A stretch of DNA of 58,737 nucleotides from a virus: positions 1 to 58,737 of the IMG/VR virus record IMGVR_UViG_3300030107_004408; one strand, 5' to 3'. Position 1 is the stretch's first letter. Each line of letters begins with the position of its first letter. Below are positions 1 to 58,737 of this stretch, piece after piece. Both the position numbers and the translations under genes were made by a program. The notes under the pieces are model-generated. The model was not told the origin of the DNA and did not search any database. It worked only from the letters and a program-made list of their open reading frames with translations.

Positions 1-173
1 GCTGGACTCGTGGGTGGTCAGTACTTAAGCGTCTACTGGATAACGGACGTGGTGACTACGCTTCGCTAGTTGCTCCCAAGCTTGCGCAGAACATGCCTCC
101 CAAGGCTAAGCTTCCTGCTGCTGCAGCTAGCTTCGTTCCTCTGCTTCAGGACGCTGGGCTTCTTAGCAACTGA
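1..173 (+). CDS. MoxR-like AAA+ ATPase, C-terminal part (continues from the right end)
   Basis: This is the last 57 codons of the ATPase that begins at 57645. The first 98 bases equal bases 58639-58736, and the frame runs on without a break across the junction to the TGA at 171-173. The joined gene would be 1,167 bases long and encode 388 residues. This part is the C-terminal helical region and has no motif of its own. The next gene is about 75 bases downstream, after a two-hairpin leader. Confidence 0.85.
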   Translation, partial: WTRGWSVLKRLLDNGRGDYASLVAPKLAQNMPPKAKLPAAAASFVPLLQDAGLLSN

Positions 174-186
174 TACATAACTAGGT

Positions 187-249
187 CACACCGGCTTACG
201 TCGGTGTGCCTTATGGTACGTGTCAGTACCACACAACAACGGAGATAAC
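187..249 (+). promoter_or_regulatory. Two-hairpin leader of the gene at 250
   Basis: Hairpin 1 pairs CACACCGGC (187-195) with GTCGGTGTG (200-208) around a TTAC loop. Hairpin 2 pairs GGTAC (215-219) with GTACC (226-230). Then come ACAACAAC and the ribosome site GGAG (241-244), which fixes the ATG at 250 rather than the GTG at 220. No T-tract follows the hairpins, so they do not look like simple terminators. The same layout precedes several other early genes. Confidence 0.6.
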
Positions 250-1260
250 ATGACTTTAGAAAACATTCTTAAGGATGTGCCCAAGAAGGATTGGGTGTAT
301 CACTTGGGGCATGATGGTCCAAGGGAAGCTTTCAATGGCCATCCCGGTCGCTTTCCTTGCGCGCCTACTTCGACGTGCTTCAAGCCTGTCACAGTTAAGG
401 TTAACTGCCAACGCGCTAGGCATACGATTACTGTTTATCCTAGTGGTAAGATCGAGCTGCATGATCACAGTCGTAAGACTCGCAAGCAGGACGAATCGTT
501 TGTGTTCTTTGGCGGTAGATGTAGATGCTCTGAGATAAGAGACTCTTGGCATGAGCTTATGCGTAACCCTGACTCTAGTTCTTATAAGGCCTTACCTACT
601 AAGCTTGTGCAGTTTGCCCGTGCCCGTAGGGATTTGGTCAAGCGTCGGCGTACCTACCAGCGTAGATGTAGCCAGATCTCTATGCGCATAGCTACTCAGG
701 GTTGTGAGCCTTTGCAAAACAGGCTTACTATTTTCTCGTCTAAGCATTACTCGGCAGCGCTTACTCGTTGTACTACTAAGGAGTTGCGTCAGAGTTACAT
801 GGTTAGAAGCCCTGCTTGGCGTAAGAAGATGCATGCCTATCGTACTGCTCGCTGGCGTAAGTCTTCGCGGAAGCTTGGCTTAGACGAAGCTTGGCTAAAG
901 CTACCTGATGACTGGTTCGGTAGTAATGTTTGGCGTAGCGAGCATGGTGCAGTTCACGCTGTGCCTAAGGCTGTCCCCTGCTTTGTGGAGTACGCCCACT
1001 ACGTTGAAGATTCGGACGAAGTACCAGTAGTACTGCACTGTTTCGGTTGGGACGCTTTGAGCACTAAGCGCCAGGACTTTAGTCCTTGGAGCATGGAGCC
1101 ACGCAGCCTTACCGGATGGGCCTACAGGGGCGAGCTTGGCCGTTGGTTAGTTAAGATTAACCCCTATGAACTGGACGCTATTGAGAAGTTAGGCCTTAGC
1201 GCTTTCGCATCTGAGCAACACCTGCTCTGGTACATGCGCCGCTTAGGTCGATCTAAGTGA
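250..1260 (+). CDS. Arg-rich basic protein of unknown function
   Basis: The protein has 336 aa and I do not recognise it. It is rich in Arg, Lys, Trp and Cys, with a strongly basic centre (about residues 120-220, containing runs such as VKRRRTYQRRC) that could bind nucleic acid. A Cys pair (CRC) lies near residue 95. The ATG at 250 was chosen because GGAGATAAC sits just before it. The gene lies between the MoxR ATPase and the VWA/metallopeptidase gene, each with its own hairpin leader, so it may be a third partner of that pair. That role is inferred from position only. Confidence 0.8.
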   Translation: MTLENILKDVPKKDWVYHLGHDGPREAFNGHPGRFPCAPTSTCFKPVTVKVNCQRARHTITVYPSGKIELHDHSRKTRKQDESFVFFGGRCRCSEIRDSWHELMRNPDSSSYKALPTKLVQFARARRDLVKRRRTYQRRCSQISMRIATQGCEPLQNRLTIFSSKHYSAALTRCTTKELRQSYMVRSPAWRKKMHAYRTARWRKSSRKLGLDEAWLKLPDDWFGSNVWRSEHGAVHAVPKAVPCFVEYAHYVEDSDEVPVVLHCFGWDALSTKRQDFSPWSMEPRSLTGWAYRGELGRWLVKINPYELDAIEKLGLSAFASEQHLLWYMRRLGRSK

Positions 1261-1268
1261 TAACCTCG

Positions 1269-1335
1269 AACGCATGCCTTAACGGGCATGCGTTACTGGA
1301 TGTTACTTATGGCATCATTGACAACGGAGATAACA
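1269..1335 (+). promoter_or_regulatory. Hairpin leader of the VWA-peptidase gene
   Basis: A 10-bp stem pairs AACGCATGCC (1269-1278) with GGCATGCGTT (1285-1294) around the loop TTAACG. A weak second stem pairs GATG (1299-1302) with CATC (1313-1316). ACAACGGAGATAACAATG follows. The stem sequence is unrelated to those of the other leaders, but the loop and spacing are the same. Confidence 0.6.
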
Positions 1336-2616
1336 ATGTCTAAACAACTAGTAGCAGCAAGGCTGGCATCGTTCCATCGATTCCCGTACTTCTCTACTGT
1401 TATTAGCAGCATGGCTCTTACCGAGTCTACTGCTTGCCCTACTATGGGTATCGATGAGCGCTGTCGGTTGTACTACAACCCAAAGTTCATTGCTCCCCTT
1501 AGCCTGGACAATCTAGTAGGCCTACTCGTACACGAGTCATTGCACATCTACCTTAGGCATGCCCAACGGTGTAAGGCTATCGGTGCTGATCATAAGCTGT
1601 GGAACATTGCCGCAGACTTAGAGATCAATGACGATCCTGACCTAGTAGGCATACTGCCCGATGGTGGTGTGCATCCAGATACATTCGGTTTCCCTACTGG
1701 CCTAACGGCTGAGCAGTACTACCGAATGCTGTTGGATAACGCTAAGGAACAGCCCCCGCCACAGCCCGGTAGCGATTCTGATGATAGTGGCGACGGCGAT
1801 AGCAGTAGTAGCGATAGCGCTGATGATGGTAGTTCTGGTGACGGTAATAACGACACCGAATCTAACCAACCGCAAGTAGGCTCCGGCCGCTGTGGTTCTG
1901 GTGCTACGGGTGAGCCCGAAGGGTACGAGGCTCCTGCTGACTCTGAAGATAACCCAGGTTTAGATCCCACAGAGACTGAGCTTATTCGTAATAAGCAAGC
2001 GCAGGAAATCCTGTCTAGTCCTAACCAGGGTTCTATTCCGGGTAACATTCGTAGGTATAGCGCTGAGCTTACTGCCCCACCTCGTGTGTCGGTAGATGAG
2101 CTGTTTAAGCAAGCGGTGCGTAAGGCTTGGGCTTCTGCCCGTGGCTGTACTGACTTTACTTATCGGCGTAGATCTAGGCGTGACTTGGGTAACGGTATCA
2201 TCATGCCTGGCATGCATGAGCCTTTGCCCAATGTGTCTATTATTATAGATACGTCCGGTAGCATGGGTACTGCTGACATCGATACGGGTACGCACTTGAT
2301 TAAGCGTATCCTTCAGAAGTCCTTTCAGTTGGAGCCTACCGTTCTAGTCTGCGATGCTTCAGTGCACGGTATCCAAAAGATTACCGACACTAAGCAGATC
2401 AAGCTTAGGGGCGGCGGTGGTACTGATATGCGTGTGGGTATTGATGCAGCTATGAAAGCTAAGCCAAGCCCAGATGTCCTTATCGTTATTACCGATGGCT
2501 ACACCCCATGGCCCAAGCGTCCTATTCGTGGCGTTAAGCCTGTGGTCTACCTCGTTGGCAGCTATACGACTAGGCGCGGTATACCTGATTGGATGCAGGT
2601 TATCGAAGCCGCTTAA
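1336..2616 (+). CDS. VWA domain / HExxH metallopeptidase-like protein, MoxR partner
   Basis: The 426-aa protein has two recognisable parts. Residues 66-70 are HESLH, a zinc metallopeptidase-type HExxH motif, followed by the helix WNIAADLEIND (about 89-99) where family members carry further zinc ligands. After an acidic Ser/Asp-rich linker (about 140-175), the C-terminal third is a von Willebrand factor A domain with the metal-binding DTSGS at 305-309. This combination resembles the DUF2201 / VWA-like metallopeptidase family, which pairs with MoxR AAA+ ATPases in bacteria (for example RavA-ViaA). The phage MoxR ATPase is encoded just upstream, across the genome junction. The substrate is unknown. 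The start at 1336 rests on GGAGATAAC; the upstream in-frame start at 1288 has no ribosome site. Confidence 0.85.
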   Translation: MSKQLVAARLASFHRFPYFSTVISSMALTESTACPTMGIDERCRLYYNPKFIAPLSLDNLVGLLVHESLHIYLRHAQRCKAIGADHKLWNIAADLEINDDPDLVGILPDGGVHPDTFGFPTGLTAEQYYRMLLDNAKEQPPPQPGSDSDDSGDGDSSSSDSADDGSSGDGNNDTESNQPQVGSGRCGSGATGEPEGYEAPADSEDNPGLDPTETELIRNKQAQEILSSPNQGSIPGNIRRYSAELTAPPRVSVDELFKQAVRKAWASARGCTDFTYRRRSRRDLGNGIIMPGMHEPLPNVSIIIDTSGSMGTADIDTGTHLIKRILQKSFQLEPTVLVCDASVHGIQKITDTKQIKLRGGGGTDMRVGIDAAMKAKPSPDVLIVITDGYTPWPKRPIRGVKPVVYLVGSYTTRRGIPDWMQVIEAA

Positions 2617-2630
2617 GCGTCCTTTAGGCT

Positions 2631-2697
2631 TACCACCTTAACGGGTGGTAGGTCTATGGATGCGCTTATGCATCACTAGACAACAACGGAGATAACA
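2631..2697 (+). promoter_or_regulatory. Two-hairpin leader of the gene at 2698
   Basis: Hairpin 1 is TACCACC (2631-2637), loop TTAACG, GGTGGTA (2644-2650). Hairpin 2 is GATGC (2659-2663), loop GCTTAT, GCATC (2670-2674). Then comes ACAACGGAGATAACAATG. The order, loop and ribosome site match the leaders at 1269 and 57247, with different stem bases. Confidence 0.6.
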
Positions 2698-3567
2698 ATG
2701 TCTAAAACTGAAATCCCTATTAGTGGTAACCTTGTCGGCTGGACTCTTAGCAACAACACTGACCGGACTAAGATTGAGGAGGCTTGGATTGCTGCTGGCT
2801 ACGGTAGGTTCGTACCTACAGCTAACAGTGAGAAGAGCGCTTTGCATGCTGCCCTTAAGCGTGTGTGGGGTGGTCCTCGCTGTCTGGTTAGGCCAGTTAG
2901 TGGTTCCACCTATGCGGTAGTGGCAGAGAAAGCCGGCGATGACTCGCTAGAGCATGATGTGTCCTTTATCGCTAAGGTACCTGACTCCGATAGCGTTATG
3001 ATCCGCTTCTATGATGAGCACAAGATCAGGGTGATCCCACCTAGAGCAGCGGAAGTACAAGCCGCCTTTATGGCAGAGCTTGATAAGCTGCCGTCTCCTA
3101 GGATGGCGCGTTCTCTTGTCAGTGTACTGGATAGCATGCACGCTATCCCGTTTAAGGCTGGCAGAGGTAATGGTGGTGTCTACTACCTACCTCAGGAGCA
3201 TTACGCTAAGTGGACTGAGCTTATGGACGCAGTGATTGCTGCTGACCCTGGTGGTACTAACTCTCACCATGAGATGGCTATCGCCATGAACGCTAAGACC
3301 TGCTCCACAGTGCTTGAGTCCGTTACGGCCACACTGCTTAAGGAGACTGAGGATATGTCTACTGATATTGCCGGTGACGGTAGTAATGGTGAGCTAGGTA
3401 AGCGTGCGCTTAAGTCTAAGCAGTCACGAGCTGATCACCTTCGTCAGCGTGTTAAGCGTTATGAAAGCTTGCTTAACACAAACCTCAGTGCCCTTAGTGC
3501 TCGCATTGAAGATGTGGACAGTGCCGCTGCCATGGCTACGCTGTCGCTGTTAGCTGCAGCCAAGTAG
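2698..3567 (+). CDS. Conserved-looking phage protein next to the MoxR/VWA pair
   Basis: The 289-aa protein has a mixed alpha/beta N-terminal half, a central RGNGGVYYLPQEHYAKW segment (about residues 155-171) and a C-terminal helical region with coiled-coil character. The central segment recalls phage proteins of the DUF6744 type. I recall that assignment from memory and have not verified it. No catalytic motif is obvious. The gene is the last of the early block and is followed by a strong terminator. Its position suggests a role alongside the ATPase and VWA proteins. The ATG is fixed by GGAGATAACA. Confidence 0.8.
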   Translation: MSKTEIPISGNLVGWTLSNNTDRTKIEEAWIAAGYGRFVPTANSEKSALHAALKRVWGGPRCLVRPVSGSTYAVVAEKAGDDSLEHDVSFIAKVPDSDSVMIRFYDEHKIRVIPPRAAEVQAAFMAELDKLPSPRMARSLVSVLDSMHAIPFKAGRGNGGVYYLPQEHYAKWTELMDAVIAADPGGTNSHHEMAIAMNAKTCSTVLESVTATLLKETEDMSTDIAGDGSNGELGKRALKSKQSRADHLRQRVKRYESLLNTNLSALSARIEDVDSAAAMATLSLLAAAK

Positions 3568-3581
3568 AGATAAACACCCCT

Positions 3582-3617
3582 AACCCCCGTTAGCTTAGCT
3601 GGCGGGGGTTTTCTTTT
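3582..3617 (+). terminator. Intrinsic terminator of the early block
   Basis: AACCCCCG (3582-3589) pairs with CGGGGGTT (3603-3610), and the inner TTAGC/GCTGG bases extend the stem. TTTCTTTT follows. It lies 15 bases after the stop of the preceding gene and closes the rightward early transcript. Confidence 0.85.
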
Positions 3618-4073
3618 GCCTTAAAATATTCAGAGCCTAAATGCCTAAGCTTAGCGCGTTAAATATGTTTCGCCGTAGGATAACGATATGCGTTTAACAT
3701 ATATTAAGGTTAAGGAATTTCGACTAAGGTTGTAGAAAAATAGATTTCTGGGACGCGTTCGATCAGCGGTTACGCCGATTTGCGCATTATATGGCAATAA
3801 TGTACTAATAACCTTATTCACCCTACGATTAGTCATTAGCCACCTGATGATAGTGACGGTTAAACCTATGTTTTCGTCGATGCAACATCATATGGGTTTT
3901 CTTGGCCGGTGTATCCTCTGAATAAAAAAAGAATAACCACGGGGGGGTGGTTGGTGGTAGGCGGGGCTGTGCAGTATATGGACCCACTGACTAGCAAGGT
4001 CGTTTGACGGGAATCAAACCTGCTCTTGTGTCGGTTGAACCTGCATTATCGTTAAATAGTTTAATACCCTGAA
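3618..4073. other. Gene-free block A with repeats shared with block B (about 56 kb)
   Basis: No gene is supported in these 456 bases. The block holds GATCAGCGGTTACGCCGATT (3761-3780), TGATGATAGTGA (3845-3856), a perfect hairpin GTTTGA-CGGGAA-TCAAAC near 4002-4019, and GGTTGAACCTGCATTATCG (4033-4051). The first, second and last of these recur in the same order at 55970-56178. The left part is AT-rich. It could be a control region or an origin; no clear sigma70 promoter was found. Confidence 0.5.
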
Positions 4074-4493
4074 ATGGCTGACGAGGTTGCTAGTACACCT
4101 ATGACAAGTCGTGACAGGACAAATCAGTGGCAATTGATACAATTAGCCATGGACAAAAATCAGCTAAACTCCCTGCTTCTTGTACTCTCAGACACTCTCG
4201 GCTGCTCAAAGTCGGAGGCATTGAAGTTCTCCCTTGAGTTCACGTTAAGTAAACTTGAAGCTGGTGCAGCCGAGGGGCTCACGTCTGTTCCTATCCTTGA
4301 CGCAGCCAGCAAGCTGGTGCTCGCCCAAGGGGGGTTCACAATGGACGAGCTACTCGACTACCTGTCTGAACGTATGCCCATCTTCGCACCGCATAAGACA
4401 AAAATATTCGCAGCCCGAGTGCTGAACGCATCGGGCTACGAAAGGAAGCAGTGCCGCAGGGGCAAAGAGAGGCCCCTACTATGGCAACGCTAG
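4074..4493 (+). CDS. Possible winged-helix DNA-binding protein
   Basis: The 139-aa protein is mostly helical. The C-terminal part (about residues 90-139), with FTMDELLDYLSERMP and then GYERKQCRRGKERPLLW, resembles the winged-helix tails found in phage regulators and primases. Function is inferred, so it is a candidate regulator of the early promoters. There is no Shine-Dalgarno site before the ATG. TTTAAT at 4060-4065 could be a -10 element that would put the mRNA start almost at the ATG, but its -35 is poor. Alternative starts at 4101 and 4149 also lack ribosome sites. The gene converges on the next one with two bases between them. Confidence 0.6.
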   Translation: MADEVASTPMTSRDRTNQWQLIQLAMDKNQLNSLLLVLSDTLGCSKSEALKFSLEFTLSKLEAGAAEGLTSVPILDAASKLVLAQGGFTMDELLDYLSERMPIFAPHKTKIFAARVLNASGYERKQCRRGKERPLLWQR

Positions 4494-4495
4494 TA

Positions 4496-5332
4496 TCAAC
4501 TGTCGGCGTAAGTGATTCCGTTGGAACTACCTGCTTTGGCAAAGCCGGTGACTGCCCACTGGGTGCTGCTGATGCAGGTTACTTCTACGAAGTCCCCAGC
4601 AACGGTGTCAGATCCAAACTTGATGATGTCGTTGCTATTGTTATCGGAAGCGGCACCATCATCGGAGTCGCTGGCTGCATGGCCACCTACGAAGAAGACG
4701 CTGCCATCTGTAGTGGCAGTCTTCACTTGGCAAATGGCAGTAGAGTAGGCACCAGTCTGGACGATCTTGAACGTCAGCCCAACTGCTGGCGCGGGGAGAG
4801 TAACGATGGCAGCGTTGGGAGCCATCAGTACAGTCTTACCACTGTCGGCAGCAGTCAACGTTGTCGTAGCACTCGTAGCCGCAGCCACGGTGGTGGCATT
4901 AGCGTGCGAACGCTGGGCCACACTGGCAGGAGCCAGAAGCACAGCACCAGTGGAAGCATGGTCAGACAAGACTGTACCGACAATGACGGGCGCAGTACCA
5001 GCGGTAGCACTCCAGCTACCAGCAGTGTCGGAAAGATACACAGGGCCGCCCGCTCCCTCAGAGGCAGAAGAGTCAACGGAAGTGATCAGCTTGTGGCTAA
5101 CTACCCGTACAGATGCTCCGGTTGCAGCAGCGTGGTCAGCTACGCCCATGACTCCTACATCATAGAGATCGACGTTGGCATCTGCCTTGCGGAACTTGAC
5201 TCGGTTCCCGTCATAGCCCGAGGCGATGACGATATCGTTTGCGGAAACTGCGCCGTCTGCGATTGCATTAAAAGATCCGTGGTAGCCTGTTCCATGCTGT
5301 GGTTCCAGGTACTTTGCTTTGATATGTGGCAT
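4496..5332 (-). CDS. Head-decoration-like virion protein, isolated among early genes
   Basis: The 278-aa protein is rich in Ala, Ser, Thr and Gly, like phage decoration or fibre proteins. Its N-terminal half (GTGYHGSF near residue 15, then about 110 residues ending in GTVLSDH and APASV) aligns by eye along its length with the 134-aa virion protein at 21198-21602, which has DTGYHGAV, IADHASAAG and GSPVFL at matching points. The C-terminal half looks like a beta-sandwich. The start at 5332 follows AAGGAGTT. The gene runs against its neighbours and has its own promoter (5400-5429). It is probably a late or independently expressed added gene. The structural role is inferred from composition and the paralogue. 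Confidence 0.75.
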   Translation of the reverse strand: MPHIKAKYLEPQHGTGYHGSFNAIADGAVSANDIVIASGYDGNRVKFRKADANVDLYDVGVMGVADHAAATGASVRVVSHKLITSVDSSASEGAGGPVYLSDTAGSWSATAGTAPVIVGTVLSDHASTGAVLLAPASVAQRSHANATTVAAATSATTTLTAADSGKTVLMAPNAAIVTLPAPAVGLTFKIVQTGAYSTAICQVKTATTDGSVFFVGGHAASDSDDGAASDNNSNDIIKFGSDTVAGDFVEVTCISSTQWAVTGFAKAGSSNGITYADS

Positions 5333-5366
5333 CGTGAACTCCTTCACTCTTATGGGATTATGCCCG

Positions 5367-5442
5367 CCCGGTCTGAGCCGGGTATGCCGGGGCAGCCCTA
5401 TTCTATTCCCCTAACCCTACCCCAGTCAACAACGGAGGCAGC
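5367..5442 (+). promoter_or_regulatory. Hairpin and ribosome site before the primase-helicase gene
   Basis: CCCGG (5367-5371), loop TCTGAG, CCGGG (5378-5382), then the ribosome site in CAACAACGGAGGCAGC just before the ATG at 5443. This resembles the early leaders, with one hairpin. No clear rightward promoter is visible in the 110-base gap. Confidence 0.45.
5400..5429 (-). promoter_or_regulatory. Sigma70-like promoter for the decoration-like gene
   Basis: On the minus strand TTGACT (5424-5429), an 18-base spacer and TAGAAT (5400-5405) form a good promoter about 68 bases before the ATG at 5332. The spacer is G-rich. The transcript leader would include the CCCGG/CCGGG hairpin at 5367-5382. Confidence 0.6.
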
Positions 5443-7641
5443 ATGAATTTACCTTGGCAACTTAGCTTCTTTAAGGATGGCGTACTCAGCGTTAATCCCA
5501 AAGACACACTCATTCGGGATGTAACTAAAGTCGAGAGGCTATTTTGTAATCCACCCACACGACCAGACAACTTCCCTAAGAAGAAACTACCATGCTGGTC
5601 ACCCACAGTTTACCCTGCTGGGGCATTGCGGGGTAACAAAGCGGTCACAGGAATCACAGCATTAGTCTACGATTATGATAGTGCGGTGCTTACCGCAGAA
5701 GATATGCTGGAGCACTTGGGTGAGACTGGTCTGGAGTTCATCTTCCATACCACCTGGAGCCACTGCCCAGAGAAGGCGCGGTATCGTATTGTTATCTTCC
5801 CCGAGCGTACCCTCACTCCTGATGAGTACCCAGATGCATGGGAGAATGGCCTCGCTATTATTGGCGTGCCCGCAGGTGTGGACAGGCAGTCGAGAAATAT
5901 CTCCCGCCACTATATCTTACCGTGTGAGCGCCCCGGCACTGAGTACATTGGAGAATATTCAACGGGACGGGAAGTGACCGTAAGCGAATTAACAAAAAAG
6001 GTGAGCACAGCTAACAAACCCCTGAGCAACACCGGGCTGACCCTGGAAACCAAACTCCAGTTGCTCGACCACACATGGATTACCATGGGTGAGTTGGTTG
6101 CCCGAGGTGAGGGTAAGCATAAATGTACCTGCCCTTTTGAAGAGGGCGCCTCGATGGGCAGCGCTTTCTTGCGGGTACTAAAGGACGGGCGTGCATTCAT
6201 TCAGTGCACTAGTGATAGTCACAGCCATGAGGGTTCCCAGTTCTGGTTGGCCAAGAAGAAGAAGAGCAAAGGGTTCGCCGCACGCAGTGTTGCAGACCGC
6301 GAGCAGAAGCTGGGTGAAGTCCCAGAGAAGCTGCTTAAGTATGCGGAAAACAATCTGGCATACAATGCACTGCAAGGTATCTTCTATAGATATTCGGATG
6401 GCTCTTGGTGCATTGACATGCCAATGCGTAAAGAGTCCTTGGCCGATCACTTACTTGGGTTGATGCCCAAGGGGTGTGACCGCTCGCATGTCATCGCGCT
6501 GATTGATCACATTCTATCCCGGCAGGTCTACGGGTTTGATTGCGCTGCTACTCGCAATCGAATCATCTTGGACCGGGGTGCGAAGAAACTTAACCTTTAT
6601 GCGTGGCCGGAAATGGAGTCCGAAGCAGGCAAGTGGGGCAGGATCAGTGACATGCTTGATGTACTCTGCGACCACGATGCCCAGGCTCGTGAGTGGTTAC
6701 TTAACTGGAGCGCTGCTCTGGTCCAGTACCCCGAGCGTAGGAGCATGACTGCTGTGTTGGTTCTGTCGCCCCAACAGGGCGTTGGTAAATCTATGTACGG
6801 ACGTATTCTCAGCGAGATGATCGGCCGACGCAACTGTGTTGTTGTCAGTAACCGTGCGCTGCGGGACTCGTTCAACTCTCACTATGTCACCAGTCTCTTG
6901 GTCCTGGCCGATGAGGTCGGTATGGAGCGTAATGCGTCTGACGTTATTGCCGAACTTAAAGCGGCTGTAACTGATGACATGGTTCACTGCTCTACTCCGT
7001 ATGCTGCACGAACCACGGTTACTAACCGCATGTCTTGGTGGCTGACGAGTAATAGACGACGACCGTTCCTCGTGGAACAGGGCGACCGAAGATTTACTGT
7101 ACTCTCTCCCGCGCTGGCAGATGAGCAGTACCGGCAGGCGCTGCGAGATTGTTTCGACAGTGAATCCTCTTCATATTCTGATTCTTTCTACGCAGAGATC
7201 TGCGCATACCGCCATGCGTTGGAAAATACTGTGGTCAACTGGAACCTGATTGCCAGCCCCTACAACTCTACTGCTAAGAAGGAACTGCAAGCGGCTTCCC
7301 GTAGTTCCATTGAAGCTTTCACTGTGGAGCTGCTGGAGTCTGGGCCTGCTGTTGTGCTCACTGATTACCCGCCTTCACCTACCTACATCCGTGTGTCCGA
7401 TAGTATGCTGTCCCGTGCTGTACCGTGTGAAACTATATACGGTGCCTATCGAGAATGGTGTACGCGTAATGGTAGGTCGGACTTCCGTAGTGAGACACTA
7501 CTGCGACTGCAAGTGCGAGACATGGGTAACGCTAAGATTAAGAAGGCACGCATCGGCGGTCGGAAGATTGATGTTTATGTTGGACTACCAGTGCCCAAGG
7601 GTGAGAATGTCGTAGACCTTCCGTCTACTGTGGAGGGCTGA
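5443..7641 (+). CDS. Primase-helicase (AEP-like N-terminus, SF3/D5-type helicase)
   Basis: The 732-aa protein has three parts. Residues about 60-160 (LVYDYD, HTTWSH, RYRIVIFPERTLTPDEY) resemble the primase-like N-terminal domain of phage replication proteins. About residues 215-260 hold a Cys/His cluster (KCTCPF, then CTSDSHSH) that may bind zinc. The C-terminal half is an SF3-type helicase of the VapE/DUF5906 group, with Walker A QGVGKS (about 445-450), Walker B VLADEV (487-492) and a sensor segment WWLTSNRRRP. It would unwind DNA and prime synthesis at the fork. It ends one base into the next gene, so translation is coupled. The ATG follows GGAGG at normal spacing. Confidence 0.85.
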   Translation: MNLPWQLSFFKDGVLSVNPKDTLIRDVTKVERLFCNPPTRPDNFPKKKLPCWSPTVYPAGALRGNKAVTGITALVYDYDSAVLTAEDMLEHLGETGLEFIFHTTWSHCPEKARYRIVIFPERTLTPDEYPDAWENGLAIIGVPAGVDRQSRNISRHYILPCERPGTEYIGEYSTGREVTVSELTKKVSTANKPLSNTGLTLETKLQLLDHTWITMGELVARGEGKHKCTCPFEEGASMGSAFLRVLKDGRAFIQCTSDSHSHEGSQFWLAKKKKSKGFAARSVADREQKLGEVPEKLLKYAENNLAYNALQGIFYRYSDGSWCIDMPMRKESLADHLLGLMPKGCDRSHVIALIDHILSRQVYGFDCAATRNRIILDRGAKKLNLYAWPEMESEAGKWGRISDMLDVLCDHDAQAREWLLNWSAALVQYPERRSMTAVLVLSPQQGVGKSMYGRILSEMIGRRNCVVVSNRALRDSFNSHYVTSLLVLADEVGMERNASDVIAELKAAVTDDMVHCSTPYAARTTVTNRMSWWLTSNRRRPFLVEQGDRRFTVLSPALADEQYRQALRDCFDSESSSYSDSFYAEICAYRHALENTVVNWNLIASPYNSTAKKELQAASRSSIEAFTVELLESGPAVVLTDYPPSPTYIRVSDSMLSRAVPCETIYGAYREWCTRNGRSDFRSETLLRLQVRDMGNAKIKKARIGGRKIDVYVGLPVPKGENVVDLPSTVEG

Positions 7642-9221
7642 TGGATTTCATTGACGTTAGCCTTACCATGTTCTCGGTGCCCGACTGGGCACACGAGGTG
7701 CCTGGGGTGTGGCCCTTCAAGAAAGGAAACGGCGCACGTGTGCCGATGAATGTCACCGGCCTGCTCGATCGTTCTCTTCCCTATGAAGATGGCGCAGACA
7801 TGTTGGCGGAAATATTGGATGGGCCCATGTACCACGAGTGGCTCGGCGAATATCTGATGCCACACCAGAAGAATATTTTAACCCGTGCCTTGCCGCGTAA
7901 GGGTTTTAATGCTTGGGCACCACCTGGGTCTGGTAAGACCTTATGCGGCTGTGTGTGGCTGGGCGCTGCGGGCCGAGGCCCAAAGGTGGTGATCACTAAG
8001 GCTGCGGCACGCGGCACATGGAAGGAGGAGATACGCAAGTACACTAACTATGTGCCTGTAGTTCTGAGTGGTCAGAAGTCACGCACCATCCCAGGGGAAC
8101 CAAACTGCGTCTACATCATCGGCTGGGAGACTCTGATCTGGTGGAAGGATGCCCTGGTTGAGCTTGGTATTCACTCCCTTGTTATGGATGAGATCCACTG
8201 GGCTAAGAACCCCAAGCGTGTGCGCGGTGTAGTCCAGAAAGACGGAACAACTGAGTGGGTTCCGCTGAAGAATGCATCGGCCGCAGCAGTGGAGGTTGCA
8301 AGGTCAGCTACCCGCAGGTTTGGTTTAACTGCGACACCCATACCCAACCGCCCAAAGGATCTATGGGCGCAGTTGGATTTAGTTGAGCCCTGGCAGTGGG
8401 GTACGTTCCACCAGTTTGGGGTACGCTATTGCGATGGGTTCAAGGATACTTATGGCTGGAAGTACGATGGGTTGAGTGGCCAGATAGAGTTGGGTGCAAG
8501 GCTTAAATGGTCTAAGCACAAGACTTCGCAGCGTGCCATTTCATCCACCCTACCTGCAAAGCGTAGGCAGATTGTGTATCTAGACAAGGATGAGCAGAAC
8601 GCTCCGTCTGGGTTTAAGAACGACATCCGTAGGGCAGGGAAGACTGGTGATAGGGAAGCTATGTTTGAGGTACTGCTCCAAGAAGCTGCCTCAAGGAAGA
8701 GGAAGTATGTAGTTAGCAGGGCAGTGGAAGCTGCTGCTTCAGGGCAGAAGGTCACCATCTTCACTGGACGAAGGAAGGATTGCGACAAGATCGGTGCGGC
8801 TGTTGCCAAGGCAACGAGTGTTCCGGTTTGGTGTGCCCATGGCGGCACATCTGCTGACCAGCGTGACGCCATACGTAAAGAGTATATGGAATCCAAGTCT
8901 GGGATACTCGTGGGTACCGGAGCTGCGTGGGGAGAAAGCGTCAACTTGCAGGACACCGACCTCGCGTTGTTCGTTATGCTCCCCTGGACCCCTCGTGAAG
9001 TTAGGCAGTGGGAAGGTAGATTCTCTAGGCTGGGACAGGCCAGACCAGTGTTGATTTCTTACGTCATAGCTAAGAACACAGTGGACGAGCATGTGTCTGA
9101 CTTGTTGATAGATAAACTACCAGCAGTAGGTAGCGTGGCAGAGGACGAGATACTAATGGAAGTGGAGGAAGCTTTCACTGAAACGCAGGAAGATTTACTT
9201 TCCAGAATAGCGGAAGTGTGA
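7641..9221 (+). CDS. SF2 helicase, SNF2-like
   Basis: The 526-aa protein carries the superfamily 2 motifs in order: Walker A PPGSGKT (94-100), DEIH (183-186), GLTATPIPN (about residue 230) and, near the C-terminus, QWEGRFSRLGQ (motif VI). The DEIH box and the motif VI context are closest to SNF2-type translocases. Phages often carry one next to the primase, where it may remodel or unwind DNA at forks or during recombination. The start codon overlaps the stop of the primase gene by one base. No nuclease domain is seen. Confidence 0.85.
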   Translation: MDFIDVSLTMFSVPDWAHEVPGVWPFKKGNGARVPMNVTGLLDRSLPYEDGADMLAEILDGPMYHEWLGEYLMPHQKNILTRALPRKGFNAWAPPGSGKTLCGCVWLGAAGRGPKVVITKAAARGTWKEEIRKYTNYVPVVLSGQKSRTIPGEPNCVYIIGWETLIWWKDALVELGIHSLVMDEIHWAKNPKRVRGVVQKDGTTEWVPLKNASAAAVEVARSATRRFGLTATPIPNRPKDLWAQLDLVEPWQWGTFHQFGVRYCDGFKDTYGWKYDGLSGQIELGARLKWSKHKTSQRAISSTLPAKRRQIVYLDKDEQNAPSGFKNDIRRAGKTGDREAMFEVLLQEAASRKRKYVVSRAVEAAASGQKVTIFTGRRKDCDKIGAAVAKATSVPVWCAHGGTSADQRDAIRKEYMESKSGILVGTGAAWGESVNLQDTDLALFVMLPWTPREVRQWEGRFSRLGQARPVLISYVIAKNTVDEHVSDLLIDKLPAVGSVAEDEILMEVEEAFTETQEDLLSRIAEV

Positions 9222-10231
9222 CATTTGGTGACACCCCTCAACTCACCAGCAGGGTATACTCAAGTATGGAAACAGCGCAATGCGATGTGTGCTCATCAAC
9301 CTTTGCGGTTAATGAGATCTATAAAGATTCAGCAGGCAAGATGGCCTGTAGTGGTTGTAATGATTATCCACCGGTAGATCATGAGCCTTTACTATTAAAC
9401 GCCGGCCCGTCTGAGCGTGGCTGGCATCGCATGGAGCTAGCAGCACGTTGCTTGCGGCTCTATGCTTGGAACGAAGACGGTAAGACTCCGTTCCCAGTTT
9501 CGGAACCACTAGTAAAGGGCAGTCTACTTCACATAGGCTTGGCTCATTACTACATGCGCAAGAAGATGGAGCAGGACAACGATAACCCTAACAGGTATCT
9601 AGAGCCCGAAGCTGCTGTGGTAGCTTTGTCTAACCACGAGCAGTCCTTGACCGATGACCGCAACGCTAAGTCGCTGTGGAAAGCTAGCGTGGCTGTCGTG
9701 CTGGATGCAATGGAAGCTTACATCAACTTCCACAAGCATTGTTCTTGGCGGGTATTGGAAGTAGAGAAAGAAGTACGTGGAAAGCTAAAGCGCCCAGGTG
9801 GTGAACCGTTCTTATTTACGCAGCGCGTGGACCTCATCGTAGAAGATGTTCACAAGCGTGTGTGGTTTGTTGACCACAAGTCCTGCTACCGCATCAACTC
9901 CAAGACCATTCGCCAGCACATATTGTCTGGCCAGTTCCTTGGTTACCAGATGTTCGGTAGAGGCAAGTACGGTAAGAGGTTTGCCGGCGTTATAGTTAAT
10001 CGTGTAAAACTATCTACCCCCTATGGATTTGACCGCTCGGTGCTTGAGCCCGCACCTGATGCAGTGAAACGTTTCGCTAAGAACTTGGGGGAAGTGGAAG
10101 AGATGACAGAAAAGTATGCGGGAAGGCCGCCACAAGAATGGCCTGCTGCCTACAGCGATCAAGTTTGTTTCGGCAAGTACGGCAAGTGCGGTGCTTTTGA
10201 ACTATGCCAATGGGGTAAAGAAAATGAGTAA
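9218..10231 (+). CDS. PD-(D/E)XK nuclease, Cas4/RecB-like, with N-terminal zinc finger
   Basis: The 337-aa protein starts with a CxxC...CxxC zinc finger (about residues 21-46). The body is a RecB-family nuclease: RVDLIV with D205 and FVDHKS with D219 and K221 form the metal site. A Cys near residue 76 (AARC) and the C-terminal set CFGKYGKCGAFELC fit the four cysteines of the iron-sulfur cluster of Cas4 and AddB. It probably trims DNA ends for recombination. The neighbours are a helicase, a Sak4-like ATPase and an SSB-like protein, which supports this. The GTG at 9218 overlaps the previous stop by four bases. The ATG at 9266 is also possible, and both have weak ribosome sites. Confidence 0.8.
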   Translation: MTFGDTPQLTSRVYSSMETAQCDVCSSTFAVNEIYKDSAGKMACSGCNDYPPVDHEPLLLNAGPSERGWHRMELAARCLRLYAWNEDGKTPFPVSEPLVKGSLLHIGLAHYYMRKKMEQDNDNPNRYLEPEAAVVALSNHEQSLTDDRNAKSLWKASVAVVLDAMEAYINFHKHCSWRVLEVEKEVRGKLKRPGGEPFLFTQRVDLIVEDVHKRVWFVDHKSCYRINSKTIRQHILSGQFLGYQMFGRGKYGKRFAGVIVNRVKLSTPYGFDRSVLEPAPDAVKRFAKNLGEVEEMTEKYAGRPPQEWPAAYSDQVCFGKYGKCGAFELCQWGKENE

Positions 10232-10457
10232 AAACTACGTTGCACCTGAAGAGTTCATCAAGATTTGGTGTACGTCTAAGAGCCTGGAAGAAGTCGCACA
10301 GCGAACTGGGCAGTGCCCTAAAACTTTGTCGGTGCGAGCTTCTCAGTACCGGCGAAAGGGAGTGGATCTACAGAAGTTCACACGAGGTGGCGGGCAGGCC
10401 CGCAACGATTGGAACCGTCTGGCTGCACTTGCCGAAGAGATGAAGGTAGCGAAGTGA
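10224..10457 (+). CDS. Small helix-turn-helix protein
   Basis: This 77-aa basic protein contains a segment KSLEEVAQRTGQCPKTLSVR (about residues 19-38) that fits a helix-turn-helix of the homeodomain-like type. It overlaps the preceding nuclease gene by 8 bases and the following ATPase gene by 4, so the three are translationally coupled. It may be a small regulator or a DNA-binding partner of the recombinase. The ATG at 10224 follows GGGGTAAAGAAA; the longer in-frame reading from 10116 lies inside the nuclease gene. Confidence 0.7.
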   Translation: MSKNYVAPEEFIKIWCTSKSLEEVAQRTGQCPKTLSVRASQYRRKGVDLQKFTRGGGQARNDWNRLAALAEEMKVAK

Positions 10458-11359
10458 AAGCACAACGTCTTAGTTCCGCTGGCATCTTTGCCGTTTTCTA
10501 TGGTCCGTCGAAGACAGGTAAGTCTACGGCAACCGGTGCGGCAGGTGCGTGCGGTTTATTCATCGCCCAGCCTGGCGGCTTGTTGCCTCTGAAGAACTTC
10601 TTGGGGTTGGATAACATTGAGTTCATGTGCCCGAAGGATGTGGAGGGAGCAGCAGAGCTGGTCGCCTCTTCCGCTGGCAAGCACCCCACGATCGTGGTTG
10701 ATGACTTTTCGTTACTTGTAGAACAGACGGTGCAGAAGTTAGAAACTAAGCATAGTTTTGGCGACATGTGGCGAGCACTTAGGCATCAGGTTTTGACGAT
10801 GAGAGAAGCAGCAAGAGCAGCGACAGCATCGGGTACTCACGTTATCTTTAACTGTCACGAAGTTCCCCCAAAGACTTCCTCTGGTAAGTATGTGCGTGGG
10901 GGTCCGAAGCTCCCAGGTCAGTTGCCTGAGCAGTTCGCAGCGTTTGCTGACATCGTAGCCCGTGTTGCTTTTGAAGAAACAGCAGCACCCTGGAAGTACG
11001 TCATCCGTACCGGGCCGTCACATGAGTATGTTTCTGGAGACAGGCTAGACGTGCTCCCTGACCCATCTCCCATGAACCTCGCTGAAGGTTTACGCGCAGC
11101 AGGTTACGAGATTCCAAGACCGAAGGTTGTCAGTTGGCACGAGAGTTGTGTCGAACAGTTAAGTAATAAGATTTTAGATTCAGGCATAGAAGGCTGGAGA
11201 GATATTTTGAAACCTGCTTCAACTAAGTTGTTGGAGAAACATTCACCCTCACATGTGCGCTGGGCATTGCAGGATGCCCTGCACCGTGCAGTCATCCAGA
11301 ACTCCCATAAGGAGAAGGTGACGCGCATGTTTGAGGAAGCAGACAATGATGCTTGGTAG
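10454..11359 (+). CDS. Sak4-like RecA-family ATPase
   Basis: The 301-aa protein has Walker A GPSKTGKST (17-25) and Walker B TIVVDDFS (about 84-91), followed by a RecA-like core ending near residue 210 and a helical C-terminal region. Size and motifs match Sak4-type phage recombinases, which help anneal single strands together with an SSB. The SSB-like gene is directly downstream and the Cas4/RecB-like nuclease is two genes upstream. The start is a GTG overlapping the previous stop as GTGA; the upstream TTG at 10409 lies inside the previous gene. Confidence 0.75.
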   Translation: MKAQRLSSAGIFAVFYGPSKTGKSTATGAAGACGLFIAQPGGLLPLKNFLGLDNIEFMCPKDVEGAAELVASSAGKHPTIVVDDFSLLVEQTVQKLETKHSFGDMWRALRHQVLTMREAARAATASGTHVIFNCHEVPPKTSSGKYVRGGPKLPGQLPEQFAAFADIVARVAFEETAAPWKYVIRTGPSHEYVSGDRLDVLPDPSPMNLAEGLRAAGYEIPRPKVVSWHESCVEQLSNKILDSGIEGWRDILKPASTKLLEKHSPSHVRWALQDALHRAVIQNSHKEKVTRMFEEADNDAW

Positions 11360-11364
11360 TTTTA

Positions 11365-11470
11365 CAGACTGACTTTTTCTCTGTTGTGTCAGTTTGTCCC
11401 GCAGGAAGGCACGGGGTCATAGGTGCCTTACCCTAACCAACCCACAACCCAACTCCGAAGGAGATTTATC
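11365..11470 (+). promoter_or_regulatory. Two-hairpin leader of the SSB-like gene
   Basis: Hairpin 1 is a 9-bp stem CAGACTGAC (11365-11373) / GTCAGTTTG (11388-11396). Hairpin 2 is AAGGCAC (11406-11412) / GTGCCTT (11423-11429). AAGGAGATTTATC then leads to a GTG start. The layout is the same as in the early block, though the loops are larger and lack TTAACG. Confidence 0.5.
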
Positions 11471-11962
11471 GTGGAAAACTTGAACCTGACTATTGATTTC
11501 ACTGGTGTTACACCTGCTACTGGAGGCATTGACGTTCTGCCTGCCGGTACGCATAGCGGGAAGATTCTGGAGTTCGCCCACTTCGATGATAGTAATCGTC
11601 TCTACGCTTACCTGTTGACCAACGGTATGCGTCACCGCGAATCGTTTAATCTCAGCAGCCCCGCTGGTGTTTCATTCCTCATGGCATTTATGCAGTCGGC
11701 TGGAGCCCCAGGTTCCATGTTCGGTGGCAAGAAGAAGGTGCCTTTCCATAAGTTCGCGGGACGTGAAGTTTACTTCAACTACACGCCGCCCACCGTGGAC
11801 GAGAATGGACGCCCCGTCAGCGGCTCGTACCCGAAGTACACGTTCTACACCAAGGACAGGTACGACATGATCAACAACGTGTCCAACGCTGTGGAAGAGG
11901 ACAAGCCCGAAGCAGCGGAAGGTAGCAGCTCAGAGGACTATGATTTTCTGCTCGATGATTGA
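11471..11962 (+). CDS. Single-stranded DNA-binding protein-like
   Basis: The 163-aa protein has a beta-rich body and a very acidic C-terminus (about residues 140-163, ending YDFLLDD), the usual design of phage SSBs, in which the tail contacts partner proteins. No sequence motif proves the OB fold; the call rests on size, tail and position between a Sak4-like recombinase and DNA polymerase. The start is the GTG at 11471, placed by AAGGAG; the in-frame start at 11423 has no ribosome site and lies in the leader hairpin. A terminator follows, so this gene may be expressed more strongly than the polymerase. Confidence 0.6.
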   Translation: MENLNLTIDFTGVTPATGGIDVLPAGTHSGKILEFAHFDDSNRLYAYLLTNGMRHRESFNLSSPAGVSFLMAFMQSAGAPGSMFGGKKKVPFHKFAGREVYFNYTPPTVDENGRPVSGSYPKYTFYTKDRYDMINNVSNAVEEDKPEAAEGSSSEDYDFLLDD

Positions 11963-11986
11963 GTAGGGAGGGAGTAGGGAACCGCT

Positions 11987-12017
11987 GGCAGACCGGTTTA
12001 TAGTCTGCCCCTTTTTT
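11987..12017 (+). terminator. Intrinsic terminator between the SSB-like and polymerase genes
   Basis: GGCAGAC (11987-11993), loop CGGTTTATA, GTCTGCC (12003-12009), then CCTTTTTT. It would lower transcription into the polymerase gene, which starts 16 bases later. Confidence 0.75.
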
Positions 12018-12032
12018 ACCATAGGGGAAGCC

Positions 12033-14540
12033 ATGAAAGCGTTGTGCCATCCGTGCCCACTGGGCAACTACTGGAAGGGTAAAGGCGAGTTCGCACCAGT
12101 TGTCGGAGAAGGGCCAACCTCCCCAAAGATAGTAATCCTCGGCGGGACTCCCGGTGCCCATGAGATGGTAGAGGGTCGACCGTTCGTCGGCCCTTCCGGC
12201 AGAGAGCTACAGGATGCCTTGGACCGGTTGGAGATCGGACGCTCTGACCTGCTGATTACAAACGTGGTGGCATGCCGGCCACCAGATGGCAAGCTTAGTA
12301 ACTATATGCTTAAGCTTTCTCGGCGCAACAAGAAGCTGGTTAGGGATAAGAAGCTAGCTGAACCGTCGCCGCATGAATGCTGTCGGCCCAGGTTGTTGGA
12401 CGAGCTTAGCTCTGCGGAGAAGATTATCTGCTTGGGCAGCACAGCAGCCGCAGCCATCCGAGGTGGAAACCCATCAATCATGGGCATACGAGGTGCGTGC
12501 GAGGAGCTGGAGTTCCAAGGCCGTAAGGTTAAGGTTGCTTACACAGTGCACCCAGATTTCGTGCAGACAGTGCCCAAGTGGCGGCCAGTATTCCAACGGG
12601 ACTTGGCAAAAGCCTTCAGGTTTTTTTCCAACGCGCTAACCTGGTCCGACCCAGACATTTATTTTGTGACAAATGGTGACCAGCTCCGGCGTTATTTTAA
12701 TCGGCTAATGGTGTCTGGCAAACCCATCGCGTATGACGTTGAGACTGACGCTAAGAACCCACTAGCGGCAGAGCTTAGATGCTTAGCGTTTGCGAATGAC
12801 GAGATCAGTGTTGTCGTGCCGCTGTTATCTATCGATGGAACAACACGCTTCTTCTCTGGGCAGGAGGAGCAGGATATATTGAAACAAGTTCAGGATTTTC
12901 TGAAGAAAGCACCGCTGGTTGGCCACAACGCAGGGCAGTATGACCGCTTAGTGTGCGAGCAAAAGCTAGGTGTAACGCCTAATCTCAGGGCAGATACACT
13001 CATCCTGCACCTGCTTACTGACAATGAGATGCCCCACAATCTGGGGTTTGTGACTAGTTTCTACACAGATTTCTCTGAAGCCTGGAAGGCAGACCATACT
13101 GCGGTTACTGCTCGGTCTGACGAAGAGCTACATACCTACTGCGCTAAGGATGCTTGCGCTACAGCGCACGTAAGTCGTACCTTAGCTGCCCATGTCAAGG
13201 AGCGTAACCAGTGGCACTTGCTGAGCACTGAGCACACGCTCCAACGTATCGGCTGCGGGATGCAGCGGCTGGGTCTGAAGGTTGATTTCGACAGAGTTAA
13301 TCAGCACGCGTCTGGGTTCGAGACTAGGCTTGCGGAAAACCGTAAGCGCTGCATGGAGATTGCACCTGACGGGTTCAACGCAAACAGCACGCTGCAGCTC
13401 CGCAGACTCATCTTTAATGAGTGGAACCTGCCTCCTGTTAAATACAACGAGAAGACAGGTGACCCGTCCACCGATGACGAGACGTTGAGAAAGCTCATCA
13501 CCAACTATGGGCTGGACGAAGAGAAGACTACATTTCTCCAGAGCGTTCGCCTCATCCGGCGCTACACGAAACTACTGAGTACTTACATCAACCCACTGCG
13601 CTCTGGGCTGGTGATGCCCGATGGGCGTGTCCACCCCGCCTACAACCGTTTACCTGCTACCGGTAGATACAGCAGCAGTGAGCCTAACGCTCAGAATATC
13701 CCGGCTTTCTTACGGGACATATTTGTGCCCGAGGAGGGGCACGTCTTTGTGGGCGCAGACTTCGATCAGCTAGAGCTACGTTTGATTGCGGAAGAAGCGA
13801 AAGCCATGCGCTTAGTCCAGGTAATCAACTCTGGGCTTGACCCGCACAACGAAACCATGGAAGCGGTTTACGGCAAGGGAATCTGGAAGCTGGATGGCGC
13901 ACCGGACGACCGCCGCAAGAAGGGCAAGGGTACGTTTAAGAAGACTCGCGGAATCACCAAGACCACTAGGTACGCTTGGCAATACGCGGCTGGCGTTCCG
14001 ACTGTACATGAAAAGGTCATATCAGTAGAGGATGATAGTGGCCAACTTATCTATGCTCACATGTCGCACAAGGATGTGCGGGACGTGATGAATGGCCTGA
14101 AGAAGGCTGACCCAGAGATACCAGCTTGGTGGAATGGTGTGCGGCACATTTACCGCAAGCAAGGTTTTGTGGCGGATTCTGTCTGGGGGCGTCGTAGGGA
14201 TTTCCGTGGCGAAGAAAAGCTTAACGAGATGGTGAACCACCCAATCCAGGCCGGGGGCGCAGCTATCGTACACGAGTCAATGCTTGAGCTGGTAACTGGA
14301 AAGCCAGGTAATGCTTCTGAGTCATGTCTCACAGACTTCACCCCTATACCTTTCGATTTTATTAACAGAACAGGTCTTGTCAATCAATGTCACGACTCCT
14401 TACTGTTTGAGGTTCCAGAGGATATAGGAGAAGAAGTGGCTGTTCGGGTTGAACAGGCCATGACCCGTCGTCGTCGTAAGGGAGCCCTGCTCTCATACAC
14501 AGCAGAAGCAGCTATCGCCCAAAACTGGTTGGAGGCATGA
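12033..14540 (+). CDS. Uracil-DNA glycosylase / DNA polymerase A fusion
   Basis: The 835-aa protein has two recognisable modules. Residues 1-195 look like a family 4/5 uracil-DNA glycosylase: CHPCPL near the start, a GGTPG site followed by GRPFVGPSG, NVVACRPP, a second Cys pair (CCRPR) that could complete an iron-sulfur cluster, and TVHPDF. Residues about 225-380 are a 3'-5' exonuclease with DVET (235-238), GHNAGQYDR and YCAKDA. The rest is a family A polymerase: motif A GADFDQLELR (D576), motif B RGITKTTRYAWQYAAG (R639, K643, Y647) and motif C CHDSLLFEV (H787, D788). Motif C has Ser where most family A enzymes have Glu. It would copy the genome and may remove or sense uracil in the template. 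The start follows GGGGAAGCC. Confidence 0.9.
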   Translation: MKALCHPCPLGNYWKGKGEFAPVVGEGPTSPKIVILGGTPGAHEMVEGRPFVGPSGRELQDALDRLEIGRSDLLITNVVACRPPDGKLSNYMLKLSRRNKKLVRDKKLAEPSPHECCRPRLLDELSSAEKIICLGSTAAAAIRGGNPSIMGIRGACEELEFQGRKVKVAYTVHPDFVQTVPKWRPVFQRDLAKAFRFFSNALTWSDPDIYFVTNGDQLRRYFNRLMVSGKPIAYDVETDAKNPLAAELRCLAFANDEISVVVPLLSIDGTTRFFSGQEEQDILKQVQDFLKKAPLVGHNAGQYDRLVCEQKLGVTPNLRADTLILHLLTDNEMPHNLGFVTSFYTDFSEAWKADHTAVTARSDEELHTYCAKDACATAHVSRTLAAHVKERNQWHLLSTEHTLQRIGCGMQRLGLKVDFDRVNQHASGFETRLAENRKRCMEIAPDGFNANSTLQLRRLIFNEWNLPPVKYNEKTGDPSTDDETLRKLITNYGLDEEKTTFLQSVRLIRRYTKLLSTYINPLRSGLVMPDGRVHPAYNRLPATGRYSSSEPNAQNIPAFLRDIFVPEEGHVFVGADFDQLELRLIAEEAKAMRLVQVINSGLDPHNETMEAVYGKGIWKLDGAPDDRRKKGKGTFKKTRGITKTTRYAWQYAAGVPTVHEKVISVEDDSGQLIYAHMSHKDVRDVMNGLKKADPEIPAWWNGVRHIYRKQGFVADSVWGRRRDFRGEEKLNEMVNHPIQAGGAAIVHESMLELVTGKPGNASESCLTDFTPIPFDFINRTGLVNQCHDSLLFEVPEDIGEEVAVRVEQAMTRRRRKGALLSYTAEAAIAQNWLEA

Positions 14541-15007
14541 TGAGCAACAGAGTTAGAATATTCTTGGCGCACTCAATTCACGAATCGCCGATGAAAATAA
14601 AAGACATCGCCAAGGCTCTCCGGGATTCTTTTGAAAAGAAATACCTGAAAGCTACTGGCAACAGCCCAGCTATTTCGGTCACGTCTGGGCGGGCAGACCA
14701 CAAGATACATTGGAAGGGTTCTTGGGAAGACTGGGAGTTGTCCGTATTGAACCGCAAGAACGTGACCACCGGCAGCTTGGTTTACGACATGTTCGTGGCC
14801 ACTACTAAGAGCTGCGGCAAGTCCACTGCTACGATTTTGCGGGAAGCTGTACGTACAAACCGTCCGGTATTCCTGTGGGATGAGACTGTGGGTTGCAAGA
14901 AAGTAATCGGCATAGAAAGCCGAGATGAAGAGGATTGGGCAAATGGTTTCAGCGTGGTGCTGGAGCCAGAGCAGCTCTCTCTATTCAACACAACGGAGAC
15001 AACATGA
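14540..15007 (+). CDS. Nucleoside 2-deoxyribosyltransferase-like protein
   Basis: The 155-aa protein starts with a strand and helix, RVRIFLAHSI, and later has YDMFVATTKSCGKSTATILREA followed by NRPVFLW (read as two parts near residues 82-110). This pattern of a strand, small residues, a Glu-bearing helix and a closing strand resembles the nucleoside 2-deoxyribosyltransferase / TIR / SLOG group, whose members cut N-glycosidic bonds. The match is by pattern only. The gene overlaps the polymerase stop by one base and overlaps the next gene by four, so it belongs to the replication operon. It may act on nucleotides or on NAD-like substrates. The ATG at 14540 has better spacing from GGAGG than the ATG at 14537. 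Confidence 0.5.
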   Translation: MSNRVRIFLAHSIHESPMKIKDIAKALRDSFEKKYLKATGNSPAISVTSGRADHKIHWKGSWEDWELSVLNRKNVTTGSLVYDMFVATTKSCGKSTATILREAVRTNRPVFLWDETVGCKKVIGIESRDEEDWANGFSVVLEPEQLSLFNTTETT

Positions 15008-16242
15008 GAGTATCTACAAACATTAAGAGCCCAGATGGTAAGGCATACCAAGTAAACCTTGGGCAGAAAACCTTGTTGATTGGCCCGAATGAAAGCGGCA
15101 AATCTGCTGTAGCAGAGGCAGTCGAGCTTGCAATAACGGGCAACGTATCGAACTTGCTTATGCGGAAAAATCCTGTGAAGCAGTCATCTCAGCTCAACAT
15201 TCTCCAGCATCCGGATTCAGCGGAAGCTTTGTTTGCCCAGGTGGAGTTTGAAGACGGAGGGGTAGTACGCTGGCAAGGGAAGCAAAAGCTGGTAAGTGGC
15301 GATGCTGCCGACCTCGGGGCGTCTGTTGCTTTGATCGCAGAACTCCGTTCCGTGCTGTCTGGCAGCGCGAATACTGCGTATGAGTTCTTCTACAACAAAC
15401 TCGTCGGCGGTGATGCTGCTAAGGTCTGGAAAGACAAGGGCGCGGTGAAGAGGAGAATACGAGCCGAGTTGGGCCGGGTAGACCATCAGATAGAGACAGC
15501 CGGTAGCATTGAAAAAGAAGATTACCGCGAACTGCTTGAGCAGTTTATGAAAGCCCTGATGCTCTCTCATGTGAAGCGCAACAAAGAAAAGCTTGGAACA
15601 CCTGCTTCCAAAGAAGTACTGAAATCCCTCGGGCTTTTACATGAACTTGCCGCGCTTCCCGGTTCGGCTACTTTGTGGGACGAGCTAGAGGCACGCATAG
15701 CTTCTAATGCTATCTACATGCTTGTCATACAGTACGTAGAGGAATCAAAAGTCCTAAGTGAAGCTCTCTCTGCCGCGGCGGCAGAGGAGAAAGAAGCCCT
15801 TGCGGCCATGAAGCGTGAGGCTAACTTGGCTCTTGCTGATTACTGCAAGCTTGTGTCCAAGTATCTCCCACCAGGGGAGACGTTTGAGCTGACGGAAGCT
15901 AACAATATGCTGTTCATTGGATTGCGGCGAAAAGGCGCAACCCATAATGCACTCTCCGGTAGTACAGAAGCACGAGTTCTTGCGGCGATGGGTGCGGCGT
16001 TGTCCGATTGCGCACATTCCGTTGTGATAGTGGATGACCGTATGTGGGACAGTGGTACTATGGCGAGTACCATGAAAGCCCTGGAAAAAGCACCGTGTCA
16101 CGTTATCATGATGACTACTTCTAAGCCTCGTGGTAGAGCCCGAAAGGGTTGGACTTACGTGGATATGCAATCGGCACACGCCGAGGTTGAATCCAGTGAC
16201 GATAACGAGCTTGTGGTTGAGGTGGATTTCGGCAATGAGTGA
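15004..16242 (+). CDS. SMC/RecF-like ABC ATPase
   Basis: The 412-aa protein has Walker A GPNESGKS (27-34), a helical middle with coiled-coil-like stretches (about 150-300), an ABC-type signature ALSGSTEAR (about 315-323) and Walker B VVIVDDRMWD (about 338-347). This is the layout of a short RecF- or SbcC-like head with a reduced arm. No Mre11/SbcD-type nuclease gene is seen nearby. It may act in recombination, end processing or defence against host nucleases. The start overlaps the previous stop as ATGA and is preceded by ACAACGGAGACAAC. It overlaps the next gene by 8 bases. Confidence 0.75.
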   Translation: MRVSTNIKSPDGKAYQVNLGQKTLLIGPNESGKSAVAEAVELAITGNVSNLLMRKNPVKQSSQLNILQHPDSAEALFAQVEFEDGGVVRWQGKQKLVSGDAADLGASVALIAELRSVLSGSANTAYEFFYNKLVGGDAAKVWKDKGAVKRRIRAELGRVDHQIETAGSIEKEDYRELLEQFMKALMLSHVKRNKEKLGTPASKEVLKSLGLLHELAALPGSATLWDELEARIASNAIYMLVIQYVEESKVLSEALSAAAAEEKEALAAMKREANLALADYCKLVSKYLPPGETFELTEANNMLFIGLRRKGATHNALSGSTEARVLAAMGAALSDCAHSVVIVDDRMWDSGTMASTMKALEKAPCHVIMMTTSKPRGRARKGWTYVDMQSAHAEVESSDDNELVVEVDFGNE

Positions 16243-16492
16243 CGAGACTGTACTAGAAGAGATGCTGGAAAAACGTGTCCGTGAGATTGAGGCAGCTACT
16301 GGACTCTACGTAGCGGTCAGGGAAGACTTGGATTCTGAGGATGATTACTTGGCTGTGATGATGACGCCGGATAATAAGCCTGTAGCGGTAGTCAACATTA
16401 CTTGCGATATGATGGGAGATCTAGACCGGCTCATTGGGTCTTTCCTCCACAACGGGCACACTCGTGCTTGTCGAATGTCCTCCCCCAACTAA
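16235..16492 (+). CDS. Small acidic protein of unknown function
   Basis: This 85-aa protein is acidic, with a helical N-terminus (MSDETVLEEMLEKRVREIEA) and a central beta region. I do not recognise it. It overlaps the ATPase gene by 8 bases and is the last rightward gene before the terminators, so it is probably co-expressed with that ATPase. Confidence 0.65.
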   Translation: MSDETVLEEMLEKRVREIEAATGLYVAVREDLDSEDDYLAVMMTPDNKPVAVVNITCDMMGDLDRLIGSFLHNGHTRACRMSSPN

Positions 16493-16497
16493 ACAAA

Positions 16498-16532
16498 CCT
16501 CTCCCTTTTACCTCTTTTAGGGAGAGGCTTTG
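16498..16532. terminator. Convergent terminator, hairpin 1
   Basis: CCTCTCCCT (16498-16506) pairs with AGGGAGAGG (16519-16527). CTTTGTT follows on the plus strand and TTTGTTT on the minus strand. It lies between the rightward replication block and the leftward late block and probably works mainly for the late transcript. Confidence 0.7.
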
Positions 16533-16535
16533 TTG

Positions 16536-16570
16536 GCCCCCCGGCGTCACGGATAACGTCGGGGGGTTTC
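16536..16570. terminator. Convergent terminator, hairpin 2
   Basis: CCCCCCGGCGT pairs with ACGTCGGGGGG (16536-16567, one G-T pair). TTTCTTA follows on the plus strand, so it best serves the rightward transcript. The two hairpins stand 8 bases apart. Confidence 0.7.
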
Positions 16571-16906
16571 TTATAGGTCGCGCCTTCCAGCGAATCGAAC
16601 TACGTCATCTAGTTTTCGATCCATGTCTCTGAACATGCGGTCGCGTTCATTATTATATGTTTCGATCACGCGGTCGTATCGAGTGCGGATTTCATCTTCG
16701 CGCTCTTCGTATTTATTGACTAGGGCCACGAGTTGTTTTTCCCAACCCTTAATCATTTCCACGTTCCGCTGATCGTTCTCTTTGCGCTGCTTAGCCATCT
16801 GCTCAGCCTGAGCATCAAGCTTCTTTTCCATACGGATAGATTGCCAAATAAGCAAAGGTATAAGCCCGATAGCGTCGATGTGTTCCATTAGCATCGACGG
16901 GTCCAT
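16571..16906 (-). CDS. One-pass membrane protein with coiled coil, spanin-like
   Basis: The 111-aa protein has one N-terminal hydrophobic stretch (AIGLIPLLIWQSI, about residues 12-24) and then a charged, strongly helical rest. This is the shape of an inner-membrane spanin or of a small lysis-associated protein. It is the last gene of the late block, after the holin- and endolysin-like genes, which fits a lysis role. GAGGAG precedes the ATG. No lipobox partner (o-spanin) was found, so the call stays tentative. Confidence 0.6.
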   Translation of the reverse strand: MDPSMLMEHIDAIGLIPLLIWQSIRMEKKLDAQAEQMAKQRKENDQRNVEMIKGWEKQLVALVNKYEEREDEIRTRYDRVIETYNNERDRMFRDMDRKLDDVVRFAGRRDL

Positions 16907-16911
16907 CGGCT

Positions 16912-17166
16912 CTACTCCTCTTCGGGGTCGCCCTCTTCTTCGGGCTCATTGGGATCTTCAATGGGTGGAGCCATCATACCCGGTTTGCCCAGGGCTGGGG
17001 GGGCTTCTTCCTCGGCACTATCGGCCTCCTCTTCGGCAGGGAAGCAAACTTCTTCTACCGCCTGGAGGCGTTCGTCCATCTCCATGATTTGGCTTTCGCC
17101 AAACACAAAGGCCGCAAGCGCAGCGGTTCCTACAGCCACAAGCTTCTTACTAATATCGCTATCCAT
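16912..17166 (-). CDS. Small acidic membrane-anchored protein
   Basis: The 84-aa protein has a short hydrophobic segment (VAVGTAALAAFVFG, about residues 10-23) followed by a very acidic, Pro-rich tail with runs of Glu. It overlaps the upstream gene as TAATG and has GGAGATAAG as ribosome site. It is part of the lysis-end cluster. Function unknown; a lysis regulator is possible. Confidence 0.6.
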   Translation of the reverse strand: MDSDISKKLVAVGTAALAAFVFGESQIMEMDERLQAVEEVCFPAEEEADSAEEEAPPALGKPGMMAPPIEDPNEPEEEGDPEEE

Positions 17167-17522
17167 TACTTATCTCCAAGTAGGATTTCCAGTTCTTGTG
17201 CTGCTTTAACATAATCGGACGGTGGTAGGCCAGTAGCTGGTGATAGTGCCAGATCACATACAATATCAACCATTAGCCCAAGTACTGCTTTTTCCTGCGC
17301 TTCGTTGAGGACTGGCATGTCAATCTTAGCGTTCAGCAGGGCTACAACCCAATCTCTTTTGTCTTTGCCGCTTGCATCAGACAACAGGACTTCGGCTCTT
17401 CGACAGGCTGCCTTGATCAGCAGGCTCAAGTTGTTGATCCTACGCCTGCGGTTTTCTTTCCTCGCTGCCTTCTTCGCAGTAGACTTTCGTTTAGCGGGAG
17501 CCTTCTTCTTTGCTGCGGTCAT
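17166..17522 (-). CDS. Lys/Arg-rich protein with histone-like N-terminus
   Basis: The 118-aa protein begins with a dense Lys/Ala/Arg tail (about residues 4-28, for example KKKAPAKRKSTAKKAARK), as in histone H1-like or nucleoid proteins, followed by a helical domain. It could bind DNA or a membrane surface. It is coupled to its neighbours by ATGA and TAATG overlaps. The place inside the lysis cluster is odd for a DNA-binding protein. Function unknown. Confidence 0.65.
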   Translation of the reverse strand: MTAAKKKAPAKRKSTAKKAARKENRRRRINNLSLLIKAACRRAEVLLSDASGKDKRDWVVALLNAKIDMPVLNEAQEKAVLGLMVDIVCDLALSPATGLPPSDYVKAAQELEILLGDK

Positions 17523-18106
17523 TTGAGTTGATCCTCTGTCAAAAGGGTGTACGTGAAGCTTTCCCAGCCATTTACTGCGATTTGCTTGTCTGCCAGTTCT
17601 ACCAAAAAATCCATATCTGGAGAATGGAGGACCTGGCAGCCTGCGGACCAGCGCCCAACTCGGTCACTTCGGCCTCCGCGATGGATATTCAAGTAGGCAA
17701 TCTCGTTGCGTAGGGTCGAGGGGTCCAGGTCCAGTTCGGTATCCCGGTCGTTGTCCCGGTAGAAGTTAACCTTCTTCACCTGACGCAGTGCTTGTTTACC
17801 CTTGTGGAGCCCACGCTTGTACGCTCCGCGATACTGCCCAGGGGCCATGATGGCGCAACCCTGCGACGGGCGCATTGGATGTACAAGGTAGTACTCGCCG
17901 GGTGTCGTTGTCATGGCAGCGTTAAAGCACCGCCAAATGCCTGACTGTTTCCAGAAGACGTAAAGATCATCGAGGTACAGATCCGGCTTACGATGGGAAA
18001 CGTTGTTTCGCACACCGATGATGTTCAGGTCGTATTCGGCATCACCATCAAAGACCGCGTAGTCTAGTGCTTTTGCGGCCCGAAGGACTGGGGGTAGGTA
18101 GCTCAC
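17519..18106 (-). CDS. L,D-transpeptidase-like cysteine enzyme, candidate endolysin
   Basis: The 195-aa protein has the segment NIHRGGRSDRVGRWSAGCQV (about residues 138-157). A conserved His, then Ser-x-Gly-Cys, is the signature of YkuD-type L,D-transpeptidases, which use the Cys. The N-terminal half (LNIIGVRN, and TTTPGEYYL) is mostly beta. It sits just after the holin-like gene, where an endolysin is expected, and no other muralytic gene is visible in the cluster. The start is a GTG coupled to the upstream stop. Cell-wall cleavage is inferred, not shown. Confidence 0.6.
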   Translation of the reverse strand: MSYLPPVLRAAKALDYAVFDGDAEYDLNIIGVRNNVSHRKPDLYLDDLYVFWKQSGIWRCFNAAMTTTPGEYYLVHPMRPSQGCAIMAPGQYRGAYKRGLHKGKQALRQVKKVNFYRDNDRDTELDLDPSTLRNEIAYLNIHRGGRSDRVGRWSAGCQVLHSPDMDFLVELADKQIAVNGWESFTYTLLTEDQLK

Positions 18107-18351
18107 GCGCTCACCAAGAGCTGAAGTCCGTAAGAGATAAGAGCGACCATGCCCATCGCTGCCGCCACTTTCATGTCTAGCTTCTGGAGCTTCTTTTCCA
18201 TGTGGTCCAATCTGTGCGACTGGAGTTCCATGGATTTTTCTCTCGCTGCTGAGCGCTCATCGAGACGTGCCATGCAGATCTTAATCTCACTAACGTCCCT
18301 GCGGATTCCATTAGTGACTGCCCAAACTTGTTCGATCTGTGTATCTGCCAT
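18103..18351 (-). CDS. Holin-like protein, XhlA type
   Basis: The 82-aa protein has an amphipathic, coiled-coil N-terminus (about residues 1-58) and one C-terminal hydrophobic segment (VAAAMGMVALISYGLQLLV, about 61-79). This matches XhlA-like haemolysin/holin proteins. The endolysin candidate follows directly. It overlaps the upstream gene as TAATG. Confidence 0.6.
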   Translation of the reverse strand: MADTQIEQVWAVTNGIRRDVSEIKICMARLDERSAAREKSMELQSHRLDHMEKKLQKLDMKVAAAMGMVALISYGLQLLVSA

Positions 18352-19193
18352 TATCTCTGTTGTCCGTAAACGCCACCACGTGGGTGCTTTCCGCCGCCAG
18401 GGACGTAAGGCGGATCCATTTTAGAAAAGCTATGAGTCACTCGGTACCAGACTTTCCAAACGGCAGAAGAGTCAGAGCTTGCTCCTGAAGCCTCCCAGCC
18501 AGCAGCAATAACCAGATAAACATTGTTGGAGTTGTTCCAGCTAATGTTTTGCCCATTCATAAGCATGTTGCTTAAAGCGTCACTATCTGAGTTTAAGACG
18601 ATGCCAGTTACACCGATGGGCTCCAGGGCGTCACTGCTGCGGTCATCTGCAATTTGAAGCATACAGTTGATGTAGCACTTGGGTGTGCTGCCGATATTAG
18701 CCGCAGGACCTGTGGCTAAGTTCAAGTCTTGGTCGCCTCCGACTCGGAGCTGTATATCACCATTCGTGTCGTTGACCATTTTGCCGCCAGCCCAGACCTG
18801 ATTAGTTTGATCTGTTGGATCATCCGAGAGGCAGGCAACCAAAAAGTTCTCGTCGTTTGCCGTAGTGGACATTCGCTGGACGAGGAACTCGACGCCGAAC
18901 TCGTCTTCCCACTTCATCAGGCTACCGGCAGATGTAGTCAGCGGCTTATACCAGCGAACGCAATCTTGAGCGGAAACAGTCCAATCATCACTGTCTCGGT
19001 CTGACTCAAGCGAAATAGTCATACCCCCAGCCGCAGTAGACTTGGACACAAGCGTGCTGTTCGGATCATTCTCCGTCCAAGTCCCATCGTTAATGTCGAT
19101 AGAGATCCATTCGCTTTTTCCGATAAGCTCCCGACGCTGCTTGAGCGTTGTCTGGAGATTGATCGGACCCGGTACTCGCGTGTTTCTACTCAT
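18351..19193 (-). CDS. Virion protein, possible lectin-like tail component
   Basis: The 280-aa protein is beta-rich with many Ser, Asp, Asn and Gly and a Gly/Pro C-terminus. The middle part (VRWYKPLTTSAGSLMKWEDEF, VEFLVQRM) resembles jelly-roll or lectin-like receptor-binding domains, but no family is certain. It follows the fibre genes and is coupled to the previous gene by ATGA. Host binding is inferred from position and composition. Confidence 0.55.
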   Translation of the reverse strand: MSRNTRVPGPINLQTTLKQRRELIGKSEWISIDINDGTWTENDPNSTLVSKSTAAGGMTISLESDRDSDDWTVSAQDCVRWYKPLTTSAGSLMKWEDEFGVEFLVQRMSTTANDENFLVACLSDDPTDQTNQVWAGGKMVNDTNGDIQLRVGGDQDLNLATGPAANIGSTPKCYINCMLQIADDRSSDALEPIGVTGIVLNSDSDALSNMLMNGQNISWNNSNNVYLVIAAGWEASGASSDSSAVWKVWYRVTHSFSKMDPPYVPGGGKHPRGGVYGQQR

Positions 19194-19555
19194 GATGCTG
19201 CATCAATAAGGTTAACGTAGCCCGTGATATTCACTTGGTTGTTAGTGGTCGTATACGCCTTGACGATCAAAGCAGAGCTGTTGCCCTTGAGGAGCCAACC
19301 CGGTGCAATCAGAACAGTCTCATTCGGATTGATGGTGGTGATAAAGTGATCACCCGCCTCAGTTGTCCCTCCCCACTGGAGAGTCAGGGTTTCTGTGACC
19401 ACTGAGTGCGAACTCGCCCAGAGCCAAATCTCGTGGTAGTCGGCAGCGACACTTGTGCCGGTATGGATCGTAGTTATCGTACCCGAGTTATCAGCGACTG
19501 AGATCCCACGTCCATCAGTAGACTCAGAAAGACAGAGTTTTGAAATAGTAGCCAT
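19190..19555 (-). CDS. Small beta-rich virion protein
   Basis: The 121-aa protein consists of alternating beta strands (EIWLWASSHS, LTLQWGG, TVLIAPGWLLKG). Its style resembles other small virion proteins of this genome at 49777 and 50157. It is probably a minor tail or head accessory protein. AGGATTTAACG precedes the ATG. Confidence 0.6.
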   Translation of the reverse strand: MATISKLCLSESTDGRGISVADNSGTITTIHTGTSVAADYHEIWLWASSHSVVTETLTLQWGGTTEAGDHFITTINPNETVLIAPGWLLKGNSSALIVKAYTTTNNQVNITGYVNLIDAAS

Positions 19556-19564
19556 CGTTAAATC

Positions 19565-20809
19565 CTACGAGAAAACTTGCATGTGAAGAATAGTGTTGGC
19601 GTCATCAGCGGCAGCGCCCGAGGAAGCTGCTGCCCAGGCAATGTCGGTCCCGTCTGATTTGAGGACGTAGGTGTTAGACCCGATCCCCAGAGCCGCTGGA
19701 TCTCCGCTGGCGTTTCCAACGATGATGCTCCCCCGAGTGAGGCCCGCCATCTTTGCGAGGGTCACCTGATTGTCAGCGATGTGAGCGGTATCAATCGACC
19801 CATCTACATAGTGCTCGGAGTTGATCGAGTCATCTGCGATGTTATCTCCGTCTACCGCATCGCCAGCAAGCATAGCGTGCTCGACCGCACCGGTCTGGAT
19901 GGTCATGGCACCAGCGGACAGGCCGATATCGCCGCTTACGGTTGTCCATGTTGGATCTCCGTTTGCGTCAGCGACAAGTAGCTTACCGTTTGCGCCCGCA
20001 GCCAGGGCTGAAGGATTGCCAGAAGAATCTCCGACGATAAACTTACCCCGAGCCAACCCAGCCATCTTAGCCAGAGTAATTTGGTCATCAGCAATATGAG
20101 CCGTGTCGATGGAGCCGTCTACATAGTGTTCGGAGTTGATTGAGTCGTCGGCAATCTTGTCGCCGTTGATCGCATCCCCGGCAATATAGGCCTGAGCGAT
20201 TGCGGTCCCTTGCCAGACGCCCGTACCGATCGTGCCCACAGCAGTGATCTGCGTCTGGCTGGCGTCTACTCCGATTACAGAACTAGAAGCTGTGAGTCCT
20301 GTACCCGCGAAGAGAGTAGCAAGTGAGGCAACAGTAGTAAGCTGTTCAGTAGATCCGTCTGAATCTATAGTAGCAAGCTTGTCCCCATTAGCAGGAGTAA
20401 CATCGCTAAGCTCAGACAGGTCAAGTGTGAGAGTTAGCGCTCCAGTGGTCCCTCCACCGGAGAGCCCGACGCCAGCCGTCACTCCAGTGATATCTCCGAC
20501 GAAAGCCATAGCGGTGCCAGAAGTAATCTGGATGTCGTTACCGGCATCAGTCGTAAAGTAAAGCTCGTTAGGCGTAGCCGTCTTTACCCAGAGTTGGCCA
20601 TAAGCTGCGGTATCTCCATCAGCAGCGGCCTGCTCCTTCATGGTAACAGCGCCTTCGACAGTCAGTCGAGTCTTAGGCGCTGCAGTTCCAATGCCGATGC
20701 GGTTGTTGCTGGCATCTGCTGTCAGCGTAGTGCCGTCAACCTCAATATCAGAGAGAGAGCCGACCTGACCTTTGGTCCCGCCTGGGAATTTCGGACTACG
20801 TACGCCCAT
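19565..20809 (-). CDS. Tail fibre protein with repeated segments
   Basis: The 414-aa protein has two copies of a segment of about 95 residues containing INSEHYVDGSIDTAHIAD and then LAKMAGL (around residues 220 and 325). The DNA of the two copies differs at many silent sites, so the repeat is kept at protein level. Such repeats are familiar from marine phage fibres. The N-terminus (MGVRSPKFPGG) may attach to the tail, and the short C-terminus may be followed by the adhesins encoded downstream. GAGGTGGCTG precedes the ATG. Confidence 0.8.
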   Translation of the reverse strand: MGVRSPKFPGGTKGQVGSLSDIEVDGTTLTADASNNRIGIGTAAPKTRLTVEGAVTMKEQAAADGDTAAYGQLWVKTATPNELYFTTDAGNDIQITSGTAMAFVGDITGVTAGVGLSGGGTTGALTLTLDLSELSDVTPANGDKLATIDSDGSTEQLTTVASLATLFAGTGLTASSSVIGVDASQTQITAVGTIGTGVWQGTAIAQAYIAGDAINGDKIADDSINSEHYVDGSIDTAHIADDQITLAKMAGLARGKFIVGDSSGNPSALAAGANGKLLVADANGDPTWTTVSGDIGLSAGAMTIQTGAVEHAMLAGDAVDGDNIADDSINSEHYVDGSIDTAHIADNQVTLAKMAGLTRGSIIVGNASGDPAALGIGSNTYVLKSDGTDIAWAAASSGAAADDANTILHMQVFS

Positions 20810-21195
20810 CAGCCACCTCTAATTTTTTGGAACCAGAATTCGTAATTGGCATCGTCATCATCGGAAGAGCCATCGAAGACCGGATTCAGATAAATCCTAC
20901 CGTTTGCGTCACACTTGAACGGAATGGGCACTGAGTACACATCGCGGATAGTTGTCAAAGCGGAGCTGCTGTAGTCGATGATCTCGTTGATATCGTTAAG
21001 CGTCCAACCAGAAGACTTGCCCAATCTTGGTTGCCAGTTGGCAGAAGAGCCTCCAGTGCGAATCAGATGCATGGAGACAAGCAACCAAGCTTCCGCCTTG
21101 TCAGAGGGGAGCTGGACGGTGACTTCTTGTGCACTGGAATCTAAGTTGGTGATAGTGCCGCTAACTAAGTAGTAAATCGGTTCGCTTCTAGCCAT
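20809..21195 (-). CDS. Small beta-rich virion protein
   Basis: The 128-aa protein has a beta-sandwich style (EVTVQLPSDKAEAWLLVSMHLIR) and an acidic loop near the C-terminus. It lies between the decoration-like and fibre genes, one base from the fibre gene (TGATG). No family is recognised. ACGGAGAATAGC precedes the ATG. Confidence 0.6.
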   Translation of the reverse strand: MARSEPIYYLVSGTITNLDSSAQEVTVQLPSDKAEAWLLVSMHLIRTGGSSANWQPRLGKSSGWTLNDINEIIDYSSSALTTIRDVYSVPIPFKCDANGRIYLNPVFDGSSDDDDANYEFWFQKIRGG

Positions 21196-21197
21196 TG

Positions 21198-21602
21198 CTA
21201 TTCTCCGTATACGGGCGCAATGAGAGCGCGAAGCTCTCCGTCATCATCAATAACCGTTCCAATGATGCGCGGCTTCTTTGCAGTAGTACGTGTTGTAAAT
21301 TTTCCGTTTTTGCCCAAGAAGACTGGGCTTCCAATCTTGGTGGAGGGGGGCAATTCTTGGTCGCTTACTCGGAAAGACATACAGCGCACTACGTCTCCAG
21401 CAGCAGATGCATGGTCTGCAATAAACAGCATGCTGTGCTTAGCCTTAGTTGAGTCCGCTAGGGCTACCTGCAAGTAGGCGCCCTTGCGTCCCACCACAGA
21501 AACGATGTCCCCTCTTTTGAGGTCTTCAAGTGGGTATGCGCGGACAGCTCCGTGGTAACCGGTGTCCATCTGCAGCGGCAGTTGTTTAAGCTTCATTCCC
21601 AT
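21198..21602 (-). CDS. Decoration-like virion protein (paralogue of the gene at 4496-5332)
   Basis: The 134-aa protein has DTGYHGAV near residue 12, IADHASAAGD (about 67-76), GSPVFLG (about 93) and IIGTVIDD (about 112). These occur in the same order in the N-terminal half of the 278-aa protein at 4496-5332. It is probably a decoration or tail-surface protein. It is the first gene after the promoter at 21621-21650. Confidence 0.65.
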   Translation of the reverse strand: MGMKLKQLPLQMDTGYHGAVRAYPLEDLKRGDIVSVVGRKGAYLQVALADSTKAKHSMLFIADHASAAGDVVRCMSFRVSDQELPPSTKIGSPVFLGKNGKFTTRTTAKKPRIIGTVIDDDGELRALIAPVYGE

Positions 21603-21620
21603 AGTGTTTTTCCTTGTGCA

Positions 21621-21650
21621 AAGATACTGATTTTAAGGGTGATTTGTCAA
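21621..21650 (-). promoter_or_regulatory. Internal late promoter before the fibre and lysis genes
   Basis: On the minus strand TTGACA (21645-21650), an 18-base spacer and TATCTT (21621-21626). It starts just after the stop of the 3698-aa gene and would give the fibre and lysis genes a transcript of their own. AAGGAAAAACACT before the ATG at 21602 is the ribosome site. Confidence 0.6.
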
Positions 21651-21655
21651 GACTA

Positions 21656-24600
21656 TTAAAGCTCATCGTCGTCATAGATACGCGGTATTGGTAGGTCTTT
21701 GGAAGCTTCTATTTCTTGCTCTGGGGTTCGCTCTACGATGGTACCTGGGCTTGGCAGATACGCATCTAAGTTCTCTTCTGCAAGTGAGCCTCTTGCTGCT
21801 TCGCCAGATAGTTCGCCAAGTTCGGTCACTGCTTTTCTACCACGGTACTGTATGACTTGGCCGCGATCATCTAGATCCCACACATCTCCCATTTCAAAGG
21901 CTTTAGAAGCCTCGTAAGGGTACCACTTAAACCCTGAGTAGTTCTGAAGTGCTCTCCAACCTGCAGACATGAGGCTTTTCTGCGAAGCGTCACCAGGCGT
22001 TCGTGGAGGTCCGATTTGATTCCAGGCCACTCCGAGGTCACCTTCTGCCTTTTGGTAGGCTTCCGCTAGGTCGTTGTATCTTGGTGCATAGGGGTTCTGA
22101 TAGTAGATATTGTTTAAGAACCCAGAAACTTCTACGGATACCCAAGGCACCATGGTTTGCATAAAGAGCCAAGTCCCTCTGTGCATTTGGAAGCGACCTT
22201 CGTACTCACCTGCACCCGCATCGATCATAAACTGGGGCGACTTACCACGTTGGGTAAGCTGAGTGCCGAATGCTGAATCCCACTTCTGCATTATATTATG
22301 CTCAGCTTCATTTACGTTTATGTATTCGCCTTTCTCATACCCACCGGTATCGACTCCAGCATCCAGCAAAAAGCTTTCTAGGAATTCCTTGTAACGGGGG
22401 AAGAGCATGTTGAGTGCTGGCTCAAAAATGAAAGATTCCCAGTCACCGGGTGTAACTGTACCCCAAGGTGTTCGTCCCATGGTGCCCCCAGGGGACATGG
22501 GGCGATCCGGCTGAACACCATCGTAACGGTGTGCTAGCGCTGCACCCGTGCCCAACATCCAGCTTGCACCTATTTCGCCGATGTCCGTAATTGTAAGAGG
22601 CGGAAGCATCATTGCCTCATACTGGTACGGCTTGCCCCTTGAATGTACCCAGAAATCTGGGTCAGGAGAAGCCTGGTGCCCGATCAGTGCTCTACCTAAC
22701 ATCCAGTCTGGGCGTAGGTGGCGTTCCATCTCATCCAACCACTGCTGTTCGGATTGGATTTCACCCTCAACGTGCGGGTCTATGATGCCATCGTAAATTC
22801 TATCCCTGAAGTTGAGCTGGCTGCGGATTCTGTTGAGGGCAGTCCTACCAGTAAAGCTATCCATGATTGCTTTATTAGGCTTAGTTAATGGCTCGGCAAC
22901 TCTCCTGCCCATTTGCTTGAATGCCAGTCGCCAGAACCGCCAGAATGGCATCACCTTGCACAGTGTCGCAACTTCGGCTTTGGTAATTCCGTGCTTCCAG
23001 TCGTACAGAGATTCCCTGACTGCCCGCACCGCTTCTTTCTGTGTGAAACCTCTTCGCACGCGAAGCTCCATATACAGATTTCCGCGCATACGTGTTTGCA
23101 GGTGCTGGGCAAACCAGCGAATGTCATCGGACCATCTACCGACAGCGTGCCACGGTGCGTTCTTAGTGACATCTGTCAGGTAATTCAGTAGTTCCTCGTT
23201 TACCTGCGTATCAAGTACCGATTCGTGCAGCTCTCTACGCAATTGGCGAAAGTTTATTACCTCACCGTGTGCAGTCCTCATCACACCGTTGTCGCCGCGC
23301 CAGATCTTGTTTGCCCAGGTGTTGAATACAGCAGAGCTTGGAGAAGCCATGATGTGCATGGGAGCTTGTCGTCCCTTGCCTTTTCTGGACCTGAACACAG
23401 CGTCGGTCACTTCATCCATGCTTTTGCCCAGGCGTTCGCTCCACCAGGGTATGCCCGACAGGGTGTTGAATGTGACCCTTGTTCCGATCTCATAGCCATG
23501 GCCGAAGACCATCTGGCTCCAGTCTCCCCAAAGGTTGGTATTCACGTACTGGGGTCTGGGTATGACAGTGCCGGTAATGACACTTTGTTTCCATAGCGTG
23601 TTGAAAGTTGACATTGCGCCGAGTTGCTGCTCGGCGCCCTTTTCTGCTGATTTTTGGTACAGCCGTCCAATCTCTTTGCCCTGCACGTTTAGGCTGTCTT
23701 CAACTGCTTTGAGTACGGACTGGGGCATGAACAGGGCGCGGCCATCTGAGTCCGTCGCCACTTTGTGCATGTAATGGTAACGTTTGGCGTTTTCTGCTGT
23801 CCGGTAGTAAGAAGTGGTCACCGGCATACCCATCTTATTAAGGACGCCATAGCCTGCAATTAAGTCCGCCTCGCTTAGCGTTGCGTATGCACCATCCCAA
23901 ATCTTATTGGCCGCTGCTGCTTCTTTTGTAGTAACTGTTCCCAGTATTCGCTTTGCAGTTAACTCCCACATATGCTGCTTAAGGGCACCTGCCGTAATGG
24001 CCATTACACCACTAGCGGTAGCTCTAGTCACGTCCCGATCTACGTCAGCGTGAGCTGCGGCGGTTGTGCCATCTTCAAGAGTCTTACGGGAACTGACTCG
24101 TGTGGCGTTTCTAAGCCTGTTTTCTGCGTACTCGTAAGCAAGCTTTGAAGTTGGCAATTCGCCTTTCTGCATTAGCTTTGCAGTATCTTCTAGGATCTTA
24201 TATGCGTCAGCAGTAATGCTGGCCGCAATATCAGGAGTCAGGGCTGCACGGGAGCTAGACGGCCACCAGTGGGTTGCCCAGGAGATGAATGTGTTGCCCT
24301 CTGCCATGGGCGAATTCCATGTAGGACCGTAATTTTCATCGAGCCACTTTTCTTTCCAAGTAGGCTCTTTGCCTTTCATCTTCTCCAGTTTAGCGACTTC
24401 ACGTTCTACTTTTTTGCCACCCTCCTCTGCCTGCTTGGCCGTCATATTGCGTAGTGCTTTTTTTCTACCCGCAATTTGCTTGGAAATTTCTTCCTCACGG
24501 AGAATTAGGCGAAGTTCTTCTGTTTGCTTTTCCGTTATGGTGCCAGCGTTTCGTTTGGCTACGAGCTTGCGCCTTCTCTTGATCTCTGCCGCTTCTGCCC

Positions 24601-27600
24601 TTTCCAGTTTTACTTTCAGCGGAAGATTAGACGGATCTGTAAGACTGTTGTGCAGGAACATATCCCACAACGGATCACGCATAGATGTTGGGATGGCCGC
24701 AGACATTCCCGTCTTCAGCATAATCGGTGCTTCAGTCAGGCCATCCCAAGTGACGTAAGATTCCAACAGCTCTCGGGTGCGGTCTGCTATTGCACGCTCT
24801 TTGCGCTCACTTGCTGTAAGTTTTTCTCCAGTGGGCTTTTTGGCGCCTTTTGGAATTACGCCGGCTTCTTTCCTGGCCTTTCTGCCGAGCCAATAGAGGT
24901 CGTTGCCCATGTCGTCGACTAGGTGTTGGATCGTTTTTACGATTTCCACCATGTCTTCGTTGAATTTCCCTCCGATTATCGCGCTCGCAGGATCTTGGAA
25001 ATTCCTTAGAAATTCCTGCATTTTATTGATGCCCTGCGCAATGACACCGCTTTTCCCTGCAACTAGGCGAAGTAGTGCTGGATCCTTCCTCACGTTTTCC
25101 AGCATATCGGCTACCCGTAGGCCGGCAGCTTCGGGGTGTATGTCGAAAAATACCCTACGCAGTTCTTCTGGAAGACCCGTTAACGCTTCAACTTCTCTGG
25201 CCTGTAAGCGTAATTGTTTTGGTTTTCCCTGCTGTTTCCATGCTTTGCGTAAATTCTTATAAGTATCGGAAGCGATGCCGCCTACAGTGGCTCCCTTGTT
25301 TGCCCCAGTTGGGCGTGCAGTCGCTGCCCTGCGTACGGCTTTGCCGTAGATTGAATCTATTTGGGAAAACAAGCTCGGCGCATCTACAGTTCTGCCTAAT
25401 GTTTTCTTATCTTCTTTAGAGGTAAATGTGGCCAGCCAATCGTATGCGCTACCTTGACGTTCTGGCCCTTGGAGGGTGTGGCGAAACTTAGACCACCAAC
25501 TAGCCCTAGGGCGCATGCCATTGGCTACGCCTTCAGGTACTGCCTTTAAGGCTGCGTACCCACGCCTAAGCTCGTCTGCAACGTCCCGATAAACGTTACC
25601 TACCAGCTCAAGCTCACGCTGTTGCCGTGCAGCCGACAGCATGTCAGACACAGCATTTGATACCATCTCAAAATGGCGCTTAAGGTTTTCCTGAGATCCT
25701 TTCCAAAGAGTTCCTAGCTTTCTAGATACAGCTTCATTGGTTTTACGGGCATCTCTTGCGGTTCTCTTAAGGGCCTTTTCAGTATCCTTGTACCACTTTC
25801 CGACGCTTGCTGGGTACTTGATAGTACCCCGGTGCAGGTTCCTCTCTGTTAATGGCAACTCTCGTACAATGTCGTGCCCGATGTCTTGGTTTAGCTTGTG
25901 GCTTGCCGTCATGATTTTCTGCGTGGCAATATCTGCACGCTTGCCCGGTTGGGCGCATTCATCGAAATACGGCTTCAGGGCTTCTTGGGCCTTCTTGAGT
26001 TCTGCTTCTGCAGCTTGCGTCTTTGCCCTGGCTTTTTCTAGGTCTTTCTTCGCAGCCTTGAGGCGTCGTCGTAGGGTGTCCGCTTGCTTCGGCGTGATCA
26101 GCAGGCCTTGTGCAAACTCTTTGAACTCATCCAAGTTTAAAAGACCGGTCGGCATTTCTGCAGTCGGCAAGCTACCTGTTTCTACAGCTCGTCTTGTATT
26201 AGCAACACTCTGCTCTTGAAGCTCTTTCAGCACACCTTCGGCTTTAGCTTGCTGCGCAGACGCACGGTCGTGGACACCGTTGGCGCGTTGGGCTTCTCTG
26301 ACTTCGTTTTTGTATTTGTTGTCAATTCCGTTGAAGACTTCTTCAAGCTCGTCTAACTCTTTTTCAGCCGCAGCTACTGTGTCGTCATAGTGCTTAGCAA
26401 AAGGAGCATTATTTTTTGCTACTCCTTGGAAGTTCTCCAAAGTTTTCTGGGCATGCTGTGCTTCTATTTCGGTAGCTCTAAATTCATTCAAAGCCGCATC
26501 AATTTCCCATGAGCCATGGTTGGGCGTTGCTTCGTATGGGGCTCCGTATCTACCGGTATCTGGATCTCTCCTAATCACAAGCGGTTGGCCCTGCCTTGCG
26601 TCTTCTGCTGCTTTCTTCGCTTCCCCGGCACGCCGGGGCATCATCCCCGTTTCACTCGGAATGGGAAGAGGCTTCCGTTCTGGCGCCCAAGCATTGAACC
26701 TAGCTTTCGGATCGGCCAGTAAAATCTCGTAGTCCCGCACGGCCTGCTGGGTAGATTCCAAAAGCTCGTCAGCAGATCGCCAAGTTCCAAGTTCTTTTTG
26801 CCCGAGGAGGCGCAGTGTTTTAGGGTTATCCAGCGTGCGCGTCACGTATGGTACTGGTTGTATTTGACCCGATTCTATCAGTATGCGGATTCTTGCATTG
26901 CCCAACCCTTGGAGCACTAAGTCTTTGCCTGCTTCGCTTAGGATCGGGAAAGGAGCATACGCGGCAGCTCGTCCCAGAGCTGGGTTCATTCCCAGTAGCT
27001 GCCTAGTTGCGCTTTCGCCCAGAGTCAGGACGGAATGCTCAATCAAGTTGGCGGCCTGGACCCCTGCAGTTTGTGCCTTTTCCAGCTCGTAACCGTAGTC
27101 TAGGTAGGCGCCTACATCATCAGGATGTTTTGCGGCGGCCTTCTCATGTATTCTGGGGTCTGAGAATATCTCATCTGAGCCCTTGTGTTTAAGTGCTGCT
27201 CGGAGTTTTTCAGGGGTAATTGGCTTTGGCTTTTTCTTTCCAGCTTGTTTGGACACTAGTTCTTCTAGTGCGGCTACTCTCCTGCCGTGGCGAGCGGCCA
27301 GTGTAGAAGTTTGGTCTACTAGATCGCGGCCCAGCAGTGCCGCTTCATCTTCTGCAGCAAGCCTGAACGAGGGGGCATCGTCATAAATGCCTTTAGTGCT
27401 AGCTTCTTTCCTAGCTGTTGTTTTTGCCAGTTCAGCTTCTCGATGTCGGATACCCCTAACGAGATCGCCCTCTGTCTGTACCATGCGTGCGCCGATTCGG
27501 TCGCGCACGATGAAGGGCAGTGCTGCGTTTTTACTCCCCAACATCTTTTCAGCATGGGCATGCCGCTCTGCTAGCGGTGCGTCTTCGGCTAGACCAAAAG

Positions 27601-30600
27601 CTTTCGGATTATCGATGATCTGTTGGGCAGCTTCAAGGTGTTTGATGTTCCGGCCCATCTTGTACCGGAAGGCGGTGTGGTACAAGCGCCAACCACCTTT
27701 CGTCACCTTTGCTCCGATAGCTATACCACCGGTAAAGGGGTCTGGACCTGCGATGTCGACTATCCAGCCTCCTGCCTCTCCAATTCTTCCGGCCGTACGT
27801 TTCGCAGAATAAAGATCCGCACCTTCTAGGTCTGTACCTGCGTTTACAGCTTCCTGGAACAGGTGGTTCATATTTTCACTGAACCAAGCGCCCTCGTTCA
27901 CATTTTGGATGAGCATGGTATCGATGGCACCATTGCCCGTGCTTCCGGTGATTATCTTGTATTGAGCTTCAGCGTGGGCTCTTACATCGTTTCCAAATAC
28001 GGTAGACCCGAATGGCAGCATGTCTACTGCTACGCCAAGGGGAGTAAGCTCTGTTTTTAGCTTCTCTACTTCTTCCGCATACCAGTCGGTCTGTATGCCG
28101 TATTCCAAAGTGCGAGATTGGTTTCCGACAATGGTCATCGGAAACAATTTGTTTAGCCACTGGAATGAAGATTCTTTCTGAAAATCAACTACGGGTAAAA
28201 TTTCACCGTGAAAAAGTTCCGGGTCTACTGTGATGAATGTCCAGACCTCTTCGCCGTTTTCATCCAGTTTTGTTGTTTCTAAGCCTGTCGGAATGGCGAG
28301 CCCTGCAGCTTCTACCTGCTTCACTATCTGAGCAAATTCGACAGAATCTATTTGCTGATTAGGCTCAATTGGTTTTTTTAAGACTTTATTGGCATCGCCC
28401 ACATCAACAATTTTTGTGGTCAGCACCGGAACTTGCTTTACCCCCATGTGAACTGCTTGGCTCAAGTCCATTTCAGTGGGGTCTAGTCCTGCTTGCAGCC
28501 ACGCTGACCGATTAGACGGGTAATGTACATAGGCTTGGTTGTGTGACTGCCACGCCGCCATGAGCGGGCGAAGTGCCGGCGTGTACGACATCACGTTTTC
28601 TACAACACTGTCTGGGTCTTCGATGAAGAACGCGATGCCCCGGTTGCGCGACAGTACTCTTGTTACGTCAATCCAAGCTAGCCTTTCGGCTTCTTCTTTA
28701 AACTCCGCTATCTTATCATCAGGGATGGTGTGGGAGTGGGGTCCGAGATCTCGTGTCCCCAGGTATTTTGCAGCTTGTGCATCGTAATACCAGTTTCTTA
28801 GCCTATTTTGTAGGCCATCGTCACCGTCCAGCTTGATGGCGCCGTTGGGTAACCACTGGATAAGAACTTCCCCTGGAGGGGGGTACATACTTTCTTGTAC
28901 CTTTCTCGTTGCGTCAGCTTTGACCTTAGATAAAAGCTTTTCTTCCCTACTCTCCGGTGTCGAGTACAGACTTTCCTGATTGACTACCTTAGTTAGCCCA
29001 AGGTAGGGCTCAAGCATTGCCGCAGCGTGTGCAACTCCTATGCTGTCTTCGGCGGCTACACCTAGGTGGTCTGCCATCGACACTAGCTTTACGCCTTCTT
29101 CCGTGGCTACATACATCTGACGGTCTTTGTAGGCGTCTAGTTGCTTAGCACCAAAGCTGTTGGGTGCATGCGGCAGCTCCTTATACATGAGCGCAGGCGT
29201 AAACTCGTACATCGGCGCATACGAGCCTGGGTCTGATGGGTCGTAGTATTCCGGCAACCCTTCCACCCCAGCATAATTTATGACCCACCAGGGAGCTATT
29301 GACGGTGCTTGCATAGCGGATCTGATGTCGATCTCGCCCTGGGCTCGTATAGCAGCTTGCACACCAGAGTGTCCGATTTCGCCTGTGGCTATTTTTTCCT
29401 CAATCCTGAGCGTCTCGTTTTTAATGGAGTACCAAGCGTCCATTCGCTGCATGGCTGCGGGATCTCTTACTCCCTCCCTGAACCTCCTTTCGGCTTCTTT
29501 GCTCCTGGTATGCGCTCCCATGGCAGCAAACTGGCGTTCTTCTGCCGTAAGCATATAGTCAGTACCATCTGGCCCGATGTAGGCCACCGGAATTGGGAAT
29601 ACGCTTAGGCCGCCATTTTCCGGGTCTACGTATAGGCGCTCGTATTCTCCTAACTCTGGGTTCCAAACCTCCGTAGTTACCGGCCACACAATGTAGGGAG
29701 AGTGGGCAATGGAGCGGTTCCACCTGAACGGAGCCGATTCCATGGGAAACTTATTGGAATATTCCTGCTCCGCTTCGTGCCAAGCTTCCACCCAGGAAGA
29801 CACCGACTTAAGTGTCTTTGCCGTAGGGTGTTCGGGGTTTGAAGTTTGCAGTGCAGCCAGCACATCTCGATCAACACGAAACGGCGTAGTTGCAGTTCTG
29901 TCTACAAAGGTTTCATGCCGCCTAGGCCAGGGGTCTACTCCAGTCAATCTGCGGAATGAAGACGCAAACATGTCTTCTTTTGCGGCATGCAATGCAGTGC
30001 CACCTATGGCTACGCCATCCCACCCAGGTAGCCGTGCTCTGTTGCTGTGCCCAATATTCTCAGCATCGTAGACAGTTGATAGCAACTGGTTTTCGCCGCC
30101 TTCGCCTTCCTTGACATCTCTAGACGATATTTTCAATTGGCGAATTGCTTGTGTGAATCCCAGCATTTCTTGGGGATTCGGGCTTCTGGCCGATTTAAGT
30201 AGCTGCTCTCGGTAGGCATATACATGCCTAGCTTCTGCTTCAAACGCCTCTTTCCAGGCAGGGTCTTCTGGGCCGCTGAAGGTTATCAACCGGGCAGTGC
30301 CATCTCTGTCACGCATAACGTGGCGATTTAGACGCCTGTCGTACCTTACTTTTTCTTCGGTATAAGGTATGTATTGAAATTCTCTGCCAGATATTTCAGC
30401 AATCTTTTTCGGGCTACCTGCCTTTGCAAACGGATCCGTTGCAATACTTACTTCTTTTTCGGTACCTTCTTGGGATAGCCAGAAGTAAGCTGCCCGGTGG
30501 GCTGGCAGACCATTGATGTGGAGCCAACCATGGGTCTTGGCTTCATCTCCCCAGTTCGGATCTACCATCATGGCTCTGGATCTACTTGCTACGAAGGCGT

Positions 30601-32752
30601 CCAGCTCGTGCGTGTCTACAATTTTGTGCGCCATAAGGGATTCTATTTGCCCTTCTGGAGTCTGACTGGCGCCACCCTGCGCCGCCTTTACCATTTCGGC
30701 AGAAGCGTTATCTAAGTCAATAATACCTCTTCTAGCATTTGCCCTAAGGTGTGATGCCTTGGTCAGCCATTCCTTATCTTCTGCCCGTAGGAGGTGGGTC
30801 TGTTGTTGCATCTCCTCTTGGAGTTGCTTTTCTAGCCACTGCTCCATTGCTTCGGAGTCTCTAGACCAGTGTCGGCTTACGACTACCTTGTCCCCTATGA
30901 TGTCAGCAACCATGCCTTCGGCGAGTTCAATCTCGTCGTAAGGGTTCAAAGAACCATATTGCAGTGCTTGGCTTTGCTTATTCTCTCCACCAAAAAGAGG
31001 TGCTATACCCGTCATATGCCACAAGGCCGCAGCGCGCTCCTTCCTCTTGTAGTTATAGGCCCACATTTCACCGTGAGCGTGTCCGTAGTCCAGTCTCCTT
31101 TGGAACTCTGCTCTTCGTTTTTTGTAGTCCTCCTCGGCAGCTTCTCGGAGTAACCGCTGGGTTACCTTTGCTTGATCGGAAAAAGAGGTTTGCTCAAAAC
31201 GCTGCTGTTCTACCAGGTGGCCTTCTACGTCTCCAGTACCGATGTAGTACATGCGGGCTTTATTATGGTGATCTGTAAATGTTTCAGATGCCGCATTTTC
31301 TAGCTTAGCTGTGAGGGCATCGAGATCTTCTTGGCTGTCGAGGGTGGGCGCATGCTTTAAGGCTTCTATGCCTACGTCGGCAGCAGATTCCCCCGTAAAC
31401 AGCGCATCAGATATTAGCCTAAGCTCATCTGCCGTGAGTACCGTCTCCCCGTCTTTGTTGACACTCCCGTGGCCAGCGGCAAGCAGCTTCTCCTCCATCT
31501 CTTCCATTTCATCAGAAAAAGATTTTTGCAGCATTTCTTCTTCTAAGCGTTTTTGCGCTTCAATAATAGCCTTTTCGGGATCCATACCGCCGTCGATTAG
31601 CTCACGCTCGATCCTGTAGAACGCCACTGCCCATTTCAAGTCATCGCTAGCGTCGGGCCGTAAGATTTCGGCCCAAGTTTTCGGGGACGGCTCTACAACC
31701 CACTCGGCCTTAGTCTCATTTTTTCGCCAATAGTCCGGTTTTATGACGATCTGATAGCTCTCGGGAAGGCCCGCAAACTTGCGGTGCTTGTAGTAGTCTG
31801 GCTGATAAAGCAACGAATTGGCGGCATCCGTATCCGTAACGTTGCCTTCTGCAACCTGATCGAAATTGGATACAAAATTGCCGTCTTTTACGCTAAATCC
31901 ATAAAGGGTATCTGCCCGTGAATTCCAACGAGCAAATTCGTCTCTAACTTCCTTTTCCATTATTTTGCCCCACACCATCTCAAGTGGGGCTTGGATTCTG
32001 TCCGATTTAACTACTACGGCAGGCCCAACGGGATGTGTGTGGAGTTCGTATAAGTCTTCTGAGTCTCTTGTTTTCCGCCCGTCGATTTCTATCTCACCGA
32101 ACGAGGGTACTTTGTATACAGTGTATGTGTATACGTTCATGCGCCGGGCGCGGTAGCCCTCGGGGATTTCAGCAGGCTTGTATTTTCCTTCCCAGTAGAA
32201 GCCAAACTCGTCGTCAATGATATCTAAATCTGGCCCTGTAGTTAATCCAGCCTCTTTCGCTGCAATAGCAGCATCTTGCTCAGACGGAAGGGATCCCAGC
32301 CCAGTGGTGGGTACTTCGCTTTCTGGGATTAGGGATCCTGTACCTTTCAGTTCCATTTGGCCCAGAGACGCCAGCCGTTGGGTTTCCCTGGCGGCATCGA
32401 TCTGGGCTTGCTTAACTTGGACAGCCTCTTCTGCTATTTTCTCTGACGATGGTGTGGGGAGCTGAAAGTCGCCCCCCAAAGTTGTATCTGTCGCCGCAAA
32501 TCTGGCAAACTCTGACTGTACATCTGCAATATATTTATTGGGGTCAAATTCAGTGCTTTCTTGTTGCTTTTGCACTGCAGAAGTAGACGAAAAGCGTACG
32601 TACCGCTCAAAGTCGGCCGGGTACATTCCGTACTTTCTAAAGTACTTTTCCGCAGGGCCGTCTGGGTCAAAAGAATCGTCACGCAGCTCGTCATCGCTGG
32701 GTGGCTTGATCCTTATTTCCGACCCTTCCGGCGTCTCTTCGGATTCACTCAT
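21656..32752 (-). CDS. Giant internal virion / ejection protein (3698 aa)
   Basis: The gene takes up about 19% of the genome. The protein is mostly helical and charged, with long Lys/Glu/Ala stretches (about residues 2050-2400). Near residues 3265-3280 it has KVMPFWRFWRLAF, which recalls the PFYTWxR segment of large phage internal or 'polyvalent' proteins. No polymerase or transglycosylase motif was found by eye. Its position after the nozzle, spikes and a PG-binding protein fits the internal proteins that podoviruses eject to form a channel across the cell envelope. It overlaps the 1374-aa gene by 8 bases. TTGGAAAATTC precedes the ATG. The ejection role is inferred. Confidence 0.7.
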   Translation of the reverse strand: MSESEETPEGSEIRIKPPSDDELRDDSFDPDGPAEKYFRKYGMYPADFERYVRFSSTSAVQKQQESTEFDPNKYIADVQSEFARFAATDTTLGGDFQLPTPSSEKIAEEAVQVKQAQIDAARETQRLASLGQMELKGTGSLIPESEVPTTGLGSLPSEQDAAIAAKEAGLTTGPDLDIIDDEFGFYWEGKYKPAEIPEGYRARRMNVYTYTVYKVPSFGEIEIDGRKTRDSEDLYELHTHPVGPAVVVKSDRIQAPLEMVWGKIMEKEVRDEFARWNSRADTLYGFSVKDGNFVSNFDQVAEGNVTDTDAANSLLYQPDYYKHRKFAGLPESYQIVIKPDYWRKNETKAEWVVEPSPKTWAEILRPDASDDLKWAVAFYRIERELIDGGMDPEKAIIEAQKRLEEEMLQKSFSDEMEEMEEKLLAAGHGSVNKDGETVLTADELRLISDALFTGESAADVGIEALKHAPTLDSQEDLDALTAKLENAASETFTDHHNKARMYYIGTGDVEGHLVEQQRFEQTSFSDQAKVTQRLLREAAEEDYKKRRAEFQRRLDYGHAHGEMWAYNYKRKERAAALWHMTGIAPLFGGENKQSQALQYGSLNPYDEIELAEGMVADIIGDKVVVSRHWSRDSEAMEQWLEKQLQEEMQQQTHLLRAEDKEWLTKASHLRANARRGIIDLDNASAEMVKAAQGGASQTPEGQIESLMAHKIVDTHELDAFVASRSRAMMVDPNWGDEAKTHGWLHINGLPAHRAAYFWLSQEGTEKEVSIATDPFAKAGSPKKIAEISGREFQYIPYTEEKVRYDRRLNRHVMRDRDGTARLITFSGPEDPAWKEAFEAEARHVYAYREQLLKSARSPNPQEMLGFTQAIRQLKISSRDVKEGEGGENQLLSTVYDAENIGHSNRARLPGWDGVAIGGTALHAAKEDMFASSFRRLTGVDPWPRRHETFVDRTATTPFRVDRDVLAALQTSNPEHPTAKTLKSVSSWVEAWHEAEQEYSNKFPMESAPFRWNRSIAHSPYIVWPVTTEVWNPELGEYERLYVDPENGGLSVFPIPVAYIGPDGTDYMLTAEERQFAAMGAHTRSKEAERRFREGVRDPAAMQRMDAWYSIKNETLRIEEKIATGEIGHSGVQAAIRAQGEIDIRSAMQAPSIAPWWVINYAGVEGLPEYYDPSDPGSYAPMYEFTPALMYKELPHAPNSFGAKQLDAYKDRQMYVATEEGVKLVSMADHLGVAAEDSIGVAHAAAMLEPYLGLTKVVNQESLYSTPESREEKLLSKVKADATRKVQESMYPPPGEVLIQWLPNGAIKLDGDDGLQNRLRNWYYDAQAAKYLGTRDLGPHSHTIPDDKIAEFKEEAERLAWIDVTRVLSRNRGIAFFIEDPDSVVENVMSYTPALRPLMAAWQSHNQAYVHYPSNRSAWLQAGLDPTEMDLSQAVHMGVKQVPVLTTKIVDVGDANKVLKKPIEPNQQIDSVEFAQIVKQVEAAGLAIPTGLETTKLDENGEEVWTFITVDPELFHGEILPVVDFQKESSFQWLNKLFPMTIVGNQSRTLEYGIQTDWYAEEVEKLKTELTPLGVAVDMLPFGSTVFGNDVRAHAEAQYKIITGSTGNGAIDTMLIQNVNEGAWFSENMNHLFQEAVNAGTDLEGADLYSAKRTAGRIGEAGGWIVDIAGPDPFTGGIAIGAKVTKGGWRLYHTAFRYKMGRNIKHLEAAQQIIDNPKAFGLAEDAPLAERHAHAEKMLGSKNAALPFIVRDRIGARMVQTEGDLVRGIRHREAELAKTTARKEASTKGIYDDAPSFRLAAEDEAALLGRDLVDQTSTLAARHGRRVAALEELVSKQAGKKKPKPITPEKLRAALKHKGSDEIFSDPRIHEKAAAKHPDDVGAYLDYGYELEKAQTAGVQAANLIEHSVLTLGESATRQLLGMNPALGRAAAYAPFPILSEAGKDLVLQGLGNARIRILIESGQIQPVPYVTRTLDNPKTLRLLGQKELGTWRSADELLESTQQAVRDYEILLADPKARFNAWAPERKPLPIPSETGMMPRRAGEAKKAAEDARQGQPLVIRRDPDTGRYGAPYEATPNHGSWEIDAALNEFRATEIEAQHAQKTLENFQGVAKNNAPFAKHYDDTVAAAEKELDELEEVFNGIDNKYKNEVREAQRANGVHDRASAQQAKAEGVLKELQEQSVANTRRAVETGSLPTAEMPTGLLNLDEFKEFAQGLLITPKQADTLRRRLKAAKKDLEKARAKTQAAEAELKKAQEALKPYFDECAQPGKRADIATQKIMTASHKLNQDIGHDIVRELPLTERNLHRGTIKYPASVGKWYKDTEKALKRTARDARKTNEAVSRKLGTLWKGSQENLKRHFEMVSNAVSDMLSAARQQRELELVGNVYRDVADELRRGYAALKAVPEGVANGMRPRASWWSKFRHTLQGPERQGSAYDWLATFTSKEDKKTLGRTVDAPSLFSQIDSIYGKAVRRAATARPTGANKGATVGGIASDTYKNLRKAWKQQGKPKQLRLQAREVEALTGLPEELRRVFFDIHPEAAGLRVADMLENVRKDPALLRLVAGKSGVIAQGINKMQEFLRNFQDPASAIIGGKFNEDMVEIVKTIQHLVDDMGNDLYWLGRKARKEAGVIPKGAKKPTGEKLTASERKERAIADRTRELLESYVTWDGLTEAPIMLKTGMSAAIPTSMRDPLWDMFLHNSLTDPSNLPLKVKLERAEAAEIKRRRKLVAKRNAGTITEKQTEELRLILREEEISKQIAGRKKALRNMTAKQAEEGGKKVEREVAKLEKMKGKEPTWKEKWLDENYGPTWNSPMAEGNTFISWATHWWPSSSRAALTPDIAASITADAYKILEDTAKLMQKGELPTSKLAYEYAENRLRNATRVSSRKTLEDGTTAAAHADVDRDVTRATASGVMAITAGALKQHMWELTAKRILGTVTTKEAAAANKIWDGAYATLSEADLIAGYGVLNKMGMPVTTSYYRTAENAKRYHYMHKVATDSDGRALFMPQSVLKAVEDSLNVQGKEIGRLYQKSAEKGAEQQLGAMSTFNTLWKQSVITGTVIPRPQYVNTNLWGDWSQMVFGHGYEIGTRVTFNTLSGIPWWSERLGKSMDEVTDAVFRSRKGKGRQAPMHIMASPSSAVFNTWANKIWRGDNGVMRTAHGEVINFRQLRRELHESVLDTQVNEELLNYLTDVTKNAPWHAVGRWSDDIRWFAQHLQTRMRGNLYMELRVRRGFTQKEAVRAVRESLYDWKHGITKAEVATLCKVMPFWRFWRLAFKQMGRRVAEPLTKPNKAIMDSFTGRTALNRIRSQLNFRDRIYDGIIDPHVEGEIQSEQQWLDEMERHLRPDWMLGRALIGHQASPDPDFWVHSRGKPYQYEAMMLPPLTITDIGEIGASWMLGTGAALAHRYDGVQPDRPMSPGGTMGRTPWGTVTPGDWESFIFEPALNMLFPRYKEFLESFLLDAGVDTGGYEKGEYINVNEAEHNIMQKWDSAFGTQLTQRGKSPQFMIDAGAGEYEGRFQMHRGTWLFMQTMVPWVSVEVSGFLNNIYYQNPYAPRYNDLAEAYQKAEGDLGVAWNQIGPPRTPGDASQKSLMSAGWRALQNYSGFKWYPYEASKAFEMGDVWDLDDRGQVIQYRGRKAVTELGELSGEAARGSLAEENLDAYLPSPGTIVERTPEQEIEASKDLPIPRIYDDDEL

Positions 32753-35700
32753 GAATTTTCCAAGTCGGCTTTTTCTTCTTCTTGAACTTTTCGGGAATGG
32801 CTTCTATACGTTTCTGCTCTTCTGCCGCCTTTACGTCTTTCTTGGCCTGTCTTTTCTTTTTTCTAAAGTCTTTTCTGCCCTTCTTCCTACCGGTCAGATC
32901 TTCCTTCGTAGGCCTACGTACGTTCTGACTTGACTTTAGCGATACCTTGGATGTGCCCGGCTCTGCTGTAGGCTCTTTCCAGGTCCTTTCTTTCACTTCC
33001 TCTTTGTCGCCTCTGCGCAGTTCGCTTAGCCTCTTCTTTACGGCCAAATCTCTGGCCTTTCGTTTTGCCTCCATGACAGACTGCGATGCCTTACCATAAG
33101 CGCCTGGACGGCCTCGGTAGCCGATTTGTTCTGTTGAAATGGCATCTCTGAGCCCTGAGACGATCGGCATAGCTCGGACTTCCTTGCCCTTCATGACAGG
33201 ATCTTCTGGCGCGGATTCCATCATAGCTATTGCGCCTTCCATGTTGCCGGCTTCTTTTAGCCTTTGGAATTCTTCCAGCGCGTATTCCGCTTTCGGATGT
33301 ATCTTCATGGGAGTTCGGACACGCTCACGTAGCTTTTCGTATTTCTTTCGGCTCTCCAATTCGCTGAGCATACGCTCATAATATTGAGCCTTGGCCTCTG
33401 CTCGCGCAAGACGCTTCTCTGGCTGCGCATCCCGGCGTTCTTGCATGTCTTCAGCTTCTGGCTGCAGGGCCATAGCATCCCGTTCGTAGTAGCCGGGCAC
33501 ACCTTCTGCTTCTAACTTGTCCGAATCTTCCCTTAGTAGCGAACTGTACATCCTGTCCAGTTCTGTGTCGTCATCTATATCTATTTCGTCGAAGCTTGAT
33601 AAGAACGGATCTTTCTTTGGATCAGGCTTTTTGTCTTCTGTTTCAGGTGTTCGGACTTCCGCCACGTTTTCCGCTAGATCCGGGTTGCCGTCATCGTCGT
33701 CCTTGCGCTTGACAGTTGCCTCTTCGCTCCTCAGCGGTAGTCCCGAAGCCACCCAGTGCTCTCCCATATCCTGCTCTACTCTGTCCATGTAGAGCCCAGA
33801 CTTGACCCGTGTGTCGTTGTCAACACCTTGGCTTTCCATGTGGTGGCTGATCACGGATCTCAGATCTTTTACGGAAATGTTGGAACCACTTAAACCTTTA
33901 ATATAGCGAAGTGCGATTCTCTTCTCGCGGCTGCTCATATCCGTTCTTTTTGCAGTGGACTGGGCAAGTTCTGTAAGAAGGTGATTGATGAATACGCCTA
34001 TAGCTGCTTCGTTACCTAGGCGTACACCGTCTTCTTCAAGTTCCAAGTTTTGGTCTACAATCGGGTCTAAGCCTTCAACGCCCCGCTCTTTATAGCCAGT
34101 ATCGTAATAGGCGTCTGCCACTGCCCAAGCTGTGGCTTGGTCTAGCCGGGTTTGTCCTCGTACTTTTTGAGGCGGAGCTGCACTTTCGTCCAACCTGGCA
34201 TACGGATCTGGGGAACCTTCAATATCCCGCTGTACTTCCCTGCCTGGAAAATCGTCATCACCGAACTCTTGGTCGCGCTGTTCGTAGCCGGTTTCGGTAT
34301 ACTCAAAGTCACGCATTTCAGGTAGGGATAGTTCCCGACCATGGTGGTCTGTTAATCCATCCCATAGCCCCGACTCGGGATGGGCGAAAACCCAGCCTTC
34401 GCTTTCTCCGAGTTCAAGGCGGTCAGACACCATATTCGGGTATTTCTTTGAATTGAGATCGGGATTAAAAGCTTCGGCGCCGTCACTTAGCCACTGCCAC
34501 CCTTGCTCAGGTGTGTGCTTTATGCCATCTCTGCCCATTCGATCTTGTATGCCTAACGGGTCGTCTTTTGTGACACCCAGGAGCACACGAGGTGCGCTTA
34601 TTTCACGTTCCTGGGGAGTATCGTCCAGGTGTTTGCTTATCGTAGGACTAACATCTCGGTACCACACGTACCCGTTTTCGTCTATCCAAAGTCTTGCTCC
34701 GTAAGCGGAATACTTATAAGGTTTTTTGTCTTTGTACCCGCCTGGGCCTACATCAATGCCCGGTGTTAAGTATCCTTCATTGAAATAAACACCGGGTTTT
34801 AGGTCCGCACCTTTTCCGTCGTAATCCTTGATCGTGTTCAGCGTCCATTCCAATTGTTTTTGAACCCACCTTGGCATTTTCTGGTTGTCTTTACGCTCGT
34901 AAAAGCCTTTTTGGGTTTTTTCGAACAAATCCTGCGTAGTAAGTGCTGGATCGGATCGCCATACCCCTTCTTCTTCTATATGCTCTGGTTCAAAGTCTTC
35001 TCTCTCAATCCTCCTATGCGGAGGTGGCGGATACCTCTTCTCCACTGCTGCGGCGGCAAAGGGGTCTACGTCGGGTGTAAGCTTTCTAAGCTCACGCCAC
35101 GTTTCTTCGGTCATCGTGCCTGTGGGAGACAGTCCGTTGGCTTTTTGGAATTTAGTAACAGCGCCGGCTAAGCCCGTGTAGTAGTCGTCGTCGTCACCGC
35201 CACCCTTGATCCCCAGGGCGAGCAGTCGGTCTTGGACTTCAGATACCGCAGGTTTGTTGCCCTTTCTGGTGCTTTTGTCCAACATGGGCATAGGCGGTTC
35301 GCCAACCTCTTCCCGCACTTCGGGAGGGGCCGCTTGGGATTCGGTAGGCTGCACCACACTTGGGTCTGGTTGGTATGCGCCTTGCGTCATTTGGGCTGAA
35401 GGCCTGCCCTTTCCTCCGAACAGCCTCTTTAGCATTCCAGACTTTCTCGCGGCTCCGACCCTTTCTTGCAGGGGTGCGGTTTGTTCTCCGCGTAATACTT
35501 GACCGGCTTCAGCCACTTCGGGTAGCAGCCCTGCTACTTGATTGTCTCTTCCTATGGCTCTCTTAAAGAACTGGTACGCTCGCAATTCTTGGCCAGGAGC
35601 AAACCCAGCTTCCCTCATTTTATTTTGAAAGGGCACACTAGAAAATAATTCTTCTTGCTGGGCGCCGACTGTTTTGTAGCCAGCTCCAATTGAATCTCTG

Positions 35701-36869
35701 CGTTCTTCTGCCCATCTTGCGGCTTTTGACAAATGCGGGCTTTCAAACCTTTCGGCTGCAGGTGAAGTTACATCGCCTACTAGTTCACCGTAAGTAAGTT
35801 GCTCAGAAGTGCCTGTCTTCGTATCTGCCATGGTAACGGTGTTACCGTCTGCGCCCATGGTCAGCGTGAGTCCGTTTGCTTCGACACCGAGTGAGTTTAA
35901 CCAAGCCTGCTTATCTGTGACGGATGCTTGGAGATTCGGTGCTGCGCCTATGCTGGTGCCGCGATCGCCGGCAGCATATCCCCAAGATTTTGGGTTCTTA
36001 CGTATGATTGCATCTAGCTCGTCTAGAGTGCCCTTTGTCTTGGCGCTACCTGCGTAGCCTCCTCTCGTGAGATCGTCCCTATGCTTAGCGAATTCCCTGC
36101 TTATGTCAGCTAGGTTTTTATCGTAAGATGCGTACCTTTCTTGGTCTACGTTTGCTTTTTTAGCAAGAGCATTCACTGTGCCCTTATACACACCGCCAGC
36201 GCCCAGGACTGTACGCCAATTCTTTGTCTGATAGTCCAAAAGCTGATGCAGAGCGGCATGGTCGCTTTTTGATATTTTAGCGTACAAGTCATCGCGTAAA
36301 GCATTTTGGGCTTTAACGACGTCGGTCGGATTTAGGACCATCTGACCACTGCTATCCGCAGTAAAATATGTGCCGATGTACGCGGATACTAGCGAGCCTA
36401 CGTGACCATCGGCAGCTTTTATGGTACGGGCTGCCATTCCGTTTTGATCTGCGTTTTGTTGCGCACTGTCCAGTTGGGCTTGAGCAGCCCGCGTTCTTGC
36501 ATCAATCTTGGTCCCAGCAAGTGCACCAGAAGATTGGATCTCCTGTACGTACATCTGACTATAGTTTTGGTGCAACCTTACCAAGTGGTTGTACATCTGC
36601 CGATCGTACGTAGAGCCTTCGATTGAAAGCTCTGACTCGATTTCAGCTAAGTCTGCTTGTACTTCCAGTACTTTTTGGTTGTATTCAGCGGCTTCTTTAG
36701 CAGTAAGACCGGTAAGTGGGTCCGGTAAGACCTGGGGTGCGCCAGCCGCACCCACAAGGGCGCCCTTCACTTGGCGTGCGCGTAGTTGTCCCTTTCGCCG
36801 TTTCAGCGCTGCTACATCTTGCTCAAACTGCGGATTTGCAGTGTACGGACGTTGCCATCGTCTTGCCAT
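32745..36869 (-). CDS. Internal virion protein with peptidoglycan-binding domain (1374 aa)
   Basis: Residues about 540-595 (VSEVQDRLLALGI, then VTKFQKANGLSPTGTMTEET) match a PG_binding_1 domain, which holds on to peptidoglycan. The N-terminal third is helical with coiled-coil stretches; the rest is charged, and the C-terminus is very Lys-rich. It is probably packaged and ejected with the 3698-aa protein, helping DNA cross the cell wall. No catalytic residues are obvious. GAGGACCGTAAA precedes the ATG, and the stop overlaps the giant gene. Confidence 0.75.
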   Translation of the reverse strand: MARRWQRPYTANPQFEQDVAALKRRKGQLRARQVKGALVGAAGAPQVLPDPLTGLTAKEAAEYNQKVLEVQADLAEIESELSIEGSTYDRQMYNHLVRLHQNYSQMYVQEIQSSGALAGTKIDARTRAAQAQLDSAQQNADQNGMAARTIKAADGHVGSLVSAYIGTYFTADSSGQMVLNPTDVVKAQNALRDDLYAKISKSDHAALHQLLDYQTKNWRTVLGAGGVYKGTVNALAKKANVDQERYASYDKNLADISREFAKHRDDLTRGGYAGSAKTKGTLDELDAIIRKNPKSWGYAAGDRGTSIGAAPNLQASVTDKQAWLNSLGVEANGLTLTMGADGNTVTMADTKTGTSEQLTYGELVGDVTSPAAERFESPHLSKAARWAEERRDSIGAGYKTVGAQQEELFSSVPFQNKMREAGFAPGQELRAYQFFKRAIGRDNQVAGLLPEVAEAGQVLRGEQTAPLQERVGAARKSGMLKRLFGGKGRPSAQMTQGAYQPDPSVVQPTESQAAPPEVREEVGEPPMPMLDKSTRKGNKPAVSEVQDRLLALGIKGGGDDDDYYTGLAGAVTKFQKANGLSPTGTMTEETWRELRKLTPDVDPFAAAAVEKRYPPPPHRRIEREDFEPEHIEEEGVWRSDPALTTQDLFEKTQKGFYERKDNQKMPRWVQKQLEWTLNTIKDYDGKGADLKPGVYFNEGYLTPGIDVGPGGYKDKKPYKYSAYGARLWIDENGYVWYRDVSPTISKHLDDTPQEREISAPRVLLGVTKDDPLGIQDRMGRDGIKHTPEQGWQWLSDGAEAFNPDLNSKKYPNMVSDRLELGESEGWVFAHPESGLWDGLTDHHGRELSLPEMRDFEYTETGYEQRDQEFGDDDFPGREVQRDIEGSPDPYARLDESAAPPQKVRGQTRLDQATAWAVADAYYDTGYKERGVEGLDPIVDQNLELEEDGVRLGNEAAIGVFINHLLTELAQSTAKRTDMSSREKRIALRYIKGLSGSNISVKDLRSVISHHMESQGVDNDTRVKSGLYMDRVEQDMGEHWVASGLPLRSEEATVKRKDDDDGNPDLAENVAEVRTPETEDKKPDPKKDPFLSSFDEIDIDDDTELDRMYSSLLREDSDKLEAEGVPGYYERDAMALQPEAEDMQERRDAQPEKRLARAEAKAQYYERMLSELESRKKYEKLRERVRTPMKIHPKAEYALEEFQRLKEAGNMEGAIAMMESAPEDPVMKGKEVRAMPIVSGLRDAISTEQIGYRGRPGAYGKASQSVMEAKRKARDLAVKKRLSELRRGDKEEVKERTWKEPTAEPGTSKVSLKSSQNVRRPTKEDLTGRKKGRKDFRKKKRQAKKDVKAAEEQKRIEAIPEKFKKKKKPTWKIHE

Positions 36870-36880
36870 TTTACGGTCCT

Positions 36881-37360
36881 CTACGCTTGTGTTGCGCCAC
36901 CTTGTACAGCGCCCTTACCGGTATTCGTCCACCTTTCTACCCTAGCTACGCGCTGTGCTTCCAGGGCAGAATAGTCAGCATCATTAGCGGCCTTTGCTGC
37001 CAATGCCCGCTGTGATTCTTCAGACCTAGCTAGTGGAGCAGTAGCTGCCGCCGCGCCTTGTGCAATGGTAGCCCCTTGGTCCAGAGCTGCTGCAGGATTG
37101 TCTGAGCCAGCCATCGCCCCAGACAAAGCGGCGTATGCGGCTTCGCCAGCATCCACTTTGTCTTGCCGAATCTTTGCCTCGTCTGCTTTCCCAGAATCTG
37201 GGTGTAGCATGGCAGAGATGACTTGCTTTTCTTTTTCTTTCCGAGCTTGCCTTAGGCTTCCGAGTGCACCTTCGCTGGCCAGCTTTTCCCGCTTTGCAGT
37301 TTTCTTCTGCCGACGCCCGATTCGGCCCGAGCCCCAGTCGTCGTCCAGTTCGTATGCCAT
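36881..37360 (-). CDS. Ala-rich helical protein, probable internal virion component
   Basis: The 159-aa protein has a basic N-terminus (about residues 13-27) and an Ala-rich helical rest. It lies directly before the two large ejection-type genes, where podoviruses often encode a small internal core protein. No family is recognised. GGAGTAGGC precedes the ATG. Confidence 0.6.
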   Translation of the reverse strand: MAYELDDDWGSGRIGRRQKKTAKREKLASEGALGSLRQARKEKEKQVISAMLHPDSGKADEAKIRQDKVDAGEAAYAALSGAMAGSDNPAAALDQGATIAQGAAAATAPLARSEESQRALAAKAANDADYSALEAQRVARVERWTNTGKGAVQGGATQA

Positions 37361-37368
37361 GCCTACTC

Positions 37369-37986
37369 CTACTTGAAGTAAATGTACTTCATGTTCCGTA
37401 TTCTAATACGGGCGGTGTTTTGGTTCAAAAAACAAGCCACATGTGCTGTGTGCCAGCCCGATGTGAGGTTGGTCTTGGTTACGTGACCACTCCAAATTCT
37501 GTCTCTATTTAGATATCTGGTCGCGCTTACTCGCCCTTCCGGTAGCACCCTAAACTGCCTGTTCTGCAGAGCATCGTCTATGTACATCTTCAGCTCAAGC
37601 TGTTTCCCGTCTCCGTATACTAGGCCACCTGCAAACGTAATTTGCCACGTCAGTATGCACACAGACGGGGCATAGGGCAGGAAAAACGAAATACCACACC
37701 CAGGTATGGGCTGGTAAGCACCATCGTCTGCGTTGTCGTCTGGGAATGTACTGGGCACATAGTCCAGGTTTCCCGTAGTCCCTACCATGCGGCCTTTTGC
37801 AAGGCTGTTGGGACGGATCATTCTATTTGAGACTGCCCAAGTGTCTTTATTGTCTGAATCCAGGTACCCGTTTACCGCAGAAAAACTGGTTATGGCGCTA
37901 TCGTCATTGTAGAAATTATCTGCAACATCGTCTGCGGAAATGGCTGTGCCTGTGACGAATGTATTTAGGGCAGTGATTTTAGGCAT
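37369..37986 (-). CDS. Spike/fibre-like virion protein 3
   Basis: The 205-aa protein has a short helical N-terminus and a beta-rich C-terminal domain ending in IRIRNMKYIYFK. It is the third of three neighbours of similar length and plan (38708-39355, 37986-38708 and this one), each coupled by TGATG. The plan suggests a trimeric jelly-roll appendage. Sequence similarity between them is weak by eye. Confidence 0.55.
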   Translation of the reverse strand: MPKITALNTFVTGTAISADDVADNFYNDDSAITSFSAVNGYLDSDNKDTWAVSNRMIRPNSLAKGRMVGTTGNLDYVPSTFPDDNADDGAYQPIPGCGISFFLPYAPSVCILTWQITFAGGLVYGDGKQLELKMYIDDALQNRQFRVLPEGRVSATRYLNRDRIWSGHVTKTNLTSGWHTAHVACFLNQNTARIRIRNMKYIYFK

Positions 37987-38708
37987 CAGCTTCCCCCTGC
38001 GTATAGGCCGATGGCGGATATGTTACCCTGGTACAAGGTTACTTCTACATCTGCGATGCCCGAGGAGACACCGGCAGCAGATGTCGCTACGAGTAGCCTA
38101 ACTGCGTCGATTGTCCGTGCACCCACGTCATCGGAAGTTATGAATGTCCTAATGGCAAGGTCTTTTTTCGGACCTTCCTGTGCGCCCCCTGTTACTGTTC
38201 TGCGTTCTGCTGCGACGAAACGCTCACTTCTGTCTATGTCCATCCAAACGCCAGTAATAGCGTAGCGTACTTGTATTTTGAACACAGCATAGAACAAGTG
38301 GCTTTGCACTCCACCAGTTGCATCTTGTATGTCCCATATATGTATGTTCGCAAGAACCAGAACACCTCGATCGGTGGTTAGCTCTACGTTGGACGAAAAA
38401 GTAGTTGTAAGCTCATCTGTGCCATCGTGGACAATAGCCCAGCCTGTCCCTGTGCGTACACCAGATGCAAGTACGGTAGTACCGGACATACCTTCGTAGT
38501 TGTTTGTGTAGACGTGCAAAGCAGCACCTACCGTTTGGGTGCCAGTGCCGGTAACCATGCTTGGAAGGTGAGCATGGTGCATGCCATTTCTTTGTACTGA
38601 GCTGGCATCCAGCGCATTGATCTCGTCTTTAACACCCGTAAACTTAGCGTTAAGCGAAGCCGCAGTTATGGCTTCTCCCTCTTCTATATTGGAGAAATTA
38701 GTAGTCAT
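37986..38708 (-). CDS. Spike/fibre-like virion protein 2
   Basis: The 240-aa protein has a helical N-terminus (about 10-45), a linker with HHAHLPSM and a beta-rich C-terminal domain (VQSHLFYAVFKIQVRY). It resembles small phage fibre knobs. It is coupled to both neighbours by one-base TGATG overlaps. GTGGAAATGCGC precedes the ATG. The role is inferred from place and shape. Confidence 0.55.
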   Translation of the reverse strand: MTTNFSNIEEGEAITAASLNAKFTGVKDEINALDASSVQRNGMHHAHLPSMVTGTGTQTVGAALHVYTNNYEGMSGTTVLASGVRTGTGWAIVHDGTDELTTTFSSNVELTTDRGVLVLANIHIWDIQDATGGVQSHLFYAVFKIQVRYAITGVWMDIDRSERFVAAERRTVTGGAQEGPKKDLAIRTFITSDDVGARTIDAVRLLVATSAAGVSSGIADVEVTLYQGNISAIGLYAGGS

Positions 38709-39355
38709 CAGCGCATTTCCACTAAGATCAGTTCACGGTTGAAAATTTGGCAGGCTTTCGTCGAGGAGTCGAACGTTGTGTAGTCTTCGTCTGCGACAAG
38801 CTTTGCGATGAGGCTAAACGTATTTTCCCCAGGCACTACAGGTACCACAGCGTCTAGCGAGAATCCGTGGGCGTTTGTGTACATGCCTTCTCCGGTCAAA
38901 TCGTTAGATCTGTCTGTACATCCGGTAGCTGTTTCTGCTATTTGATTGCCGTTAATGGCAAGACAGTACTGAAAAGAAGCTTCGGTGGGGTTGAGGCCCA
39001 TATAGAAATTCTGGAAAGAAGCCAGTACCCAGACCAGCGATGAGTCTGTGGTGATTTTCTTCTCGATTATGGTTGTCCATTCACGGCTATTACTGATCTG
39101 CACATGGTTGGTCGGACTGCTCGATGCCGCAGTATGATAATCCATGCCGTGGTCTACCTTTTGGTAGACATTGTAAATTCTGATCGCAGCAGACTCTCCG
39201 ACATCGTTTTTATCGGTAATCGCATTTTCAGCCCAATTGTGTTCTCCGAGATTTCCTTCAATCTCGTTGACTACTTGTCGAAAATTGTGGTTTACCGATT
39301 CTAGGTCTGCGGGATACCCCGCTTTATCCCTGTACTTTGGGAAGTATTGTGCCAT
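38708..39355 (-). CDS. Spike/fibre-like virion protein 1
   Basis: The 215-aa protein has a helical N-terminal region (LESVNHNFRQVVNEIEGN, about 18-36) that could form a trimer stalk, and a C-terminal beta domain (WTTIIEKKI, FQYCLAINGNQI, RELILVEMR). It follows the nozzle-like gene, where tail appendages are expected. Confidence 0.6.
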   Translation of the reverse strand: MAQYFPKYRDKAGYPADLESVNHNFRQVVNEIEGNLGEHNWAENAITDKNDVGESAAIRIYNVYQKVDHGMDYHTAASSSPTNHVQISNSREWTTIIEKKITTDSSLVWVLASFQNFYMGLNPTEASFQYCLAINGNQIAETATGCTDRSNDLTGEGMYTNAHGFSLDAVVPVVPGENTFSLIAKLVADEDYTTFDSSTKACQIFNRELILVEMR

Positions 39356-41529
39356 CAGGGCATCCTAAATCTTGCGCCCATTTTGGGCTCTTCGTCAATC
39401 ATCATACCAAGAAATTCGCAGCGAGAATTTGTGGTAATTACAATTTTATAAACTTCGCAAGACGGGATGTCGATATCTACCCGTTTCCAGTAAGGGCGCC
39501 TGCGGACCCACTCGCTGCCGTCTCCCCATTTTGCAGTGCCCCATTGCGGTGGGATATCTTCTGGAGAAAATAGCGTGGCATTCGCGGTGTCTGTGTAAAT
39601 TGCTTCGCTGCCCATTCTCCAGTCTCGATACACCTTGATCGTTGCGGAAGAATTCGCAGTTTCTCGGAAGCACAAGTAAACCGTCTTAGCTGTCTTGCGG
39701 TTACTTGACATTGCCCATTCGATCCAAGAAGTTTCGATCGTGGCAGTCGGAGCTGCTGGTTCATGTGAAGACACTTCGTGGTCTAATACCCAAATTCCAT
39801 TGTCTTCCGTGCCACTGTTGTCTGCGACTTTGCCCGCTGCTACCAGCATCTTCCTGTGGTCATTAGTCACGCACACTGACATCACTGTCTCGTGAATACG
39901 CCTACGCCAACCATCTTGGATTGGGCTATACACGAAACACATGTTGTTACCGATCTTGCTGTAGTTATCTACGTTTACCCAGCATCGGTATTCTTTCGAC
40001 ACAGGGTCCACTACGGCACAGGCTTGCTTGGCCCTGACGGGGTTTATTTTCTGCACTAGATGGGTGATTTCATTACTCAGGAGAAACACTGCCCCGTCTT
40101 TGTACTGAAAGAAGCCCTCCCGGCCTAGCCATACAGTGCTTCCGTCTGGCAAATCAGCGAAAGAACTGGGTGCAACGCAGCCGAAGAATCGATCGACTGT
40201 GCTTGTTTTGAACCCGTCTCCGTCTGAGTTTTGCGTAATCAGGAACGTAGACGAAGCAGTGAACACAAGTAGGCCGTCCCCGGTGTTCCACAGTCCGGTT
40301 ACTTCTCCACCGGCAGGGTCTGGGTAGATTTCAGTGCCGTCCTCAAAAGTGCCAAATCGCCCAGGCAGTGAGGGGATGACTTTTGCCGGATCGTCTTTCG
40401 TGTTGGCAATCCACAGTCGGCCCATTGCCAATCTGCATAGCTTGAAAATCGGTACTGGTATGGCTTCTAATGGGCGTGCCAGTAGGAAAGCATCCGGTAC
40501 GTTATCCGGCATAGATGTGGCTGAGTTGTCTGGTATTGTGGCGTACAGCCCGAAGGAACCTGCACCTACGTTACCGGGTACAACAAACAGGTCATCCGTA
40601 CCGCTGTTCTTAGTGTCGCGCGTGCGTAACAGTAGGCGTCCAGTAGTCCCTTCTCTACCTCTAGCTAGATTGCCCCAGTACACCTGTTTCTGGACTTGGC
40701 CTGCTGTGTCCCCTTCCGTGTCCACTGATTGTTGGTGAAAGTGTACGCCGTTGGACCGCTGGGAAATAGGAGACAGGTTCCCAAACATATCTACCCACTG
40801 CACAGCAGCTTGGTACATTCCTTCCAGCAGGTACGATTTCCCGTCTCCTACCCCTAAAGGTTGTACGACAATGGTGCCCAGTCTGCCATATCCCCAATCT
40901 TTGTGCAGGGTGTAGCCCGCTGAAGCTCTGTCAATTGAGTAGCCCTTGGCGTTGGGGCTAGCGTCTGCAACAGTTTCCGGCCCATAGCCCAGAGGGGTTG
41001 CGGGAGCTGAATCGTAGCCCAAGGGTGTTGTTACTTCCCCATTGCAAATGTAGGCTCTGCCGTTTTGGGGTACGATCACAACGCCCTTTGGGGTCCGCTC
41101 AAACTGCGTAGGGAATTGCGGAGAAGGGTCATCCACTAGATCTACGGTGATTTGAGGGTTCGTAGACGCCTCTCCGATAATTTCATACCAGGGGTCGGAA
41201 GGCTTCCAGCCTTGGAAGATGGCGATGTTGGAGCCGCTGTGTACGATCAGCACATCTTGTGCGGTGCTCTCAAAATATGCGTGAAAGACACCATGCATCC
41301 TGCCATATAGAGTAGGCCAGCTATAGGTATAGCCACCAGTATCCTGATCGTAGGTAGCTATTTTTGGCACTAATGGCGCGGGACCGTGTACAGAGGCTAG
41401 AGTGCCCTCTGGAGTATCGACAAAATTTTCTATTCTTGCGGCAACTTCTGACGGCGTAATAAGCCGCCCGGTTTCATTCCGAAGAATAAGGGGCGGTGTG
41501 GTGTCTCTACCTTTACCAAAGCCCCCCAT
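39355..41529 (-). CDS. Nozzle / DNA-stabilisation protein (P22 gp10 or T7 gp12-like)
   Basis: The 724-aa protein is almost entirely beta, with repeated propeller-like blades (for example IATYDQDTGGYTYSWPTLYGR, and VLIVHSGSNIAIFQGW, read as separate pieces). Length, position and fold style match the tail nozzle or stabilisation proteins of podoviruses, which close the portal channel and hold the packaged DNA. It follows the adaptor-like 533-frame gene and the zinc-finger neck protein. GGAGTGAACA precedes the ATG. Confidence 0.65.
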   Translation of the reverse strand: MGGFGKGRDTTPPLILRNETGRLITPSEVAARIENFVDTPEGTLASVHGPAPLVPKIATYDQDTGGYTYSWPTLYGRMHGVFHAYFESTAQDVLIVHSGSNIAIFQGWKPSDPWYEIIGEASTNPQITVDLVDDPSPQFPTQFERTPKGVVIVPQNGRAYICNGEVTTPLGYDSAPATPLGYGPETVADASPNAKGYSIDRASAGYTLHKDWGYGRLGTIVVQPLGVGDGKSYLLEGMYQAAVQWVDMFGNLSPISQRSNGVHFHQQSVDTEGDTAGQVQKQVYWGNLARGREGTTGRLLLRTRDTKNSGTDDLFVVPGNVGAGSFGLYATIPDNSATSMPDNVPDAFLLARPLEAIPVPIFKLCRLAMGRLWIANTKDDPAKVIPSLPGRFGTFEDGTEIYPDPAGGEVTGLWNTGDGLLVFTASSTFLITQNSDGDGFKTSTVDRFFGCVAPSSFADLPDGSTVWLGREGFFQYKDGAVFLLSNEITHLVQKINPVRAKQACAVVDPVSKEYRCWVNVDNYSKIGNNMCFVYSPIQDGWRRRIHETVMSVCVTNDHRKMLVAAGKVADNSGTEDNGIWVLDHEVSSHEPAAPTATIETSWIEWAMSSNRKTAKTVYLCFRETANSSATIKVYRDWRMGSEAIYTDTANATLFSPEDIPPQWGTAKWGDGSEWVRRRPYWKRVDIDIPSCEVYKIVITTNSRCEFLGMMIDEEPKMGARFRMP

Positions 41530-41545
41530 TGTTCACTCCAGTGCC

Positions 41546-42016
41546 TTACTTGGAGCAGGTACTTACATGCTTCTCAAAGGACTTTTCGTACTTGTAAACC
41601 TTATCGCATTTGGGGCAGGCGTGCCCTTCCGTTGCGGTCATCGCCACATCGATGGCAGCGTTTAGGTCATCTTGGGCAACCACCTGCATACCTGCCGTGA
41701 CAATATCCAAGTGTGTGGCGCCCTGCTCATTAAGCTTTTCTACGACACGCTGCGCAACCTTTTCGATAATGCTTTCCAAGTTATCCTTGGTCAATGCATA
41801 AACGGGTTCCCACTCTTTTAGCGGATTGTTCTTATGGTTAATGAACTCTTGGCCCTGTCCAGGGCGTAGGAACATGGCCTTCCAGTACCCGTTTTCGTCT
41901 TCGGACATTGTTCTAACAACAGCAATATCCACCTTGCCTTGTTCGCTTGTCTTGCGGTAATACAGGACATTGGGATCAGGGGCAGGATCTTTGCGATATC
42001 GGTGCGGTCCGTACAT
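41546..42016 (-). CDS. Neck-region protein with C-terminal C2H2-like zinc finger
   Basis: The 156-aa protein has a beta-rich N-terminal half, a helical middle (LESIIEKVAQRVVEKLNEQG) and a C-terminal CPKCDKVYKYEKSFEKHVSTC, that is C-x2-C-x12-H-x4-C, a classical zinc-finger pattern with Cys as last ligand. It sits between the adaptor-like and nozzle-like genes. Zinc fingers are unusual in neck proteins; it could bind DNA or hold a contact. It overlaps the upstream stop as TAATG, after ACGGAGAATAG. Confidence 0.65.
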   Translation of the reverse strand: MYGPHRYRKDPAPDPNVLYYRKTSEQGKVDIAVVRTMSEDENGYWKAMFLRPGQGQEFINHKNNPLKEWEPVYALTKDNLESIIEKVAQRVVEKLNEQGATHLDIVTAGMQVVAQDDLNAAIDVAMTATEGHACPKCDKVYKYEKSFEKHVSTCSK

Positions 42017-43515
42017 TAACTATTCTCCGTGAATCTGACTCGCGACTCCCGCACAGGTCTGCGCACTCTGGCGGCCTTCTTCTTGGGGCGCAAGCGCTGC
42101 ATGTTACCATACCGCTTGCTAATCGTGGTCATTAGGTTTTCGTAGCTGGAGCGTGCAACTCCTGCCATCTCTGGGTTGCCCTGCGCTTCGTATAGCATGA
42201 CAAGGATACGCTCGATCAGCGCATCGATGGCTTCTACGTGCAGTCTGGGCGTGTCTTGATCGTGCACCAACGGTGCTGGTCTGCGCAACGCTCGGATATC
42301 GATCTCGTAACGATCGTCTGGCATAGGCCAAAATCGAACAGAACGGTACCCATGCGTTGTCTTCAGCCGGTGATTGTAGGCGGGTATCTCTGAGCCGTCG
42401 TGCTCATACACTTGCGCGGACCCATTTACTTCTGCCAGCAAGTGGAACACTTCAGATGATTCGATATTTGGTGTATAGCCAACACCACCAACTGGGCTAG
42501 ACGAGTACCTACGTACGTAAATACGCTTTCTAAGCCCAGATCTGCCTTTTCGGATTGCGTCCACAATAGCGCTACTAGAGGAGTCATACTTGCGGTAGTA
42601 ATCCAAGATATGGTCTACGTTCGGCAGCTCAACTTTGATAACGGTAAAGGGAGAGGCGCCTGGGTATTCCACTGTAGACGACACTGGGGAAGGGGCGCTT
42701 TCCCAAAGAGGCTCGGACAGATTATTGCTGTTTTTTACCTCGGAATCCCTCTTCCCCCACACATAGGTGTAGCAGTAGTCGAATTTGCCCGCTGGGTCTG
42801 GGCCTAGCCAACCGACTGCGTGCACTCCGTCCAGGGATGCGGTGGGGGCAATCGTAGGCGTATCAATTTGGAAATGCTTGCCTCTGAAAATACGGTAGGG
42901 ACGCCCTGTTTCGTTACCCCGATAGTCCAAGTACTCGTACCGTTCCATGTCGTACTGAGTGGTGACTTGGAGTGGGTAGTGGGTATTGGAGAACAGGTGG
43001 GCGGATCGGATGTCGATCAAGTCTGACGGCAGGTAATACTCTGACGTGAAGATACGGTATTTCATACCGGTATCTGACGTGTTGTCCCAGGGCAGATCAA
43101 TGGTGAATCTGTCAACGGTGTCGGAGCCCACTATTTGGGACCAAACTTCTCTAATTCGCCTGCGAATTACAGTTCCATCTGACTTCTCTACCTCTACCAT
43201 CCTCCCATCCCAGGTTCCGTCAGTCGTCCAGGTGGCGTGGTCAGATGCGGTAGATGTAGCGTACGTACGCTCTAATACGTACTCGTCACCAGAGTTTACG
43301 GATAGCCTGTCAGTTGACGTGCCCGTTGTCTGTGTAACGTCTGGTGCTGTGACGATTTTAATCTCGTCTTCAAAAAACAAGAACGGGGCTTCCAGCGATA
43401 AAAGCTGGTAAGCCCTGTTGATGAAGCGATCCACCTTAGCCTTGAACTCGGTAGACTGGTTGGGGTTCCAGTCTACCTGTTCAAGAACTCGGGTACGGAT
43501 CTCTCCCTTGTTCAC
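42016..43515 (-). CDS. Head-tail adaptor-like protein
   Basis: The 499-aa protein starts with a helical segment (VLEQVDWNPN, KVDRFINRAYQLLSLEAPF) like the adaptor or head-closure proteins that bind under the portal, and continues with beta-rich domains (about 90-400). Its position between capsid/decoration genes and the nozzle fits. The start was set to the GTG at 43515, just after the decoration gene's stop; the in-frame start at 43617 would overlap that gene by 98 bases and has no better ribosome site. Confidence 0.6.
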   Translation of the reverse strand: MNKGEIRTRVLEQVDWNPNQSTEFKAKVDRFINRAYQLLSLEAPFLFFEDEIKIVTAPDVTQTTGTSTDRLSVNSGDEYVLERTYATSTASDHATWTTDGTWDGRMVEVEKSDGTVIRRRIREVWSQIVGSDTVDRFTIDLPWDNTSDTGMKYRIFTSEYYLPSDLIDIRSAHLFSNTHYPLQVTTQYDMERYEYLDYRGNETGRPYRIFRGKHFQIDTPTIAPTASLDGVHAVGWLGPDPAGKFDYCYTYVWGKRDSEVKNSNNLSEPLWESAPSPVSSTVEYPGASPFTVIKVELPNVDHILDYYRKYDSSSSAIVDAIRKGRSGLRKRIYVRRYSSSPVGGVGYTPNIESSEVFHLLAEVNGSAQVYEHDGSEIPAYNHRLKTTHGYRSVRFWPMPDDRYEIDIRALRRPAPLVHDQDTPRLHVEAIDALIERILVMLYEAQGNPEMAGVARSSYENLMTTISKRYGNMQRLRPKKKAARVRRPVRESRVRFTENS

Positions 43516-43519
43516 TCGG

Positions 43520-43996
43520 CTATCCCATGCAATTGATGAAACAATTACCGGTAGCGCCAGCGGAGATACCTGCCGTAGCAATGCCGAAGACGGCACTGGT
43601 AACGGCGGCAGCGTCATCTGCGGTGCCTACGGCATCCCCTACGATGAGGCCCGTATCTGCGCTAAGGTCGCCTGTATCAGCGAGCACTGAGCCTAGTCCT
43701 CTGCGGAGAATGAATCCGTAAGAGTTCTGGGCAATAGCGTGCTGAGCGACACCGACAACTCGGCTAGCATGAGTGTTAGCTGGGGACTTTTGTACAACAT
43801 AAGTTGTAGCGCCATCACCGAACGAAAGTACGCTACCCACTACAGCGGCTGCTCCGGTCATCTGGACATAGATCCAGACCTTTTCACCGGCATTGCCATC
43901 ATCAGCGGGTTGGTGGTAGCAAAATCCTAGTGGAAGTTTTGCGGAAGTATCAACGTCAGTGACGCTGATACCCATGGTACGAGATGCTGCTCCCAT
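43520..43996 (-). CDS. Capsid decoration-like protein
   Basis: The 158-aa protein is rich in Ala, Gly, Val and Asp with strands such as VGSVLSFGDGATTYVVQ and FGIATAGISAGATGNCF, the usual composition of head decoration proteins. It follows the major capsid gene directly. AGGAGGCTATT precedes the ATG. Confidence 0.65.
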   Translation of the reverse strand: MGAASRTMGISVTDVDTSAKLPLGFCYHQPADDGNAGEKVWIYVQMTGAAAVVGSVLSFGDGATTYVVQKSPANTHASRVVGVAQHAIAQNSYGFILRRGLGSVLADTGDLSADTGLIVGDAVGTADDAAAVTSAVFGIATAGISAGATGNCFINCMG

Positions 43997-44005
43997 AATA
44001 GCCTC

Positions 44006-45089
44006 CTAAGCGTTGGCAGTGCCGTCAACGACACCATTAGCGTTAAGACGATCACAGTACATCTGCATGGAGAGAACGATCTCCCACTCCCAGGCATCCT
44101 GTCCAGGAACCTTGGTAGGACCGCGCATAGCGAAGTCACCGCGAGTTTCCATTCCAGAATCTTCACCCTGAGTGTAGATGTGCCAAGAATCAGACTTCAG
44201 GAAGTAGATAACACCATTTCGACTAGTGAAGGTCGAAGCGCTGGTATCAAGCTCGGGCTCTACATAGAACTCGGCTTCCTGGAACATAAGTCCCTGACGA
44301 ACACCGCGACCCTTCTCACCATCAAAGCGAGCTTGGTAACGGACCTGATCGTCCAGATCATCGTAGTAGTTGTTGAAGGATGCGATGTCTCCGATCATAA
44401 GATCGCAAGGTCCACCTGACTTACCCTGAAGGGAAGCATCCCAGTACACTCGGCGCATCTGCTTACGGCCATTGGTCGCGAAGCTGGATACCTGCTGATA
44501 CTGGTTAAACCAACCAGTAGTAGCACCGCTAGTAGCACCTTCCTTAGCCAAACCAAGGACTGTCTCGTTCTGAGCGCTTGCAGCGGCAAAGTCGAGGATA
44601 CCGTTAACGGAAGAGCCCTGAGGGTTGAAGGTGGTGTCACCATTGAGGGTGAGGAAACCGTCAACATTGTCGCTAGAACCGGCACCGGTCACAAGCTGCT
44701 TAACGATCTGCTCGTGGAACTCCATCAGAGCGGCTTCGGGATAGACCTTGATCAGACGAGCAATTGCAGTCTCGCCAGATGCTTCGGCCAAGTCCTTGCC
44801 GGGAATGATGTAGCTGTAAATCATACGTGGGCAGTAGATCTGACCACGAGCACCGACAGTCCGACGAGTCGAGCTGTAGATTTCAGAGCCAGTATCAATG
44901 CGAGTCACCTGACCGGGACCATTGGTCACGACGGGGAACTCTAGGTAGGGACCACCCTGCGTATTGCGTTCGATATTACCCTTAAGGATAATCTTATCGA
45001 GAACTGGGTGGTGCTGATAGAACTGTTCAGTCCATTCGGGAATTAGCTTGTTCTGAGCAAAATTCAGAACGTCAGCATTTGTGGGCATG
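44006..45089 (-). CDS. Major capsid protein
   Basis: The 360-aa protein has the size and place of an HK97-fold capsid protein: after the scaffold gene and before decoration and adaptor genes. Its beginning (PTNADVLNFAQNKLIPEWTE) and LMEFHEQIVKQLVTGA fit the spine-helix region of the fold. The ATG at 45089 has GGAGAAAGTC before it; the in-frame TTG at 45100 was rejected. Confidence 0.85.
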
Positions 45090-45103
45090 ACTTTCTCCAA
45101 TCA

Positions 45104-46033
45104 TCAGGTAAGCCTGTTTTTGGCAGACCAATTAACTGCCTCGCGGGCAGCACTTAATCTAGCTTCTCGCGGATTGCGAGGAGCCTGGGCTCCCCGTACA
45201 CTTGCCGGATTGTTCCTATTCTCAGCACCCGATGTCAACTGAGCCGCTGGCCTTGGTGCTCGCTTACGCTTGCCGGCCTTCATCAGGGCATGCTCTACAG
45301 CTACTTCTGAGGGTGTTCCCTTCGATCGTAGTGCATTTGCAATTTCGATAGTCTTTTCGTTCTGACCTACGAGTCTAGCTGCTGCATCTGGATCCCATCC
45401 CGCATCTAGCAATCCGCCAAGCTGTTCACGCTTATTTTCTGACTTGAAAATATGCGCGTGCTTCTTCTTGTACTGCTCTGCGTATTCTGCTGCTTGCGCG
45501 TCAACTTCGGCTTCAACATATTCCTTGAATTGATCAAATTCGCTTTGAAGACTGCCCATTTCGTTTTTTAGGCGTTCGTTTTCGGCCGTATACTGGCCCA
45601 AACGAGGATCTTCGGCGCCTCCTAGAATACTACGGAGCAAGTCCCTTTCTTCTTGGATTTCAATTTGCGTCTTTTTCAGGGCTTCCAGATCAGCACGCTC
45701 GGTGTCAAACGCCTTGCGCTGTTCCGCTAGATCTTGGAATTTTTTGGTGTAGCCGCTTTCTAACTGCTTGTGCAGAAAGCCTACAGGTTCACGCAAAATT
45801 TCAGGCAGGACATCCATGTTCCCATCCCAAACAGATGCGTCGAAACCCGAAAGCGGGTCGGGGGTTGTTGCAGACAGCCTCTCTTCAGCGGAACTGCCAC
45901 CGAGTGCTGTGTGGTTATCCGGCGATGCCGGGTTTGATTCAGGAGACTCCACAGACGTTTCGGCCGTACTGGTGCTAACCTCACTGGTAGCGGGTGCGGC
46001 TTCGGCGGCAGGGCTGGTCGTTCCTTCTTCCAT
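45104..46033 (-). CDS. Scaffolding protein
   Basis: The 309-aa protein is disordered and acidic at the N-terminus, then a long coiled coil (about 110-210), then a basic C-terminal region (GKRKRAPRPA and after), as in phage scaffolds whose basic tail binds the coat protein. It lies directly before the capsid gene. The ATG at 46033 was preferred to the TTG before it; AGGA lies upstream. Confidence 0.8.
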   Translation of the reverse strand: MEEGTTSPAAEAAPATSEVSTSTAETSVESPESNPASPDNHTALGGSSAEERLSATTPDPLSGFDASVWDGNMDVLPEILREPVGFLHKQLESGYTKKFQDLAEQRKAFDTERADLEALKKTQIEIQEERDLLRSILGGAEDPRLGQYTAENERLKNEMGSLQSEFDQFKEYVEAEVDAQAAEYAEQYKKKHAHIFKSENKREQLGGLLDAGWDPDAAARLVGQNEKTIEIANALRSKGTPSEVAVEHALMKAGKRKRAPRPAAQLTSGAENRNNPASVRGAQAPRNPREARLSAAREAVNWSAKNRLT

Positions 46034-46043
46034 CAATGTAATC

Positions 46044-46637
46044 CTATACTAAATCGTAAACTCTTTGGCGCTTTTTTTTCTGCAAAAGCCCATGCCCTGC
46101 TGCTTCTGCTAACTCGCCATGCTTAACCGTGCCGGGAACCGGTGAATCGCCAATAGTGGGTGCAGCTTCGGCCTTAGTCCCTAGTTTTAACTCAGGAGAG
46201 TGATGCTCCTGCGTCAGGGTGTTTTTGGCTGCGCTTTTGCCGAAATCTTTTAGCATTTGCTTAGTTTCCGGCTCTTTCAGCGCCTCCCGCAGCTTACTAG
46301 TTTTTGCTTCTGGGGTTGGCGCTAAAAACGTACTCGGGTCCGCTAGTAGATTAGGGTCTGCTGTAATCGGAGCAGGTTTTTGCAAACCTTGGATTTTTGT
46401 GCCAGAAGGTGCAGTCATGCCCCCCTTCGCAGCGCCCTTAGCCACATTTAGGCCAGACATTCCAGCGTTACCTGCCGTGGGAAGACTGGCAACGGAACCG
46501 AGGCCAGCACCAGCACCAGCGGCACCGGCACCGGCACCGGCAGCACCGGCACCGGCAGCGGAACTGCCAGCCAGCGCCAAGCCGCCGCTACCAGCGCCTA
46601 CGCTTGCCATAAACGGCGCAAGGGCAGCAAGAGCCAC
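46044..46637 (-). CDS. Ala/Gly-rich protein of the head block
   Basis: The 197-aa protein has a hydrophobic Ala/Gly-rich N-terminal third, in part from a DNA repeat, and a charged rest. No family is recognised. It may be a minor internal head protein. The GTG start overlaps the previous stop (TAGTG). Confidence 0.55.
   Translation of the reverse strand: MALAALAPFMASVGAGSGGLALAGSSAAGAGAAGAGAGAAGAGAGLGSVASLPTAGNAGMSGLNVAKGAAKGGMTAPSGTKIQGLQKPAPITADPNLLADPSTFLAPTPEAKTSKLREALKEPETKQMLKDFGKSAAKNTLTQEHHSPELKLGTKAEAAPTIGDSPVPGTVKHGELAEAAGHGLLQKKKRQRVYDLV
46501..46560. repeat. Short tandem repeat of CCGGCA type
   Basis: A run of CAGCAC and CCGGCA units (GGCACCGGCACCGGCACCGG and neighbours) encodes the Ala/Gly-rich stretch of the 197-aa protein. 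Such runs change length easily by slippage. Confidence 0.7.
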
Positions 46638-47023
46638 TAGACTCTACCCATCTCGGTAGCGGCCTTATCCTTCTTGTCCTTGTCGAACTGCAAAGCGGCT
46701 TGCACTGCGGAGATACGGCTATCTTGGCCTGGATTTCCACTTTCTGGTGGTGGCATCATTTCGCCGCCAGCTTCCGGTGGTGGCCCCATAGCCATGCCCA
46801 TACCCATGTCGCCTTCCGGTGGAAGCGGGGGCATTTCGCCTTCCATGCCCATCTCATCTTCCATACCTTCGGGGGGCATACCCTCTTCGGCTTCGCCACC
46901 TTCTTCTCCAGCAACATGCCCACGGGCAGACAGTTCGTCGTACATGGCGTTGCCGTCCAAACCTTGGGCGATCAGCTCGTCCAGAGCCGCAACAATTTCT
47001 TCTCGGTATCCTTCTAGAGGCAT
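46637..47023 (-). CDS. Met/Gly/Pro/Glu-rich head-block protein
   Basis: The 128-aa protein has a helical N-terminus (about 1-35), a low-complexity centre with repeated EGEMPP, MGMGM and PPPE pieces (about 40-95) and a charged C-terminus. No family is recognised. The composition resembles the Gly/Pro/Met-rich C-terminus of the portal protein. GGAGAATAAA precedes the ATG. Confidence 0.55.
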   Translation of the reverse strand: MPLEGYREEIVAALDELIAQGLDGNAMYDELSARGHVAGEEGGEAEEGMPPEGMEDEMGMEGEMPPLPPEGDMGMGMAMGPPPEAGGEMMPPPESGNPGQDSRISAVQAALQFDKDKKDKAATEMGRV

Positions 47024-47035
47024 TTTATTCTCCGG

Positions 47036-47299
47036 TTATCCGACTGGATCACGCAGGTTTCTTTGGTTTTTAAGGGCAGATTGCGCTGCCTGGAGTCTTC
47101 GATCGGCGTAAGTTGAACCTTCTAGCTCGCCCGTACCCGTCATTGTATCTTCTTGCGGGACTTCATCTGCCAGCTCTTCTTCCGCCAGCATTTCCCCTTC
47201 GGGCGTTTGGGGTCCACCTAGCTTTTCCTGGATCTTAGGCAACAGGGATTCTAGCTGCCCCTGCGCTTCCGAATACAATTGGCTGGTGGTTAATGCCAT
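47036..47299 (-). CDS. Small head-block protein, unknown
   Basis: The 87-aa acidic protein is mostly helical (LYSEAQGQLESLLPKIQEKL, then DRRLQAAQSALK). No family is recognised. It lies in a run of small genes between portal and scaffold, all leftward and closely spaced. TAGGGGGCCAA precedes the ATG. Confidence 0.55.
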   Translation of the reverse strand: MALTTSQLYSEAQGQLESLLPKIQEKLGGPQTPEGEMLAEEELADEVPQEDTMTGTGELEGSTYADRRLQAAQSALKNQRNLRDPVG

Positions 47300-47307
47300 T
47301 TGGCCCC

Positions 47308-47697
47308 CTACGATGCTGCCGTAGTCTTAGCAGATGCAGTCTTTTTTGTCATGTCGCTTTTGTATTCCTGGACGCTTTTGTATCCATGTGAGTTCAATAC
47401 GTCATGCTGCCTTTGTTTTATCGACATATTGAAATCGGTGTCTTCTTTCGAGCCCTTTTCCACTGCGATAGCCTTCGGGTGCGCTTTTAGCCATGCACGC
47501 TTTTCGGCATTGCTTTCCCAGCGCGTGCCCAGTTGGGTGCTGACCTCTGCATTTGAAAATACGATGCCGTGGGTAGGCACTGCTGCTACGATTACACGTA
47601 CTTTCGCACCACAATCAGGGCAAATGTCGTGCTCTTGGTGCCTTTGGAGTACTTCTCTTACCCCACAGTTTGGGCAATCGTGATCATATGCCAGCAT
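47308..47697 (-). CDS. Zinc-ribbon protein, FmdB-like
   Basis: The 129-aa protein begins with CPNCGVREVL and CPDCGAKV (about residues 9-31), two CxxC pairs as in FmdB-type zinc ribbons, followed by a charged helical tail. Such proteins are often found near phage portal genes, with unknown role. GGAAGGCTTAGA precedes the ATG. Confidence 0.7.
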   Translation of the reverse strand: MLAYDHDCPNCGVREVLQRHQEHDICPDCGAKVRVIVAAVPTHGIVFSNAEVSTQLGTRWESNAEKRAWLKAHPKAIAVEKGSKEDTDFNMSIKQRQHDVLNSHGYKSVQEYKSDMTKKTASAKTTAAS

Positions 47698-47698
47698 T

Positions 47699-47935
47699 CT
47701 AAGCCTTCCTGTTTGCTTCTTCGCGGTTGTATTTACGGCTAACTACACGCAGATTATCTTCGGAATTATCCATCGGATTACCATTTACGTGGTGCACTTC
47801 TTTCCCGTCTCCTTTGCTTACTCGCCCTTCTCGCTGCGCTTTTCTGCGAGCTGCGTTGCGCTTAGCTCGGGCTCTTATATCTTCGATGGAAGACTGGAAT
47901 TTTCTGTATTCTTCTTTGTAATTACGCTTAGCCAT
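47699..47935 (-). CDS. Small HNH-motif protein
   Basis: The 78-aa basic protein ends with EVHHVNGNPMDNSEDNL (about 47-63), the core of an HNH nuclease site, but lacks the CxxC zinc pairs of many full HNH enzymes. HNH proteins next to packaging genes can act in genome packaging; here that is an inference. It overlaps the portal stop as TAATG. Confidence 0.7.
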   Translation of the reverse strand: MAKRNYKEEYRKFQSSIEDIRARAKRNAARRKAQREGRVSKGDGKEVHHVNGNPMDNSEDNLRVVSRKYNREEANRKA

Positions 47936-49773
47936 TACATCATACCGGGTGGTCCACCCATACCCGGTGGGGCGGGGGTGGGACTGCCGGCGCCCCCTTC
48001 CATTGCGCCCACTGCGCCTGTCGGTACATCGCTAGCCCCTGGTGGCATACCGCCGGTAGCGATCGTGTCTTCACCGCCCCCTCCCTGGGCCATAGCTTGC
48101 ATACCTTGGGCTTGAGCCTGCATTGCGCGTACTTCTGCCATTTGCTTTTCTTTTAGCTCTTCTTCGGAAATCAGCACATCGTCCCCAATGTCTAGTAGAT
48201 CTAGAATGTGGGAATGTAGACGGCGTTGGTCGATGTGCTCGCTGACCGCCAAAAATTCCAAAAATTGGATAATCTTTTTGACTTGGGCCGCTTTGCTGTT
48301 TTCCGTGGGGCTGTACGGTACGATTTCGTAGTCTACCGCAAGAGGCTCTTCTACAATCCCACCAGAAGCTTTAATTTCTTCCGCAATTTCTGGGCTTCTG
48401 GCCATCAGGTGTGCCCGAGAAACTACGAATGTTTCTCGATCTCCGGTAAGTCGTACCGGAATTTCACTCTCTGGCTCTAGATATTCTTCGTAAAGGCCAA
48501 TGATGGCTTTTGCCATGTGCCGAATTACGCCATTGATCATTTTTGTGCGGCGGCCGAGGCGTGTTCGCATCGCCGAATCTACCAAAGCTAATTCTGTTGC
48601 CACGTCTGCAGTACCCGCAACACCGCGAGCATAGTCGGGGATGCCCAGGACAAACTGGACTGTCGCTTCAATGCGTTCACGGATTGTCGCAAATTCCGGG
48701 GCCAAATTACTGGTAGGAGTATTGGACAAAATTTCGGATAACGGAGCTGCGTTTCTGCCCTGAAGGCGCACAACATCACCGGGACTGGTCGCAGAGGCCA
48801 CTTGATCCACGAAATCTTCGGGATTATCGCACAAAGCTTCGTTAATTACGGTGACCGGAATGCTTGATTGGGCATGGCGTAATTCCAGTGTATCAAGCTC
48901 ATTTAGGCGCCTTTGCTGGCGTTCCACGAGTTGGCTGTCTGCCAATCCACCGATATCTGCCAGATTATCGGTAAAAACGAGTGGCTTAAAGGGATTCCGT
49001 ACAAAAACATAGGGCAGCTCTCCCGCAAACAGTGGCTCTTCTTCGTCCTCCAGCATGTGGTAGTACTTGTCTTCCGTAAAATCGTAGACTTCGTACACGA
49101 CTACCCATTCAAATACGTTTTTGACTTCCTTGTTCAGATTTGCGGTAGTCCCTTCCTTGTCTTGTAGCCATTTTGGGAAGGAGCCCAGTTGGGCTTTACG
49201 TGCGATAACCGGGTCATACTGCAGCCCCTGCTGGCCTTTATTATCTTCCGTTCTTGCGAAGAATTCGGCCTTGGTCAGGGTAGTGACCTCAACAGCGTAT
49301 CTAATATCGTCCCATCTGGAGGCAGACATGTCGTAGAAAAAATACCGAGGGTCTAGGACCACAAAATCTGGCCGATCGAGCGTAAAATTCCAGACTGCTT
49401 TGACGATAGACCGCCCGTATACGCTGGTCAGTGTGCCCATCTTCCACAGAACTTCGTGGGCGTCGGAGCGGTACAGGATGTCGTTGATCAACGCTTCGCG
49501 GTACTTGGCCGCTAGCTTAGCCTGCTCCCCGCTCTTCCTAGCTGCTGCCGTCACTCTAGGCGTTGGTGGTGTTACACTTGCGACCATCGTATCGCAAAAT
49601 GCGTAGAGATAATTGTTTTCCACTAGAAGCGGATCATCGCCTTCCGCTGCCTGATCACCCCAAAACTCAGACCGATACCAAGCCCTCCACTTGTCCCAAG
49701 TAGCGTGCTCTTTTTGCGCTTTTGAAATATGCGCAGAAATAATAGATTTGAATGTTTTTGGGTCTAACGACAC
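47935..49773 (-). CDS. Portal protein
   Basis: The 612-aa protein has the features of a phage portal: an N-terminal helical region, a wing/stem region with RPDFVVLDPRYFFYDM (about 140-155), KPLVFTDNLADIGGL and a helical stem (about 290-400), and a Gln/Met/Gly/Pro-rich flexible C-terminus. It lies near the terminase, and its length is normal. The start is a GTG at 49773 after AGGTGTGATTC. Confidence 0.75.
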   Translation of the reverse strand: MSLDPKTFKSIISAHISKAQKEHATWDKWRAWYRSEFWGDQAAEGDDPLLVENNYLYAFCDTMVASVTPPTPRVTAAARKSGEQAKLAAKYREALINDILYRSDAHEVLWKMGTLTSVYGRSIVKAVWNFTLDRPDFVVLDPRYFFYDMSASRWDDIRYAVEVTTLTKAEFFARTEDNKGQQGLQYDPVIARKAQLGSFPKWLQDKEGTTANLNKEVKNVFEWVVVYEVYDFTEDKYYHMLEDEEEPLFAGELPYVFVRNPFKPLVFTDNLADIGGLADSQLVERQQRRLNELDTLELRHAQSSIPVTVINEALCDNPEDFVDQVASATSPGDVVRLQGRNAAPLSEILSNTPTSNLAPEFATIRERIEATVQFVLGIPDYARGVAGTADVATELALVDSAMRTRLGRRTKMINGVIRHMAKAIIGLYEEYLEPESEIPVRLTGDRETFVVSRAHLMARSPEIAEEIKASGGIVEEPLAVDYEIVPYSPTENSKAAQVKKIIQFLEFLAVSEHIDQRRLHSHILDLLDIGDDVLISEEELKEKQMAEVRAMQAQAQGMQAMAQGGGGEDTIATGGMPPGASDVPTGAVGAMEGGAGSPTPAPPGMGGPPGMM

Positions 49774-49776
49774 GAA

Positions 49777-50148
49777 TCACACCTGAATAAGGATGCGGGT
49801 AGTGACAGCACTAGTCGGGCCTGTGTTTCCGGCAGTTCCAGGTAGGGTGACTGCCCAGAGTGTGATCCTATCTGCAAAGCTTACGCCCTGCGGAAACGCA
49901 TACGTAATGGAAGAGGACGCGGGAGCCATCAACACCATATCGGGCACAGTCGTGCCGGGAGTCGTATTGGATGTGTCCGTAGTGTGCAGCTTCACATACG
50001 TAGCTGCCGAGTTTGCCGTGTTGTTAATCTCGACGGACCGGATCACTGAAGCACCCGTATAGACTTCATCCTCAGTCTCATCACAGTCTGTATTGATTAC
50101 GGTACGATTGGACGCTGGCGTCCCATGGGTAACAATGGATACTGCCAT
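49777..50148 (-). CDS. Small virion protein, paralogue of the next gene
   Basis: The 123-aa protein has a beta pattern (VIRSVEINNTANSAATYVKL, PGTTVPDMVLMAP, ITYAFPQGVSFADRI) that repeats in the 125-aa protein encoded next to it, with the strands and the Thr/Pro loop in the same order. A tandem duplication is likely. Function unknown; a head surface or neck role is possible. GAGGCAGAC precedes the ATG. Confidence 0.6.
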   Translation of the reverse strand: MAVSIVTHGTPASNRTVINTDCDETEDEVYTGASVIRSVEINNTANSAATYVKLHTTDTSNTTPGTTVPDMVLMAPASSSITYAFPQGVSFADRITLWAVTLPGTAGNTGPTSAVTTRILIQV

Positions 50149-50156
50149 GTCTGCCT

Positions 50157-50534
50157 CTATGTATGCACGATGTAATAGTTAAGATCGCTTCCGGGTGCCC
50201 CTGTGCCTGCGGTACCTCCGCTAGAGGACGTAGCGTAGATTGAAACACCGGTATCAAAAGTGATGCCACCTGGAATCTCAAAAGTAATGTTCTTCTCGTC
50301 AGCATCGCACTTCAGTACGATATCTGGCGGTGTCGTACCTGCCGTCACGCTGGTTTGGTTGTAGAACTTTACAAAATTGATTTGAGAGCCATTAGCATCG
50401 TTGTCCAACGTAATGCTGTAAATCGTAGCAGCACCGCCGAGGATATTCTCCAAAGCGGTGTTGGTAATGGTCCCACGGGTGACCTTATACGTCATTCCCG
50501 TGTTTGCGGGACTGGTAAAGACTGCTGAAGCCAT
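50157..50534 (-). CDS. Small virion protein, paralogue of the previous gene
   Basis: The 125-aa protein has IYSITLDNDANGSQINFVKF, then TAGTTPPDIVLKCDA and ITFEIPGGITFDTGV, matching its neighbour's elements in order. It is of unknown function. It lies between the terminase and portal genes, where such pairs are not usual. GGAGGGCCAA precedes the ATG. Confidence 0.6.
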   Translation of the reverse strand: MASAVFTSPANTGMTYKVTRGTITNTALENILGGAATIYSITLDNDANGSQINFVKFYNQTSVTAGTTPPDIVLKCDADEKNITFEIPGGITFDTGVSIYATSSSGGTAGTGAPGSDLNYYIVHT

Positions 50535-50574
50535 TTGGCCCTCCGAGATGCTGGAATCTTAATCGAATTCGGCC

Positions 50575-52248
50575 TTAAAGCCAATACTTCTTCCGATTCC
50601 TCTTGTTTTTGTCTTTGTGAAGCTGTAACCGCTCTTTGTACGTGTATGGCCGCAATTCTATGATATTTGCATCAGGATCCGAAAACCCTGGCTTAGATCG
50701 GCGCGGAAGATCCCTTGCACCGATAATTGACATCATTAGGGCGCTAACTTTGTCCCAGTGATGCCGTTCTCTGCGTTTTCGGTTGGCCTCGCCTCTTGCG
50801 ATCTCCGAACTGGGGCCTTCTTCGATGTGTTTGTCGTTTTTGTACGACATAAGCTGTTCAACAGTATTTTCATCGTTAAGCTCAAGATCATCAAGAAGAG
50901 CATCGATTGTGTAGCCCAACATTTGGTCTAGAGACTTGCCCGTGGTGGTGAAGCCGGGTCTGCGGGCCTTTTCGTAGTAGAGATTGCGATAATCCCACTC
51001 CCGCAAGAGGCTCAGCACTGCTTGCCCAACACCATTGGATTCTACAACGATCCTAGCGTTGTTATACCGCTCACCAACCTCCATTAGCTTCCGCGTGAAG
51101 ATAATCGGGTCTACGTGTGCCGCATATGTGGCTACTTGGGTCCATTCCCCGTCATACACTTTCAAAACCTGAAAAGCGGCATGATCTCGGGCGGCGTGAC
51201 CACAGGGGTCGGCCCCGATTGCGTAAATTGCGCCTTCTTGTGGTTTTTCGTACTCCATATACGGCTCTTTCCATGGAGTAAGCTCTTTGTTCCGGTGCCT
51301 CTCCAGAGCATGGGACGGAATTGCGGCATTTGCGGCTGCAATCCAACAACTCAGATCGTCAAACGGGTAGAAAACCGGAAACAGGTCTGGCCTACGCCTG
51401 AGCTGCTGGTCAGTGGACAATAGAAAGCGGCGGAAGGCCAAATGTTCTTTTGTCAGCCCTTCTTTTTGGTATCGATTCATGAAATCGATTTCTTCGTTTT
51501 CTAATTTCCAGGATTTGTCCCAAGCACGCCTATTTAGAGCCCCATCCCAGAAGGGATAGAACTTAGCCATGTTTCGACCATTACCGGCTTTCGCTTCTAG
51601 GTAATGATGATGCCAATCTGAATTGGCTTCCCAGGGCGTACTCTCAAAAATCGCAATTGCGTTGTCTCGATTAACGAGAGAGGGCCAGATTAGGAACATG
51701 CTGCCCGAAAAGTCATCCCAGAACGGACACTCAGATGCGTGAAAGGAGTCAGGGCTCTGCCCAATACCCACTGCCCCAGATTCTGCGGAAAGGACACGCA
51801 TTTTGCCGCCCTGCATGGGCTTAAAGCTCAACTGCCTACTTTCTCGGGAATGTACCGTTGGGCTTCTTACGTCACCGGGCCATTTTTGGTGCAGGTGGTG
51901 AACACGTCGATGCAGATACTCCGCACGCGCAGCGTTATCCGCAATACAAACATGGTCCCAACCAGGATTATACGCAGCTAGTGGATAGCACCCGTACTCA
52001 ACACTGAGGGATTTACCCATCTGACGCGCAGTCAAAATAGTCAGAAACTTATTCTGATTATCCGAAGTCTGCGGTGGATTGGACAGGTAATCTAACACGT
52101 CCGTCTGCATCGTGGCAGTGATTCGCTTCGGATCGTAAGGAATAAACTGACTTGTCTTCTGGTCGTGCACTTGCCCAAAGGCAGGTAGTGACTTGGCAGG
52201 ATCCCGAAGGAAATTAAGAACCTGCTTCGGGGACGGTTTAGGCGGCAT
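50575..52248 (-). CDS. terL: Terminase large subunit
   Basis: The 557-aa protein pumps DNA into the head and cuts it. The ATPase has Walker A ARQMGKS (74-80), a Walker-B-like SFHASECPFW (168-177, E173) and coupling motif FESTPW (201-206). The RNase-H-like nuclease has D347 in AIGADPCG, E403 in VVESNGVG and D499 in HHWDKVSAL. Length is normal for the family. It starts directly after the stop of the previous gene, with a short GGATAA ribosome site. Confidence 0.9.
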   Translation of the reverse strand: MPPKPSPKQVLNFLRDPAKSLPAFGQVHDQKTSQFIPYDPKRITATMQTDVLDYLSNPPQTSDNQNKFLTILTARQMGKSLSVEYGCYPLAAYNPGWDHVCIADNAARAEYLHRRVHHLHQKWPGDVRSPTVHSRESRQLSFKPMQGGKMRVLSAESGAVGIGQSPDSFHASECPFWDDFSGSMFLIWPSLVNRDNAIAIFESTPWEANSDWHHHYLEAKAGNGRNMAKFYPFWDGALNRRAWDKSWKLENEEIDFMNRYQKEGLTKEHLAFRRFLLSTDQQLRRRPDLFPVFYPFDDLSCWIAAANAAIPSHALERHRNKELTPWKEPYMEYEKPQEGAIYAIGADPCGHAARDHAAFQVLKVYDGEWTQVATYAAHVDPIIFTRKLMEVGERYNNARIVVESNGVGQAVLSLLREWDYRNLYYEKARRPGFTTTGKSLDQMLGYTIDALLDDLELNDENTVEQLMSYKNDKHIEEGPSSEIARGEANRKRRERHHWDKVSALMMSIIGARDLPRRSKPGFSDPDANIIELRPYTYKERLQLHKDKNKRNRKKYWL

Positions 52249-52596
52249 TTATCCGATCTGCTTCATGGGCATAGTCTTGATCGCCTCTTCCCATTCCGCC
52301 TCTGTGGGCTCGGGTACATCCATCACTTTGGGCTTCTCGGTACCTGCGATCTGCACTAGCTGGGCGATAATGTTGGTGCTACTTGAGCTATCGTCCGATT
52401 GCTGCGCCTGGATTCCCGTGTACATCAGCTCGGCCCACTGCCGCAGCTCCCGCGCAGTCGTTGTCCCAATCTCCTTCCTAAGAAGAGCGCCACCGATTTC
52501 CGCAGCCAGATCTACTACATCGTTAAGCGAACGGATCCGCCCCTGCTGCAATAGCGCAAGTGCGTCATACGGAACTGGCATCTCTTCTTTTGCCAT
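52249..52596 (-). CDS. Candidate small terminase subunit
   Basis: The 115-aa protein is helical (LNDVVDLAAEIGGALLRKEI, RELRQWAELMYTG) and lies directly before the large terminase gene. Size, helical content and place fit a small terminase, but no clear DNA-binding motif is seen. GGAGAAGTA precedes the ATG. Confidence 0.5.
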   Translation of the reverse strand: MAKEEMPVPYDALALLQQGRIRSLNDVVDLAAEIGGALLRKEIGTTTARELRQWAELMYTGIQAQQSDDSSSSTNIIAQLVQIAGTEKPKVMDVPEPTEAEWEEAIKTMPMKQIG

Positions 52597-53303
52597 TACT
52601 TCTCCTTAGGTAGTCCCCGTCCAGGGCTGATCGGACTTCTTTCTCGGGGCTTGTAGTCCCGTCGCTCTGTTTCTGGGTTTCTTTGCTCTCGATCTACTTG
52701 CCTGCCGCCACCTGTTATTTCTGTTCCCTCCTCGCGCTCTCTCCAAGATTTTCCCCCCGGCTGAGCGGGAGCGGCGGATACTGCTATGATGGCATCTCTC
52801 TGCTCTGGTGTGAGTCCTTCCCATATAGCTTGCCGATCTTGCGGATCAGCGTCTGGCATGAAATCTGGAGGTGGCTTCTCGTCGGATCCCCTCTCCGGTG
52901 CCGCCTCCTGCCCCCTTTCGTCTGTTCCTACAAACCCTTCGCGATCCCATTTTGCGGCATCATCGCCTAGGCGCTTCTTGAAGTCCATGTGGTAAAGCTC
53001 TTCGCCCGGCCTGCTCTTTTTTCCTTGGTGTTTGGCCTTGCCTTTGGATTCTGTGTCCGCAGGTGGAGTGGGATCGGCAGGGTCGCCCTTGTTCTCCTTT
53101 GCTTCTTCCCGACCTTCTGGAGGGAGAGTGCCGCTGGGATTCGCTATCTTTACCATTCCACCGTGGGGCGCGTTCTCTGCAAGGAACTTCATCGCATCCT
53201 TGATCACGTCATCGTACTTGCCCTTTCCATAGTCCCGGTTTTCCTTACCCAAGTACTTCTTATCGTCGGGACTCTCTTTCTCTTCGGCGGATTCTTTTGC
53301 CAT
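52596..53303 (-). CDS. Charged, disordered protein of the packaging block
   Basis: The 235-aa protein is almost entirely Lys, Glu, Asp, Arg, Gly and Pro, with no predicted fold. It overlaps the previous gene by 44 bases and the next by one. It may be an internal or packaging-related protein. Unknown. Confidence 0.55.
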   Translation of the reverse strand: MAKESAEEKESPDDKKYLGKENRDYGKGKYDDVIKDAMKFLAENAPHGGMVKIANPSGTLPPEGREEAKENKGDPADPTPPADTESKGKAKHQGKKSRPGEELYHMDFKKRLGDDAAKWDREGFVGTDERGQEAAPERGSDEKPPPDFMPDADPQDRQAIWEGLTPEQRDAIIAVSAAPAQPGGKSWREREEGTEITGGGRQVDREQRNPETERRDYKPRERSPISPGRGLPKEK

Positions 53304-54213
53304 AGCGTCGTTTCCTCTTACTCACAGTTTCTTGAGCACGTCTTGCGTATTTTGCCCAAGGGTGGTCTGGGTTTGCAATCCATTCCATCTTAGCGTGTTT
53401 TGACTGAAATACAATACCATCTGCATATAGCGGCCTATCCATTGGGTGCGCTACATAGCCTGACTGCAATGCTGCTTTGACTGCCGGGTGCCTTATTAGC
53501 TTATCCTGCGCATCCGTATATCTCCGCTTAGCGATACGCAACCCAGGCTTACGGGGCAAGGTCATGCCCTCCAACAAATACAGCGCAGCGGTAGCCATGT
53601 CGCGGTTTGTTACCATTGGCATAGGATCTATGCCTAGTGCCCAGAAGGCTAGCTTAGGAGTATCCATAATGTGGTTAATAGCTATTACTAACTGCTGCTC
53701 TGCATTCGGATCTTTTTTGCATAAGACGCTGCCCAAGATGTCAATAGGCATACCCATAAGCCACCACCTTAGCGTGGACAGGGCACATTTCTTATACATG
53801 GGCATATCTTGCGGAAACAATCCCCAGAAGTTTCTAGTCGGTTGTTGCAATATCGCACACGCCAACTCGTAGGGCGTAGGCGGATTATCCAGCCCCCATG
53901 CCGCTTTAGCCTTCGGCGGCCAGTCTTCAGGCGCTACCAGGAACTCGCTGTTTTCCCCGAATACCGCTTCCGCTATATCATGATCACTCCATAGCAACTT
54001 ACGGATGGCTAATATCTTCTTAGCCGCATGGGCTAAGCTGGCCGGGTACCCACCCTGCAATATCGGCACTTCCACATTTACTGCTACAGCCACATCCACA
54101 GCCTTGATTCCGAACACCCTAGCCGTGGTCCGGTTTGCCTTAGTGTGCAGCAGCCAATGTCCTAGTCCCCCGCTGTTGGTGCAACATATGTCGAATTCGC
54201 TGATATTAGGCAT
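53260..54213 (-). CDS. First late gene, unknown function
   Basis: The 317-aa protein is not recognised. It has CC near residue 10, a helical middle with many Trp and Pro, and a strongly basic C-terminus (KRKRRYGKRIRRRERESRR-like, last 20 residues) that could bind DNA. It begins 18 bases after the expected transcription start of the late promoter and overlaps the next gene by 44 bases. Confidence 0.65.
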   Translation of the reverse strand: MPNISEFDICCTNSGGLGHWLLHTKANRTTARVFGIKAVDVAVAVNVEVPILQGGYPASLAHAAKKILAIRKLLWSDHDIAEAVFGENSEFLVAPEDWPPKAKAAWGLDNPPTPYELACAILQQPTRNFWGLFPQDMPMYKKCALSTLRWWLMGMPIDILGSVLCKKDPNAEQQLVIAINHIMDTPKLAFWALGIDPMPMVTNRDMATAALYLLEGMTLPRKPGLRIAKRRYTDAQDKLIRHPAVKAALQSGYVAHPMDRPLYADGIVFQSKHAKMEWIANPDHPWAKYARRAQETVSKRKRRYGKRIRRRERESRR

Positions 54214-54237
54214 TGTACCTACGTTATGGGCAAAAGT

Positions 54238-54265
54238 GATTTAGCAAAAATGGTTTGCATGTCAA
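54238..54265 (-). promoter_or_regulatory. Main late promoter
   Basis: On the minus strand TTGACA (54260-54265), a 16-base spacer and TAAATC (54238-54243), preceded by TGC as in extended -10 elements. Transcription would start near 54231, just before the first late gene at 54213. No phage-specific element is seen. Confidence 0.6.
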
Positions 54266-54269
54266 TGAG

Positions 54270-54793
54270 ACTCCATATACTAATACGGCAACGGCAAAAA
54301 AAGGGGATGCCTTGAGTTGAGCCGAAAGAATTGAGGCGAGACGAAAGGCTACGCTGGCAGGATCGCTACGACGAAGTCGGATCGTCACTGCAAGAGCGGG
54401 TTGTGCCCGAGCGAAGCGAGGCATAGCACAAGACCGGCACGAGGAACGAGTGTCCTTCTCCAGCGACGTAGTAATCCCCGTCTAGGCTTACGGGTTCCGT
54501 AAGGGGGAGGACGAGGAGCTAGCGACGAGGACGGTGGACGCTTGCTCTCCCCGGAGACTGCAACGCGATAACGCGTTGTCCTTCAGCGCAACTTGTTGCG
54601 CTACCGAGCGAGCGAAGCGAGCGAGGCGCCGGCGGCGGCCTAGGCTTCGCGGCGTAGCGCTAGGGAGCGAGCCCAACGGGGCGAGCGTTACGCGGCTGGT
54701 GATAGTGGCTGGTGGGTGGGTGGGTTGCATTGCATCCTCTGGGGTAGGGCTAGACCGCTAGCCGGTGAAGACTAGCGGCCTAGCGTTAGGGCT
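54270..54793. ncRNA. Hairpin-dense gene-free block, possible structured RNA or origin
   Basis: About 520 bases without a supported gene. Perfect hairpins include CTTACGG-GTT-CCGTAAG (54487-54503), CAACGCG-ATAA-CGCGTTG (54561-54578), AGCGCAAC-TT-GTTGCGCT (54585-54602) and GGCTAG-ACCG-CTAGCC (54748-54763). Small GAA-loop hairpins (GCGAAGC, CGACGAAGTCG) recur, as does GAGCGAAGCGAG. An outer TTGTGC/GCACAA stem encloses one of them near 54410-54431. Long complex phage RNAs of the GOLLD and ROOL kind have a similar look, but I cannot match a family. An origin is the alternative. Confidence 0.35.
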
Positions 54794-55051
54794 CTACAGG
54801 TGGCGCGTCCACATGAAGTGACAGGCTAGGGCCTGTACCGCTAGCAGGGCTAGCAGTACGGGCGTCCGGATAAGGACGAAACCTAGCACCTCGGTGCGCC
54901 AGTCGTAGCGCTCGTGGGCTATCGCTCGGTGGGTGTCCTTCAGTCCTTGCCAGTAGGCAGCTAGCAGAAGACTGCTAGCCGCCAGGGCGCACACTGTGAC
55001 GCTCACCAGAGCGAAGAGGTCCCAAGCGTCGCCGGTGCCGGTGCCGCTCAT
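54794..55051 (-). CDS. Two-pass membrane protein
   Basis: The 85-aa protein has two hydrophobic segments (LFALVSVTVCALAASSLLLA, about 12-31, and GFVLIRTPVLLALLAVQALA, about 57-76) joined by a charged loop. It is translationally coupled to the zinc-finger gene by an ATGA overlap. The pair has its own promoter, with an operator-like palindrome. This is the layout of small exclusion or immunity genes, but that function is only a suggestion. A GC-rich repeat region follows. Confidence 0.7.
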   Translation of the reverse strand: MSGTGTGDAWDLFALVSVTVCALAASSLLLAAYWQGLKDTHRAIAHERYDWRTEVLGFVLIRTPVLLALLAVQALACHFMWTRHL

Positions 55052-55698
55052 GCTGCCACCTCGCGGCTGCGCTCGTCCTTCCATGCCTGCGCGATGGCGT
55101 CCGCTTCGCTCATGTCCTCGTCTTCCACTAGACCGCTAGCGTTGCGGTACATGCGCTTGATGCGCTTGGCATCTACCTCTGGGGTGTCGTCCGTGCCGTT
55201 GTTGAGCATCGCATTGGCCATAGCGATAGCGTCCCGCACATTGTCGGTCGCCAGCGCTGTCCGCAGTGCCATGTCCTCGCAAGCTTGAACCCCGATGCCT
55301 TCGGCGTCTGGGTAGAGTTCCTGAGCCTTGAGCTGCGCAGCCTTACGGGCCTCTCCGTCATCGCTCCAGTTGTAGAGGTGTGAGAAGTCGACTTGTTGCA
55401 AACCTCCTACGGCTCCACAGGTAGGACAGCAAGCCTTGCGGCCCTCTTCCTTGTTCCAAAGCCACTGACTGTCGGCACCGTCTTCCTTCCCTACGCGTAC
55501 GAGGCCGACCACATAGCCGGCAGCCTTAGACGAGACACCATTCTTCACGCGTTGCGCTATGGACCGAACCGGGATGGCTCGCGCTACGAGTTTGGTCCTG
55601 TCGTCTCCGAATAGGTCCGCATCGTTACGGGTGCTAGTGCTAGGGGCCTTGGCGCTAGGGGCGTTGGCTTTGCGGGTCTTGGTTGTCTTGGTAGTCAT
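55048..55698 (-). CDS. Zinc-finger protein of the leftward operon, unknown
   Basis: The 216-aa protein has a Lys/Thr/Ser-rich, probably disordered N-terminus, a CCPTCGAVGGLQ segment (about 94-105) that could bind zinc, and an acidic helical C-terminal half. It is not recognised. The ATG at 55698 has GGAGAAAGTG before it; an in-frame start at 55770 has none and lies in the promoter. It is a candidate early regulator or anti-host protein. The gene is monodirectional with its membrane partner, away from the rightward early block. Confidence 0.7.
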   Translation of the reverse strand: MTTKTTKTRKANAPSAKAPSTSTRNDADLFGDDRTKLVARAIPVRSIAQRVKNGVSSKAAGYVVGLVRVGKEDGADSQWLWNKEEGRKACCPTCGAVGGLQQVDFSHLYNWSDDGEARKAAQLKAQELYPDAEGIGVQACEDMALRTALATDNVRDAIAMANAMLNNGTDDTPEVDAKRIKRMYRNASGLVEDEDMSEADAIAQAWKDERSREVAA

Positions 55699-55727
55699 CA
55701 CTTTCTCCGTTGTGTGATGTGTGAAAT

Positions 55728-55746
55728 CCGGGGCACCGTGCCCCGG
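55728..55746 (-). promoter_or_regulatory. Leader hairpin of the leftward operon
   Basis: CCGGGGCA, loop CGG, TGCCCCGG, a perfect 8-bp stem about 30 bases before the ATG at 55698, followed by ACAACGGAGAAAG. It matches the hairpin-plus-ribosome-site layout of the rightward early genes. Confidence 0.55.
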
Positions 55747-55756
55747 TCGGTCTGTG

Positions 55757-55798
55757 TGACCTACGGTCACTATAGCGTGTTAGGGCTGCGGATTTCAA
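55757..55798 (-). promoter_or_regulatory. Leftward early promoter with operator-like palindrome
   Basis: On the minus strand TTGAAA (55793-55798), an 18-base spacer and TATAGT (55769-55774). The palindrome GTGACC-GTA-GGTCAC (55757-55771) covers the end of the -10 box and the start site. The same 13-base core TGACCGTAGGTCA occurs at the rightward promoter near 56227, at the same offset from the -10 box. Confidence 0.65.
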
Positions 55799-56199
55799 GG
55801 GTTAGGCATCATTGTTACATTTCGTTACATATGGCCTGACCTAGGCCTAGCGGTCTAGGCTTAGAGGCCTAGCCTTAGGGCGTTATCATAATAGTTGTAA
55901 TGTTAAGGTCGTTTCGAAAGGTCCGCAGCACAAGGCGGCCAGCGCCAGATCGGGCCGGGCCAGGCCTGGGATCAGCGGTCACGCCGGTTTAGTAGCTACG
56001 AGCAGCGGTTACGCCGCTTTGCTTCGCTGATGATAGTGAACTAAGAGCCTTAAGGTTTAATAGCCCAAGGTCTGGTGGCCTAACGTTAGATAAATCAGGC
56101 GCTCCACGTGGTGCACGCCCCAAAACCACCGTTACATTCATTGACACGACCATATCCCAGGTTCAACCTGCATTATCGGAGGGTCAGTCATTTAGGGCT
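55799..56199. other. Gene-free block B with repeats shared with block A
   Basis: About 400 bases between the two divergent promoters, without a supported gene. It holds GATCAGCGGTCACGCCGGTT (55970-55989), GAGCAGCGGTTACGCCGCTT (56000-56019), TGATGATAGTGA (56028-56039) and GGTTCAACCTGCATTATCG (56160-56178), which repeat elements of block A in order. Its left part is rich in CTAG and in GGCCTAG/CTAGGCC palindromes. Confidence 0.5.
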
Positions 56200-56241
56200 A
56201 TGAAACCCTAACCTAAACGGGCTAAGATGACCGTAGGTCAT
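56200..56241 (+). promoter_or_regulatory. Rightward early promoter with operator-like palindrome
   Basis: ATGAAA (56200-56205), a 17-base spacer and TAAGAT (56223-56228). ATGACC-GTA-GGTCAT (56227-56241) covers the start site, sharing the core TGACCGTAGGTCA with the leftward promoter. A GTCATC-GTT-GATGAC hairpin (56237-56251) begins the transcript. It would feed the early block. Confidence 0.55.
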
Positions 56242-56364
56242 CGTTGATGACTTGGCGGAGCTATGTCTAGCTCCTTTGCTCTTTGGCATGGGCTGTTAAG
56301 CCCTTATAACTGTAGCAATCTTGTCGTGAGACACGTTGCTACTAACTTGTTTATCTCTTCGTTG

Positions 56365-56467
56365 GGGGGAGGTTGCATAGGCTTAGGCTTATGTAGCCTC
56401 CCCCACCTTTTCTACGTTGTAGTCCTGCTATCGGCTTTCGGTAGTAGGTCACACAATGGAGAAAACA
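56365..56467 (+). promoter_or_regulatory. Two-hairpin leader of the gene at 56468
   Basis: A long hairpin pairs GGGGGAGG (56365-56372) with CCTCCCCC (56397-56404), with further inner pairing. A second hairpin pairs CCTGCTATCG (56424-56433) with CGGTAGTAGG (56439-56448, with wobbles). ACACAATGGAGAAAACA and the ATG at 56468 follow. Confidence 0.5.
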
Positions 56468-56992
56468 ATGGAAGATACAGACCTAAAACTCGTAATGACT
56501 GATCTCGGTCGTACTCAACAGATGCTTAGCTTCCCTGCTCTTATGGAGTTGGCCGCTGCTCTGGTCAAAGCGGCTAACGACTTTGTGGTGGAAGGCATCA
56601 AGGCTGATGACGTTAACGCTGTTCCTTTCGAGGAGCTTAGTTACAACGTCATTATGGCGCTCGCAACCCTTCGTGAGGAGAGGCCGCTACTGTTTGATGC
56701 CCTGGATAAGGATGTTGACGGTATGCTCTACAGTCACGCCTCTGCCCATGAGTTTGAGCTTATGCTGGCTAGAGTTGATTTAGAAGATACCGCACGGGAA
56801 GCCCTGATTACGGGTAAGGATCCGCACGGTATTGGACATTTCGCTGCGGGCCTCTATGCTACGGATGCAGAGGTTAACGAGGACGACGGTAAGCCTCAGT
56901 ACATTGAGTGCGACGAGCAGTTCTCGCGTAGCCTTATGGACCAGTTGGCTAAGGACTTGCGTCCTACCTTCGATGACGAGGTACCGTTCTAA
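56468..56992 (+). CDS. Acidic early protein with SSB-like C-terminal tip
   Basis: The 174-aa protein is helical and acidic, and its last residues FDDEVPF match the SSB C-terminal tip (DDDIPF in E. coli) that binds many repair and replication proteins. No OB fold is evident. It may recruit or distract host SSB partners. It is the first clear gene after the rightward early promoter. The ATG at 56468 follows GGAGAAAACA; the in-frame ATG at 56456 is part of this site. It is coupled to the next gene by TAATG. Confidence 0.75.
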   Translation: MEDTDLKLVMTDLGRTQQMLSFPALMELAAALVKAANDFVVEGIKADDVNAVPFEELSYNVIMALATLREERPLLFDALDKDVDGMLYSHASAHEFELMLARVDLEDTAREALITGKDPHGIGHFAAGLYATDAEVNEDDGKPQYIECDEQFSRSLMDQLAKDLRPTFDDEVPF

Positions 56993-57234
56993 TGGGCGTT
57001 AACTACTCGGAGGATTACCTTAGGATGTCGTTACTTTACGACGACTTTGAGGTAGTGCTCATTGATGGCAGTCCTGAGTATAAGTACACTAGTACTACGG
57101 ATGATAGTGAGTACTACCTGCCTAAAGACGTGCATACTCGCAGACAGGCCATTCGAGCACGGATACTTCTAGGGTTACTTAACCCTATCCGGCCTGACTA
57201 TATGAAGGTTTACGGTGGCTACGGCTGCCGTTGA
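56992..57234 (+). CDS. Small early protein, unknown
   Basis: The 80-aa protein is rich in Tyr and Asp in its first half (EDYLRMSLLYDDFEVVL) and basic and helical later (RRQAIRARILLGLL). Not recognised. It overlaps the previous stop by one base and is followed by the hairpin leader of the next gene. Confidence 0.65.
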   Translation: MGVNYSEDYLRMSLLYDDFEVVLIDGSPEYKYTSTTDDSEYYLPKDVHTRRQAIRARILLGLLNPIRPDYMKVYGGYGCR

Positions 57235-57246
57235 ATATAACGACAG

Positions 57247-57314
57247 GATGCTTCAGCTTAACGGCTGAAGCGTCTCACGGTGTATTCAACACCATAACAA
57301 CAACGGAGAAAACA
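57247..57314 (+). promoter_or_regulatory. Two-hairpin leader of the gene at 57315
   Basis: An 11-bp stem pairs GATGCTTCAGC (57247-57257) with GCTGAAGCGTC (57264-57274) around TTAACG. A second stem pairs GGTGT (57279-57283) with ACACC (57289-57293). ACAACGGAGAAAACAATG follows. Confidence 0.6.
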
Positions 57315-57509
57315 ATGAAGAACTGCACTAACTGTTCCAGGCTGAGAGAGGAGCGGGATGACCTGCTGGAATCCGTGAAGGACCTGCTAGACCTGACCGA
57401 GTACGGAGACATAGACGGGATGGTCTGGGAGCTGGTTAACGATGGAGACGAGTGGGTCGTCGAGAGACTCAACCGAGCGCAGCGTTTAGTCGACAACGGA
57501 GGTGAGTGA
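57315..57509 (+). CDS. Small coiled-coil protein
   Basis: The 64-aa protein starts with a CxxC (CTNC) and continues with a charged helix (RLREERDDLLESVKDLLDL), a coiled-coil style small protein. Unknown function. The ATG at 57315 has GGAGAAAACA before it; an upstream in-frame start at 57231 lies in the leader. A possible 17-codon peptide gene overlaps its stop. Confidence 0.6.
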   Translation: MKNCTNCSRLREERDDLLESVKDLLDLTEYGDIDGMVWELVNDGDEWVVERLNRAQRLVDNGGE

Positions 57510-57562
57510 TGATCAATAAACACTGCGGTGAATACCAGACACTTATCCATGGTCGTCTCTGA
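57509..57562 (+). CDS. Possible 17-aa peptide
   Basis: An ATG overlapping the previous stop (TGATG) opens a frame of 17 codons ending at TGA 57560-57562, with GGAGG about 8 bases before it. It could be a small peptide or a translational coupling remnant; nothing else supports it. Confidence 0.25.
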   Translation: MINKHCGEYQTLIHGRL

Positions 57563-57573
57563 GTGTAGCGCCA

Positions 57574-57644
57574 GATGCTTCAGCTTAGCGGTTGAAGCAT
57601 CCCACGATACGCTCAGTATCACAACAACAACGGAGATAAGACAA
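57574..57644 (+). promoter_or_regulatory. Two-hairpin leader of the MoxR gene
   Basis: Stem GATGCTTCAGC (57574-57584) / GTTGAAGCATC (57591-57601) with loop TTAGCG, a near copy of the 57247 hairpin with one compensating G-T pair. The second stem is GATAC (57606-57610) / GTATC (57616-57620). ACAACAACGGAGATAAG and the ATG at 57645 follow. Confidence 0.6.
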
Positions 57645-58737
57645 ATGCTACATAACAATAACTACCCACATGATGTGGTCGTACGTTCCTTTGCCATGGC
57701 TTTGCTAGTCCTTAGAGACAAGCTGCCTACTGGTATCGGAGCTTCGCCTCCCATGCTTTGGGGTGATGGTGGTCGCGGTAAGACTTCACTCGTTAAGTCT
57801 ATCGCTACTAAGGTTAACGTTCCTTACTACATCATTCGCTGCCCAGATGAGGAGCCTGCTAATCAAGCTGGCTACCCTGTGCCGGATATGAGTACGGGTA
57901 CTGTGCGTCGTATGCCTAGTCATATGTGTCACGACGTTAAGGCTAACAACGGTAACTTCATCGTGTTCTTCGATGAGCTTGCTGATGCGCCTAGGGCTAC
58001 CCAGGTTTCGTTTCACGCTCCCATCATTGATGGTGAGTGGGGGGAGGTTAAGCTTCCTCCTCATATGCGTGCTGCTGCTAGCAATCCACCGGAGATCAGT
58101 ACTACTGGTGGTACCATCAGTAACACTGTAGCCAAGCGCTTTGTTCACTTCTGGTATGACCCGAGTGAGGACAACTTCGTTAAGGCTATGATGACTCCTG
58201 GTGTCGGTGGTAGCTGGCCTGAGCCTGACGTTCCTAACCTTCCTAAGGATTGGGCTAACGAGCTTCCGGCTGCACAGTCATTGGTCGCTCAGTTCCTTAA
58301 GGCTAAGCCTGGGAACCTTACCCTTAGTAAGCAAGAGCGTGAGTCGCAGATTGAGTGGAAGCCTACTCCCTGTGAGCGTTCGTGGACTACTGCTATCGTT
58401 CATTACGCTGCATGCGTTGCAGCTAACGAGCCCGGCCTCATGCATTGCATGATTGCCGGTAGCGTAGGGCAAGGACGGGCTAACGAGTTCCTTACTTGGG
58501 TACGTAACCTTGACTTGCCTGACCCTGAGGACATCCTGTTTAACTGCGACAGTTACACCATCCCAGCTAGGACTGACCAGATCTTGGCTATGGCATCTAG
58601 TGTAGTGGAATGTGTTGTTAGGAATAACAACGCTGACCGCTGGACTCGTGGGTGGTCAGTACTTAAGCGTCTACTGGATAACGGACGTGGTGACTACGCT
58701 TCGCTAGTTGCTCCCAAGCTTGCGCAGAACATGCCTA
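57645..58737 (+). CDS. MoxR-like AAA+ ATPase (continues at base 1)
   Basis: The frame is open to the end of the window and continues at bases 1-173, giving 388 aa. Walker A is GDGGRGKT (40-47) and Walker B FIVFFDEL (105-112, with D110 and E111). The rest, with SNPPEIS-like sensor text and helical C-terminus, fits MoxR-type AAA+ proteins, which act as chaperones with VWA partners. The VWA/metallopeptidase is encoded 1.3 kb downstream. GGAGATAAGACAA precedes the ATG. Confidence 0.85.
   Translation, partial: MLHNNNYPHDVVVRSFAMALLVLRDKLPTGIGASPPMLWGDGGRGKTSLVKSIATKVNVPYYIIRCPDEEPANQAGYPVPDMSTGTVRRMPSHMCHDVKANNGNFIVFFDELADAPRATQVSFHAPIIDGEWGEVKLPPHMRAAASNPPEISTTGGTISNTVAKRFVHFWYDPSEDNFVKAMMTPGVGGSWPEPDVPNLPKDWANELPAAQSLVAQFLKAKPGNLTLSKQERESQIEWKPTPCERSWTTAIVHYAACVAANEPGLMHCMIAGSVGQGRANEFLTWVRNLDLPDPEDILFNCDSYTIPARTDQILAMASSVVECVVRNNNADRWTRGWSVLKRLLDNGRGDYASLVAPKLAQNMP
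58639..58737. repeat. Terminal direct repeat of the window ends (98 bp)
   Basis: Bases 58639-58736 are identical to bases 1-98; base 58737 is A where base 99 is C. This is the sign of a circularly closed assembly, or of a real terminal repeat. The last mismatch is probably an end-of-read error. Confidence 0.9.

Follow-up and report, generated by a model that had tools for sequence, protein, structure and literature searches.

The window analysed here is the whole 58,737-nucleotide stretch of the phage record. It contains a noncoding region at 55700-56456 (757 bp) from which genes are read in both directions. The first ORF downstream on the plus strand (56456-56992) encodes 178 aa; this side holds an operon with MoxR-like and DUF2201 genes, followed by a second noncoding region at about 3.6-4.07 kb and, past it, by primase, helicase, Sak4-like and DNA polymerase genes. 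On the minus side, an ORF of 216 aa (55051-55698) comes first and terminase, portal, capsid and tail genes lie beyond it. Both first ORFs belong to no known family: the ORFs flanking the control region had no match in Pfam, PHROG or NCBIfam, and no relatives of their proteins were found in viral contigs. The record is classed as linear. Its first 99 bases (1-99) and last 99 bases (58639-58737) were identical at 98 positions and an ORF spans the join, indicating a closed assembly of about 58.6 kb; the record either closes into a circle or has a terminal repeat. Six relatives (G1, G3, G5, G6, G7 and G8) had the same genome layout and a capsid protein 65-79% identical to that of the window phage. 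A host search through the capsid protein indicated no host.

Two exact copies of a 13-bp sequence, TGACCGTAGGTCA, were located in the control region, at 55757-55769 on the minus strand and at 56228-56240 on the plus strand. The element is an imperfect palindrome, since arms of 5 bp (TGACC and GGTCA) enclose a GTA centre, and the flanking bases lengthen the symmetry to 6 bp at the minus copy and 7 bp at the plus copy. Each copy lies at a predicted sigma-70 promoter. A promoter scan placed the minus promoter at TTGAAA (-35, 55793-55798) and TATAGT (-10, 55769-55774) with an 18-bp spacer, matching the consensus at 10 of 12 bases. The plus promoter, read from the sequence, matched at only 8 of 12, with ATGAAA (56200-56205) and TAAGAT (56223-56228) each holding four of the six consensus bases around a 17-bp spacer. 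Relative to transcription the two copies are oriented alike, and each begins at the final T of its -10 hexamer, which doubles as the motif's first T, so that the dyad spans about -7 to +6. When +1 was placed 7 nt past the -10 element, the putative start fell on the A of GTA, at 55762 (minus) and 56235 (plus). The original prediction had described two exact palindromes at divergent promoters, at an equal offset from the -10/+1 region and, by eye, nowhere else. The two copies and their equal offset were borne out: an exact-match search of the whole window returned these two sites only, and no copy with one mismatch. The right copy stood where it had been placed, but the left one is at 55757-55769, not at 55758-55770 as first given.

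Among the palindromes of at least 13 bp with arms of at least 5 in the window genome, TGACCGTAGGTCA alone was present at two places. At least one repeated palindrome of this kind arose in 10 of 150 Markov shuffles of the whole genome. When the 757-bp noncoding region was shuffled, a repeated palindrome arose in 11 of 30,000 trials (about 4e-4), a figure that covers the repeat alone, without the joint promoter register. Likeness between the two promoters also reached upstream of the motif (71% over 38 nt). This likeness, together with a genome-wide repeat that is not extremely rare, would be expected if the copies were a mere promoter duplication or had arisen by chance, carrying no regulatory meaning. 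Set against that explanation are the low frequency within the noncoding region and the fact that perfect promoters in other phages carry the motif at an identical position (described below), and we consider it very unlikely.

The leader between the plus start and the ORF at 56456 (56236-56462, plus strand) had more predicted structure than any other part of the genome (-103.6 kcal/mol, z -8.3). Near-perfect hairpins followed one another in a chain, comprising a 5'-terminal stem-loop, further hairpins and, at its end, an 18-bp terminator-like hairpin at 56365-56404. It may act as an attenuator or be a small phage RNA; an Rfam search gave no match. Folding of the minus transcript showed a GC-rich leader hairpin at 55728-55747. 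A repeat, GATCAGCGGTTACGCCGATTTG, occurred at 55970 and 56000 in the divergent region and at 3761 in the second noncoding region before ORF 4074, and may be either an origin iteron or a regulatory sequence. The stretch that was most conserved and structured across the relatives, at 43364-43514, was considered as an RNA element and rejected, as it proved to be coding sequence, namely the conserved beginning of an adaptor-like protein gene.

The dyad was then found in other phages. When 2.9 million viral contigs (IMG/VR) were scanned with TANNNTGACCGTAGGTCA, two copies, amid coding-looking matches, were present in one 61,337-bp phage, IMGVR_UViG_3300021438_000016, at positions 46521 and 49029. 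Both are at TTGACA-17-TATAAT promoters and in the register seen in the window phage. The two phages have only the MoxR/DUF2201 module (DUF2201 protein) in common, and one of the dyad promoters of the 61-kb phage directly precedes the MoxR/DUF2201 genes, as the plus promoter of the window drives that operon. The copies in the 61-kb phage are in tandem, as direct repeats 2.5 kb apart, showing that divergence is not essential. Their arrangement also bears on an invertible promoter cassette, in which the inverted 13-bp repeats would flank a 458-bp segment and a site-specific recombinase could swap the promoters. The repeats, with their asymmetric core, bound exactly the segment that holds both -35/-10 pairs. 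However, no recombinase was found in the window phage, the 61-kb phage has direct repeats and the other phages a single copy; such a cassette is extremely unlikely.

A second scan of the viral contigs, in which the arms were fixed and the centre was left free (TATAATGACCNNNGGTCA), returned 48 distinct contexts. A perfect TTGACA at 17 bp was present in four, compared with about 0.035 expected. All four were GWA-centred and in one orientation; two were those of the 61-kb phage, and the others were in L079 and L084, where the dyad is TGACCGAAGGTCA (the centre in the L079 lineage being GAA). The pattern pairing the perfect -35 element with the dyad is TTGACA-N17-TANNNTGACCGWAGGTCA. A looser scan added L147 and L150, both of the L079 lineage, and L146, which has an actinophage-like terminase. 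The promoter of L146 is the least certain owing to overlapping ORFs, and a second, partial dyad was present at its -35; the dyad TGACC-GWA-GGTCA probably occurs in this actinophage-like lineage as well. The terminases of the 61-kb phage and L079 fall into one broad group, and thus three independent terminase types (the window phage, the 61-kb/L079 group and L146) carry the element. The promoters of the 61-kb phage, L079, L084 and L147 have a dyad identical or nearly identical to that of the window, in the same register and at sigma-70 promoters. They differ from the window promoters in having near-consensus -35 and -10 elements, in being tandem or single instead of divergent, and in belonging to phages with another terminase type. 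Arm identity across phages is partly a matter of ascertainment and not fully usable as evidence, since the arms were fixed in the search patterns.

A search of named phages with the promoter sequences gave no match spanning the motif. We rejected the dyad as a general trait of strong promoters, as it was not seen in those of DSL-LC04, 023Pt_psg01, HTVC027P, HTVC023P and Pag-Yong1 or in other strong promoters. Motif-less strong promoters in the same or related genomes have no dyad at this place, indicating that it marks particular promoters. A 45-kb viral contig, L142, had TTTACT-17 promoters at 1424 and 4631 with start-site dyads TGAC-GTA-GTCA and TGACC-TCT-GGTCA; it may represent another lineage, with the element in a looser form. 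In L079 (reverse complement, upstream of 7116) and L084 (upstream of 8695), repeated GAACATT / TGTTCC sequences, some of them arranged as inverted repeats, precede the dyad promoter and are possibly a second operator set of that lineage.

At all eight promoter sites the dyad symmetry extended into the -10 hexamer, with arms of 6 to 8 bp, and the sequence read CC-GWA-GG with the centre facing one way. The sixth pair was A-T at five sites, G-C at one and C-G at two, while it was complementary in 8 of 52 controls. It differed between the two window copies (A-T and G-C). Between the orthologous promoters of L079/L084 and L147, whose leaders can be aligned, a compensatory change from A-T to C-G had occurred at this pair, indicating that the symmetry is maintained.

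In the window and in the 61-kb phage, the transcripts of both promoters are predicted to have AGGUC(A) at the 5' end and to form terminal stem-loops of 8, 4, 11 and 9 bp, each followed by a second hairpin; the 5' stem-loop is thus a feature that the 61-kb phage shares with the window, and the L146 transcript likewise has one. The constant start and the stem-loop favour an element acting at the RNA level. Its conserved part would be the beginning of the transcript, as the 5' arm of an mRNA-terminal stem-loop that protects or regulates the message, and the palindrome in the DNA would be secondary. However, the L079 and L147 leaders formed no terminal stem-loop on folding although their DNA dyad is complete, showing that what all sites have in common is the DNA dyad and not an RNA structure. 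The upstream arm TGACC would, moreover, be untranscribed if transcription starts about 7 nt past the -10 element. We regard an RNA-level function as quite improbable.

The same base pairs could act through the shape of the DNA. DNA minihairpins are extraordinarily stable when their loop is GNA and two or more G-C pairs close it (PMC4686876). The early promoters of phage N4 are hairpins extruded by supercoiling, and the rrnB sigma-70 promoter lost its activity when an N4 hairpin was inserted into it and regained it on inhibition of gyrase (PMC4496689). By analogy, the window dyad would be a hairpin with a 3-nt GNA loop and two closing G-C pairs on the non-template strand, with extrusion predicted under supercoiling. 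Extrusion would remove the -10/+1 region from the duplex, and the promoter would be active on incoming DNA while this is relaxed, and inactive after supercoiling by gyrase. The CC-GWA-GG present at every site satisfies the minihairpin rule (PMC4686876), N4 provides the precedent of a hairpin-silenced sigma-70 promoter (PMC4496689), and, in arms of 6 to 8 bp, the 5-bp core is constant and the sixth pair covaries. By contrast, arms other than TGACC were not above background in this register at about 2,700 promoter-like sites, one L142 promoter has TCT and not GNA at its centre, and the folding energies used fail to tell the two strands apart. The window shares with N4 an inverted repeat at a phage promoter with a stable 3-nt GNA-type loop closed by G-C pairs (PMC4496689). 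The N4 hairpins recognised by its virion RNA polymerase (vRNAP) are, however, on the template strand and centred at -11 of a phage-polymerase promoter (PMC4496689), whereas in the window the GNA is on the non-template strand and centred at -1 of a sigma-70 promoter. A 3698-aa protein of the window phage was considered as an N4-type vRNAP and rejected: it had no family or PDB match and no catalytic or otherwise recognisable vRNAP motifs. On balance, a DNA-structure switch at these promoters is doubtful, and a sigma-70 early promoter family with a built-in GNA minihairpin across -10/+1, serving as a repressor-free supercoiling sensor, is unlikely.

As the simplest reading we favour a start-site operator of sigma-70 promoters, at a probability of about 0.52, with the DNA minihairpin as its serious competitor. 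A dimeric DNA-binding protein, encoded by the host or the phage, would bind the 13-bp dyad centred on the transcription start and exclude RNA polymerase from the promoter, and its effect would be repression rather than activation. The operons leaving 55.7-56.5 kb would then be switched together, the plus one being the MoxR/DUF2201 operon and the minus one the 216-aa ORF, possibly with the genes beyond it. An operator is supported by the two exact copies at one register, by the absence of any comparable repeat elsewhere in the genome, and by the recurrence of the dyad at four perfect TTGACA-17 promoters. Whatever reads it, the dyad very probably does serve as an on/off control site; the strongest evidence is that phages largely unrelated to this one have the palindrome at an equivalent position in near-perfect promoters. 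Several points argue against an operator. The GWA centre has a single orientation, for which a symmetric dimer gives no reason, though the A at the start site could explain it. The unlike sixth pair of the window copies is odd for one protein contacting that position, and the plus promoter is a poor match to the consensus. The searches yielded no cognate regulator, nor was any protein established as common to all motif-bearing phages. An ORF 5' of the first dyad promoter of the 61-kb phage was considered as an XRE-type repressor and rejected; the full ORF looked HNH-type by eye and had no homologue in the other motif-bearing phages.

A further point against the operator is that the 13-mer was not found in the phage's own relatives G1, G3, G5, G6, G7 and G8. 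It is thus ruled out as an operator kept in that family, and the conserved element in several of its members is instead a 29-bp AGGTTNAACCT palindrome with the consensus CGATAATGCAGGTTNAACCTGCATTATCG. In the window phage this palindrome was located at 56150-56178 (listed at 56159), with its centre at about -71 from the plus start. A second copy at 4023-4051 (listed at 4032) lies upstream of ORF 4074 and scored 28.8 bits, compared with maxima of at most 15.8 in shuffled genomes; a third, weaker copy at 3848-3876 (listed at 3857) scored 22.3 bits. Copies were also present in G7 (30653, 30726 and 36701), G8 (32034 and 37511), G6 (7802 and 7875) and L041, and were absent in G1, G3 and G5; the motif had no match in genome contigs. 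Two copies were 73 bp apart in both G6 and G7. The 29-bp palindrome appears operator-like and is, from its distribution, a better candidate than the 13-mer for the phage family's own operator.

ORF 4074 (4074-4493, plus strand) encodes a predicted DNA-binding protein of 139 aa that is conserved in G3, G5, G6, G7 and G8. A winged helix was predicted at its C-terminus (pLDDT about 91), and Foldseek returned weak matches, mostly to winged-helix proteins. The protein alone had no significant Pfam, PHROG or NCBIfam match and belongs to no known family. A copy of the 29-bp palindrome is 5' of ORF 4074 or its orthologue in the window phage, G7 and G8. This position and the modelled winged helix mark the 4074 protein as a candidate to read the 29-bp palindrome rather than the 13-mer. 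It had been named, with the HTH protein of ORF 10224, as a candidate for a binding test at the dyad; neither was linked to that site, and the 4074 gene is tied to the longer palindrome.

The proposed start-site operator has a partial counterpart in mycobacteriophage BPs, whose P_R/P_rep region contains a 12-bp palindromic operator, CGACATATGTCG (PMC4557955). BPs has divergent promoters in one intergenic region, as predicted for the window, and in both phages a short palindrome overlaps promoter elements; the BPs operator has further copies at other phage promoters, as does the dyad (PMC4557955). BPs is temperate, a known repressor gene adjoins its promoters, and its operator is between -35 and -10 of P_R (PMC4557955). 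The window dyad is instead centred on the start site. As in a switch of the BPs type, the same putative operator is present at both window promoters, in exact 13-bp copies and in the same register. In contrast, no repressor gene was found beside the promoters, and no integrase, recombinase, phage repressor or other lysogeny gene was recognised among the window proteins scanned. The proposal that one repressor controls both directions as in a genetic switch was therefore upheld for the shared, promoter-centred dyad, which recurs in other phages, but the repressor and the lysogeny-type switch were unsupported.

That one 13-bp element recurs at a fixed register in phages whose terminases differ in type suggests that otherwise unlike phages share a regulator or, alternatively, a DNA-structure trick. 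A hairpin, if real, would be much more novel than an operator, and would mean that early transcription is timed without a repressor. The dyad provides a short, testable sequence handle on early-gene control in uncultured phages.
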